Shown here one piece after another: positions 1 through 54,329 of a stretch of 54,329 bases of DNA; position 1 is the first letter of the stretch; each line of letters begins with the position of its first letter. The notes below the pieces were generated by a model. It did no database searches. It was not told where the DNA came from and was given only the letters and a program-made list of their open reading frames with translations. Location: NCBI GenBank assembly GCA_012523295.1, contig JAAYIT010000296.1:1-54329 (forward strand), given 5' to 3'. The DNA comes from Porphyromonadaceae bacterium (GTDB lineage: Bacteria; Bacteroidota; Bacteroidia; Bacteroidales; Paludibacteraceae). The position numbers and the translations under genes were made by a program.

Positions 1-1
1 A

Positions 2-1327
2 TGTAAAGGTGGAAATAATCCCGACGAACCAATTGTTGACAATAAAAAGATATCAATTTCTACCGATTCTGTTAAAATTGATTATACTAATTTAGATGAA
101 ACGAAATTTGGATTGGAAGTTTTTACAACATTCAAAGACAATGAAAATGTAATCATTGAAAAAGGGATTTGCTACGGAGAAAAGCCAAATCCCACGCTAA
201 AAGACAATGTTTTGTCAGCAAATAATTGGAGCAGTAAAACCCCTGAAAATTATTCTTATTATTTGTCGGAAACAGAAATTAATAAAACGTATTATTTCAG
301 AACTTTCGCAAAAACTGATTTGGGAATTCAGTATGGAAATGAAATATCATACACGACCAATCTGCCAATTTCTTATAAAAAAATTGTAAAAAGAATTACC
401 AATAAAAGTGCAGAATTGGAGTTTGTGATTGTAAGTGATGGTGGAAGTCCGATTTTATCAAAAGGTGTAGTGTGGAGCAAATTGCCTAATCCCACCGTAG
501 ATTTGTCTTCTAAAACGTCTATGTTATCTGAAAATCAGTCTGTTGTTAAAGCAGTTTGCACCGGTTTAGAGCCTGCAACGAAGTATTACGCGCGTTTTTT
601 TGCCCAAAATAAAAACGGAATAAATTATAGCAACGAATTGGTATTCATTACATTAGGTGGTGTTCCTGCCGAAACTGTGACAGATATTGACGGAAATGTG
701 TATCAGACAATTACTATTGGATATCAAACTTGGATGGTTGAAAATTTGAGAACTACACGATATAGAAACGGCGATGTGATTGAAACAACCGACCCTGTGG
801 ATAAAGATCTTTCAGGGGAATCCGATTATAAATATCAATGGCCTGCCGGTGGAGACGAATCAAATGTCGCAAAAAACGGAAGATTATATACTTGGAATGT
901 TGTGAGTGATGAGAGAAATATTGCACCAACAGGATGGCGTGTACCGAGTTATTTTGATTTTTTGACATTAGAAGAATATCTGATTGAGAATGGATATAAT
1001 TATCCGGATTCTGTTGGGAATTTTATCGGCAAATCTTTGTCTTCAACCACAATGTGGGAATCTGATAAAATTGCCGGAAATATCGGAAATGATTTGAGTT
1101 CTAACAATTATTCCGGATTTAATGCTCAGCCCGTTGGTATTCGTAAGAAAGAAGGATTTTTTCAAGTAAATCAATCCGTAATATTCTGGGCTTCCAGAAT
1201 GCTGTTTCCGAGCTATAGAGATGGACTTATGAGGCAACTGAATTTTGATTATCCGGATTTTTATCGTGGCTATGCAGAATTAGATTTTGGTTGCTCTGTA
1301 AGATGTATAAAAGGTGAAAATGAGTAG
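2..1327 (+). CDS. FISUMP-domain surface lipoprotein, 5' end missing
   Basis: The reading frame is open to the left edge, so the gene starts outside the window. The first in-frame codon is Cys followed by KGGNNPDEP, which looks like the lipidated Cys and linker of a Bacteroidota lipoprotein; if so only the signal peptide is missing. Two fibronectin-III-like repeats follow (GICYGEKPNPT...YYFRTFAKT and GVVWSKLPNPTV...YYARFFAQN). The C-terminal half is a Fibrobacter succinogenes major paralogous (FISUMP) domain, seen in DIDGNVYQTITIGYQTWM, VENLRTTRYRNGD, RLYTWN and APTGWRVPS. Such proteins are exported and their function is unknown. It ends with TAG 67 bases before the helicase gene and shows no link to xylan use. 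The domain call is firm, the role is not known. Confidence 0.85.
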   Translation, partial: CKGGNNPDEPIVDNKKISISTDSVKIDYTNLDETKFGLEVFTTFKDNENVIIEKGICYGEKPNPTLKDNVLSANNWSSKTPENYSYYLSETEINKTYYFRTFAKTDLGIQYGNEISYTTNLPISYKKIVKRITNKSAELEFVIVSDGGSPILSKGVVWSKLPNPTVDLSSKTSMLSENQSVVKAVCTGLEPATKYYARFFAQNKNGINYSNELVFITLGGVPAETVTDIDGNVYQTITIGYQTWMVENLRTTRYRNGDVIETTDPVDKDLSGESDYKYQWPAGGDESNVAKNGRLYTWNVVSDERNIAPTGWRVPSYFDFLTLEEYLIENGYNYPDSVGNFIGKSLSSTTMWESDKIAGNIGNDLSSNNYSGFNAQPVGIRKKEGFFQVNQSVIFWASRMLFPSYRDGLMRQLNFDYPDFYRGYAELDFGCSVRCIKGENE

Positions 1328-1393
1328 AATTGCCTAAAGAATCCAATATTTTTATCTTAAAAATTTCTATAAATTCAACATAAAACAATATAA

Positions 1394-2656
1394 ATGAGAT
1401 TTGATGAACTTCCGCTTTGCGACGAGGTGCTTGACGGCTTGGATGCTATGAATTTTTCCGAAATGACTCCGGTACAGGAGCATTCAATTCCCGTGATTTT
1501 GGAAAAGAGAGATTTGATTGCATGTGCCAAGACCGGAACAGGAAAAACAGCCGCTTTTTTACTCCCCTTGATAAACAACCTGTACACGCAGCCACGTGCA
1601 GAAAATGCCGTGAATGCTATTATCATGTCTCCGACACGTGAGTTGGCGCAGCAAATTGACCAGCAAATGGAAGGATTTTCCTATTTCGTGCCGGTTTCAT
1701 CGGTGGCGGTGTATGGTGGCGGTGAAGCCGCTGACTGGGACGTACAGCGTACAGGTTTACAGAAAGGTGCTGATGTGGTAATCGCCACTCCGGGGAGGTT
1801 GATTTCTCACTTAAATTTATCAGAAGTAGACCTTTCTCATGTAAAGTATTTCATATTGGATGAAGCTGACAGGATGCTTGATATGGGATTTTTTGATGAC
1901 ATTATGATGATTGTCAATCGATTGCCGAAAGATAGACAAACTATTATGTTTTCGGCTACGATGCCGCCAAAAATCCGTCAACTTGCTAAAACTATTTTGA
2001 AAGATCCGGTAGAAGTAAAAATAGCTATCTCACGCCCTCCTGAAACGATAATGCAAACCGCGTACATTTGCGAAGATGCACAAAAAAACGGAATTATACG
2101 CCATCTTTTTACCGATAAAACTCCTAATAAAGTTATCCTCTTTTCCGGTTCAAAACTAAAAGTAAAAGAGCTTACCCGTACGTTACGAAAAATGGGACTT
2201 TCGGTTGGAGAAATGCATTCTGATCTGGAGCAAAGGGAGCGTGACGCCATTATGCACGAGTTCAAAAATAACCGCGTCAACATGTTGATTGCCACCGATA
2301 TTGTTTCGCGAGGCATTGATATTGACGACATTACATTAGTAATCAATTATGATGTGCCGTAAGAAGTAGAGGACTATGTGCACCGGATCGGACGAACTGC
2401 CCGTGCAGGCGATGAGGGTATGTCAATTACGCTCGTAGCTCCAGAAGAACAATATCGCTTTAAGCAAATTGAAGATTTTTTGGAGAAAGAAATTTATAAG
2501 ATTCCGATTCCGGAAGAACTTGGTGTTGCCCCCGAATATAATCCTGCCGCGTACAGAAGAAAAAAACGCACGGCCGGTGACAGAATGAAGAAAAACTTCA
2601 GAAACAGACGCTCCGGTGACAGCAAAAGACCAAGAAACAGAAGGCAAAATAAATAG
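1394..2656 (+). pseudogene. DEAD-box RNA helicase (RhlE-like) interrupted by an in-frame stop
   Basis: The first open stretch (1394-2362, 322 aa) carries the Q motif region, Walker A (AKTGTGKT), PTRELA, TPGR, DEAD, SAT and the start of RecA domain 2, ending NYDVP. A TAA at 2360-2362 interrupts it. The same frame then continues as EVEDYVHRIGRTARAG (motif VI) and runs to 2656 with a Lys/Arg-rich tail typical of RhlE-type helicases. In intact relatives NYDVP and the motif VI segment are joined by a few residues, so one substitution creating TAA explains the break; no base is gained or lost. The truncated product lacks the arginine fingers of motif VI and should not be an active helicase. A sequencing error is the main alternative to a real pseudogene. 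Confidence 0.85.
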
Positions 2657-2707
2657 ACTGAGCGGCACACTCACAAGAGCTGAAAACCACACACCGAATC
2701 AAATGTA

Positions 2708-2729
2708 AATCGCCTATAGACAGGCGATT
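2708..2729. terminator. Bidirectional terminator between convergent genes
   Basis: Perfect 8-bp inverted repeat AATCGCCT / AGGCGATT with a 6-base loop. On the plus strand it is followed by AGCTCTTTT. It lies between the convergent helicase and hybrid sensor genes, and the sensor's stop codon overlaps its right arm. It probably ends transcripts from both sides. Confidence 0.65.
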
Positions 2730-5700
2730 AGCTCTTTTCAGCCACCTCTATTTCCTCGTTTTCAATTACCCTGTTTTTATCCACGTACTCTGTTGGTGAT
2801 AAGCCGTAGAATTGCTTAAACACATTCGAAAAGTGTGATAAATTTGAAAATCCAAGCGCATAAGCAACCTCAGAAATATTGATCTTATGATTTGAAAGAA
2901 GTTCTGAAGCTTTTTTCATTCGAATTGTTTTTATAAAATCCTGAGTCGATTGATTAGTCAGCTCCTTTACTTTTCTATACATATGCACGCGACTCAACCC
3001 GATACTACTCGATAAGAAATTCACGTTCAAATCGCTGTTTGAGATATTTTCATTGATTAATTTCAGAATTTTCTCAAGTAGAATTTTATCCGAAGACTTG
3101 ATTGGTTCGGTTGTGATCAGCGCTTTATATTCCTCAGCTTCAAGTGGTTTTACTTCGATTCTTTTCCTGTTTTCTATCAGGCTTAAAATCCGAGTTACAA
3201 GCAAATCAATATTAAATGGTTTGACTACATAAGCGTCTGCGCCGATTCCAAATCCTTCCGCTTTTTCTTTATCAGTATTCTTAGCTGTGAGTAATATTAC
3301 GGGAATATGGTTTACATTTGCATTTGATTTGATTTTTTTGCATAAAGTAAATCCGTCCATTTCAGGCATCATCACATCGCTGAGTACCAGATCCGGTTTT
3401 TCCGATAGTACAAACTCCAATGCTTCTTTTCCATTCCTGAATTGTGAAACCTTCACGAAAGCCGATAATTCAAAATTTAAGAAATTCCGAATTTCATCGT
3501 CATCCTCCACTATCGCGATACGATATTTTGTTTTGCTTTTTTGTTCCGGAACAATTTTCTCCTCAATCGGTTTAATTTCTGATTTACTTAAATTGGTTAG
3601 GGCTTTTGATTCCGAGACATCCGGAATTACAACACTTTTGTCAAATTCATTCTCTTTCAAGTGATCTTTTCCAAGCGGGAGTCGAATCACAAATTCACTT
3701 CCCGGCTCATTTTCTTTTCTTCTTGCAAAGATGATTCCGTGTGCCATTTCCACTAATGATCTGGAGAGATGAAGTCCGATTCCCGTTCCGATTTTTGTAT
3801 TAGTGTAGGTGTTGTCGATTTGATAAAACCTGGAAAATATATTATCCAAATCCGATTCATCAATACCGATTCCGGTGTCTGAAACAACAATTTCAAAATA
3901 ATTTCTAAGCGGAGTGATGCTATTTGAATCGAAACCGGTTGTTAGCCTGATTTCAATTTTTCCATTTTCCTGGGTGAATTTGAACGCGTTCGACAAGATA
4001 TTCATCATCACTTTGTCCATATTGTTCAGGTCAATCCACACTTTTAGTTCGGGGATATCATGAATGAATCGAAACTCCATGTTTTGATTTTTTGCCGTAT
4101 ATTCAAAAGTCTGCATTAAATCTTCGATAAATCCGACAATATCTGTCTCTCTGAATTTAAGTTGCAATTGACCTTTGTCAATTTTTCGAATATCCATCAG
4201 TTGGTTTATCAGGCGTAGAATTCGTTTTGAATTTCTGTGCATGATTTGATACATATACAATTTTTTTGGATTTTTCTCCACCGGTATTAATTTCTCCAAT
4301 GGGCTTATAATTAGACTCATAGGCGTCCTGATTTCATGTGATATATTGATGAAATACTGTAGTTTTGCCTCGTTGAGTTGTTCGACATGCTTCCTCTCCA
4401 AAATTTCATGACGGTGCTTTATTCTATCCAAAATAAAACGGGCAACACCGTAAATAAGCAGAAGCGAAAGCAGAATATAAGTCAGAATTGCTACTTTTGA
4501 AAGGTACCAGGGAGGTAAAATAATGACGGTAATCTCACGAATTTCTGAGTTCAAATCACGAAACGAAGCCATCACTTTGAGATTGTATTTTCCGTGATTG
4601 ATCTTTGTAAAATGTATCCGGTTAATACCCGGGTTGGTGGTATTCCAACTTTCATTCAACCCTTCCATTTTGTAGCGATATTGGATTTGTTCGGCTACAC
4701 CGAAATTAAAGGTTGAAAACTCCAAATTGAAGATATTGTCTTTATAATCGAGGAAGATTGTGTCTAAATCTGAGATAAACCGGCTTTCTCCTTTTCTCTT
4801 TTTTCCATCGTTAAAAACTTCTCTGTCACCTATATTCAGAGCAGTGACATAAAGTTTGATTGACTCTCTGTCTTCACGAATTTGCTCGGGGAAAAATGAT
4901 GTCAAACCATTGATACCTCCAAAAAACACTTCACCATTTTTATTGTAATGAAACGCACCTTTTGTGAACTCATTTCCTTGTAATCCGTCCGAGCTGTAAT
5001 AATTAGAAAAAGTACTGTCCACCTGATTGTATTTTGAAATACCGTTGTGGGTACTCATCCAGATATTCCCGCTCGCATCTTCTACAATTCCGCAAATCAC
5101 ATCACTGGAAAGTCCGTTCTCGACTGTCAATTTTCTTGAAGTCTTATTCTTATAGTCATAAATAGATAAACCTTCGGTTGTTCCAATCCAAATATTACCT
5201 TTAGAATCCTGTGTGATTGAATAGATAACCTTTCCGAGCGTTATTTTGTTGTTTTCAGAGTAATTTTTTACCTGATTTTTTTGAGTATTAATAATTGAAA
5301 AACCTTTGTGAGTGCCCACCCATACAGAACCGTCTTTATCCTGATACAGGCAGTTTATCCAGTCATTTGTGATGTATGGGAATGAGTAGTGTTTCAGGTA
5401 TTTTCGGGTACTAGTATCAAAAGTAAACACGCCGCCGCCGTGTGTCCCGATCCAGAGTATGTCATTTTTGTCGATTATCATACAATTGATTTTATTGTCA
5501 AATGTAGAGTTCGATATATTGATTGGTTTCTCATTATAATAAGTACATATTCCGGTTGTTTTGTTGAAAAGTGCCAATCCGTGCAGATAAGATCCAAGCC
5601 ACAAATCACCCTTCTGAGACTCTACTATTGACATGACGGTGTTCGTAATTGAGTTCGGAGAGTTTGTATGTTCAAAATGCTTAACCCTGTTTTTATGATC

Positions 5701-6843
5701 AAGCTGATACATGCCGTCATTGTCAGTCCCTACCCAGAGAAAATCGTTTTTGTCCTTATAAATAGAGGTTACACAGCTTGAACCAATCAGATTTTGGTTG
5801 TGATATTTATTGCCTATATAATTAAAGCGATAGGGATTGTTTCTAAGAAGAAATACACCTTTTTGAAATAGGCCAATCCAAAGGTTACCGGCTTTATCCT
5901 GAAGAATTGAATGGACTTTCACTTTTGAAAAATCAAATATAGAAGAGTTCATTTGATAATCTTCTATTCGGTTTTTTTCATAACTGAAATATTTAAGCCC
6001 TTGCCCGTCAGTTCCTATAAGCAGATTATTTTGTTTGTCGATAAAAAGACTTTTAATAGGCAGCGGGATAGGACTTTTGGCATAACTTATCGATTCAAAA
6101 CTCCAATTTCCTCTGTTTAGTTTATACAGTCCGCCTGAGAGTGTTCCGACAAAAATATTTCCTCTTGAGTCCTCCACGATAGCCGAATTCTGGTTATTTC
6201 CTATTTTTCCGGATTTTACGTCAAACAAACGAATCGAACCGCTGTCAATATCATACATGCAGAGTCCGTGATTTTCCGTTCCGAGCCAAAGCTGATTATA
6301 GCTGTCTTGGAAAATATACATCAAGTGAATACTGGGGAGTTTTATATTTAGGCGCGGATCCACTTCGAATCTGGCATTTTTTTCCGGAGCGAGCTTCAAG
6401 ACACCTTCGCCGGAGGTACTTATCCAGATTGTACCATCTTTGCTCTCGAAAATTGAAGTAACGTGAGGTTGAATTTCCGAATTTGCCGAATAGAGCTTCA
6501 CTTCAGAAAACTGGTTTGTAGTTCGGTCAAAACGTTGTAAACCGCTGATTCCTCCTACCCAAAATCTTCCTTTAGAATCTTCAAGCTGACAACGCACGTA
6601 GTTGTTCTTTAAGGAGGTGGTGTCCTTTAAGTTGTTTTTGTAAACGGTAAATTTCATGCCGTCAAACTTATTCAATCCATCTTCCGTAGCAATCCAAATA
6701 TAATCTCTCGAATCCTGATAAATATTATTTATCAAACTGTTTGATAAATCTTTATCGGTAGAGTAGAAAATTCCGGTTTGAGAAAACGTACCGTTACAAA
6801 TCAATATAAATAGAACAATGAGGTGTAATAAACGTGCTTTCAT
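2728..6843 (-). CDS. Hybrid two-component system sensor/regulator (HTCS) of the xylan locus
   Basis: At 1371 aa this is a full-length HTCS. In order: signal peptide (1-21), a periplasmic double propeller of Reg_prop repeats (about 25-700, many copies of WIGT and WVGT with DxxGNIW), a Y_Y_Y domain (about 710-785), one membrane helix (near 795-815), HisKA with SHEIRTP (phospho-acceptor His836), HATPase_c (NILSNAFKFT, DTGIGI, GTGIGLHLS), a receiver domain (LVLSDVMMPEMDG, Asp1156) and an AraC-type HTH at the C-terminus (about 1265-1365). It is divergent from the first susC gene, the usual place for the regulator of an adjacent polysaccharide locus. By analogy with xylan HTCSs (XynR type) it probably binds a xylo-oligosaccharide in the periplasm and activates the locus. 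The ligand is inferred from context only. Confidence 0.95.
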   Translation of the reverse strand: MKARLLHLIVLFILICNGTFSQTGIFYSTDKDLSNSLINNIYQDSRDYIWIATEDGLNKFDGMKFTVYKNNLKDTTSLKNNYVRCQLEDSKGRFWVGGISGLQRFDRTTNQFSEVKLYSANSEIQPHVTSIFESKDGTIWISTSGEGVLKLAPEKNARFEVDPRLNIKLPSIHLMYIFQDSYNQLWLGTENHGLCMYDIDSGSIRLFDVKSGKIGNNQNSAIVEDSRGNIFVGTLSGGLYKLNRGNWSFESISYAKSPIPLPIKSLFIDKQNNLLIGTDGQGLKYFSYEKNRIEDYQMNSSIFDFSKVKVHSILQDKAGNLWIGLFQKGVFLLRNNPYRFNYIGNKYHNQNLIGSSCVTSIYKDKNDFLWVGTDNDGMYQLDHKNRVKHFEHTNSPNSITNTVMSIVESQKGDLWLGSYLHGLALFNKTTGICTYYNEKPINISNSTFDNKINCMIIDKNDILWIGTHGGGVFTFDTSTRKYLKHYSFPYITNDWINCLYQDKDGSVWVGTHKGFSIINTQKNQVKNYSENNKITLGKVIYSITQDSKGNIWIGTTEGLSIYDYKNKTSRKLTVENGLSSDVICGIVEDASGNIWMSTHNGISKYNQVDSTFSNYYSSDGLQGNEFTKGAFHYNKNGEVFFGGINGLTSFFPEQIREDRESIKLYVTALNIGDREVFNDGKKRKGESRFISDLDTIFLDYKDNIFNLEFSTFNFGVAEQIQYRYKMEGLNESWNTTNPGINRIHFTKINHGKYNLKVMASFRDLNSEIREITVIILPPWYLSKVAILTYILLSLLLIYGVARFILDRIKHRHEILERKHVEQLNEAKLQYFINISHEIRTPMSLIISPLEKLIPVEKNPKKLYMYQIMHRNSKRILRLINQLMDIRKIDKGQLQLKFRETDIVGFIEDLMQTFEYTAKNQNMEFRFIHDIPELKVWIDLNNMDKVMMNILSNAFKFTQENGKIEIRLTTGFDSNSITPLRNYFEIVVSDTGIGIDESDLDNIFSRFYQIDNTYTNTKIGTGIGLHLSRSLVEMAHGIIFARRKENEPGSEFVIRLPLGKDHLKENEFDKSVVIPDVSESKALTNLSKSEIKPIEEKIVPEQKSKTKYRIAIVEDDDEIRNFLNFELSAFVKVSQFRNGKEALEFVLSEKPDLVLSDVMMPEMDGFTLCKKIKSNANVNHIPVILLTAKNTDKEKAEGFGIGADAYVVKPFNIDLLVTRILSLIENRKRIEVKPLEAEEYKALITTEPIKSSDKILLEKILKLINENISNSDLNVNFLSSSIGLSRVHMYRKVKELTNQSTQDFIKTIRMKKASELLSNHKINISEVAYALGFSNLSHFSNVFKQFYGLSPTEYVDKNRVIENEEIEVAEKS

Positions 6844-7163
6844 GTTACAATTAGATTAGATTGCAAAAATAAACAATTTTTTTGAGATGTATCATTTTTG
6901 CAAGAAGTTGAAACATTTAAAATTTGATATGTAACATTTTCGACAGTTTATGTAGCATACATGCAAGGCGTTGAGGAACATGTTTTGTACTTTTGTAACA
7001 CCAATGTAATTTGAAAGTCTTGTACTCTAAAATAATAATAAATAACATGAAAAAACACAAAAAGTATGAATTAAAAAAACAACTAAAATCTAATGTCAAT
7101 TTTTCTATACAATATTATATATAGAAAATTGATCGCTTTATCAAGAAAAACAATAATTAATTA
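6844..7163. promoter_or_regulatory. Divergent HTCS / susC regulatory region
   Basis: This 320-base gap separates the regulator from the first susC gene and holds no gene. It contains TACTTTTG at 6988-6995, a full match to the Bacteroides -7 consensus TAnnTTTG, without a well-spaced -33 TTTG. That is consistent with an activator-dependent promoter facing susC. A small inverted repeat ATGTA-GCA-TACAT (6950-6962) lies just upstream and could be part of an operator. On the minus strand CAAAAATA (6864-6871) reads TATTTTTG and may serve the HTCS gene. The leader between 6996 and 7163 is about 165 bases and contains the hairpin listed separately. Confidence 0.45.
7096..7132 (+). promoter_or_regulatory. 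AT-rich hairpin in the susC leader
   Basis: An inverted repeat TCAATTTTTCTATA (7096-7109) / TATAGAAAATTGA (7120-7132) pairs over 13 bp with one bulged T and a 10-base loop, ending 31 bases before the annotated susC start. It is downstream of the likely promoter, so it would form in the mRNA leader. It could protect the 5' end or control entry into the operon. No U-tract follows it, so it is not an ordinary terminator. Confidence 0.45.
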
Positions 7164-10100
7164 ATGTCTAATGGAAAAATAATGAAAAACAAATTCATGA
7201 AAAACATCACTGATTATTTCTGTTTTAAATCAAATCAGAAGAAATCTGCTGTATTTGTACTCTTATTTGTTGCTACATTTTTCACTTCGGTTTTGGCCCA
7301 ATCGGTCACTGTAAGAGGATTAGTAGTTGATGCAAGTCAGGAGTCAGTTATCGGCGCTACGGTAGTTGTGAGAGATCACAAAACAATCGGGACGCTAACG
7401 GATGTAGATGGTAGATTTACACTTACAGTACCATCCGGAAATCAGACGCTGGTAGTTTCGTATGTTGGAATGGTAACTCAGGAAGTTCCCCTGAATGGCA
7501 GAACCAATGTGCAAATTACGCTTGTAGATAAAAATCTACAGTTGGATGAAGTTGTTGTTGTCGGTTACGGCCAACAGAAAAAAGCCAGTGTGGTAGGCGC
7601 AATTACTCAAACCACAGGTGAAGTTCTTCAACGAGCAGCCGGTGTTACAAACATTGGATCGGCGCTTACCGGAAATTTACCCGGAGTAATCACCACTTCC
7701 AGCTCGGGATTGCCGGGTGAGGAAGAACCAAAAATCATCATCCGTTCCGCTACTTCGTGGAACAATACAGAACCGCTCGTTCTTGTCGATGGTGTTGAAC
7801 GTCCGATGGGGTCGGTAGATATCAATTCCGTTCAGTCTATTTCTGTTTTAAAAGACGCTTCTGCAACCGCCGTTTATGGAGTGAAAGGAGCTAACGGAGT
7901 AATTCTTGTAACCACAAAACGTGGAAGCGAAGGAAATGCAAGAATCGATGTCTCTGCAAACTACACGATTAAGGCGCCCTCTATGCTGCCTAATAAATTG
8001 GACGCATACGATGCTTTAATGGCAAGAAACGTAGCCATAGAGCATGAATTAGGAACTTATCCAAGCGCATGGGACTATATTCGTCCTCAAAGTTTTATAG
8101 AAAAATATAGAAATCCTCTTACCCCGGAAGAAGCTGAACGCTATCCGAATGTGGATTGGCAAAGAGCTCTATTCAAAGATTTTACAACTTCATATAACGC
8201 GAACTTAAGTGTAAGCGGAGGAACAAGTTTTGTAAAATATTACAATTCAGTAGACTTTGTTCACGAAGGTGATATTTTCAAAGTCTGGGATAACGGGAGA
8301 AATTACCAGTCCGGTTACGGATATAATCGGGTAAACGTACGTAGTAACTTGGATTTCAATCTTACCCCAACTACATTATTCAAAGTAAATCTTTCCGGTT
8401 CAAACGGTGTAAAGAAAAGCCCCTGGGGGCAGTCAAACTCATCCGATTGGGCTGTAGCTCAGCAATGGGCTGGTGCATATAATATCGCGCCGGATGTTTT
8501 CTATCCAAAATACTCAGATGGCTCCTGGGGATATTATCCTGATATCTCAAATGTGAGCAACTCGGCTCGAGTTCTCGGAATTGCCGGATTTATGACTACC
8601 ACCACTACTACCATTAACACGGATTTCGTGTTGGAGCAAAAACTTGACTTTATCACCAAGGGATTAAGTGCGCGTGGAGCTATTTCATGGGATAACATGT
8701 TCGTGGAAGGTAATCGCGGAGTGAATGACTTATTCAACGATGCTCAGGAAAAATGGATTAATCCGCTGACGGGTGTGGTTACCTACAAGAAAGAATACGA
8801 CAATAATAATAAATTCGACTTTATGCAGGGCGTGATGTGGACTACGCAAGCCGGCTCGGTAAATAATGGTATGACACAACGCCATTTGAACTATCAGGCG
8901 CAGCTCTATTGGGGACGCGAGTTTGGATTACACGATGTGACTGCAATGGGACTTTTAAGCCGTGAAGAACGAGCCAGAGGTTCTGAAATTCCACGTTATC
9001 GTGAAGACTGGGTATTTAGAGCCACGTATAATTATGGCGGAAAATACTTTATTGAATACAACGGCGCTTACAATGGAACAGAAAAATTTTCACGCGAAAA
9101 CCGCTTTGCGTTCTTCAATTCCGGAGCAATCGGCTGGATGATTTCTGAAGAGCAATTTATGAAATCACTGACCTTCCTCGATATGCTGAAGCTGAGAGCT
9201 TCTTACGGAGAAATTGGGGACGACAATGTTTGGGCTCGCTGGATATATATGACTCAGTGGGGCTATGGAGGGCAATCTTCTTTAGATTTGAATCAAGGAA
9301 CCAGTCCATACGTCTGGTATCGCGAATCATCAGTTGGAAATCCCGATATTAAATGGGAAACATCAAGGAAATTCAACTTCGGTGTAGATTACGCGATTTT
9401 TAAAGGTTTATTTGCAGGTAATGTTGAAATATTTAAAGACAAACGTCTTGATATCCTTGTAGGTGGTGGTGATAGAGCTATTCCATCCTATTTTGGTACA
9501 GCTCCGGCAATGGCTAACCTTGGAGAAGTTGAATCTTCCGGTTTTGAGGTAGAATTGCGGGTGAATAAAGTCTTGCCAAATCAGCTCAGACTGTGGGCAA
9601 ATATGAACATGACCCACGCCAAAAATAAAATTTTGATAAAAAGTGACCCGGAATTACTTCCAGCTTACCAAAAGCAAGCAGGATACAGCATTGGGCAAAC
9701 ACGTTCGCATCTCGATGCGGGATATATGAATACTTATGACCAGATATATGGTAGCCCGATTCACAATACGAATGACACGTATAAAATGCCGGGTAACTAT
9801 TATATCATTGACTTTAATGGAGATGGAGTAATTGACAACGAAGACTCCGCGCCAATAGGATTCCCCGAAAGTCCTCAAAATACGTACAACTCCACAATGG
9901 GATTTGAATGGAAAGGATTTAGTGGTTTTATACAGTTTTATGGTGTTACCAACGTAACCCGCGTAGTTCCTTTGACGAGCTTTGGAAGTAATCTGAATAC
10001 AGTTTACGATATGGGAACCTGGTGGTCAAAAGACAATCCGAACGCTGATGTAACTATTCCGCATTGGTTGGCTAAATCCGGATACAATAACGGAACACAA

Positions 10101-10337
10101 TTCTTATTTGATGGTTCGTATATCCGATTGAAAAATGCTGAAATCGCTTATACATTCGATAGAGATGTAGTTGGCAGATTTGGGTTTCATACACTTAAAG
10201 TGTTCTTGAACGGAAATAACTTGTGGGTTTGGTCCAGAATGCCTGATGACCGCGAATCTAACTTTGCCGGTGCAGGAAACCAAGGAGCTTATCCTACGAT
10301 GAGACGTTATAATTTAGGAGTAAGATTTACCTTATAA
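7164..10337 (+). CDS. xusA: SusC-like TonB-dependent outer-membrane transporter 1
   Basis: A full-length SusC (1057 aa). A long basic N-region and hydrophobic stretch end at VLAQ (about residue 46). A CarboxypepD_reg-like domain follows (47-125, RGLVVDASQESVIGATVVV, TDVDGRFTL), then the SusC signature LDEVVVVGYGQQKK (128-140), the plug (PLVLVDGVERPM, SISVLKDASATAVYGVKGANGVILVTTKRG) and the beta-barrel to the C-terminal RYNLGVRFTL. It should import xylo-oligosaccharides captured by its SusD partner, powered by TonB. Alternative starts exist at 7182 and 7197; 7182 gives a more usual signal peptide. It heads an operon whose order (susC-susD-susC-susD-BT_3987-like-GH10) matches the xusABCDE-xyn10 core of Prevotella and Bacteroides, which is the basis of the symbol. 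Confidence 0.93.
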   Translation: MSNGKIMKNKFMKNITDYFCFKSNQKKSAVFVLLFVATFFTSVLAQSVTVRGLVVDASQESVIGATVVVRDHKTIGTLTDVDGRFTLTVPSGNQTLVVSYVGMVTQEVPLNGRTNVQITLVDKNLQLDEVVVVGYGQQKKASVVGAITQTTGEVLQRAAGVTNIGSALTGNLPGVITTSSSGLPGEEEPKIIIRSATSWNNTEPLVLVDGVERPMGSVDINSVQSISVLKDASATAVYGVKGANGVILVTTKRGSEGNARIDVSANYTIKAPSMLPNKLDAYDALMARNVAIEHELGTYPSAWDYIRPQSFIEKYRNPLTPEEAERYPNVDWQRALFKDFTTSYNANLSVSGGTSFVKYYNSVDFVHEGDIFKVWDNGRNYQSGYGYNRVNVRSNLDFNLTPTTLFKVNLSGSNGVKKSPWGQSNSSDWAVAQQWAGAYNIAPDVFYPKYSDGSWGYYPDISNVSNSARVLGIAGFMTTTTTTINTDFVLEQKLDFITKGLSARGAISWDNMFVEGNRGVNDLFNDAQEKWINPLTGVVTYKKEYDNNNKFDFMQGVMWTTQAGSVNNGMTQRHLNYQAQLYWGREFGLHDVTAMGLLSREERARGSEIPRYREDWVFRATYNYGGKYFIEYNGAYNGTEKFSRENRFAFFNSGAIGWMISEEQFMKSLTFLDMLKLRASYGEIGDDNVWARWIYMTQWGYGGQSSLDLNQGTSPYVWYRESSVGNPDIKWETSRKFNFGVDYAIFKGLFAGNVEIFKDKRLDILVGGGDRAIPSYFGTAPAMANLGEVESSGFEVELRVNKVLPNQLRLWANMNMTHAKNKILIKSDPELLPAYQKQAGYSIGQTRSHLDAGYMNTYDQIYGSPIHNTNDTYKMPGNYYIIDFNGDGVIDNEDSAPIGFPESPQNTYNSTMGFEWKGFSGFIQFYGVTNVTRVVPLTSFGSNLNTVYDMGTWWSKDNPNADVTIPHWLAKSGYNNGTQFLFDGSYIRLKNAEIAYTFDRDVVGRFGFHTLKVFLNGNNLWVWSRMPDDRESNFAGAGNQGAYPTMRRYNLGVRFTL

Positions 10338-10350
10338 TTACGATATAGAA

Positions 10351-12294
10351 ATGAAAAAGACATATAAAATATATTTAATGACTGCCCTCCTTTTCTTTGT
10401 TTTCGGAAACTATTCATGTCTTTCATACTTGGATAGAGAGCCGGAATCAATTGTTGCTGAAGGAGAAGCATTTAAGAATTTCACCAATTTCCAGGGATTT
10501 ATTGAGGAAATATACAACTGTATTCCTGATAAACAAAAACACTATTGGACAACTTCCTGGAATTGGGGTGATGATGAAATAATGAACACGGAAGGTGACT
10601 GGCATATGGTTCACCAGATTGATATTGGTAATTTCTGGGGATGGCAAGCCGGAAGATTAGCTCAGGCAGGTTGCTGGTTGGATAAACCAAATACAAACCC
10701 GACTTCTAATGATAAATTCGATCACGCACTTTGGCCGCACGCATGGTATTCTATTCGGAAAGCAAATATCGGCCTCGAAAATTTAGATAAGTTAATCGAA
10801 GCTACTCAAGAAGAGAAAGATCTAATTGCCGGACAGCTTTATTTCTTCAGAGCTTGGTGGCATTTTGAACTGATGCAGTTTCTCGGAGCTTTACCTTATG
10901 TAGATGTAGTGCTTTCCTCTACTGATAAACTGACATTACCACGTCCGTCGTATCAGGAAGCAGCCGATAAAGCCGCTATGGATTTTGAAAAGGCAGCTCA
11001 ATTACTGCCGATCGACTGGGATAATACAACTGTAGGAAGAAATACAGTAGGAAAAAACCAGCTCAGAATCAATAAAATAATGGCACTTGGCTATTTGGGT
11101 AAAAATTATTTATGGGCGGCAAGTCCATTGATGAAAAATGGTCCTCAGACAGGTGGCGCAAATGCCTATAATTACGATACAGAGTATGCAAAGAAAGCTG
11201 CGGAAGCATTTGGCCAACTTTTGAGCTTGGTTGAGAGTGGACAGACGCAATATGCATTGGCAGAATACAAGTACAAAGATATTTATAATCATGTAAGATC
11301 TACAGATGCTGTTTCCTGCTTCTCAGATATTTTTTATACTACCGGACAAAACTGGTTAATGCCGGGTTCTACCGAAGCTATTTTCAGAGGGTCTTCAACT
11401 GACTTCAACGGAAGTAACTGGAATACTACAAAAACGTTTGGACCCAAAGTAAATGGATTGGTAGAGCATGACAACCAGATTCACCACCCAACGGCAAACT
11501 ATGTTGAGTTTTATGGCATGGAGAATGGAATGCCGTTGAACGATCCGAACTCCGGATACGACCCGAATCAGCCTTTCAAAGGCAGAGATCCAAGGTTCTA
11601 TCATGACATTGTGTTTGATGGTTTCAAATATGTAAACTCCACAATGCCCGCAAGCGAAGAGTTTTTGCGTCACACAAGCCTATATACCGGCGGTATAATG
11701 CGTAGTGATCAAAACGGAAGTCGTACAGGATATTTTATCCAGAAATTAGTGCCTCATACGGCTAATAAGTACGATGGAGCTTACAACTGGGGTGGAAGTC
11801 TTCACGTTTACCTTCCCTATATGAGATTGGGAGACATCTATTTGATGTATGCAGAAGCGTGTGCAGCCTTTGGCGGAGCAAAAGGAAAATCCTCTAACTT
11901 CGGAAAAGATGCTGAAGCTGCGATCAATACGCTGCGTGACAGAGTAGGAGCAGGACACGTAAGTGCAACCTATACCTCTGACAATAAGAAGTTTATGGAT
12001 GAAGTGAGAAGAGAACGCGCCGTTGAATTATCCTTCGAAGGATTCCGTTTCAACGACTTACAACGCTGGTTACTTTTGACAGAATATCCCTACAATGTAA
12101 AGACATCGCACGAATTTGATCGCGTTGAAGATGATAACTTCTATAGAGAAAACGATCCGAGAGAAGCTCGTGTAACAAACCTGAGGGAAAAAGTTATTCT
12201 TACACGTCAATTTGATTCGAAGCATTACTGGTTCCCGCTGAAAGTATCGGATACTTCACTTTATCCTGAATTCGGACAAAATCCGGGATGGTAA
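10351..12294 (+). CDS. xusB: SusD-like glycan-binding lipoprotein 1
   Basis: SusD/RagB family, 647 aa. The lipobox is NYSC near residue 23, followed by LSYLDREPES, typical of SusD N-termini. TPR-like helical segments and the family's C-terminal region are present (RRERAVELSFEGFRFNDLQRW, then KHYWFPLKVSDTSLYPEFGQNPGW). It sits 13 bases after SusC 1 and is certainly co-transcribed. It should form the lid of that transporter on the outer surface and bind xylan fragments. The binding specificity is inferred from the locus. Confidence 0.93.
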   Translation: MKKTYKIYLMTALLFFVFGNYSCLSYLDREPESIVAEGEAFKNFTNFQGFIEEIYNCIPDKQKHYWTTSWNWGDDEIMNTEGDWHMVHQIDIGNFWGWQAGRLAQAGCWLDKPNTNPTSNDKFDHALWPHAWYSIRKANIGLENLDKLIEATQEEKDLIAGQLYFFRAWWHFELMQFLGALPYVDVVLSSTDKLTLPRPSYQEAADKAAMDFEKAAQLLPIDWDNTTVGRNTVGKNQLRINKIMALGYLGKNYLWAASPLMKNGPQTGGANAYNYDTEYAKKAAEAFGQLLSLVESGQTQYALAEYKYKDIYNHVRSTDAVSCFSDIFYTTGQNWLMPGSTEAIFRGSSTDFNGSNWNTTKTFGPKVNGLVEHDNQIHHPTANYVEFYGMENGMPLNDPNSGYDPNQPFKGRDPRFYHDIVFDGFKYVNSTMPASEEFLRHTSLYTGGIMRSDQNGSRTGYFIQKLVPHTANKYDGAYNWGGSLHVYLPYMRLGDIYLMYAEACAAFGGAKGKSSNFGKDAEAAINTLRDRVGAGHVSATYTSDNKKFMDEVRRERAVELSFEGFRFNDLQRWLLLTEYPYNVKTSHEFDRVEDDNFYRENDPREARVTNLREKVILTRQFDSKHYWFPLKVSDTSLYPEFGQNPGW

Positions 12295-12336
12295 TCTTGT
12301 AAGTAATATAAATTTGAAATTATAAAAAATCATACA

Positions 12337-15159
12337 ATGAAATACATACAATCAAAATTCATTTTACTTGTTGTCATTGCACTTATTCCAGTTTTGTTAA
12401 GTGCCCAAGCAGCTTCGGAAAATGAAACACTTTCACTGAATAACCCGAAAGATTCGATGGTGCAAGTTGCATTTCGCAAGGTTTCGCAAGACAATCTATT
12501 AGGAGGTGTTTCCGTTTTGAACTATGAGGAATTGACAAAAAGAAACTACAATACATACAGTTTAGACAATATGCAGGGCTACGTGGGAGGCTTTAACGGA
12601 GCATCGCTCTGGAGTATGGGCTCGTACTTAGTACTCGTTGATGGAGTTCCGCGTGATGCTAACAATGTGCTTCCTACTGAAATTGAGCAAGTTTCATTCC
12701 TGAAAAGCGCTTCATCGGTAGTTCTTTATGGCAGCCGTGCTGCAAAAGGTGTGGTTCATATCACCACTAAAAGAGGTATAGCTCAACCGCTCAAAATTAC
12801 AGGACGAGTTAATACCGGATTTAATGTGCATAAAAGCTATCCAAAGTACTTGGGATCAGCAGAATATATGACGCTGTACAATGAAGCTCGAGAAAACGAT
12901 GGACTTGGCAAGCTCTACAGTGATGAGGAGATTTACAACTTCTCAACCGGAGAAAATCCTTATCGTTATCCGAATATTCATTTTTACTCTTCCGATTATA
13001 TCCGAAAATTCAACAACCGCACTGACGCGACTGCTGAAATTTCAGGTGGAAATGATTTTGCAAGATTTTACACCAATATCGGATATTACCGTCAGAACGA
13101 TTATCTAAAATTTGGAAATGCAAAAAACAACAGCACTGACCGCTTGAATATAAGAGGTAATATTGATATGACAATATCAAAACATATCAGTGCTTACGTA
13201 AACTCGAACGCAACTTTTTATAATGCAAGCTCTGCTAAAGGAAACTTTTGGGAAGCTGCCTCTACTATGCGTCCAAACAGATTTTCTCCATTGATTCCAA
13301 TCAGCTACATTAATCCAATGGATGAAGCTTCTCTGACATTAATCAGAAACAGTCATCAAATTGATGGACAGTATTTCTTGAGCGGGACTCAGGCAGAACA
13401 AACCAATGTTTTTGGTGATATCTATGCTGCCGGAAATGGCAAATGGACAAGCCGTCAGTTTCAATTTGACACAGGACTCGAATTTGATTTGGAAAGAGTA
13501 CTGAAAGGACTTTCATTCAATACCCAGTTAGCAATTGATTATGCTACTACGTATAATACTTCTTATGATAATACATATGCCATATTTGCACCTACATGGT
13601 CTAATTACAACGGTAAAGATGTAGTGTCAAGCATTACAAAGTTTAACAACGACAGGAAACCGGGAACTCAAAATATAGGTGGAAGTACCAACAGACAGAC
13701 GTTGTTATTTACCGGACAATTTAATTATGTCAATTCGATTGACGGAATCCACAACTTCAACGCGATGCTTTTGGGGAATGTTTATCAGTTGACTCGTTCA
13801 CAAGAGTATCACAGAGATGGTAACGCGAATCTTGGGCTTTTACTCGGATACGATTACATGAAAAAATACTTCGTGGAATTCAGTGGCGCGCAAGTACAGT
13901 CTGCGAAATTACCACCCGGAAACCGTGGAGCGTTTTCGCCTTCACTAACGCTGGGCTGGAATCTGAGCAATGAAGATTTTCTCGCCAATACTGCTGTTGA
14001 CGATTTGATGCTGAGTGTATCGGGAAGTATCTTGAATACCGATTTGGACATTCCTGAATATTATATGTACGAAGAACAATTTGACCAGGCAAACGGTGCA
14101 TGGTGGGGCTGGAAAGATGGTAATAGTGAGCGTTCTACAAATTCTTTGCGTGGAGGAAATCCTAATTTGGATTACATCAAAAGAAAAGAGTTCTCCGCTA
14201 ATTTGAGAGCATCATTGTGGGAAAGATTGCTGACAATTGATGCATCTGTATTTATGAATTCAGTAGAAGGTTTAGTTGTAAGACCGAGTACTATTTTCCC
14301 TAATTACTTCTTTACATACTATCCTGAAGCATCGTTTATTCCATACTTTAACTTTAACAATAATCAACACAGCGGTTTTGATTTCAGCGTAAACCTGAAC
14401 AAAAATCTTGGTGAAGTTGACTTGTCTTTTGGAGTAAATGGCACTTACTATGTAACGAAAGCTACGAAAAGGGATGAGAACTTTGAATTTGACTATCAGA
14501 ACAGAGCAGGAAGACCGATCGATGCGATTTTCGGACTTGAAAGCTTAGGATTCTTTAGCGATGAAACAGACATTGCAAGTCATGAAAATCAAAAATTTGC
14601 TGAAGTTGCTCCTGGTGATATCAAGTACAAAGATCAAAACGGAGATGGCGTTATTGATGAAAAAGACGAGGTTTATCTTGGTCGCGGTGGCTGGTACGGA
14701 CTTCCATTCACAATGGGCGTACACTTCACGGCAAAATGGAAAAACTTAACTTTCTTTGCTATGGGAACCGGAGGGTTTGGAGCTAACGCGATGAAAAACA
14801 ACTCTTACTACTGGGTTTACGGTGATAGAAAATATTCTGAAATCGTACGTGACAGATGGACTGAAGCCACAAAAGAAACAGCTTCCTATCCAAGACTGAC
14901 AACTCAGAGCGGTGCCAATAACTTTAGAAATTCAGATTTCTGGATGTATAAAAATGATCGATTCAGCATAGGAAAAGTTCAGATTACTTATGATGTACCG
15001 AAGCACTTGTTGCAAGATTTCTTCATGAAAGAAATTTCAGCTTATGTAAGCGGTTCCAATCTGCTCACTATTTCCAATGTAAGCAAAATCTTGGAAATGA
15101 ACGTAGGAAGCGCGCCACAGACACGTTTTTATAATATCGGACTGAAAGCAACATTCTAA
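12337..15159 (+). CDS. xusC: Short SusC-like outer-membrane transporter 2
   Basis: A SusC-family barrel of only 940 aa. A signal peptide ends near LLSAQ (residue 24). Unlike SusC 1 there is no CarboxypepD_reg-like domain and no DEVVVVGYG segment. Residue 41 onward reads MVQVAFRKVSQDNLLGGVSV and goes straight into a short plug (YLVLVDGVPRD, QVSFLKSASSVVLYGSRAAKGVVHITTKRG), then the barrel and a C-terminal FYNIGLKATF. The frame is intact and the gene lies tightly between susD 1 and susD 2, so this looks like a genuine subtype (XusC-like) rather than a deletion. It probably imports a second size or decoration class of xylan oligosaccharide. How it engages TonB without an obvious box is unclear. 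Confidence 0.9.
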   Translation: MKYIQSKFILLVVIALIPVLLSAQAASENETLSLNNPKDSMVQVAFRKVSQDNLLGGVSVLNYEELTKRNYNTYSLDNMQGYVGGFNGASLWSMGSYLVLVDGVPRDANNVLPTEIEQVSFLKSASSVVLYGSRAAKGVVHITTKRGIAQPLKITGRVNTGFNVHKSYPKYLGSAEYMTLYNEARENDGLGKLYSDEEIYNFSTGENPYRYPNIHFYSSDYIRKFNNRTDATAEISGGNDFARFYTNIGYYRQNDYLKFGNAKNNSTDRLNIRGNIDMTISKHISAYVNSNATFYNASSAKGNFWEAASTMRPNRFSPLIPISYINPMDEASLTLIRNSHQIDGQYFLSGTQAEQTNVFGDIYAAGNGKWTSRQFQFDTGLEFDLERVLKGLSFNTQLAIDYATTYNTSYDNTYAIFAPTWSNYNGKDVVSSITKFNNDRKPGTQNIGGSTNRQTLLFTGQFNYVNSIDGIHNFNAMLLGNVYQLTRSQEYHRDGNANLGLLLGYDYMKKYFVEFSGAQVQSAKLPPGNRGAFSPSLTLGWNLSNEDFLANTAVDDLMLSVSGSILNTDLDIPEYYMYEEQFDQANGAWWGWKDGNSERSTNSLRGGNPNLDYIKRKEFSANLRASLWERLLTIDASVFMNSVEGLVVRPSTIFPNYFFTYYPEASFIPYFNFNNNQHSGFDFSVNLNKNLGEVDLSFGVNGTYYVTKATKRDENFEFDYQNRAGRPIDAIFGLESLGFFSDETDIASHENQKFAEVAPGDIKYKDQNGDGVIDEKDEVYLGRGGWYGLPFTMGVHFTAKWKNLTFFAMGTGGFGANAMKNNSYYWVYGDRKYSEIVRDRWTEATKETASYPRLTTQSGANNFRNSDFWMYKNDRFSIGKVQITYDVPKHLLQDFFMKEISAYVSGSNLLTISNVSKILEMNVGSAPQTRFYNIGLKATF

Positions 15160-15179
15160 TTCAAAAAAAGTAACAAATC

Positions 15180-16994
15180 ATGAAAAATATTATAAATAAA
15201 ACAGTAAAACTATTGGCAGTCGTGATGCTTTTGTCATTCGTAGCGTGTGAAGATGTATTTTCACCGGCTATCCAAAACACACGCGGTATCGATGCTATGT
15301 ACAAAGAGCCGGTCTATGCGCAAGGTATTTTGGCAAACGCATACATTCTTCTACCTTATTCTGCCAATCCGAACAGCGATGTAGCTACAGATGATGCTGT
15401 TTCCAATGACATCTCAAATAACTACAGATTGATGGCCGGAGGTGCCTGGTCATCCGTAAACAATCCAATGTCGCAATGGCAGGGAAGAAGAAACGCCATT
15501 CAGTATATCAATATTTTCTTGGAAAATACCGATAAAGTAGAATGGAGTACTGAAGAGATAGTCAGAAAATTATATAACAACCGGTTAAAAGGCGAAGCTT
15601 ATGGCTTAAGAGCAGTACAGATGTACCACTTGCTCCTCAGTCACGGCGGCTGGACGAATGATGGAAAATTAATGGGAGTACCTAATCTTCTGTTACCTGA
15701 AGATGCTACGTCTAACTTTAATATTCCAAGAAATACCTTTCAGGAGTGTATTGACCAGATATTCAGCGATGTGGAAAAAGCAGTAGAATTATTGCCTTTA
15801 GATTACGGCGATGTGGGTTCAGATGCTGCAATTCCCGCAAAATTCCAAGCTTTAGGAGTTACAAGACACGGTGACTATAACCGTGTAAATGGTGACATAA
15901 TGAAGGGTAGAATGACAGGCAGGATCGCGGAGGCTATTCGTGCTCAGGCTGCACTATTAGCGGCAAGTCCTGCCTATAGTGAAGGGACAAACATAACCTG
16001 GCAAGATGCTGCAAAACACGCATCAACCGTACTTGACAGAATTAACGGACCTTCAGGATTGGATCCAAACGGAGGTACCTGGTATGCAAATACAGCGGAA
16101 ATAGGCGCGTTGACAGGAGGTGCGAACCCAGCGGAAATTATCTGGAGAAGTGATAAATCAAATTCAGCAGATGGTCCGGGAATCGAATTGGAAAGAAATA
16201 ATTTCCCGCCATCAATTTACGGACAGGGACGAGTAAATCCTACACAAAATTTAGTGGATGCGTTTCCTTCATTAAACGGATATCCGATTGACGACACAAA
16301 CAGCGATTACAGTGAGGATGAACCTTACAATAATCGGGATCCGCGACTTGCTAAATACATCGTTTTGAATGGTTCGACCGCAGGTCCGAATACCAGTACA
16401 ATTACTACCGGAACATACGGAACGAACAACGATGCTATCAATAAAGAAGCCGGTCAATCTACCCGTACAGGATATTATATGCGAAAATTGCTTCGTCAGG
16501 ATGTAAATCCGAATCCACAGTTTAATACTGCTCAGTTTCACTATACCGCTCGTATTCGCTACACGGAAATTTTCTTAAATTACGCGGAAGCGGCAAACGA
16601 AGCTTACGGACCGACCGGAAAAGGCACACATGCCTACAGTGCTTACGATGTGGTGAAAGCCATTCGCGCACGTGCCGGCGTAGGAGCTACTAACAATGAT
16701 GCATACCTTGAAAGTATAAAAGGTGATAAAGAAAAAATGCGTGAGCTTATCAGAAACGAACGCCGTCTCGAACTTTGCTTTGAAAATAAAAGATTCTGGG
16801 ATTTGCGCCGCTGGAAAGCGAATCTGAATGAAACAGCCTTAGGCGTAAGCATCGAAAGGCAGGGTGACGGAACACTTATATATACACCACTCAATGTGGA
16901 AAACAGAGTTTACGCGGATTATATGTATTACGGGCCGATTCCTTATGATGAAACTCGTAAATGGTCTAACTTAGAGCAAAATAAAGGCTGGTAA
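15180..16994 (+). CDS. xusD: SusD-like glycan-binding lipoprotein 2
   Basis: SusD/RagB family, 604 aa. The lipobox is FVAC near residue 23, followed by EDVFSPAIQNTRG. The C-terminal part has the expected pattern (RYTEIFLNYAEAANEAYGP, IRARAG, IRNERRLELCFENKRFWDLRRWK, and a final Trp). It starts 20 bases after SusC 2 and is its likely partner. It should bind xylan oligosaccharides at the cell surface. Confidence 0.92.
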   Translation: MKNIINKTVKLLAVVMLLSFVACEDVFSPAIQNTRGIDAMYKEPVYAQGILANAYILLPYSANPNSDVATDDAVSNDISNNYRLMAGGAWSSVNNPMSQWQGRRNAIQYINIFLENTDKVEWSTEEIVRKLYNNRLKGEAYGLRAVQMYHLLLSHGGWTNDGKLMGVPNLLLPEDATSNFNIPRNTFQECIDQIFSDVEKAVELLPLDYGDVGSDAAIPAKFQALGVTRHGDYNRVNGDIMKGRMTGRIAEAIRAQAALLAASPAYSEGTNITWQDAAKHASTVLDRINGPSGLDPNGGTWYANTAEIGALTGGANPAEIIWRSDKSNSADGPGIELERNNFPPSIYGQGRVNPTQNLVDAFPSLNGYPIDDTNSDYSEDEPYNNRDPRLAKYIVLNGSTAGPNTSTITTGTYGTNNDAINKEAGQSTRTGYYMRKLLRQDVNPNPQFNTAQFHYTARIRYTEIFLNYAEAANEAYGPTGKGTHAYSAYDVVKAIRARAGVGATNNDAYLESIKGDKEKMRELIRNERRLELCFENKRFWDLRRWKANLNETALGVSIERQGDGTLIYTPLNVENRVYADYMYYGPIPYDETRKWSNLEQNKGW

Positions 16995-17036
16995 CAGACT
17001 TATTTTTCATGTAAAATTTATAAAAAAAACATACAG

Positions 17037-18143
17037 ATGAAAAAGATAAAAATATTTTCAATACTGTCCGCGGTAATTTTATCGCTGCTGGTTTCTTCCT
17101 GTCGGAATCAAGATGTCGAATTCCCTGATTTTGACTACAGTACGGTGTATTTTGCTTACCAATATCCGGTAAGAACCATCGTGCTGGGTGAAGATGTATA
17201 TGATACCAGCCTTGATAATCAGCATAAATTCCAGATTTATGCAACTATGGGTGGTGTTTATACAAACAAAAAAAGAGTCGCGATTGATTTTGTAGTAGAT
17301 AATTCACTTACAGACAATCTTTTCTATGCGGATAGCAGCCAGGTGATGGCGATGCCTTCGAGTTATTACGCATTGGCGGGCAATCAGATAATTCTTGATA
17401 AAAGCCATCAGGGAGCTGTAGATGTACAGCTTTCCGATGCGTTCTTTGCTGATAAGAATTCATTGAAAAACACCTATGTCGTTCCGCTTAGGATGACTAA
17501 TGTGACAAATGCCGATTCTATTCTATCGGGAACTCCGGCAGTTGATAATCCGGTTCGTACAAATACAAACGACTGGAATATCAATCTTCCTAAGGATTAT
17601 GTGCTTTATTGTGTTAAATTTATCAACAAATGGCATGGAAATTTCCTTCGTCGAGGAGTTGATAAGATTACAGAAGATGGATCAACTTCTACTGTAATTC
17701 GTCACAAACCAAGTGTAGAAAACGAAGAAATTACAAAACTGCAAACCCTCTCTTTAACTCAGTTGGAGTTTCCAATGGACTTTAAAGACAATAGAGGAAG
17801 TATGCTGGATGTCCGTCTGACTCTCGATTTCGATCCGAATCAAGCAGTAACCATACGAGAAAGCGAAAAAACTGTTGTGGTAAATGATACAGTAACATTG
17901 AAAAACATCACTGCCACCGGAACCGGAAAATACATAGATAAAGGTGAGAAAAACAGTTGGGGAAATAAGGACCGGGATGTACTACATTTAGATTACAATG
18001 TCAGCTATGATGTTGAAGTGTTCTTCAAAGAATCAACAGGTTTGACCGTGATTGAATCAAAGCAATACGCCACGAAAGACACACTGGTTGCACGTGACCG
18101 AGGTGTCGCTATAGAGACGTTTAGCCCATTGTATATAAAGTAA
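17037..18143 (+). CDS. xusE: BT_3987-like surface lipoprotein (DUF1735 domain)
   Basis: A 368-aa lipoprotein with lipobox VSSC (residue 22). The N-terminal half is a DUF1735/BT_3987-type domain, recognisable from VDFVVDNSLTDNLFY, the MPSSYYAL stretch, TYVVPLRMTNVTNADSILSG and NWNINLPKDYVLYCVKFINKWHG. The C-terminal half is probably the companion DUF4361-type domain. Proteins of this kind follow SusD genes and are thought to be surface glycan-binding proteins. Position after the second SusC/D pair and before the GH10 matches XusE of the conserved xylan core. Its ligand is inferred. Confidence 0.85.
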   Translation: MKKIKIFSILSAVILSLLVSSCRNQDVEFPDFDYSTVYFAYQYPVRTIVLGEDVYDTSLDNQHKFQIYATMGGVYTNKKRVAIDFVVDNSLTDNLFYADSSQVMAMPSSYYALAGNQIILDKSHQGAVDVQLSDAFFADKNSLKNTYVVPLRMTNVTNADSILSGTPAVDNPVRTNTNDWNINLPKDYVLYCVKFINKWHGNFLRRGVDKITEDGSTSTVIRHKPSVENEEITKLQTLSLTQLEFPMDFKDNRGSMLDVRLTLDFDPNQAVTIRESEKTVVVNDTVTLKNITATGTGKYIDKGEKNSWGNKDRDVLHLDYNVSYDVEVFFKESTGLTVIESKQYATKDTLVARDRGVAIETFSPLYIK

Positions 18144-18168
18144 ATTTTAACTTTAATCAGATATAAAA

Positions 18169-20379
18169 ATGAAAATATTCAATAAAATTTTAATCATCAT
18201 TGCTTTCACGGCTTTGCTTGCTGCTTGTGCAGACGATTTTCCACTCGAATTTTCAGTGGATAAACCTGAAAGCATTGCAGTGGCTGAGTACTTAAATGAG
18301 TACGATGTGCTGAAAGCATACATAAACCGTGCTGAACATCCAAACTTCAAATTAGGAGCCGGTGTAACAGCAGCAGAGTATAGTAAACAAGGTTTTATAT
18401 ACAATTTTATCAACTCCAATTTTGATCAAGTATCTGCCGGAAATGCAATGAAATATGGATCTATTGTGAAAGATAACGGTTCAATGGATTTTTCACAAGT
18501 AATAGATTTTGTTAAAGCTGCTAAGGCTGCCAATATATCTATTTATGGGCATACGCTACTTTGGCATGCGCAACAAAACAACAAGTATCTGAATGGCATT
18601 ATTGCAGACAAGGACATAGAAATCGATCCTGATGCTACGGTTGAAGTAGTTGATGGAATAAAAGATTATTCGACAGATGCATTCACTGGATGGGTGGGAG
18701 GACCCGTAACTCCTGTTGTACAAAATGGTGTATTAGTGGTTGAAAATCCAACAGCGCAACCCAACTTTTGGGACATTCAATACCATGTTGCAAGTGAAAT
18801 TTCTACTACCGTTGGTACAAATCATAAAGTGACAGTTCGCATCAAAGGTACTTCTGATGATGAGATTACACTTGCAATGGGTGGTTGGGGTAATTTAGCG
18901 GATAAAAAAATTCCTGTCACCCAAGAATGGACTGATGTGTCGGTTGAATTAGCTGGTCTTGTAACCAATAGTTTCATAATGATTCAGTCCGGACATTATG
19001 TAGGAACCTATGAAATTGCTTGGGTGAAAGTGACGCATACAGAAGCAGCCTCTATTTCTTGGTGGACAAATTTGGTTACCAACAGCGATGTAGAAAGCGA
19101 TGATGTGTCCTCTTTCTTTGCTACTGAAAATAGAGTAGGTCCTAAAGCGGCAACTATTGGAGCACCCGGCACAGGAGCCGATGGCGTTGGTAGAGCCATT
19201 GTAGTTCAGTCAGGTAATAATCCTACAAATCCATGGGATACACAGTTTTTTGTGAAAGTTCCTAAAAATTTTGAACAGGGTGAGAAAATCCGCTTCAGCA
19301 TGAAATATAAAGCTGACAAACCTGCAAATTCAGAATCACAGGCGCACAATGAACCCGGTGGATATTTGCATTGGTCGATGGTAGGAAGTCCCGCTTTCAC
19401 CACTGAGTGGAAGGAACACACTTTCACAGGAGCAATAAGCGCAGAGCAAGCCGGAATGAATACAATCGCTTTCAACTTGGCTCTATTAGATGAAGCAAAC
19501 ACCTACTATTTTGATGATATTGTTTGGGAAATAGAAGAATCGGGCAACCAGATTCCACTTACTCCTGAGGAAAAAGCTGATACGCTCACATGGGCAATGG
19601 AAAAATGGATTGAAGGCATGATGGATGCGACCGATGGTTATGTAATGGATTGGGACGTGGTGAATGAACCTCTATCAGGTATTGACAGTGATGGCGACGG
19701 TTTATACGACCTACAATCAGTTAACAACGTTTCCGCACAAGATGCTATGAATAACTTCTACTGGCAAGATTATCTGGGTAACGACTATGTGCGTACGGCT
19801 GTGAAATTTGCAAGAAAATATGGTCCGGAAGGCATGAAGTTGTTTGTAAACGATTACAATTTAGAGTCTGACTGGGACGATAACAAAAAACTGAAAAGTT
19901 TAATTAAATGGATTGAACGTTGGGAACAAGACGGTAGTACTGTTATAGATGGTATCGGGACTCAAATGCATATTTCTTGTTACATGAATCCAACCATTCA
20001 AGCAAGCAAAGAAGAGCATATTGTAAAAATGTTTGAACTATTGGCACAAACAGGGAAACTTATCAAAATCACTGAACTGGATATGGGACTTGTCGATGAG
20101 AATGGTGATACTGTTCTTACGCCTGATGTTACCTATGAACAGAGCATGGCTATGGCTTCATTCTATGAATTTATAGTTAAGAAATATTTTGAAATAATCC
20201 CGGTAAATCAACAGCATAGTATCACGCATTGGAGTCCTGCTGATAGTCCAACAGATTCTTCGTGGAGAGGAGGACAACCTATCGGGCTTTGGACGCTCAA
20301 TTACAGTAGAAAACACACCTACGCAGGATTTGCAAACGGTTTGGCCGGAAAGGTGGTAGTAGCTCCTTCAAATAAATAA
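18169..20379 (+). CDS. GH10 endo-xylanase with two CBMs inserted in the catalytic domain
   Basis: A 736-aa lipoprotein (lipobox LAAC, residue 20). The GH10 barrel begins near residue 45 and reaches GHTLLWHAQ (127-135). Then comes an insertion of about 320 aa (140-460) with two beta-sandwich modules of the CBM4/CBM22 type, each ending in a YEIAWVKV or YYFDDIVWE strand. The barrel resumes at PLTPEEKADTL and carries the acid/base Glu500 (DVVNEP) and nucleophile Glu636 (ITELDMG). This split architecture is that of the xus-linked surface xylanases (Xyn10C of Prevotella, and Bacteroides relatives). It should be the surface endo-xylanase feeding the two SusC/D pairs. It is the last gene before a terminator-like hairpin. 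Confidence 0.95.
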   Translation: MKIFNKILIIIAFTALLAACADDFPLEFSVDKPESIAVAEYLNEYDVLKAYINRAEHPNFKLGAGVTAAEYSKQGFIYNFINSNFDQVSAGNAMKYGSIVKDNGSMDFSQVIDFVKAAKAANISIYGHTLLWHAQQNNKYLNGIIADKDIEIDPDATVEVVDGIKDYSTDAFTGWVGGPVTPVVQNGVLVVENPTAQPNFWDIQYHVASEISTTVGTNHKVTVRIKGTSDDEITLAMGGWGNLADKKIPVTQEWTDVSVELAGLVTNSFIMIQSGHYVGTYEIAWVKVTHTEAASISWWTNLVTNSDVESDDVSSFFATENRVGPKAATIGAPGTGADGVGRAIVVQSGNNPTNPWDTQFFVKVPKNFEQGEKIRFSMKYKADKPANSESQAHNEPGGYLHWSMVGSPAFTTEWKEHTFTGAISAEQAGMNTIAFNLALLDEANTYYFDDIVWEIEESGNQIPLTPEEKADTLTWAMEKWIEGMMDATDGYVMDWDVVNEPLSGIDSDGDGLYDLQSVNNVSAQDAMNNFYWQDYLGNDYVRTAVKFARKYGPEGMKLFVNDYNLESDWDDNKKLKSLIKWIERWEQDGSTVIDGIGTQMHISCYMNPTIQASKEEHIVKMFELLAQTGKLIKITELDMGLVDENGDTVLTPDVTYEQSMAMASFYEFIVKKYFEIIPVNQQHSITHWSPADSPTDSSWRGGQPIGLWTLNYSRKHTYAGFANGLAGKVVVAPSNK

Positions 20380-20385
20380 ATGAAT

Positions 20386-20426
20386 AAATAATTCCTCTTC
20401 TTCTTTCAGGAGGAGAGGGATTATTT
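20386..20426 (+). terminator. Terminator hairpin after the susCD-GH10 operon
   Basis: AAATAATTCCTCT (20386-20398) pairs with AGAGGGATTATTT (20414-20426) over 13 bp with one G-T wobble, followed by ATTTTAAG. It starts 6 bases after the GH10 stop codon and probably ends or attenuates the core operon, separating it from the GH30-GH8-GH5-GH43 block. Confidence 0.65.
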
Positions 20427-20550
20427 ATTTTAAGAAAAAAATCAAATAAATTTAACTAACTGATATTCAAAGAGTAATAAGCTTTTGAATGTTCGCGTCG
20501 TGCTTATTAAAATATGAGTACAGCCATAACTATCTGCACTAATTTAACTC

Positions 20551-22164
20551 ATGAACTTTATAAAAAATAAAATAACGATACTTCTCAGTCTCATCTTTTT
20601 CGCTATTGTTTTTTTACAATGCGATAAAAAAACTCCCGGTTCAGGAAATGAACCTGTGGTAGGAAAGGCTGAATTTATTCCGTCTGAAATTGCGTCGCTA
20701 GCATGGGATGTTAAACAGATTGAACTGAAAATTTCATGGGAAAACACGGCTTGGAAATTAGCAAAATTACCCGGCGATATCATTGAAAGTATTTCAGCAG
20801 AATTAGGTGGCGATGCATCCAAATCGGGTGAAACTACTGTTGTCATTGGTTTATTTCAAAATACAACTTCGACTGACAGAAGCCAAGAATTGATGCTGAC
20901 CAATTTTTCAACCAAACAGACTACACGATTTAAAATCACTCAAAATACCACAAGCGTATCAACTAAAATTTCCCTCTCACCGGAGGTTTCCTATCAAAAA
21001 GTTACCGGATTTGGTGGCATGCTCAATCCATCCTGGACGGGGAACAACCTTCGGGAAGCCGAAGTACAGAAGCTTTACGGCGATTTAGGTTATAACATTA
21101 TAAGAATGATGCTTTACCCGAATCAAGCCGATTGGGGACTAAATACTGCGACTGCAAAAAAAGCGCAATCGCTCGGTGCTATTGTTTTTGCCTCACCATG
21201 GACCCCGCCTGCAAGCATGAAGAGCAACGGAAAACAATCCAATGAAGATGGCGGTTTCCTTCTTCCTGAAAAATATCCTGATTATGCCGCACACATCAAA
21301 GCGTTTGTCGATTACCAAAAAAGTCAAGGTGTAAATGTTTACGCTGTTTCCATTCAGAATGAACCCGATTGGAAAGTCGATTACGACGGCTGTTCGTGGA
21401 CTCCTACACAGATGCTCAACTTTGTTAAAAACCACGGAGATCAATTGGGGGCAAAGGTAATTGTCGGCGAGGCGGTAAATAATCATAACAAAGCTTATAC
21501 AAACGCGCTGCTGAACGATGCCGTGGCAGTAAATAAGTTTGACATCGCAGCTACTCACCTTTATGGTGGAGGAATTGCTCCGGATAATTTAGCGGCACAG
21601 AAAGGAAAAGAATTCTGGATGACCGAACATTTGTTTAATGAAACCCAGAAAACAAAGGATATGCCTGAAATCAACTGGACTTGGAAACCTTCATTGGATT
21701 ATGTAGCCAAAGAGATACACGACTGTATGGCGGCAAATTTCAATGCTTATGTCTGGTGGTATTTGAAGCGATTCTACAGTATGATTGGCGAGAATGACCC
21801 GAAAAGCCCGGTAGCGGAAGGCGAAGTTACAAAAAGAGGCTACATCATGGCTCATTATGCTAAGTACGCGACCGGAAGAAGTAGGATAAAAACTACAATA
21901 CAAAATGCGCGGCAGCTAAATTCCGAATTATTAGTAACTGCATATCAGGGAAATAATGAATATACGGTCGTAATTATTAATCGGAATCCTGATGGGTTGA
22001 GAGTTGAACTGGGCGCGCCAAATGAAGTAAGCTCGACAACAGCAGTAGAAACGACCGAATCAAAAAACATGGCTCCAATCGAATCTAAAATCGGAGATGA
22101 TAAAAAATCAATTATGGTCGGATTGTCGCCAAACAGTATTGTGTCAGTTTGTATCAGATTTTGA
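20551..22164 (+). CDS. GH30 glucuronoxylanase-type lipoprotein with BACON-like domain
   Basis: A 537-aa lipoprotein (lipobox FLQC, residue 24). Residues about 38-135 form a BACON-like beta domain. The catalytic part starts at KVTGFGGMLNPSW and is a GH30 barrel with a short C-terminal beta domain. The acid/base is Glu271 (QNEPDW) and the nucleophile Glu359 (WMTEHLF); VWWYLKRFYSMIGE is typical of the xylanase subfamily. Such enzymes cut xylan near methylglucuronic acid side groups. Subfamily GH30_8 is my best assignment, but the arginine that reads the glucuronic acid was not checked. It starts 171 bases after the GH10 and may have its own promoter. Confidence 0.88.
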   Translation: MNFIKNKITILLSLIFFAIVFLQCDKKTPGSGNEPVVGKAEFIPSEIASLAWDVKQIELKISWENTAWKLAKLPGDIIESISAELGGDASKSGETTVVIGLFQNTTSTDRSQELMLTNFSTKQTTRFKITQNTTSVSTKISLSPEVSYQKVTGFGGMLNPSWTGNNLREAEVQKLYGDLGYNIIRMMLYPNQADWGLNTATAKKAQSLGAIVFASPWTPPASMKSNGKQSNEDGGFLLPEKYPDYAAHIKAFVDYQKSQGVNVYAVSIQNEPDWKVDYDGCSWTPTQMLNFVKNHGDQLGAKVIVGEAVNNHNKAYTNALLNDAVAVNKFDIAATHLYGGGIAPDNLAAQKGKEFWMTEHLFNETQKTKDMPEINWTWKPSLDYVAKEIHDCMAANFNAYVWWYLKRFYSMIGENDPKSPVAEGEVTKRGYIMAHYAKYATGRSRIKTTIQNARQLNSELLVTAYQGNNEYTVVIINRNPDGLRVELGAPNEVSSTTAVETTESKNMAPIESKIGDDKKSIMVGLSPNSIVSVCIRF

Positions 22165-22313
22165 TTTTATAAAGAAAGCTGATAAAACAGTTTAAAACTG
22201 CGTAAAGAGCATAGAATGAAAGACTTGATTTCTAAGATTCGGTCTTCCTCTTTAATTTTATTCACAAAAATTTAAGAACGAGATAGAGTTCTTCAATAAA
22301 TTAATCTAAAGAA

Positions 22314-23582
22314 ATGAGAGTATTATTAACCATATCAGTTATGTTAATTTTAAGTTTAAACATCCCTCTTCAAGCTGCAAAACCATTGAAACCTTGGAAA
22401 AAAGGAGCGTTTGAAACTCAAAAATATCGGAATATCTTTGAGGAAATGGGGTATGATTCAAATGAAGTTAATGCGAAACTAAATCAGATTTTTGACGACT
22501 TGTTTTTTGGTCCGAACAAAGTTTACTTTGAGGTCGATGAGCAGTTAGCCTATGTTTCTGACATCAAAAACCATGACGTGAGAACGGAAGGAATGTCTTA
22601 TGGAATGATGGCGGCAGTGCAATTTGACAGGAAAGATATGTTTGACAAACTTTGGCGATGGTCAAAAAAGTACATGCAGCATCAAGAAGGTCCCATGAAA
22701 GGTTATTTTGCATGGAGTTGCAAGACCGATGGTACGCGAAATTCTCAAGGACCGGCTTCAGATGGAGAACTTTATTTTGTTACAGCTCTCATTTTCGCCT
22801 CTAATCAGTGGGGAAATGATACAGGAATTAACTACTTAGCTGAAGCGCAAAATATCTTAAACTGTTCGCAAGAAAAAAATGGTGAAAACGGTATTACTCC
22901 ATTGATTCATCCCGAACATCAGTTGATTACGTTTGTGCCGGTAGGTTTTGGAGCCGGATTTACAGATCCATCCTACCATGTTCCTGCATTCTATGAGGTC
23001 TGGGCGCGATGGGCCGAAGATGGCCGTGCCGACTACTGGCGTGAATGCGCCGTGAAAAGTCGGGAATACCTGCACAAGTCCATTCATCCCGTAACCGGAC
23101 TTAATCCAGATTACAACAATTATGATGGAACTTTACTCAATAGCAACAGGATTATCGGTGATGCTTTTCGGTTTGATTCGTGGCGGGTGCCGATGAATAT
23201 AGCGCTTGATTTTTCGTGGATGAATGTTGACCGTAAATGGCAACAAAGCTATGCCAATAAAATTCAAAAATTCCTCTACTCCAAAGGGTTGTACACTTTT
23301 GACGACCAGTATAATGTGGACGGAACTCAAGTTAAAGAAATTCTTCAGGCAGGTGAGCACAAGGCATTAAGACATTCGTTAGGGTTAGTAGCAACTTCGG
23401 CAGCGGTTTCCATTGCGGCTAAGAATAATATGAGCCGTGAATTTGTGGAACAATTCTGGAACGCGAAACATGAACCCTATGATGATGGATACTTTGATGC
23501 ATATTACGATGGGTTTTTAAGATTATTCTCATTTATGCATTTGAGTGGAAAATACCGGATTATATTTCCTGAAAAGCGATAA
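22314..23582 (+). CDS. GH8 reducing-end xylose-releasing exo-oligoxylanase
   Basis: A 422-aa protein with signal peptide to about LQAA (residue 22). It is a GH8 (alpha/alpha)6 barrel. Glu92 in RTEGMSYGMM is the expected general acid, and Asp150 in ASDGELYF is a conserved catalytic or substrate-binding Asp. Overall length and the QLAYVSDIKNHDVRTEGMS segment match Rex enzymes, which remove xylose from the reducing end of xylo-oligosaccharides. It probably acts in the periplasm on imported fragments. A small hairpin AAGAAC / GTTCTT (22274-22293) lies just upstream in its leader. Confidence 0.9.
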   Translation: MRVLLTISVMLILSLNIPLQAAKPLKPWKKGAFETQKYRNIFEEMGYDSNEVNAKLNQIFDDLFFGPNKVYFEVDEQLAYVSDIKNHDVRTEGMSYGMMAAVQFDRKDMFDKLWRWSKKYMQHQEGPMKGYFAWSCKTDGTRNSQGPASDGELYFVTALIFASNQWGNDTGINYLAEAQNILNCSQEKNGENGITPLIHPEHQLITFVPVGFGAGFTDPSYHVPAFYEVWARWAEDGRADYWRECAVKSREYLHKSIHPVTGLNPDYNNYDGTLLNSNRIIGDAFRFDSWRVPMNIALDFSWMNVDRKWQQSYANKIQKFLYSKGLYTFDDQYNVDGTQVKEILQAGEHKALRHSLGLVATSAAVSIAAKNNMSREFVEQFWNAKHEPYDDGYFDAYYDGFLRLFSFMHLSGKYRIIFPEKR

Positions 23583-23701
23583 TAGAAACCAAACCTTTTA
23601 TTCGGATATGTAGTTGAATGTGTTGGTTGTCATGTGTTATGGGCTGTTCAATTGCAGGCTGTTTTGATGTTGACTGTTTTTACATCGAGTTTAATTAAAA
23701 C

Positions 23702-25663
23702 ATGAAAAAAAATCAAATCATACTAATTGTTTTTGTATTATTCTGCATTTTGTGTGCAGGATGTTCAGAAGATTTGCCTAATCCGGATGATCCTTCACAT
23801 CCTGTCCCGGACGATGAAACGCCTGTTGATGTGTCTAAAAATAAACTTCCAAGATTGTTTGTTCAAGGTCGCTACCTTAAAAATGAGTCGGGAGAAAACA
23901 TTAACTTGCATGGATTTGCGCAAACATACAGTCCGTTTTTCAATCAAAACGCTTGGAGTAATTATAACGTGACCGGTTGTTTGACGTATAACAAAAGGAT
24001 GATCGACCGCATTATGGATGCCGGATGGAAGATGAACTTTGTGAGAATGCACATGGATCCATACTGGAGCGACGATCCAACTCAGACACCTGTTCGTTAC
24101 GAGGGGCATGAGCGTTTTTCACAGTCGCGGTTCAAAAAATACCTGGAACAGGTGTTTATTCCAATGGCTGAACACGCGATCAGCAAAGGGTTATATGTAG
24201 TGTTTCGTCCTCCCGGTGTAAGCCCTGAAAGAATCGCTCCCGGAGATGATTACAATAAGTTTTTGGAGTTAGTATGGGATATAGTTTCAAAACATCCTAA
24301 GATCAAGGACAATTCCGATATAATGTTTGAGCTCGCTAATGAGCCTATAAATATATTGGGCCCGAATGGTGTTTATGCAAGTAACGGACAGGGTCACTTT
24401 GACCAGATGACACTATTCTGTCAAAGCATTGTTGATAAGATTCGGGAAAACGCCAATAACATAATATGGGTTCCGGGACTGGCCTATCAGTCTTCTTTCA
24501 GCGGATTCGCTAATAATCCTGTTATAGGAGAAAATATCGGTTATGCTGTACATGCATATCCGGGATGGTACGGCAGCGATACCGAAGAGGCGAGTCCGGA
24601 ATTAGGTGGTACTATGGGAGGAGGATATGAAAGTTTTCAGCGTGGATGGAATGCACAAGTGAAACCCGTAGCCGATTTTGCACCTATCATGGTCACTGAG
24701 ATGGATTGGGCTCCCAAAAGTTACAATGCGTCATGGGGCAAAAGTTTTACCGGAGTGGTAGGAGGTCCCGGTTTTGGAGCTAACTTTAAATACATCGCGG
24801 ACATGACCGGGAATGTGAGTTGGTTGATCTTTACCGATTGTCATCGTCTTGCAGAGTTTAATGGCGTTCAAGGAACACCCGGGAATTACACATTCTTAAA
24901 TGATCCTGAAGCGTGTGTGTGGCCAACATTCCACTGGTATAAAGAATATGATTCCGGTGAAGATGGGGCAGTGGTGGAAAATGAATTAGCAAGGATAGAA
25001 GTTGTAGGCGTAAGCGAAAATATGACAATATTAACCGGAGGAGACAGGTATTTGATTGTAAATGCAATTTACAACAACGGCGCATCTTTGCCGATTACCT
25101 CAAAAACAGTTTTCAACACTTCAGACCAATCCGTAATAAGCGTAAATGAGATAGGAAGGTTGATAGCGCTAAAAGATGGCTCAGCAACCATAACAGCCAC
25201 ATTTACACCTTCAGCCGGAGAAAGTAAACAGGTAAGCTTTAGTGTTCACGCGACTACTTTTCCTTTGACAGAGGAGTTATTTAATCCATCTATTTTTGCT
25301 CAAGGGACTTTCGAAGAGGATACGCGAACTTTAGTTACAGGACAATGGGGTTTTGGAGGTTGGTTATACACTAAAGGAGTAGATTTGTCAGCCTATAAAT
25401 ACCTCATTGCTGAACTTGGCAACGATAATAACAGCAGTGTCTCTTTTAGGATTTTTGATGAAAATAATTATTGGTCTCAACCGGCTACATATGATTTTGG
25501 TAATTCAAGGAAGGTAGTTGTGCAACTTGACAGTATGTATAAATTAATAAATGGAGAACAGGTCAAACTAAACCCGGCGCATATCTATATTATTGGATTT
25601 TGGTCATCGGGTGGCAGCCCGATAATCATAAAAGATGTTTATCTCACAGATAAGCTTGAATAA
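23702..25663 (+). CDS. GH5 family lipoprotein with Ig-like and C-terminal beta domains
   Basis: A 653-aa lipoprotein (lipobox CAGC, residue 21) with an acidic Pro-rich linker. The GH5 barrel spans about 50-425, with acid/base Glu214 (ELANEPIN) and nucleophile Glu333 (MVTEMDW). Then comes a Big_2-type Ig domain (about 435-520, SVISVNEIGRLIALKDGSATITATF) and a C-terminal beta-sandwich of about 130 aa that may bind carbohydrate. In a xylan locus this is probably a xylanase or arabinoxylanase (GH5_21 is a candidate), but GH5 is broad and the subfamily is not proven here. The lipoprotein signal suggests a surface position. Confidence 0.85.
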   Translation: MKKNQIILIVFVLFCILCAGCSEDLPNPDDPSHPVPDDETPVDVSKNKLPRLFVQGRYLKNESGENINLHGFAQTYSPFFNQNAWSNYNVTGCLTYNKRMIDRIMDAGWKMNFVRMHMDPYWSDDPTQTPVRYEGHERFSQSRFKKYLEQVFIPMAEHAISKGLYVVFRPPGVSPERIAPGDDYNKFLELVWDIVSKHPKIKDNSDIMFELANEPINILGPNGVYASNGQGHFDQMTLFCQSIVDKIRENANNIIWVPGLAYQSSFSGFANNPVIGENIGYAVHAYPGWYGSDTEEASPELGGTMGGGYESFQRGWNAQVKPVADFAPIMVTEMDWAPKSYNASWGKSFTGVVGGPGFGANFKYIADMTGNVSWLIFTDCHRLAEFNGVQGTPGNYTFLNDPEACVWPTFHWYKEYDSGEDGAVVENELARIEVVGVSENMTILTGGDRYLIVNAIYNNGASLPITSKTVFNTSDQSVISVNEIGRLIALKDGSATITATFTPSAGESKQVSFSVHATTFPLTEELFNPSIFAQGTFEEDTRTLVTGQWGFGGWLYTKGVDLSAYKYLIAELGNDNNSSVSFRIFDENNYWSQPATYDFGNSRKVVVQLDSMYKLINGEQVKLNPAHIYIIGFWSSGGSPIIIKDVYLTDKLE

Positions 25664-25803
25664 TAATCCGGAATGGAGCTTCAACCGTCTTCTTAGCAAT
25701 GAACGGAGCTACGATCTATGATTTTTTGCTCATATGGCAATTGATATTTTTACTTCTTGTTAATGACCCTATTTATTGAGTTTTTATTAATAATATATTT
25801 TTT

Positions 25804-27912
25804 ATGAAGAAATTTGAACTTTTACAGAAAGAGAGATTTGTGATTTTATTCAATATCGCGATGTTCTTATTTTTCACAACCAGACTAATGGGACAGAATA
25901 ATATTCCTCCAAGGAAGAATGCATCAGAAAGATTTGTACATAAATCAATAGGAAATCCCTATTTACCCCTTTGGGAACACTTGCCTGATGGCGAACCGCG
26001 TGTATTTGAAGATCCCGATAATCCCGGGAAATACCGGTCTTACATCATTGGTTCGCATGACTTGCGTGTTAATAGCTATTGCGGCCCCGATATCCGCATA
26101 TGGTCGGCTCCGGTAGAAGATCTGTCAAGTTGGCGCGATGAAGGTCCTGTTTTTACATACTTTATTGATAACCAATGGGATGTGATGTACGCGCCTGATT
26201 TGGTTGAAGTGAAAAGAAAAGACGGCACCAAAGAGTATTATCTTTATCCGCACAGCCGCGGACCCAACAGAGAAGCGATGGTAGCTAAAGGAAGCCGTCC
26301 TGATGGCCCATTTAAGCCGATAAATCTTACCGAAGATGGCAGAAGAACGCTTCCGGGCAGTATTCTCGGTTTTGACCCGGCCATTTACATTGATTACATC
26401 ACGGATCCAAACGATCCTGATTATGAAATTGGTTTCAGAGCATACGCCTATTGGGGTTTTCAACGTTCGTTGGCTGCCGAATTAGACCAAAATACAATGT
26501 ATTCGCTACGTCCCGGCACTGAAATTATTCCCTATTTCTTGCCATCCAGCGCCAGATACGGAGTTATCCGAGATCCGGAAGGAACGAAATATCCCCATTT
26601 ATACGCTAATGAAGATCCGAAAAATTTCAATTTCTTTGAAGCATCATCCATCCGAAAAGTGGGGAACAAATACATCATGGTTTTCAGCGGTTATTCCGGA
26701 CCTGAATACGGATTAGGAAGTACGAATTCATCTTTACGTTATGCGGTAGGCGATTCACCTCTCGGCCCTTGGAAAAGCGGCGGTGTTTTGGTTGATTCGC
26801 GCGGACCTGTTTTGAATCAGGACGGATCGGGACTGCAAACGACCAGCGGCGGACATAACACCCACGGGAGCATAGAATTAATTAACGGTCAATGGTACGT
26901 GTTTTATCACAAGCCACCAAGAGATTTCGGATTTGCACGTCAGGCTGTGGTAGCTCCAATTACAATACAATGGGACGAAAAACCGGTGGCAGAAGGCGGC
27001 AGCGCTGTAATCAGAGCGTATGATCCGTATGCGAAAAATAAAATATGGACAGCTAAAGATAACCAGGGAAGAGAATACACGGGTGCTGAAATTACATCTG
27101 AAGGTTTTCATATCTACGGGCTTGATCCATACCAATATTATTCCGCGGGCTATGCAAGTTACCTTTCTGATATCAGCATTCAGCAAGACTCATGGGATAT
27201 TTGGGATAATCATATGCCGATTACAAATGTGAAAAACGGACACATTATAGGCTATAAATATTTTGGATTTGGAGGACTTAAAAAAGCTACCAAAGGTCTT
27301 AAAGCTTTCAAAGGAACTAAAAGAGGGAATAAAACAGAATTCAATCTGTTTCTCACTCCTAAAACTTCAAAAGAATTCAAAGTCAATGTGTGGTTAGACG
27401 GTCCTTGGGACAACAATACATGGAAAGGAAAGAAGATAGGTGAAATTATTGTTCCCGCTAATTCAAAACAGGAAGTCACAAAGTTTACTGTAAATGTTTC
27501 TAAATCGGTAGATAAACTGAAAAAGAAACATGCGATATTTTTAGTGGCGGAAGGCAATGCATCGGAAGAACTGTTTGATTTAAGCGGACTTGGGTTCAGC
27601 TCAAAGAAAAATAAAATTGAGCGTCCGATAGTCCCGACGGTTTCTATCTCAGTGGATGGACAAAAGATTAATCTGCCGAAAACACCCGTTAGATCCACCA
27701 ATGAAAACGGTATTGTCGGGTACGATCTATACGAAGCAACCTTCAAACTCCCGGCTGAAAAGACAGTTATGCCTAAAGTGACGGCAGCAGTTGACAATAA
27801 CGATGTAAAAATAAAAATAACGCAGGCTGATTCTGCTACAAAAACTGCAAACGTAGAATTTGATTACAACGGAGTTGTAAAGACCTATAGGGTTGTTTTC
27901 ACAAGCAAATAA
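25804..27912 (+). CDS. GH43 family glycosidase with C-terminal beta modules
   Basis: A 702-aa exported protein (hydrophobic stretch ending TRLMGQ near residue 35; the long N-region leaves the exact start uncertain). The five-blade GH43 fold is seen in [62 protein letters not shown] and [21 protein letters not shown]. Residues about 430-605 form a CBM6-like region, and the last ~95 aa an Ig-like domain ([13 protein letters not shown]...VKTYRVVF) that resembles one in the GH3 of this locus. Likely an arabinofuranosidase or xylosidase acting on arabinoxylan. The subfamily is not assigned. It overlaps the reading frame of the next gene only if a rare TTG start is used there. Confidence 0.82.
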
Positions 27913-27925
27913 TAAACGCTGCAAA

Positions 27926-29287
27926 ATGATGAGGAACAAAGTAAATTTAGTTGTTGTGCTTTTGATGGTTTTGGCGTTTTCGAATGCTCAGAATCCCATT
28001 ATTCAGACGATGTACACAGCTGATCCCGCGCCTTTGGTTTACAATGGAAAGCTATACCTGTACACCACCCACGATGAAGATAATTCGTCCTGGTTTGTAA
28101 TGGATAATTGGAAACTGTACACGACTACCGATATGGTAAACTGGACGGATCACGGCGTGATTCTTTCTTATACCGATTTTAGCTGGGCAAAAGGCGATGC
28201 ATGGGCGCCACAATGCATAGAGAGAGGTAGAAAATTCTATATGTACGTACCTGTAATTTCGAAAGAAAACAACAGACCGGCAATTGGAGTTGCTGTCGCT
28301 GATTCGCCATACGGTCCCTTTATTGATCCGCTTGGGAAGCCTCTTGTTCAAAGCGGACACGGTGATATTGATCCTTCGGTTTTTATCGACGATGACGGAC
28401 AAGCTTACCTGTACTGGGGAAATCCAAATTGCTACTACGTGGAACTTAATGAGGATATGATTACTTTCAAAGGGGAGATAGTAAGTATTCCAATGAATGA
28501 AGAAGCTTTTGGAAAACGTGAGGGAAATGTAAAAGAACGCCCCACTTTATATGAAGAAGCTCCCTGGCTATATAAAAGAAACGGACTTTACTATTTGCTT
28601 TGGGCAGGAGGTCCCATACCTGAGCATTTAGGATATTCTACAAGTAATAGTCCCAAAGGACCTTGGAAATATCAGGGAGTACTGATGCCGACAGAAGGCA
28701 GAAGCTTTACAAATCACCCCGGGATTGTTGATTATAAAGGTAAAACTTATCTTTTTTATCACAATGGAGCTTTACCCGGAGGGCACGGTTTTAATCGCTC
28801 GGTCTGTGTTGACGAAGTGAAATTCAATAATGACGGAACAATTCAGCCTATGAAGATGACTGCCGGAATTCAAAAAGGACTTGAATATTTAAATCCGTAC
28901 AGGAAAAACGAAGCTGAAACAATAGCGTTTTCCGAAGGAGTGAAAGCATCTCAAAATAAAGAAGTTGGTGTATTCATCAATGCCATGCAAAACAACGCCT
29001 ATTCGATGGTAAAAGGAGTTGACTTTGGAGATCAGGGAGCAACTCGATTTATGGCTCGCGTAGGGTCAACCATTAATGGAGGCGTAACAATGGAAGTTCG
29101 ACTCGGCGGTAAGGATGGGAAATTAATCGGCACATTGAAAGTACCGATTACGGGTGGTGATAATCGTTGGGAAGTAGTGAGAACTGAAATAGAAAAAGTA
29201 ACCGGAGTACACGATTTGTACTTTATTTACAAAGCGGATAAACCGGGAAGAATTATGTTTTTTGATTATTGGCTGTTTACAAAATAA
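27926..29287 (+). CDS. GH43 arabinofuranosidase with C-terminal CBM6
   Basis: I choose ATG 27926 (or 27929) rather than the upstream TTG at 27893, because it gives a clean signal peptide ([22 protein letters not shown]) and avoids overlap with the previous gene. The GH43 domain has base Asp33 (YTADPAPL), the middle Asp in [11 protein letters not shown] and the acid Glu in [16 protein letters not shown]6-type domain covers about the last 130 residues ([51 protein letters not shown]). This two-domain form is typical of arabinoxylan arabinofuranohydrolases and related xylosidases in Bacteroidota. It sits 13 bases after the preceding GH43 and is surely in the same transcript. Confidence 0.88.
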
Positions 29288-29296
29288 TTGAAATAA

Positions 29297-30853
29297 ATGA
29301 AAGATATATTCAAAAATATTATGCTGCTTTTAATTGTAATGCTTTCTGTTACAGGCATTACTGCGCAGCAAGCGGAGAACCCGATTGTTTTCGCCGATGT
29401 GCCGGACATGTCCATTATCAGAGTGGGAAATACTTACTACATGAGCAGCACTACCATGCATATGAGTCCCGGAGTTCCTATCATGAAATCTGTCGATTTG
29501 GTAAACTGGGAATTGGTGAGCTACTGCTACGATACCTTAGATGATGTCGATGCGCTGAATTTAGAAAATGGGAAAAACGCCTACGGAGGCGGATCTTGGG
29601 CAAGCTGTATCCGCTATGTAAATGACACATACTATGTTTCTACCTTTGCCGGAACGACAGGTACAACCTACATTTATTCCACTAAAGACATTGAAAATGG
29701 GCCTTGGAAAGTGAATAAATTCAAACCATCATATCACGATCATACCATTTTTTTCGATGACGATGGGAAAATTTATATGATTTGGGGTGTAGGAAAGCTA
29801 CGGATGGTGGAGTTGAAAAAAGACTTTTCAGGTATAATAGAAGGAACGGAAAGGGTGCTTATTGAAAATGCGAGTGCACCCGCAGGTGATAATATTATGC
29901 TCCCTTCGGAGGGTTCGCAACTTTTCAAAGTAAATGGAAAATACTACCTGTTCAATATCACCTGGCCAAGAAACGATATGCGTAAAGTTGTGATTCACAG
30001 GGCGGATAATATTACCGGTCCTTATGAAGGTCGCCTTTCACTTGAAGATCTGGGAGTAGCTCAGGGAGGATTAATTGATACGCCCAATGGCGATTGGTAC
30101 GCTTATCTTTTCAGAGATTTCGGTTCGGTAGGTCGAATTCCGTACTTAGTTCCCGTGAAATGGGAAAATGGATGGCCTGTGTTAGGAGAAAATGGGAAAG
30201 TGCCCATGAAGCTGAATTTACCGCAGAGTAAAGGATTGATTCCCGGGATAGTAAATTCGGATAACTTTAAACGAAAAAAAACAGATTCAAAGCTTCCTCT
30301 CGTTTGGCAGTGGAATCACAATCCTGACAACTTAAATTGGAGTGTTAATGGTAAAAAAGGTTTTCTCAGAATAACTACCGGACGAATTGATAATGATATT
30401 CTCTCTGCAAAAAACATACTTACGCAACGTACAATCGGGCCAAAATGCGTAGGAGAAACAAAAATAAATGTTTCGAAAATGAAAGAAGGCGATATCGCGG
30501 GTCTTATACTGCTTCAGGCAAAATACGGTTATGTGGGAGTAAAATTTGAAAATGGAAGAAAATATATTGTAATGGTAAATACCGAATCTGAAAAATCGGA
30601 GGAGGTTGTAAGATTGCCGTTGAAAGGAAAGAAAGTTTATTTCAAAGCCACTTGCGATTTCACATCCATGCGTGATACAGCCGACTTTTATTACAGTTTA
30701 GATGGGAAAAAGTGGGAAAAATTAGGTACTCCGCTCAAAATGAGATATACACTGCCGCATTTTATGGGCTATCGGTACGGGTTGTTTAATTACGCAACAC
30801 AAACTACCGGCGGATATGTCGATTTTGATTATTTCAAAATAGATTATAACTAA
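29297..30853 (+). CDS. GH43 xylosidase/arabinofuranosidase with beta-sandwich C-terminus
   Basis: A 518-aa protein with a signal peptide ending ITAQQ (residue 24). The GH43 fold starts at ENPIVFADVPDMSIIRVGNTYYM with likely base Asp37; HDHTIFFDDDGKIYMIWG and LPSEGSQLFKVNGKYYLF carry the other acidic positions. From about residue 318 a concanavalin-like beta-xylosidase C-terminal domain (GH43_C2 type) follows, ending YVDFDYFKIDYN. It begins 9 bases after the previous GH43. Expected to remove arabinose or xylose from oligosaccharides in the periplasm; the choice between the two is not settled by sequence. Confidence 0.88.
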   Translation: MKDIFKNIMLLLIVMLSVTGITAQQAENPIVFADVPDMSIIRVGNTYYMSSTTMHMSPGVPIMKSVDLVNWELVSYCYDTLDDVDALNLENGKNAYGGGSWASCIRYVNDTYYVSTFAGTTGTTYIYSTKDIENGPWKVNKFKPSYHDHTIFFDDDGKIYMIWGVGKLRMVELKKDFSGIIEGTERVLIENASAPAGDNIMLPSEGSQLFKVNGKYYLFNITWPRNDMRKVVIHRADNITGPYEGRLSLEDLGVAQGGLIDTPNGDWYAYLFRDFGSVGRIPYLVPVKWENGWPVLGENGKVPMKLNLPQSKGLIPGIVNSDNFKRKKTDSKLPLVWQWNHNPDNLNWSVNGKKGFLRITTGRIDNDILSAKNILTQRTIGPKCVGETKINVSKMKEGDIAGLILLQAKYGYVGVKFENGRKYIVMVNTESEKSEEVVRLPLKGKKVYFKATCDFTSMRDTADFYYSLDGKKWEKLGTPLKMRYTLPHFMGYRYGLFNYATQTTGGYVDFDYFKIDYN

Positions 30854-30964
30854 ACTCCCGATGAATAAACCAAATCAGAGTTAATATGTAAATCCGGATC
30901 AAAACGGATAGGCATAAATAATTATACTTTTTAGACATCAATATTTAACAAAACACAATATTTT

Positions 30965-31060
30965 ATGAAACAGCCATTTAAGAGAAATCTTAAACCCAAG
31001 AGAATGGTTAATGGCGTGTTCCATACGACCTTAGTGTAAAAAATAAATTTTAATCGTATG
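30965..31060 (+). repeat. Leader repeat, copy 1 (before GH43)
   Basis: A 96-base element starting ATGAAACAGCCATTTAAG and ending on the start codon of the next gene (31058-31060). Its first 51 bases are identical to copy 3, 19 kb away. It contains GCCATT (30973-30978) / AATGGC (31010-31015), an inner stem TTTAAGA-GAAA-TCTTAAA (30977-30994) with a GNRA-type loop, and CATACGA (31022-31028) / TCGTATG (31054-31060), whose right arm contains the start codon. A 24-codon ORF runs from 30965 to a TAA at 31037-31039. Sequence upstream of 30965 is not shared with other copies. Function unknown; a 5'-UTR control element is my inference. Confidence 0.8.
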
Positions 31061-32785
31061 AAAAACACACAGATTAAGCTAATGGCCTATTTTGCATTCG
31101 CGTGTTTCGCATTTGTAAATTTTTCAGCATTACATGCTCAGAAAAAATCTGCTAAAAACAACCCGGTATTCACAAATTATATTTATCAAGGACAAGATAA
31201 AGTATATGATAATAATCCATTGAAATCCGATGAATTTTACAATCCTATACTTCAAGGATGCTATCCCGATCCATCAATTACCCGGAAAGGAAATGATTAT
31301 TTTCTCGTAAACTCCACGTTCGCGATGTTTCCCGGCGTACCTATTTTTCATTCAAATGACTTAGTAAACTGGACGCAAATCGGACATGTGTTGGATCGAA
31401 AATCCCAGCTTAAAGTATTTGATACCGGTATCAGTGCGGGAATTTATGCTCCGGTAATCCGTTACAATCCGTACAATGAGACTTTCTATATGATTACTAC
31501 GCAGTTTGCCGGTGATATTAATAATATGGTGGTAAAAACCAAAGATCCTTTCAAAGGTTGGAGTGAGGTTTACAAACTAAAATTTAACGGGATTGATCCT
31601 TCGCTATTCTTTGATGACAACGGTAAAGCGTATGTTGTTCACAACGATGCGCCGGATCCCGGGAAAGAGCTTTACAACGGACACCGGGTTATCAAAATAT
31701 GGGATTATGATATTGAAAATGACCAGGTTATAGCCGGAACAGATAAGATTATCGTAGATGGAGGTGTAGATATTTCCAAAAAACCAATTTGGATTGAAGC
31801 GCCTCATATTTATAAGAGAAACGGAATATACTACCTGATGTGTGCCGAAGGCGGGACCGGAGATTGGCACAGCGAAGTAATCTTTACAAGCGATAATCCG
31901 CGAGGACCTTATGTGCCTGCTCCAAACAATCCGATTTTATCCCAACGCTACCTGAATGAAAATCGTCCGAATAAGGTAGAATGGGCCGGACATGCCGATT
32001 TGGTAGAAGGACCTGATGGTAAGTATTACGGAGTTTTCTTGGCGGTTCGTCCAAATGAGAAAAACAGGGTAAATACCGGGCGTGAAACTTTTATTCTGCC
32101 CGTGGATTGGAGTGGAAAATATCCGGTGTTCGAGAATGGACTTGTTCCTATGGAGCCGAAACTGAAAATGCCGAAGGGAGTAGAAAATAAAACAGGAAAA
32201 GAAGGATTTTTTCATAACGGAAATTTCACTTTTAAGGATGATTTTACAGCTGTCAAATTAGATTATCGTTGGATTGGTATGCGAGGACCGATTGAAGACT
32301 TTATTAAAACATCAAAAAACGGGTTAAGTATCAATCCTTTCCCGGTGAATATCAAGGCAGTAGCTCCGACATCAGCTGTGTTTCAGCGCCAACAACATAT
32401 TAGTTTTACGGCAACTGTAACAATGGATTTTACTCCAAAATCAGAAAAAGATTTAGCCGGAATTTCTTGCTACCAAAGTGAAAATTTTAACTATGTATTC
32501 GGCGTAACCAAAAAAGACAAAGATTATTATATCGTTCTCCAACGTACCGAAAAAGGAGAATCAAAAATTATTTCAAGCAGTAAAATCGACCTGAAAAAAC
32601 CTGTACAACTTCAGGTCTCAGCCCAAGGTGATGATTATAAATTCAACTATTCGGTTGATGGCTTGAATTTTACGAACTTAGGAGGTATCGTTTCGGGTGA
32701 TATTCTTTCCACCAACGTGGCAGGCGGATTTACAGGAAATTTAATAGGACTTTATGCAACAAGCGCCAACGATGCTAAGCCATAA
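31058..32785 (+). CDS. GH43 xylosidase/arabinofuranosidase with GH43_C2 domain
   Basis: A 575-aa protein with signal peptide ending ALHAQ (residue 28). The GH43 domain begins at FYNPILQGCYPDPSITRKGNDYFL, with likely base Asp71, middle Asp in FNGIDPSLFFDDNGK and acid Glu in WIEAPHIYKRNGIYYLM. From about residue 395 a concanavalin-like C-terminal domain follows. This is the classic beta-xylosidase/arabinofuranosidase layout. The gene stands behind a leader repeat and a 204-base gap, so it may be controlled separately from the three GH43 genes upstream. Confidence 0.9.
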   Translation: MKNTQIKLMAYFAFACFAFVNFSALHAQKKSAKNNPVFTNYIYQGQDKVYDNNPLKSDEFYNPILQGCYPDPSITRKGNDYFLVNSTFAMFPGVPIFHSNDLVNWTQIGHVLDRKSQLKVFDTGISAGIYAPVIRYNPYNETFYMITTQFAGDINNMVVKTKDPFKGWSEVYKLKFNGIDPSLFFDDNGKAYVVHNDAPDPGKELYNGHRVIKIWDYDIENDQVIAGTDKIIVDGGVDISKKPIWIEAPHIYKRNGIYYLMCAEGGTGDWHSEVIFTSDNPRGPYVPAPNNPILSQRYLNENRPNKVEWAGHADLVEGPDGKYYGVFLAVRPNEKNRVNTGRETFILPVDWSGKYPVFENGLVPMEPKLKMPKGVENKTGKEGFFHNGNFTFKDDFTAVKLDYRWIGMRGPIEDFIKTSKNGLSINPFPVNIKAVAPTSAVFQRQQHISFTATVTMDFTPKSEKDLAGISCYQSENFNYVFGVTKKDKDYYIVLQRTEKGESKIISSSKIDLKKPVQLQVSAQGDDYKFNYSVDGLNFTNLGGIVSGDILSTNVAGGFTGNLIGLYATSANDAKP

Positions 32786-32853
32786 TTAGCTATGAGAGAC
32801 TAAACTAAAACATGATCATTAAAGATTAATCTTAAATTCAAACAAATAAAAAT

Positions 32854-34074
32854 ATGTACAAGAGAAATATTATTACAAGCGTTATTCTGTTGATGTTCTT
32901 TTCTATAAGTGTAAATGGGCAAAACATTTCTAAAACAACAAAAAAGTTGAAAGCACTGAAAGATGTCTATGAAGAAAAATTTTTGATTGGAACGGCAAGT
33001 GATTTAAGTGGATTTACCGAAGCTGAATTGGAAAATATTAAAACACATTACAATGTTATCACTCCGGAAAACAGCATGAAACCTCAGTCACTTCACCCAT
33101 CACAAGGTAAGTACAACTTTAGAACTGTTGATTCTTTGGTTGACTGGTCTCAGAAAAATGGATTAAAAGTTTGGGGACACACATTGCTGTGGCATGCTCA
33201 AACAGCACCTTGGTTTTTCCAAGCTAATGCCGAATTGGAAGAAGCACCAAGACCGAGACCTGCTTTTCAGCCCAATCAGCCCAGAGCTCCGCGAGATCCC
33301 AATGCTCCTCGCCCAAGCATGACCGAAATGTGGTTGAGAAGCGTTAAAGGACCTTTTGCATGTCGCGAAGTTGCTCTTGAACGATTAAAAAACCACATTA
33401 TGACTGTGGCAGGAAGATATAAAGGCCGTGTTATCGGCTGGGATGTGGCTAATGAATCGATTGCCGACGGAGGCGATGGTACAACAGAGAATTTACGTGA
33501 TTTCAGCTGGTACAAAATCGTTGGACCTGATGTTTTGACTTTGGCTTTCAAATGGGCGCACGAGGCAGATCCTGATGCAGAATTGTATTATAACGACTAC
33601 AATATTGAACAGGGTGCAGTGGAGAACAAAGGCAAACACGCCAGTTCGATGTTGCTTCTCAAACGTCTTATCGCAGAAGGCGCTCCAATCACCGGTGTAG
33701 GTATCCAAGGGCATTGGCATTTGGATACAAACTTAGAAGATGTTGAAAAAGCGATTGAGAATTATGCCTCACTTGGATTGAGGGTGTCGATTACCGAACT
33801 TGATGTAACAGCAACGGGTAACAACAGCGGTGCTTTCGATGTGAATACAGGCAGAAGAGAAATTCCGGCTGAAAACTATCTGCAACAGGCTGAAGTTTAC
33901 AAAAAATTGTTTGAGATTTTTATGCGTCATTCAGACGTAATTGACCGTGTAACGTTTTGGGGAGTAAGCGATACCCGTTCGTGGCGTCGAGGACAAGATG
34001 CACTCTTATTTGACGGTCAGTTGCAACCAAAACCTGCTTTTAACGGTGTAATTGAAGCAAGTAAACGAAAATAA
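32854..34074 (+). CDS. GH10 endo-xylanase with a Pro/Arg-rich loop
   Basis: A 406-aa single-domain GH10 with a signal peptide ending ISVNGQ (residue 23). The motifs are TPENSMKPQSLHP, WGHTLLWHAQ, acid/base Glu201 (DVANES), YYNDYNIE, GIQGHWHL and nucleophile Glu315 (ITELDVT). Between WFFQ and the rest of the barrel there is an extra segment of about 32 residues (127-158) made mostly of Pro, Arg and Ala. This is where the first GH10 of the locus carries its CBMs. No lipobox is present, so it is likely periplasmic or secreted. A palindrome AAGATTAATCTT (32822-32833) lies in its short leader. Confidence 0.93.
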   Translation: MYKRNIITSVILLMFFSISVNGQNISKTTKKLKALKDVYEEKFLIGTASDLSGFTEAELENIKTHYNVITPENSMKPQSLHPSQGKYNFRTVDSLVDWSQKNGLKVWGHTLLWHAQTAPWFFQANAELEEAPRPRPAFQPNQPRAPRDPNAPRPSMTEMWLRSVKGPFACREVALERLKNHIMTVAGRYKGRVIGWDVANESIADGGDGTTENLRDFSWYKIVGPDVLTLAFKWAHEADPDAELYYNDYNIEQGAVENKGKHASSMLLLKRLIAEGAPITGVGIQGHWHLDTNLEDVEKAIENYASLGLRVSITELDVTATGNNSGAFDVNTGRREIPAENYLQQAEVYKKLFEIFMRHSDVIDRVTFWGVSDTRSWRRGQDALLFDGQLQPKPAFNGVIEASKRK

Positions 34075-34179
34075 TTCTCTAAAAAACTTCATTCATTGAT
34101 TAAATTAAGGATTCTCAGTGAATTAAGTGATGTTTCTTCATTTTTCAGGTAAACTGTTATAATCTTAATACGAAAACAC

Positions 34180-39170
<4,991 letters not shown>

Positions 39171-39184
39171 ACTATTTCTCTTAT

Positions 39185-39298
39185 TTGAAACAGCCATTTA
39201 TGATAAGTCTTAAACCTAAGGAGATGATAAATGGCGTGTTTCATACGACTTTAATTTTAAAAATAAATTTTAATCGTATGAATCGTATGAATCGTATG
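39185..39298 (+). repeat. Leader repeat, copy 2, with triplicated start-codon 9-mer
   Basis: The copy begins TTGAAACAGCCATTTATG and reaches the first ATG at 39278-39280. The outer stem is longer here: GCCATTTAT (39193-39201) / ATAAATGGC (39227-39235), 9 bp. The second inverted repeat is also longer: TTCATACGA (39240-39248) / TCGTATGAA (39274-39282). The 9-mer AATCGTATG is then repeated three times in tandem (39272-39298), giving three in-frame ATGs. The short ORF of copies 1 and 3 is not terminated here but runs into the downstream gene. Confidence 0.8.
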
Positions 39299-40540
39299 AA
39301 AATGAAATTGGAAAAAGTCATTAAACCGCTTGTCGTACTACTTGTTGCAGTCGTTTTGCAAAGTTGCTTTTTTTCAAAATCCGGCTTCAGTGAAAACTCA
39401 AACTGGGTTGGAACCTGGAGCACAGCGCCTCAATTAGTAGAGCCGCACAATATGCCGCCACAACCGGGTCTGAGCGATAATACAATCAGACAAATTGTGC
39501 AGGTATCAATAGGCGGTGAAATTCTGCGATTCAAATTTTCAAATGCATTTAGCAATAGTCCGGTAGAAATAAAATCGGTTGCAATTGCTGAGTCCACTGA
39601 GAATAGTTCAATTAATATCTTAACTCAAGAAATTCTGAAATTTAACAACAATCAGAATGCTACAATAAATCCCGGCGAGGAACTTTTTTCCGATCCTGTA
39701 AAGTTCAAGTTGAAACCCGGTTCAAAGCTGGCAATTACGATTTACTTCGGAAAAACAGCTCCGGATGTGACAGGTCATCCCGGTTCTCGTACTACCTCTT
39801 ACATTTTGGCAGGAAATAACATTGAGTCTGCCGACTTTTCGGATGCCATCAAAACCGATCACTGGTATTCGATTAGCGGAATAGATGTGTTGACAAGAAA
39901 AGATTCGAAAGCCATTGCTGTTTTGGGAAATTCAATCACGGACGGACGGGGTTCGGGAACAAACATGCAAAATCGGTGGCCTGATATTCTTGCCGGTAGG
40001 TTATTGAAAAATGAAAAAACAAGTAACATCGGAGTTTTGAATCTGGGAATCGGTGGGAATTGCGTGCTGCGAGGAGGATTAGGACCTACTGCTCTTGAGC
40101 GTTTTGATAGGGATATTCTTTCTCAAAGCAGCGTTCAGTGGTTGATTATTCTGGAAGGAATAAACGATATTGGCACCATAAATTCGGAAAATGAGGCAGA
40201 AAGTATCGCTAAAGAATTAATCAGTGCTTACGATGAAATGATAAAAAAAGCCCACGAAAAAAACATCCTCGTTTATGGCGCCACAATTCTCCCGTTTGCT
40301 AAATCATTTTACGATACTCCACACCGTCAAAAGAGTAGGGATATTGTAAATGAGTGGATTAGAAACTCCGGACGATTTGATGCGGTGATTGATTTTGATG
40401 AAATCATGCGAAATCCGAATGATGAGAAAACTATTTTGCCGGATATGCACGACGGTGATTTCCTTCACCCGAATGAAGCCGGATACAGACGCATGGGAGA
40501 GGGTGTCGAACTGAAGTTATTTGAAGCACCAAACCTCTAA
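39278..40540 (+). CDS. XynE-like SGNH/GDSL esterase lipoprotein
   Basis: The frame is open back to a TTG at 39185, but that stretch is the leader repeat. By analogy with copies 1 and 3 the real start is one of three ATGs at 39278, 39287 or 39296. The product then has a lipoprotein signal with lipobox LQSC. A beta-sandwich N-domain (NWVGTWSTAPQLVEP ... IRQIVQVSIGGEILRFKFSN) precedes an SGNH hydrolase domain with Ser219 in VLGNSITDG, a block III-like GINDIG and the catalytic DGDFLHPNEAGY. The whole resembles the XynE-like group, named after a Prevotella esterase. It probably deacetylates xylan fragments. Substrate is inferred. Confidence 0.87.
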   Translation: MNRMNRMKMKLEKVIKPLVVLLVAVVLQSCFFSKSGFSENSNWVGTWSTAPQLVEPHNMPPQPGLSDNTIRQIVQVSIGGEILRFKFSNAFSNSPVEIKSVAIAESTENSSINILTQEILKFNNNQNATINPGEELFSDPVKFKLKPGSKLAITIYFGKTAPDVTGHPGSRTTSYILAGNNIESADFSDAIKTDHWYSISGIDVLTRKDSKAIAVLGNSITDGRGSGTNMQNRWPDILAGRLLKNEKTSNIGVLNLGIGGNCVLRGGLGPTALERFDRDILSQSSVQWLIILEGINDIGTINSENEAESIAKELISAYDEMIKKAHEKNILVYGATILPFAKSFYDTPHRQKSRDIVNEWIRNSGRFDAVIDFDEIMRNPNDEKTILPDMHDGDFLHPNEAGYRRMGEGVELKLFEAPNL

Positions 40541-40594
40541 GGTGAGCTCTATTAGAGCATTTTACACTTAATTGACAAAAAGTAAATTGATTAA

Positions 40595-42328
<1,734 letters not shown>

Positions 42329-42685
42329 AATGACAAGTCCATTCCAATGTAGTTATGTTGAAATGGATTGTAAATTGTTTTCTTAGATTGAATATCTAAT
42401 AACACAGAGGAAATGAAATGTCGAAGCAGGTGATTATTTCTGCGACTTATCACTTGCTAATCGCACTGAGAAAATCTGAAATAAAAATGTTCGGTTTCGA
42501 ACTTTTTTAGTAAAACTTCAATGGCAAAAATAGGGCTTAAAGACTTGGACTCAATTGTTTAAGTTTTGAGTTTTAATAGAAAAAAATTGATCGTAAAAAT
42601 ATTTCTGTAAGTAACACATTACTCCATATTAAAATGGAATAAACAGCACAGCTATACAGAATAAAGTTAAAAAATTATAAGTACT
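42329..42685 (+). promoter_or_regulatory. 357-base gap with a terminator-like hairpin
   Basis: No gene is visible. GTTCG (42489-42493) / CGAAC (42498-42502) with loop GTTT, flanked by an A-run on the left and six T on the right, is a good intrinsic terminator candidate. It lies about 160 bases after the CE6-CE1 stop. A second 6-bp inverted repeat ACTCAA / TTGAGT follows near 42549-42571. The CE15 gene therefore probably has its own promoter in the last 110 bases, though I see no clean TAnnTTTG. Confidence 0.5.
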
Positions 42686-45085
42686 ATGAGAAATCGAATT
42701 GCTTTAAGAAAATACCTTCTTGTAGCATCGCTTTGTCTGCTCAGTTCTACACTATCAGCAGAAGTTCCGTATGTCTATTCAGTAGAGAATACAGGAGCAG
42801 AATGTACTTTGCCGATACTTCCGGAGCCTGATGAATTGCCATCGATTATCCGACTTCCCAATCCTTTTGAGTTTTCAAATGGCGGTAAGTTTGTCGCGGA
42901 TTTAGTAGATTGGCGGTGCCGTAGAAACGAAATAAAAGCCGAAATAGAGAACTATGAAATAGGAGTAAAACCCGATAGACCGTCTGACATCACTGCTACA
43001 TTCGAGTCTAATGTTTTGACAGTCATAATAAAAGAAAATGGTGAAACTATTACTTTGACTTCTAATGTTACTTTACCTGAATCCGGTTCGGGTCTGTTAC
43101 CGGTAGTAATAGGGATAGGTGGTCCAAGCGGAAGTTTGCCGGCAGATCTTTTTACGAATTGTATAAAAATAGCATTTTCGCCCGCGCAAATCGCGGTAGA
43201 TGGTCAAGCCCGAAGTGGTGCGTTTTACAGCATGTATCCTAATTCGAATAGCGCGCATTACGCGGCTTGGTCTTGGGGAGTAAGCAGGATTCTTGATGGG
43301 TTGGAAATTGTCCAGTCAACACTGAACGCGGACTTGAAACGAATTGGACTTACAGGTTGTTCTCGCTGGGGTAAATTAGCTTTGTTTGGTGGAGCATTTG
43401 ATGAAAGAATCGCTCTTACTATTGCTCAAGAACCCGGTGGAGGTGGGGCGGCAGCTTGGCGTGTTTCAGAAACGATTGGCGCGGTAGAAAAAATCGATAA
43501 TACAGATTATTCCTGGTTTATGCCCTCGATGCGGGATAATTTCCGAGGAAGAGTAGATCGTTTGCCACATGATCACCATGAATTACTCGCTATGATAGCG
43601 CCACGCGCTTTATTAATTTTGGGTAATGATGGTTGGACTTGGCTCGCAGATCCATCCGGATACGTATCTTCAATGGCAGCTCGTGAAGTTTGGAAAAAAC
43701 TTGGCGTATCAGATCGGATGGGATTTGATTTCACGGGAGGACATAACCATTGTCAAGTTGCAGCTAGTCAACGAGATGCTTGTGATAAATTTATTAAACG
43801 TTTTTTGCTAAATGACAATACCGTTAATACCGAAATTTTGACCTCACCGTATCAGGATATTAATTATCAATTCTGGATTAGTGAATGGGCTGATGTTACA
43901 GTACCGCCGATTGCTGAAAAGAGTAATTATTTTGAACCGGAGACTTCTGATTGTGTGTCTTTAGGAGATCATTTCGAAATTGGAAATGATACAGACGCTT
44001 CCGGTGGAAAATATGTAACTATCGCATCGGGAAAAGGTAGCGCGCAAAATCCACCGAGTGCTTCCAATCAGCTGAATATCAATTTCTTTGTTGATAATCA
44101 TGAAATGGGCTTTGTGTATGTTCGAGTTAAAAGTTTGAATGCGAATTCTAATTCATTCCTGGCAAAAATTGATAACGATGATTTTACAATGATTGGTAGT
44201 GCAGATACAGCCGGTGAGTGGAAATGGATACCTGTGATTGCTGACAGACCAATGATTGCCGGAAATCATACACTCACGATCGATATGGCGGAGGAGGGGA
44301 TAAAATTAGACCGTGTTTTAATAACAAACACGCGAGAATCTGTACCGACTACAGGTTTTGGTGGAACAGAAACAAATTGCGCTCCTCCAATAAAATATAC
44401 AAAACTGGACTTTGAAAATGGGAATATCGACAACTGGACTAAGCAAAATCCGGGTGGAGGAATTACGATAACTCAAGAGGATAAATACCAGGGAGAATAT
44501 GCATTGAAAATGGTAAATGCTTCTGGTTCAAGTGCATGGAGTGTGCAAGCATTTACGCCTGAGATAGAAATTATTTCCGGTCATGTTTACACGGTATCAT
44601 TTTGGATTCGTGCGGTTGATGGCGGTGGTAGAGGAAGAATATCGACTACCGGTGCAGGCTCATTGGGAAATACCTACTGGAGCGATTTTCAAGTTGATAA
44701 CGAATGGAAGCAAATTATATATAATAACTTGATTGCCAATGGATCAAGTGTGAAACTTGCTTTTGATATGGGCTATGTTCCAAACAAAACATATTACATT
44801 GATGACATAGTTTTCAATGACACCAATGTACCGGATGGTACCGGAATTAAACGAATTCTGACTGATATTGATATTCATCCAAATCCGGTAAAAGAGAAAT
44901 TAAATATCGGCATTTCCGGATGTTCTGTAGTCGATTTGTATTCACTTTCAGGTGCCAAAGTGTTGAGTATGAATGCGGTTGGTTCCGAAATCTCCATTGA
45001 TATGAAGAATAAGCCAAGTGGAATTTACATTCTGCATGTTCATACAGATAACAATCTATTTACTAAGAAAATTGTCAAGAATTAA
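42686..45085 (+). CDS. CE15 glucuronoyl esterase with CBMs and a T9SS sorting domain
   Basis: A 799-aa protein with a signal peptide ending LSAE (residue 25). The CE15 domain spans about 45-380 with nucleophile Ser226 in TGCSRWGK (the GCSRxGK motif), acidic residue in AQEPGGGG and His in GGHNHCQ. A CBM35/CBM6-like domain follows (about 414-555), then a CBM4/9-type sandwich (573-715, ENGNIDNW ... YVPNKTYYIDD) and a C-terminal Por/T9SS sorting domain (about 720-799, HPNPVKEKLNI ... GIYILHV). It should cleave ester bonds between lignin and the glucuronic acid side groups of xylan, outside the cell. Confidence 0.93.
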   Translation: MRNRIALRKYLLVASLCLLSSTLSAEVPYVYSVENTGAECTLPILPEPDELPSIIRLPNPFEFSNGGKFVADLVDWRCRRNEIKAEIENYEIGVKPDRPSDITATFESNVLTVIIKENGETITLTSNVTLPESGSGLLPVVIGIGGPSGSLPADLFTNCIKIAFSPAQIAVDGQARSGAFYSMYPNSNSAHYAAWSWGVSRILDGLEIVQSTLNADLKRIGLTGCSRWGKLALFGGAFDERIALTIAQEPGGGGAAAWRVSETIGAVEKIDNTDYSWFMPSMRDNFRGRVDRLPHDHHELLAMIAPRALLILGNDGWTWLADPSGYVSSMAAREVWKKLGVSDRMGFDFTGGHNHCQVAASQRDACDKFIKRFLLNDNTVNTEILTSPYQDINYQFWISEWADVTVPPIAEKSNYFEPETSDCVSLGDHFEIGNDTDASGGKYVTIASGKGSAQNPPSASNQLNINFFVDNHEMGFVYVRVKSLNANSNSFLAKIDNDDFTMIGSADTAGEWKWIPVIADRPMIAGNHTLTIDMAEEGIKLDRVLITNTRESVPTTGFGGTETNCAPPIKYTKLDFENGNIDNWTKQNPGGGITITQEDKYQGEYALKMVNASGSSAWSVQAFTPEIEIISGHVYTVSFWIRAVDGGGRGRISTTGAGSLGNTYWSDFQVDNEWKQIIYNNLIANGSSVKLAFDMGYVPNKTYYIDDIVFNDTNVPDGTGIKRILTDIDIHPNPVKEKLNIGISGCSVVDLYSLSGAKVLSMNAVGSEISIDMKNKPSGIYILHVHTDNNLFTKKIVKN

Positions 45086-45240
45086 TTCGTAAACGGTTTT
45101 TTTGATAACAAGTTGAAGAAATAGTAGTCCTGTTTAGCAAATGTAAAAAACTGAATTGATATGGCAATCCTGACGAGTAAGTGATTTTTTTAATCGTCAA
45201 TTCATGCAATGAAAATAAATTTACAAAAGTAAATTAAATA

Positions 45241-47979
45241 GTGATTAAGTCATTAAAAACATACCACTTCCTGATTTTTGCAATTATTGTAATTGCAAAT
45301 TCATGCATGTCATCATCGAATAACCAATCAGAGTCAACTCGTGAACGGTTATCGCTTAATGACGAGTGGTCATTTTATAAGTACAACAAAGAACAAACAC
45401 CTGATCACCTGATTTATGATATCCGCCCTGAAGTTGTTGAGGGTGAAGAATACCTGATTGCAGATGCGAAACCAACTGAAGCTCAACAATTGATTACACG
45501 GTCTGATGTGTTGAAACCTTGGATTTTACCTACTGCAAATGAGTTTATTAATGATACATCAATGCATTATATCCGGCCTGAAGGGAATCCGGGAAAAGAT
45601 TTTCCATTTGTTCATAATGACTTTGATGACTGCAATTGGTTAAAAGTAAATTTACCTCACGATTGGGCGATTAACGGTCCTTTTTATGAGGATGCTAACC
45701 CCATTGTGGGTGGCGGTATGGGGAGGCTACCGGTTCACGGTGTTGCCTGGTATCGGAAAAAAGTGCACATTCCCGCATCCTATTCCGGAAAATCAATTTA
45801 TCTGGAAATAGACGGAGCAATGGCATATGCAATGGTTTGGGTGAATGGAAAAATAGCTGGTGGCTGGCCGTACGGATATAATTCTTGGCGCTTGGATTTG
45901 ACTCCTTATCTGGATTTTGGCAGAGAAAATCAGTTGGCTGTACGGATAGATAATCCTAATAATTCTTCACGCTGGTATCCGGGAGCCGGAATTTATCGGA
46001 ATGTTTGGCTTACAAAAACAAATCCTGTTCAGTTGGGTCATTGGGGCACTCGCATAGTTGCTAGAAATGTGTCGGAATCTTCAGCAACACTGGATTTGGA
46101 AGTAAAGATTGAGAATAAATCGGATTATAATGCTGAAGTTGAAATTAAAACTGAAGTTTTTGAAATATTGCCGTCAAATAACAAATCAAGAAAGGCGGTT
46201 GTAGATTTCCCGGTTCAGAATGTGGAATTAAACGCACATTCCGGAGCTATAGAAAATTTTTCAGTTGAGATCAGCAATCCAAATTTATGGGGACCGAAGC
46301 CTCAACAAACACCAAATTTATATGTTGCTGTGACTTCATTGGTTCAAAATAAAAAGGTTGTTGACCAATATGAAACAAAATTTGGTATTCGAAACATAGA
46401 ATTCAGCCCGGACAGCGGACTGATAATCAATGATGAGAAAATTAAAATTCAAGGCGTTAATCTTCATCATGATTTAGGAGCTTTAGGTGCGGCATTTAAT
46501 AAAAAAGCAGCTCGTCGCCAGTTAGAAAAACTTCAGGAAATGGGTTGTAATGCCATTCGAATCGCGCATAATCCACCTGCTCCGGAATTTTTGGAGCTGA
46601 CTGACGAAATGGGTTTTCTTGTAGTAAATGAGATATTTGACTCCTGGCAAAGAAAGAAAACTCCACTCGATTTTCATTTGATATTCAAAGATTGGGCAGA
46701 AGCTGATCTTCGTTCATTTGTTCGTCGTGACAGGAATCATCCTTCGGTGATTATGTGGAGTTTCGGAAATGAAGTAGGAGAGCAGTACACAGCAGCAGAA
46801 GGCGCAGCATTGGCACAAAAACTCAATGCTATAATTAAAGAAGAAGATTCGACACGACCTACAACACTTTCGATGAATTTCGCGAAACCGGATATGGATT
46901 TTCCAACAGTCGCGGATATCATCGGATTGAATTATCAAGGCGAAGGAATTCGGCAAGAGCCTGAATTTGAGGGAACTGACCGTATCAGGACAGCACCTCA
47001 ATACGCTGCATTTCACGAAAAGTTTCCGGATAAAATGATTTTCAGCAGCGAAACTGCTTCCGCGTTCAGTAGCAGAGGTATTTACTTATTTCCGGTTGCT
47101 GAAAATACAAGTTCAATTGTAAGAGACGGCAGAGGCGGTGATTCTAATATAGCGCAAGTCAGCAGTTATGAGCTGTATGCAGTGGATTTTGGCGCGTCGG
47201 CAGATAAAGTTTTCTCTATGCAGGATCAACACCCGTATGTTGCAGGTGAATTTGTATGGACAGGCTGGGATCATTTGGGTGAGCCAACTCCTTATTACTC
47301 AGCACGAAGCAGCTACTGTGGTATTTTTGATCTGGCCGGATTTCCAAAAGATCGGTACTATCTTTATCAGTCACGCTGGCGTCCGGATTTACCGATGGTT
47401 CACATTTTACCACATTGGAATTGGGCGGAAAGAGAAGGGTTGGTAACTCCGGTTCACGTTTTTACGTCGGGTGATGAAGCTGAATTGTTTTTGAATGGAG
47501 TTTCTCAGGGAAGGAAGAGAAAACAACCGCTTCAGTACCGCTTACGCTGGGATAATGTGAAGTATTATCCCGGAGAATTAAAAGTGATAGCTTATAAAAA
47601 TGGAGAAAAATGGGCTGAGAATACTGCGAGAACCGTGGGCGAGCCAAAGAAATTAATAGCTGAAACAGATCAAAATGTAATAGAATCAAACGGGCATGAT
47701 CTCTTATTTGTTACTGTGAAAATTGTTGACAATGAAGGTTTGACTGTGCCTCTCAGTAACAACCTCATTCGTTTTACTGTTGACAATCCGGGTGAAATCG
47801 TAGCGACCGATAATGGTGATGCAACCGATTTTACACCCTTTATTTCTACTAAAAGAAATGCATTTAACGGATTGTGCTTAGTCATTGTAAAAGCTAAAAA
47901 AGGCTTGCGAGGAAAATTCACTTTAAAAGCCGAGTCAGATGGACTCGAACCGGCAAGTGTATTGATAAAAAGCAGATGA
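45241..47979 (+). CDS. GH2 family glycosidase, lipoprotein
   Basis: A 912-aa protein from a GTG start (no ATG fits a signal peptide), with lipobox ANSC (residue 22). The GH2 layout is a sugar-binding jelly roll (about 25-265, WLKVNLPHDWAI, YRKKVHIP, LEIDGAMAYAMVWVNG), an Ig domain, the barrel (395-680) with acid/base Glu511 (SFGNEVGEQ) and nucleophile Glu604 (FSSETAS), a DUF4982-like domain (FTSGDEAELFLNGVSQG) and a C-terminal invasin-like Ig domain. It is usually annotated beta-galactosidase. In this locus it could release galactose, arabinopyranose or another side group from xylan; which one cannot be read from the sequence. Confidence 0.88.
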   Translation: MIKSLKTYHFLIFAIIVIANSCMSSSNNQSESTRERLSLNDEWSFYKYNKEQTPDHLIYDIRPEVVEGEEYLIADAKPTEAQQLITRSDVLKPWILPTANEFINDTSMHYIRPEGNPGKDFPFVHNDFDDCNWLKVNLPHDWAINGPFYEDANPIVGGGMGRLPVHGVAWYRKKVHIPASYSGKSIYLEIDGAMAYAMVWVNGKIAGGWPYGYNSWRLDLTPYLDFGRENQLAVRIDNPNNSSRWYPGAGIYRNVWLTKTNPVQLGHWGTRIVARNVSESSATLDLEVKIENKSDYNAEVEIKTEVFEILPSNNKSRKAVVDFPVQNVELNAHSGAIENFSVEISNPNLWGPKPQQTPNLYVAVTSLVQNKKVVDQYETKFGIRNIEFSPDSGLIINDEKIKIQGVNLHHDLGALGAAFNKKAARRQLEKLQEMGCNAIRIAHNPPAPEFLELTDEMGFLVVNEIFDSWQRKKTPLDFHLIFKDWAEADLRSFVRRDRNHPSVIMWSFGNEVGEQYTAAEGAALAQKLNAIIKEEDSTRPTTLSMNFAKPDMDFPTVADIIGLNYQGEGIRQEPEFEGTDRIRTAPQYAAFHEKFPDKMIFSSETASAFSSRGIYLFPVAENTSSIVRDGRGGDSNIAQVSSYELYAVDFGASADKVFSMQDQHPYVAGEFVWTGWDHLGEPTPYYSARSSYCGIFDLAGFPKDRYYLYQSRWRPDLPMVHILPHWNWAEREGLVTPVHVFTSGDEAELFLNGVSQGRKRKQPLQYRLRWDNVKYYPGELKVIAYKNGEKWAENTARTVGEPKKLIAETDQNVIESNGHDLLFVTVKIVDNEGLTVPLSNNLIRFTVDNPGEIVATDNGDATDFTPFISTKRNAFNGLCLVIVKAKKGLRGKFTLKAESDGLEPASVLIKSR

Positions 47980-48308
47980 CATGTCGATTCAGCTTTCTAA
48001 GCAACTGGTCGATACATGGCTAAATGTTTGACAGCTAAAAACATAGTATTTAACGGTTTCAAGACGTTTGATGTGTTTTTATCCATATCGAGGCAAATCG
48101 CTTGAAGCGATTAGATCCTATATCAGATTTCAAATTTTGGATTTTAGGATACTTTGCGGATAGACATAAAAAATAATAACAAAAGCACAATATCCCTCTC
48201 GATTTCCTTTTACTTAAGCGATGGTGTTCAAGTAAAAAGAATCAGAAAAATGAGGAACAAAAATTAAAAAATTTATCTATTTTATATCAATTAGACCAAC
48301 TTACTAAA
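47980..48308. other. 329-base gap with two hairpins
   Basis: No gene is visible. AATCGCT (48096-48102) / AGCGATT (48106-48112) is a tight 7-bp hairpin with no T-tract after it. TTTTACTT (48208-48215) / AAGTAAAA (48230-48237) is a second, AT-rich one. Either could end the GH2 transcript or sit in the leader of the transporter gene. Confidence 0.4.
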
Positions 48309-49790
48309 ATGAACAAACATTCACAAAAAGTTTCCATCGGAGAAAAAATAGGTTACAGTTTAGGCGATGGCTCAGCAAATTTGGTTTTCCAAATGATGAT
48401 GATGTTTCAGCTTTTCTTTTATACTGATGTTTTCGGAATAAAAGCAACTGCAGCCGGAGTAATTTTACTGGTAGCTCGGGTTTTTGATGCATTTATCGAC
48501 CCCATGGTAGGAATAATTTCCGATCGAACCAACACGAAATGGGGGAAATACCGACCCTGGGTAATTTGGACAGCCGTTCCGTTCGCTGTTTTCTTCGTTT
48601 TGGCATTTACCACTCCCGATATCAGTGAGCGGGGAAAAATCCTCTATGCCGGGGTTTCATACACATTATTAATGGCTATTTATTCCTTCAACAATACACC
48701 TTATTCTTCCCTCGGAGGTGTGATGACGAGTGATATTAAAGAGCGTACAAGTCTTTCCACCGTTCGTTTTATTACGGCTACGATCGCTACTTTTATTGTT
48801 CAAGGATTAACGTTACCGTTGGTAACGAAATTTGGTGATGGAAATCCACAAAAAGGTTGGTTTTTGACTATTCTCCTTTTTGCTTGTATTGTAGTGGTAC
48901 TATTTGTAATTACATTTTTCACCACCAAAGAACGGATTACACCTCCTGTCAATCAGCAAACATCAGTCAAACAAGATTTCAAGGATATTATACGCAATGC
49001 CCCGTGGAGAGCCATGTTTGTGCTGACTCTGTTTCTATTCACCACCCTTGCGATGTGGGGAAGCAGTATGTCGTATTACTTCAATTATGTGGTAGATAAA
49101 GATGCATTGTTCGTTTTCTTAAAGAATTTCGGATTAGTGAGCGAAGCAGGCCAGACGTATGGTTCATGGCATAAATTCTTGGATGCGTTCGGACTTATAG
49201 CGCACGACAACTCCAAGGTTTTCGCCGTTGGATTCAGCCTGTTCAATATGGTGGGACAAGTTGTTACACTGCTTGGAGTTATATTATTATCCAGATTTTT
49301 ATCTAATATTTTTGGGAAAAAAGCGGTTTTTGTCGTATTTCTTGCCCTAACTGCAGTATTTACCTCGTTATTCTTCGTAGTGCCCGCAGAAAATATAGAG
49401 ATGATTTTCTTGATAAATATCCTGAAAAGTTTAGCGTATGCACCTACCATTCCGTTACTTTGGGCTATGCTGGGTGACGTTGCCGACCATTCGGAATGGG
49501 AGAATCACCGCCGAGCCACAGGTTTTGTTTTCGCGGGGATAGTTTTTGCCTTGAAAGCCGGACTGGGAATTGGAGGAGCGATATGTGGAGCCATAATCGA
49601 CGCGTTTGGTTTTATTCCAAACACAATCCAAACAGCAGAAGCAGTCGTAGGTATAAAATTGACATCAAGTATTATTCCTGCTATTACCTTTACTGTTGGA
49701 GTGATTGCTTTGTTGTTTTATCCGATTACAAAAAAACTTAACGAACAGGTACAGGCGGATTTAACCGAACGAAGAGAAAGAGAAATCTGA
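48309..49790 (+). CDS. GPH-family sugar:cation symporter
   Basis: A 493-aa integral membrane protein of the glycoside-pentoside-hexuronide family (MelB fold, 12 predicted helices). Family marks are GYSLGDGSANLVFQ at the N-terminus, VARVFDAFIDPMVGIISDRTNTKWGKYRPW with the paired Asp residues of the cation site in helix 2, and the second-half repeat WAMLGDVADHSEWENHRRATG. It should carry xylose or short xylo-oligosaccharides across the inner membrane with Na+ or H+. The signal-less GH43 further downstream fits with import of uncut oligosaccharides. Confidence 0.92.
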   Translation: MNKHSQKVSIGEKIGYSLGDGSANLVFQMMMMFQLFFYTDVFGIKATAAGVILLVARVFDAFIDPMVGIISDRTNTKWGKYRPWVIWTAVPFAVFFVLAFTTPDISERGKILYAGVSYTLLMAIYSFNNTPYSSLGGVMTSDIKERTSLSTVRFITATIATFIVQGLTLPLVTKFGDGNPQKGWFLTILLFACIVVVLFVITFFTTKERITPPVNQQTSVKQDFKDIIRNAPWRAMFVLTLFLFTTLAMWGSSMSYYFNYVVDKDALFVFLKNFGLVSEAGQTYGSWHKFLDAFGLIAHDNSKVFAVGFSLFNMVGQVVTLLGVILLSRFLSNIFGKKAVFVVFLALTAVFTSLFFVVPAENIEMIFLINILKSLAYAPTIPLLWAMLGDVADHSEWENHRRATGFVFAGIVFALKAGLGIGGAICGAIIDAFGFIPNTIQTAEAVVGIKLTSSIIPAITFTVGVIALLFYPITKKLNEQVQADLTERREREI

Positions 49791-50046
49791 ATGGATTGCC
49801 GGATAATTGCCGGTGAAAGAGAACCTGACAAAAAACAGTAAATACCTTCTAATGCATTTACTCAGAGCTTGGGTAAAATGAACGAATTTTTGCTTTGTTT
49901 TTTCAATTAAATTTTAATGAAATTGAAATGCTGTTAGAAATTTTTTCAGCAGCCCTTTTTGATTTGAAATTTTTGAGCATATAAAGAATAAATTTCAATT
50001 GAAAACCAATAGAATCAAACTATTAAACAATATAAATACAAACGTT
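49791..50046. other. Intergenic stretch before leader repeat copy 3
   Basis: Together with copy 3 this makes a 347-base gap between the symporter and the third GH10. It is AT-rich. Just after the symporter stop there is a short direct repeat ATTGCCGG ... AATTGCCGG (about 49795-49813). No gene, convincing terminator or promoter match was found. Confidence 0.3.
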
Positions 50047-50140
50047 ATGAAACAGCCATTTAAGAGAAATCTTAAACCCAAGAGAATGGTTAATGGCATG
50101 TTCCTTATGACATTAATTTAAAATATATTATAATCGTATG
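50047..50140 (+). repeat. Leader repeat, copy 3 (before GH10)
   Basis: A 94-base copy. Its first 51 bases (50047-50097) are identical to copy 1. GCCATT (50055-50060) / AATGGC (50092-50097) and TTTAAGA-GAAA-TCTTAAA (50059-50076) are kept, and the element ends TAATCGTATG on the start codon of the GH10. The left arm facing TCGTATG has drifted to CTTATGA, which leaves one mismatch and one G-T pair. A 24-codon ORF closes with TAA at 50119-50121. Confidence 0.8.
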
Positions 50141-51268
50141 AAAAAAAAGAATTTCTTTATTCTTGTTGCATTTGCAGTAGGAATTATGAGTTGCAGTTCA
50201 AAAGCTGTCGAAAACGAGAATTTAAAAGATGCCTTTGAGGGCAAGTTTCTAATCGGTACTGCATTGAATGAAGCGCAAATCACAGGCGCTGATTCCAACA
50301 GTGTAAAATTGGTCAAAGAGCAGTTTAATTCCATCACCGCGGAAAATTGTATGAAAAGTGGTGAACTTCAGCCTGAAGAGGGAAAGTTCTATTTTGATTT
50401 AGCCGACCAATTCATCAAGTTTGGATTAGACAACAATATGTATATCATTGGTCACACGCTGATTTGGCACTCACAGGCTCCGTCATGGTTTTTTACAGAT
50501 TCAAACGGAAAAGAGGTCTCTCGTGAAGTGTTGATTGAAAGGATGAAAACGCACATTCACACCGTTGTGGGCAGGTACAAAGGACAAGTGAAAGGTTGGG
50601 ATGTGTTAAATGAGGCGATTGAAGATGACGGATCATGGCGAAAAACAAAATTCTACAACATTATCGGTGAAGAATACATCGAACTTGCGTTCCAGTTTGC
50701 ACACGAAGCGGATCCGGAAGCAGATTTGTACTACAATGACTACTCGATGGCTCATGAAGGACGTAGAAATACAGTGGTGAAGATGGTAAATAACCTAAAA
50801 AGCAAAGGAATAAAAATTGACGGTGTGGGAATGCAGGGACACATGGATCTTGTGTTTCCAAAGTTAGAAGACTTCGAAACCAGTTTGACTGCATTTGCAG
50901 AGACAGGTGTGAAAGTGATGATTACCGAATTAGACGTAACCGTACTGCCTCGTCCGAGTAGAAATCTTGGTGCTGAGATTTCACAAAGTTATGAATATCA
51001 GCAAAAACTAAATCCGTATGCGGAAGGTTTGCCGGACTCGGTATCTACAGAATTAAATAACCGCTACTTAGATATATTTAAATTATTCTTAAAACATCAA
51101 GATAAAATCGAACGTGTTACCCTATGGGGCGTTACCGATAATCAATCCTGGAGAAATGATTGGCCTGTTGGCGGCAGAACGGATTACGCGCTTATATTCG
51201 ATAGAGATTTCCAACCAAAACCGGTTGTAGGAATGCTTATTGAAGAGGCCGCGAAGGTAACTCAATAG
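50138..51268 (+). CDS. Single-domain GH10 endo-xylanase lipoprotein
   Basis: A 376-aa lipoprotein (lipobox IMSC, residue 19) holding just the GH10 barrel. Motifs: [39 protein letters not shown], acid/base Glu159 (DVLNEA), [17 protein letters not shown] and nucleophile Glu264 (ITELDVT), ending with [26 protein letters not shown]. Unlike the second GH10 there is no loop insertion. It may act as a periplasmic-facing or surface lipoprotein on xylo-oligosaccharides imported or produced by the longer xylanases. Confidence 0.94.
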
Positions 51269-51419
51269 CGGTTAAGAAAAATCTTCAATTGCGAGAGTGA
51301 TGCCGTGTCTGTTTGGCTTTGAAAAACACGCAGTCTATCAATAGGCTTTGTCACAGCTTCCACATCATTTTCGCGATTAAATCAGATAAGTAACCAAGTA
51401 ACCATTAATCGAATTTATT

Positions 51420-51463
51420 CCTGCGATATATTTACGCAATGCCTGTAAACATTGTATCGCGGG
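51420..51463 (+). promoter_or_regulatory. Imperfect inverted repeat in the leader of the cytoplasmic GH43
   Basis: CCTGCGATA (51420-51428) pairs with TATCGCGGG (51455-51463, one G-T pair), and inside it CAATG (51437-51441) pairs with CATTG (51450-51454). An alternative inner stem TTTAC (51431-51435) / GTAAA (51445-51449) would exclude the CAATG stem. It ends 22 bases before the start codon. It could be an RNA switch or a protein operator; no regulator for it is visible here. Confidence 0.4.
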
Positions 51464-51485
51464 AATTATTAAACCACAATCAAAA

Positions 51486-52460
51486 ATGAAAAAAGCAAGA
51501 TATTTAATTGATAAACCCAACCATTATATGGCTGATCCTTCGGCACATATATTTAACGGGAAAATATACATTTATCCTTCGCACGACATTGACGCGGGGA
51601 TTCCGGAAAATGACAACGGCGACCATTTTGATATGCGTGATTACCACGTATTTTCAATGGATGATATAGATGGAGAAGTTACAGATCACGGCGTAATTCT
51701 TAGTGTAAAAGATATCCCATGGGCAGGTCGTCAGCTTTGGGACTCAGATGTGGCTGAAAAAGATGGCAAGTATTACCTCTATTTTTCGCTGAAAGACAGA
51801 AATGATGTTTTCCACATTGGAGTGGCGGTGAGTGACAAGCCTGAAGGTCCATTTATAGCAGAAAGTCATCCGATGCTCGGAAGTTATTCCATTGATCCAT
51901 GTGTATATAAAGCAGATGATGGCAATTATTACATGTATTTTGGAGGACTATGGGGCGGACAGCTTCAGCGTTACCGAAATAATAAAGCCATTGAATGCGG
52001 ACACGAGCCGGCAGATGATGAACCTGCGCTCTGCGCAAAAGTAGCGAAATTGAGTGATGATATGCTCGAATTTGCAGAAGAACCTCGCGATGTGCTGATA
52101 GTAGATAAAGATGGAAATCCGCTGAAAGCAGGTGATCATGATCGCCGTTTTTTCGAAGCTTCATGGCTTCACAAGTACAATGGGAAATATTATTTCTCCT
52201 ATTCTACCGGAAACACCCATTTCCTTTGCTACGCGATCGGTGATAATCCCTACGGACCATTTGTATATCAGGGGGTTATACTTTCACCGGTGGTAGGTTG
52301 GACAACACATCATTCTATTGTAGAAATCAAAGGAAAATGGTATCTATTCCACCACGACAGTGTTCCTTCGGGAGGTAAAACGTGGTTGCGGAGCATGAAG
52401 GTGGTTGAGTTGGAGTACAATGAAGATGGAACGATTAAAACAATTGATGGCGGAGGATAA
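51486..52460 (+). CDS. Cytoplasmic GH43 beta-xylosidase/arabinofuranosidase
   Basis: A compact 324-aa GH43 with no signal peptide: the N-terminus is MKKARYLIDKPNHYMADPSA, with base Asp17. Further motifs are SIDPCVYKADDGNYYMYFGG, FFEASWLHKYNGKYYFSYS (acid Glu) and THHSIVEIKGKWYLFHHD. Signal-less GH43 enzymes of this type (GH43_1 like) occur with GPH symporters in Bacteroidota xylan loci and hydrolyse xylobiose and short oligosaccharides in the cytoplasm. Context supports that role. It lies 3 bases before the next gene, a secreted GH10, which implies co-transcription. Confidence 0.9.
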   Translation: MKKARYLIDKPNHYMADPSAHIFNGKIYIYPSHDIDAGIPENDNGDHFDMRDYHVFSMDDIDGEVTDHGVILSVKDIPWAGRQLWDSDVAEKDGKYYLYFSLKDRNDVFHIGVAVSDKPEGPFIAESHPMLGSYSIDPCVYKADDGNYYMYFGGLWGGQLQRYRNNKAIECGHEPADDEPALCAKVAKLSDDMLEFAEEPRDVLIVDKDGNPLKAGDHDRRFFEASWLHKYNGKYYFSYSTGNTHFLCYAIGDNPYGPFVYQGVILSPVVGWTTHHSIVEIKGKWYLFHHDSVPSGGKTWLRSMKVVELEYNEDGTIKTIDGGG

Positions 52461-52463
52461 AAA

Positions 52464-54191
52464 ATGATTAGACAGATAGGCTGCTTATTGGTTTTTCTTA
52501 TGTTTTGGAGTGTTTCTTCTTATGGAGATGATATTCTATTTGACTTTGATGAAGGAAATATTGATGGCTGGAATGTGCTGAATGTCGGAGGAGGTGTTCA
52601 GGTTTCGCAGGAAGATAAATATTCCGGCATGTATTCCGTTAAATTAGTTGCAAATGCAGAGAGCAAAGACTATTGGAATGTTCAGCTTGAAACACCTCAA
52701 ATCAACACAAAATCGGGTCATTTGTATAAAATTAGCTTTTGGGCAAAGGCAGTAGGCGGAGAAGGGATTATACGTCTTTCCACCGCTTCTGCTTACCAAC
52801 TTACCGATGAAAGCGGCAATACGGACAGGCAGTATTTACCGGAACTAAACATTGGGGAAAACTGGACCAAATACACCTATGATGTTGTTTATGGCTCAGG
52901 TCTGAAAGCCGGAGGATCAATCCTTCAGATACGAATTGATGCCGGAGTCGTTCCAAATAAAACTTATTTTATTGATGATTTTGAGGTCGTTGATTTGACA
53001 CCTGACCTTGAAGTTCCGGAGCCTGAAAACACCATCCCGTTAGCCAAAGATCATTCTAAGTTTTTGGGAAATATTATTGCCAATTATGTCCACTCAAGTT
53101 TCAATACGTACTGGAATCAAGTTACCCCTGAAAATGCCGGCAAATGGGGTTCTTTGGAATATCAGCGGAACAATATGAACTGGACTCCGCTCGACAGAGC
53201 TTACAATCATGCGAAAAACAACGGGTATAAATTCCGTTTTCATACCTTTGTTTGGGGAAGTCAGGAACCAAACTGGATAAGTTCGATATCTCAGGCAGAG
53301 CAAAAAGCTGAAATGGAAGAATTTATGCAGGCGGTAGCAAACCGTTATCCGGAAATTGACTATATTGACGTTGTGAACGAACCACTTCATCAACCATCGA
53401 ATATACGAGAAGCAATTGGAGGAAGTGGTACTACGGGATGGGACTGGATTGTCTGGTCATTCAGAAAAGCACGTGAATTGTTTCCCAATGCTAAACTACA
53501 CATCAATGATTACGGAATTATCAGCGACCCAAATAAAGCTCGGAGATACGTTCAAATTGTGAAAATTCTCCAAAAGGAAAATTTAATTGACGGAATTGGG
53601 ATTCAATGCCATGAATTTAATGTAAATTGGGCTTCAGTTTCTACAATGCGGACAGTATTGGATATATTAGCTTCAACAGGTCTCCCCATTTACGTTACAG
53701 AGCTGGATATCAGTGGGATTCCTGAAGGTAATGAAGAAAGTCAGTACCAGCTTTATCGGGAGAAATTTCCGGTGTTTTGGGAGCACGAATCGGTCGCGGG
53801 AGTTACGCTTTGGGGATACGTTACCGGCTCGACCTGGAAAAACGGAACCGGCATTGTTGAGTCAAACGGTACGGAACGAAAAGCAATGAAATGGCTTCGG
53901 ACGTATATGGCTTCCGATGCGAGTAAAGTCCCAAATAAGTTCTATGACACTAACAATACTTCACAACTGAAAGCTTCTGATTTTGAAATTTTCCCAATTC
54001 CTGCAACAGATTTTTTATATGTGAAAGGAGAAAATGTTGAAAATGTTGAAATTTACAACACGTTAGGGAAAAAAGTAAATGTAAACTTCTATGATGGTAT
54101 AGTTGATGTGCGATCATTAAACCGTGGAGTTTATTTACTTGTATTAAAAAATGAGAAAGGCAGCTTTACTGAAAAGTTCTTGAAAAAATAA
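52464..54191 (+). CDS. Secreted GH10 xylanase with CBM and T9SS sorting domain
   Basis: A 575-aa protein with a signal peptide ending SSYGD (residue 22). Residues 23-175 are a CBM4/9-type sandwich (FDEGNIDGW, QEDKYSGMYSVKL, GVVPNKTYFIDDFEV). The GH10 barrel spans about 185-475 with acid/base Glu306 (DVVNEP) and nucleophile Glu413 (VTELDIS). A C-terminal T9SS domain (about 500-575, FEIFPIPATDFLYV ... RGVYLLVLKNEKG, FTEKFLKK) should send it through the Por system to the cell surface or medium. The barrel differs from the other three GH10s (FRFHTFVWGSQEPNWI), so it belongs to another GH10 branch. Confidence 0.93.
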   Translation: MIRQIGCLLVFLMFWSVSSYGDDILFDFDEGNIDGWNVLNVGGGVQVSQEDKYSGMYSVKLVANAESKDYWNVQLETPQINTKSGHLYKISFWAKAVGGEGIIRLSTASAYQLTDESGNTDRQYLPELNIGENWTKYTYDVVYGSGLKAGGSILQIRIDAGVVPNKTYFIDDFEVVDLTPDLEVPEPENTIPLAKDHSKFLGNIIANYVHSSFNTYWNQVTPENAGKWGSLEYQRNNMNWTPLDRAYNHAKNNGYKFRFHTFVWGSQEPNWISSISQAEQKAEMEEFMQAVANRYPEIDYIDVVNEPLHQPSNIREAIGGSGTTGWDWIVWSFRKARELFPNAKLHINDYGIISDPNKARRYVQIVKILQKENLIDGIGIQCHEFNVNWASVSTMRTVLDILASTGLPIYVTELDISGIPEGNEESQYQLYREKFPVFWEHESVAGVTLWGYVTGSTWKNGTGIVESNGTERKAMKWLRTYMASDASKVPNKFYDTNNTSQLKASDFEIFPIPATDFLYVKGENVENVEIYNTLGKKVNVNFYDGIVDVRSLNRGVYLLVLKNEKGSFTEKFLKK

Positions 54192-54192
54192 C

Positions 54193-54280
54193 ATGAAACA
54201 GCCATTTAAGATAAATCTCAAGCCCAAGAAAAATGATTGATGGCGTGTTCCATACGACCTAAATATAAAGAATGGTATTA
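54193..54280 (+). repeat. Leader repeat, copy 4 (degenerate, at the window edge)
   Basis: It begins ATGAAACAGCCATTTAAG one base after the GH10 stop codon. GCCATT (54201-54206) faces GATGGC (54239-54244), still pairing through a G-T wobble. CATACGA (54251-54257) is kept, but the TCGTATG arm is replaced by AATGGTATTA (54271-54280) with no start codon. A net one-base insertion in the run after CCCAAG breaks the short ORF (it stops after 15 codons). The right end is approximate. Confidence 0.65.
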
Positions 54281-54329
54281 CTGGTTTTCCTGTGAAAAAT
54301 GATTTTAGATTAATTTCCAGTGTATATTA

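Follow-up and report, generated by a model that had tools for sequence, protein, structure and literature searches.

The window, i.e. the whole 54,329-nt stretch of DNA analyzed in this study, harbors three complete copies and one further copy of a short repeated sequence, and the neighborhood of the three complete copies was found to be rich in GH43, GH10, and esterase genes. The copies, the genes that begin at them, and the pairing segments of copy 1 are as follows.

30965 to 30967, plus strand: first ATG of copy 1, with left junction TATG^AAAC (^ marks the junction); considered, on the pattern of empty sites found in other genomes, to be the original GH43 start codon
30968 to 31060, plus strand: inserted element of copy 1, AAACAGCC...TCGTATG, 93 bp; boundaries placed on the sequence by analogy with other sites
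30965 to 30978, plus strand: left arm of hairpin 1, ATGAAACAGCCATT (sequence, DNA fold, and RNA fold)
31010 to 31024, plus strand: right arm of hairpin 1, AATGGCGTGTTCCAT, whose CAT is common with stem 2 (sequence and folds)
31018 to 31028, plus strand: internal segment GTTCCATACGA, a putative guide (sequence and covariation)
31022 to 31028, plus strand: left arm of stem 2, CATACGA (sequence and covariation)
31054 to 31060, plus strand: right arm of stem 2, TCGTATG, the right end of the element with the GH43 start codon (sequence and covariation)
31058 to 32785, plus strand: GH43 gene, 575 aa, beginning at the terminal ATG of the element (PF04616, E 3e-72)
39188 to 39280, plus strand: copy 2, with left junction TTG at 39185-39187 and right ATG at 39278-39280
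39278 to 40540, plus strand: GDSL-lipase gene, beginning at the terminal ATG of copy 2 (PF13472, E 3e-26)
50050 to 50140, plus strand: copy 3, with left ATG at 50047-50049 and terminal ATG at 50138-50140
50138 to 51268, plus strand: GH10 xylanase gene, beginning at the terminal ATG of copy 3 (PF00331, E 2e-100)
54193 to 54273, plus strand: copy 4, directly 3' of the stop codon of a second GH10 gene, with its right end missing or replaced

The sequence-only reading of this DNA had claimed that an inverted repeat ahead of the GH43 gene includes its start codon, and direct inspection bore this out: CATACGA (31022-31028) is complementary to TCGTATG (31054-31060), which carries the ATG (31058-31060) of the 575-aa GH43 ORF. 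The pairings that it had described in the other two complete copies were likewise confirmed, namely, 9 bp in copy 2 between TTCATACGA (39240-39248) and TCGTATGAA at the GDSL-lipase start, and a weakened pairing in copy 3 between CTTATGA (50104-50110) and TCGTATG with five Watson–Crick pairs and one G-T. At 39275-39298, the GDSL-lipase gene was seen to open with three in-frame TCGTATGAA units, exactly at the end of copy 2. An Rfam search of positions 29000-43500 gave no matches up to an E-value of 1, and a covariance model that we built from an alignment of 35 diverse copies matched copy 1 at 30965-31060 with 76.7 bits.

Copy 1 contains two stems: hairpin 1, in which ATGAAAC..GC.. pairs with ..GC..GTTCCAT, and stem 2, in which CATACGA pairs with TCGTATG. 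Since the CAT is common to both, they are mutually exclusive at full length. Both stems were formed in the predicted DNA fold (z -3.9); in the predicted RNA fold (z -2.8), the shared CAT was paired with the upstream AUG and not with the start of the gene. In addition, GTTCCATACGA can pair, apart from one mismatch, with the TCGTATG^AAAC that results when the two ends are joined.

To survey the pairing, a detector was used that requires GTT[CT]CAT plus the next 3 nt, and the complement of these three bases, followed by ATG, farther downstream. It gave 268 matches in 279 loci versus 12, 4, and 8 for three false pairings, these matches being mostly copies of one family, with some loci overlapping, and therefore not independent. 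A guide-free pattern search of seven congeneric genomes, which applied no pairing filter, returned 10 matches; among the nine with the right end displayed (L319 excepted), seven were fully complementary, with the guide types CTG/CAG, GTG/CAC, and ACG/CGT, and two had one mismatch at the three variable bases. In the 35-copy alignment, the first variable pair of stem 2 was AU in 28 copies, CG in 2, GC in 2, UA in 1, and other in 2, and the second was CG in 22, UA in 10, UG in 2, and other in 1. Cells changed on both sides numbered 17 against a shuffle mean of 6.4, with none of 500 shuffles as high, and sliding the partner abolished this signal. The pairs changed on both sides (3) and the further pair types (7) lay within the shuffle range (210/500 and 53/500, respectively). 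The CAT/ATG pairs are uninformative in this respect because they are invariant, the seventh pair was unpaired in 19 of the 35 copies, and the overall proportion paired (91%) is inflated since most of the copies had been pre-filtered for two to three of four pairs. Hairpin 1 was less regular in its inner part (62% of cells paired), partly because the pairing registers of the two subfamilies are offset by one base. Covariation over more copies, which had been proposed as the check on the stem, was thus found in the arms of stem 2, and its absence, named as the outcome that would speak against the stem, was not observed.

The stem is the right end of a repeated element rather than a leader peculiar to the three genes. 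With 40 of 190 candidates scored, the 106-bp element used as a query gave at least 59 matches in the source genome, of which a few were short fragments; the covariance model found at least 92 copies there, all 92 places scored being matches. By the same model, 15 of 46 genomes were carriers, including G020 with 37 copies and G066 with 32, and the single-contig congener G002 had none. An exact pattern was present in 1 of 395 genomes sampled evenly over the phylum, namely the source genome, and in at least 95 named stretches, one titled Bacillota and the others bearing Bacteroidota titles; in IMG/VR viral contigs it had no matches, and a phage vehicle was rejected accordingly. The Bacillota-titled contig, L204, carries an element close to the source-genome subfamily and is probably a misbinned Bacteroidales contig. 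Carriers among the matches listed were Dysgonomonadaceae, Paludibacter, Proteiniphilum, Massilibacteroides, Marinilabilia, Prolixibacteraceae, Tannerella, and Lentimicrobiaceae.

The form of the family is roughly TATGAAACGAGCATG-loop-CATGCGAGTTCCATACGACCTT-A-rich-ACGTATGAAA, with ATGAAACAGCCAT/ATGGCGTGTTCCAT in the source-genome subfamily, and an internally deleted version of 44 bp was found in L187. Head-to-tail arrays are present, in which copies overlap by about 7 bases and the joints read CGTATG^AAACAG, as expected of reinsertion into the element's own end. In L094 and L109, source-genome copies abut the start of a different subfamily (ATGAAACCCACATG), such that subfamilies seem to stack at one site. 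In the Proteiniphilum MAGs L131, L147, and L165, a second repeat of about 80 bp (ACTAAAGTTAGACTATTCC...TTAACGGAATA) lies within the right arm of the element. The genes behind the element are unrelated to each other: besides the xylan enzymes in the window, they include what we take, by eye from the translations, to be ispF, polA, accC, pdxB, and serC.

To compare filled sites with empty ones, 12 insertion sites from Paludibacter-like MAGs were searched, with their flanks joined, in five genomes, and an element-free ortholog was found for 8 of the 12. In the first case, from two Paludibacter-like MAGs, L210 has the element and L134 lacks it, the protein of the gene being 95% identical. Nine alignments of six genes, with 72-90% DNA identity (L149 with L285; L151 with L293 and L302; L210 with L280 and L281; L175 with L290; L187 with L307 and L308; L188 with L286), have the native 5' flank up to the first ATG of the element and the coding sequence onward from its last ATG. 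These flanks were compared between species, not strains; the match was close in most of the nine alignments and poor in L151/L302 (15-base gap) and L187/L308 (72%). In two further genes, L169 (with L355 and L356) and L162 (with L354), the element-free starts agree, with 12-14 matching flank bases. By these comparisons, an element of about 93 bp was inserted at the start codon and regenerated it. Since the base after the ATG differs between the filled and empty site in two pairs (L149/L285 and L187/L307), the exact right cut is not fixed and possibly lies one or more bases later. As for the remaining 4 sites, a porG-like site of L210 was occupied in other species too, and L189, L195, and L211 had no match elsewhere.

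At this porG-like start (L210:2850-2960; L134, minus strand, before 1669; L280/L301), three close species carry the element between conserved flanks. Their elements are of different subtypes with different internal sequences, two of them standing in tandem in L134, which suggests repeated insertion or replacement, i.e. turnover. The shared position could also be taken to favor a vertically inherited leader lost in many lineages, with concerted evolution homogenizing the copies within each genome. The nine element-free orthologs, in each of which a normal 5' UTR runs up to the point at which the element starts, argue against this, as does ispF, at whose start the detector found the element in 1 of 29 loci (that of the source genome) and not in the other 28, one of which ends before the start; one Paludibacter additionally carries it there. 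We thus consider vertical descent with loss very unlikely.

The following counts of junctions, ORFs, start bias, short ORFs, and promoters used a set of elements that had been required to have paired ends and AAAC at the left; this filter favors intact copies, and the set retains a few false rows (e.g., L144:2761, L203:2473, and L279:2696). The junction consensus was T-ATG-AAA, cut as TATG^AAA, identical to the element's own joined ends. At right junctions of the source genome (n = 74), A occurred at +4/+5/+6 in 100/92/86%, versus 58-71/57-60/46-48% at other predicted starts, although this A-rich stretch could partly belong to the element because the right cut could lie later. At left junctions (n = 70), T occurred at -1 in 83%, versus 37-46% at other predicted starts. 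The background starts (35 in the source genome and 284 in named loci) were first ATGs of long ORFs, not curated ones. Because TATGAAA, the target, also forms the core of the junction between the element's own ends (CGTATG^AAAC), the tandem arrays are explained as well.

ORFs of 60 aa or longer were shown to begin at the terminal ATG in 67 of 83 non-tandem copies of the source genome and of relatives' loci, and in 64 of 74 copies of named genomes, versus 21% of all ATGs in the loci; among 27 copies with no long ORF at this ATG, 17 have the start of a sense ORF no more than 200 nt away. The ratio of start to intergenic positions was 36:9 for elements versus 42:51 for free TATGAAA in the same named loci (p 1e-4), and 36:11 versus 38:72 with another ORF cut-off (p 2e-6), a test that is conservative because in several of the "non-start" copies the gene is truncated by the end of the locus. 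Two copies were labeled as lying inside a sense ORF and 3-5 as antisense; among the latter, L144 and L203 are false hits, and in L170, L172, and L200 the copy opens an ORF that is truncated at the end of the locus. This excess at start codons could arise from selection after insertion or from targeting coupled to expression, and may thus reflect targeting dependent on transcription or translation, with mRNA or an R-loop as the target. Movement by RNA copying, in which start codons in mRNA are the target and reverse transcription follows, would explain directly both the start-codon preference and the excess over equal intergenic TATGAAA sites, and no clear antisense insertion was seen among the 3-5 so labeled; selection after insertion, however, explains the same bias, and we regard RNA copying as improbable.

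The arms of the stem lie in a region that is probably transcribed. TAnnTTTG is the promoter motif of Bacteroidetes; it was found in the 90 nt preceding the first ATG in 35 of 150 copies, where shuffling predicts 7.8, and in 3 of 150 it falls inside the element. Because the motif sits upstream and rarely inside the element, both stem arms are probably present in the mRNA. The old start codon now opens a short ORF, which is 24 aa long in most source-genome copies, is open in 84 of 90 of them (17% by shuffling), and ends 17-19 nt before the gene in 62 of 90 and 4 nt before it in 12 of 90. Among the 77 named-genome copies, 38 meet a stop in this frame within 30 nt, 14 stay open up to the gene, and 29 read MKRA-stop. 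In the 74 source-genome copies aligning without gaps, the three codon positions vary equally (5.97, 6.13, and 5.78 bits), and a role of the peptide is unlikely because the short ORF has no codon-position signature. Its openness is so explained by shared descent and structure, not by coding.

These data bear on the proposal of the sequence-only reading that the stem buries the start codon and acts as a switch. The stem itself stood, as it exists, includes the start codon, and covaries; the burial did not find support in the predicted RNA fold, which pairs the CAT with the upstream AUG. The upstream short ORF failed as a general feature, the 24-aa frame not being general across the family and showing no coding conservation. 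A leader that regulates in cis, its stem covering the start codon until a factor, a small RNA, or translation of the short ORF opens it, would accord with the covariation of the stem, TAnnTTTG upstream of both arms in those 35 of 150 copies, the close ending of the source-genome short ORF before the gene, and the enrichment of insertions at starts. The CAT, being complementary to either AUG, would also permit two exclusive folds, although it is the upstream one that is predicted: the minimum free energy RNA fold lacks pairing of the gene's start with CATACGA. The element is moreover mobile and stands before unrelated genes, and the early stops in 38 of 77 named copies and the lack of codon-position bias in the source genome also count against such a leader, which we judge unlikely. 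An equally good or better account of the pairing is that it serves the ends of the element itself. Nevertheless, insertion may alter the translation of the gene through the structured leader and short ORF as a putative effect.

We therefore favor, with good though not full confidence, a short mobile element of Bacteroidales, about 93 bp long and devoid of ORFs, that inserts at TATG^AAA, mostly at start codons, and rebuilds the ATG. The family, its copy number, its insertion at start codons, its target consensus, and the covariation of its internal segment with its right end are all established by comparison of sequences. After an insertion, the native 5' UTR would end at the old ATG, followed by the element in the order AAAC, hairpin with variable loop, GTTYCATACGA, A-rich linker, and CGTATG. 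The last three bases of the element would constitute the new ATG running into the gene, and the protein would stay intact because this terminal ATG continues into the coding sequence. GTTYCATACGA is the reverse complement of the CGTATG^AAAC junction, with one mismatch when Y is C, and can therefore pair with either junction as well as with the target; its complements are target TATG plus AAAC on the left and TCGTATG plus AAA on the right. We infer a single-strand mechanism, in which GTTYCATACGA would pair in single-stranded DNA with both ends and the target, and an enzyme acting in trans would cut and join at ATG^A. As a side effect, every insertion would equip the gene with structured leader sequence and, in many cases, with a short ORF ahead of it.

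By analogy, GTTYCATACGA most likely works like the guide sequences of the IS200/IS605 type, although the overlap of the left target with the guide comprises the invariant CAT/ATG part only, which counts against this model. PATEs are non-autonomous derivatives of the IS200/IS605 family. In the available sections of PMC6006769, IS200/IS605 elements are described as having the target flank and the element end recognized via internal guide sequences by a single-strand transposase, and the present element has a hairpin and a covarying complementary segment, which may act as a guide. As in that family, insertion occurs 3' of a fixed short target, TATG^AAA, without target loss, as seen in the nine alignments of six genes and the three weaker ones of two genes, subject to the position of the right cut. 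The differences are that the element has one hairpin instead of two, that its target is a start codon, and that no Y1 transposase is linked to it or significantly co-occurs with it.

REP elements, as far as described in parts of PMC6006769 and PMC3733652, are short, ORF-less, high-copy hairpin repeats with a guide tetranucleotide at the foot of the hairpin. The present element is also short, ORF-less, high-copy, and hairpin-forming. It differs from the REP/RAYT system outlined there in lacking a GTAG/CGTC end tag, in showing no inverted dimers, in lying mostly at gene starts where REPs lie between genes, and in having no flanking RAYT gene. GTAG/CGTC was absent as a conserved end tag from the 35-copy alignment, CGTC occurring only in variants reading CATACGTCC. 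BrickBuilt and other MITEs of Porphyromonas gingivalis, according to the sections of PMC4596501 that were available, combine terminal inverted repeats with target duplications that vary in length, and are likewise repeats in a Bacteroidales genome; those sections describe no start-codon insertion, and the 35-copy alignment contained no terminal inverted repeats, only the ATG(AAA) core being repeated at the element ends. Leader peptides with reinitiation, in the part of PMC4833913 that treats them, resemble the element in that a short ORF ends near the start codon, and differ in that the short ORF of the element rides on a mobile element and is not conserved across the family. No description of the element was found in the literature searched, the coverage of which excluded subscription papers and preprints.

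As for the enzyme, Y1 transposase (PF01797) was represented by six genes in the source genome and by matches in 34 of the 46 genomes. None of 35 loci around Y1 genes contained the element by the detector, nor accordingly a RAYT gene flanked by it; one more distant copy with a mismatched guide lies about 1.2 kb upstream in L113, before pdxB. A relaxed stem scan gave 12 matches in 6 of the 35 loci, which we judged by eye to be palindromes unrelated to the element or matches in coding sequence. A Y1 gene scoring 66 bits or more was present in 10 of the 15 carriers and in 14 of the 31 other genomes (p 0.22, no significant co-occurrence), and in 12 of 15 versus 15 of 31 when partial hits in G009, G066, and G065 were included (p 0.058). 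Y1 transposases are thus not adjacent to the element, and the association is at most weak. Among the loci examined, no full-length relative with the same ends encoded a Y1 transposase, and a check of right ends lacking a nearby left arm gave no autonomous copy with an ORF between the arms. With neither adjacency nor significant co-occurrence, the Y1 transposase was kept as a candidate mobilizer only. Palindromic repeats were observed near Y1-type genes in L234:890-1000 (ACCATAATGCCG...) and L249:1870-1950 (ACCATTTACCCCTCG...), which are possibly REP-like substrates of those genes. Y1 subclass 1.2 is characterized, in the available part of Quentin et al. (2018; PMC6006769), as a group of Bacteroidetes and Cyanobacteria, with the motif Y---Q--HH, a low copy number, and generally no typical IS200 ends. 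This motif was found in the source-genome proteins of L113 and L114, in an extraction by motif that missed 18 of the 35 proteins, and subclass 1.2 is on this ground a candidate partner only.

An integron-like cassette was also weighed, in which the hairpin would be an attC-like site moved by an integron integrase. The architecture of attC consists of terminal AAC/GTT boxes, an unpaired GA/GA spacer, a second box, and a variable loop, and the element resembles it in this regard and in its head-to-tail arrays. However, the attC core consensus RYYYAAC/GTTRRRY is not matched, and the junctions lie at ATG and not at G^TT. The integron integrase TIGR02249 was above the cut-off in 1 of 46 genomes, one that lacks the element, and in none of the 15 carriers, by which the cassette is largely refuted; we deem it extremely unlikely. 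Other tyrosine recombinases gave matches below the cut-off in nearly all genomes and are conceivable mobilizers.

Taken further, the mobile element at TATG^AAA might, as a tentative reading that we put at somewhat less than even, represent a new kind of element, which would home to start codons via an 11-nt segment pairing with its own ends and the target TATGAAA, rebuild the initiation codon, and so spread with little harm to many genes of a genome while giving each a shared structured leader. The usual transposons break genes or land between them. This element would escape the cost of breaking genes because its ends and its target are the start codon itself: it would add new leader sequence and leave a fresh start codon at its far end each time. 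Given the covariation between the guide-like segment and the right end, recognition may be changeable by base pairing. Such an element could rewrite 5' leaders genome-wide and would offer a route by which common translational control may be wired into unrelated genes.
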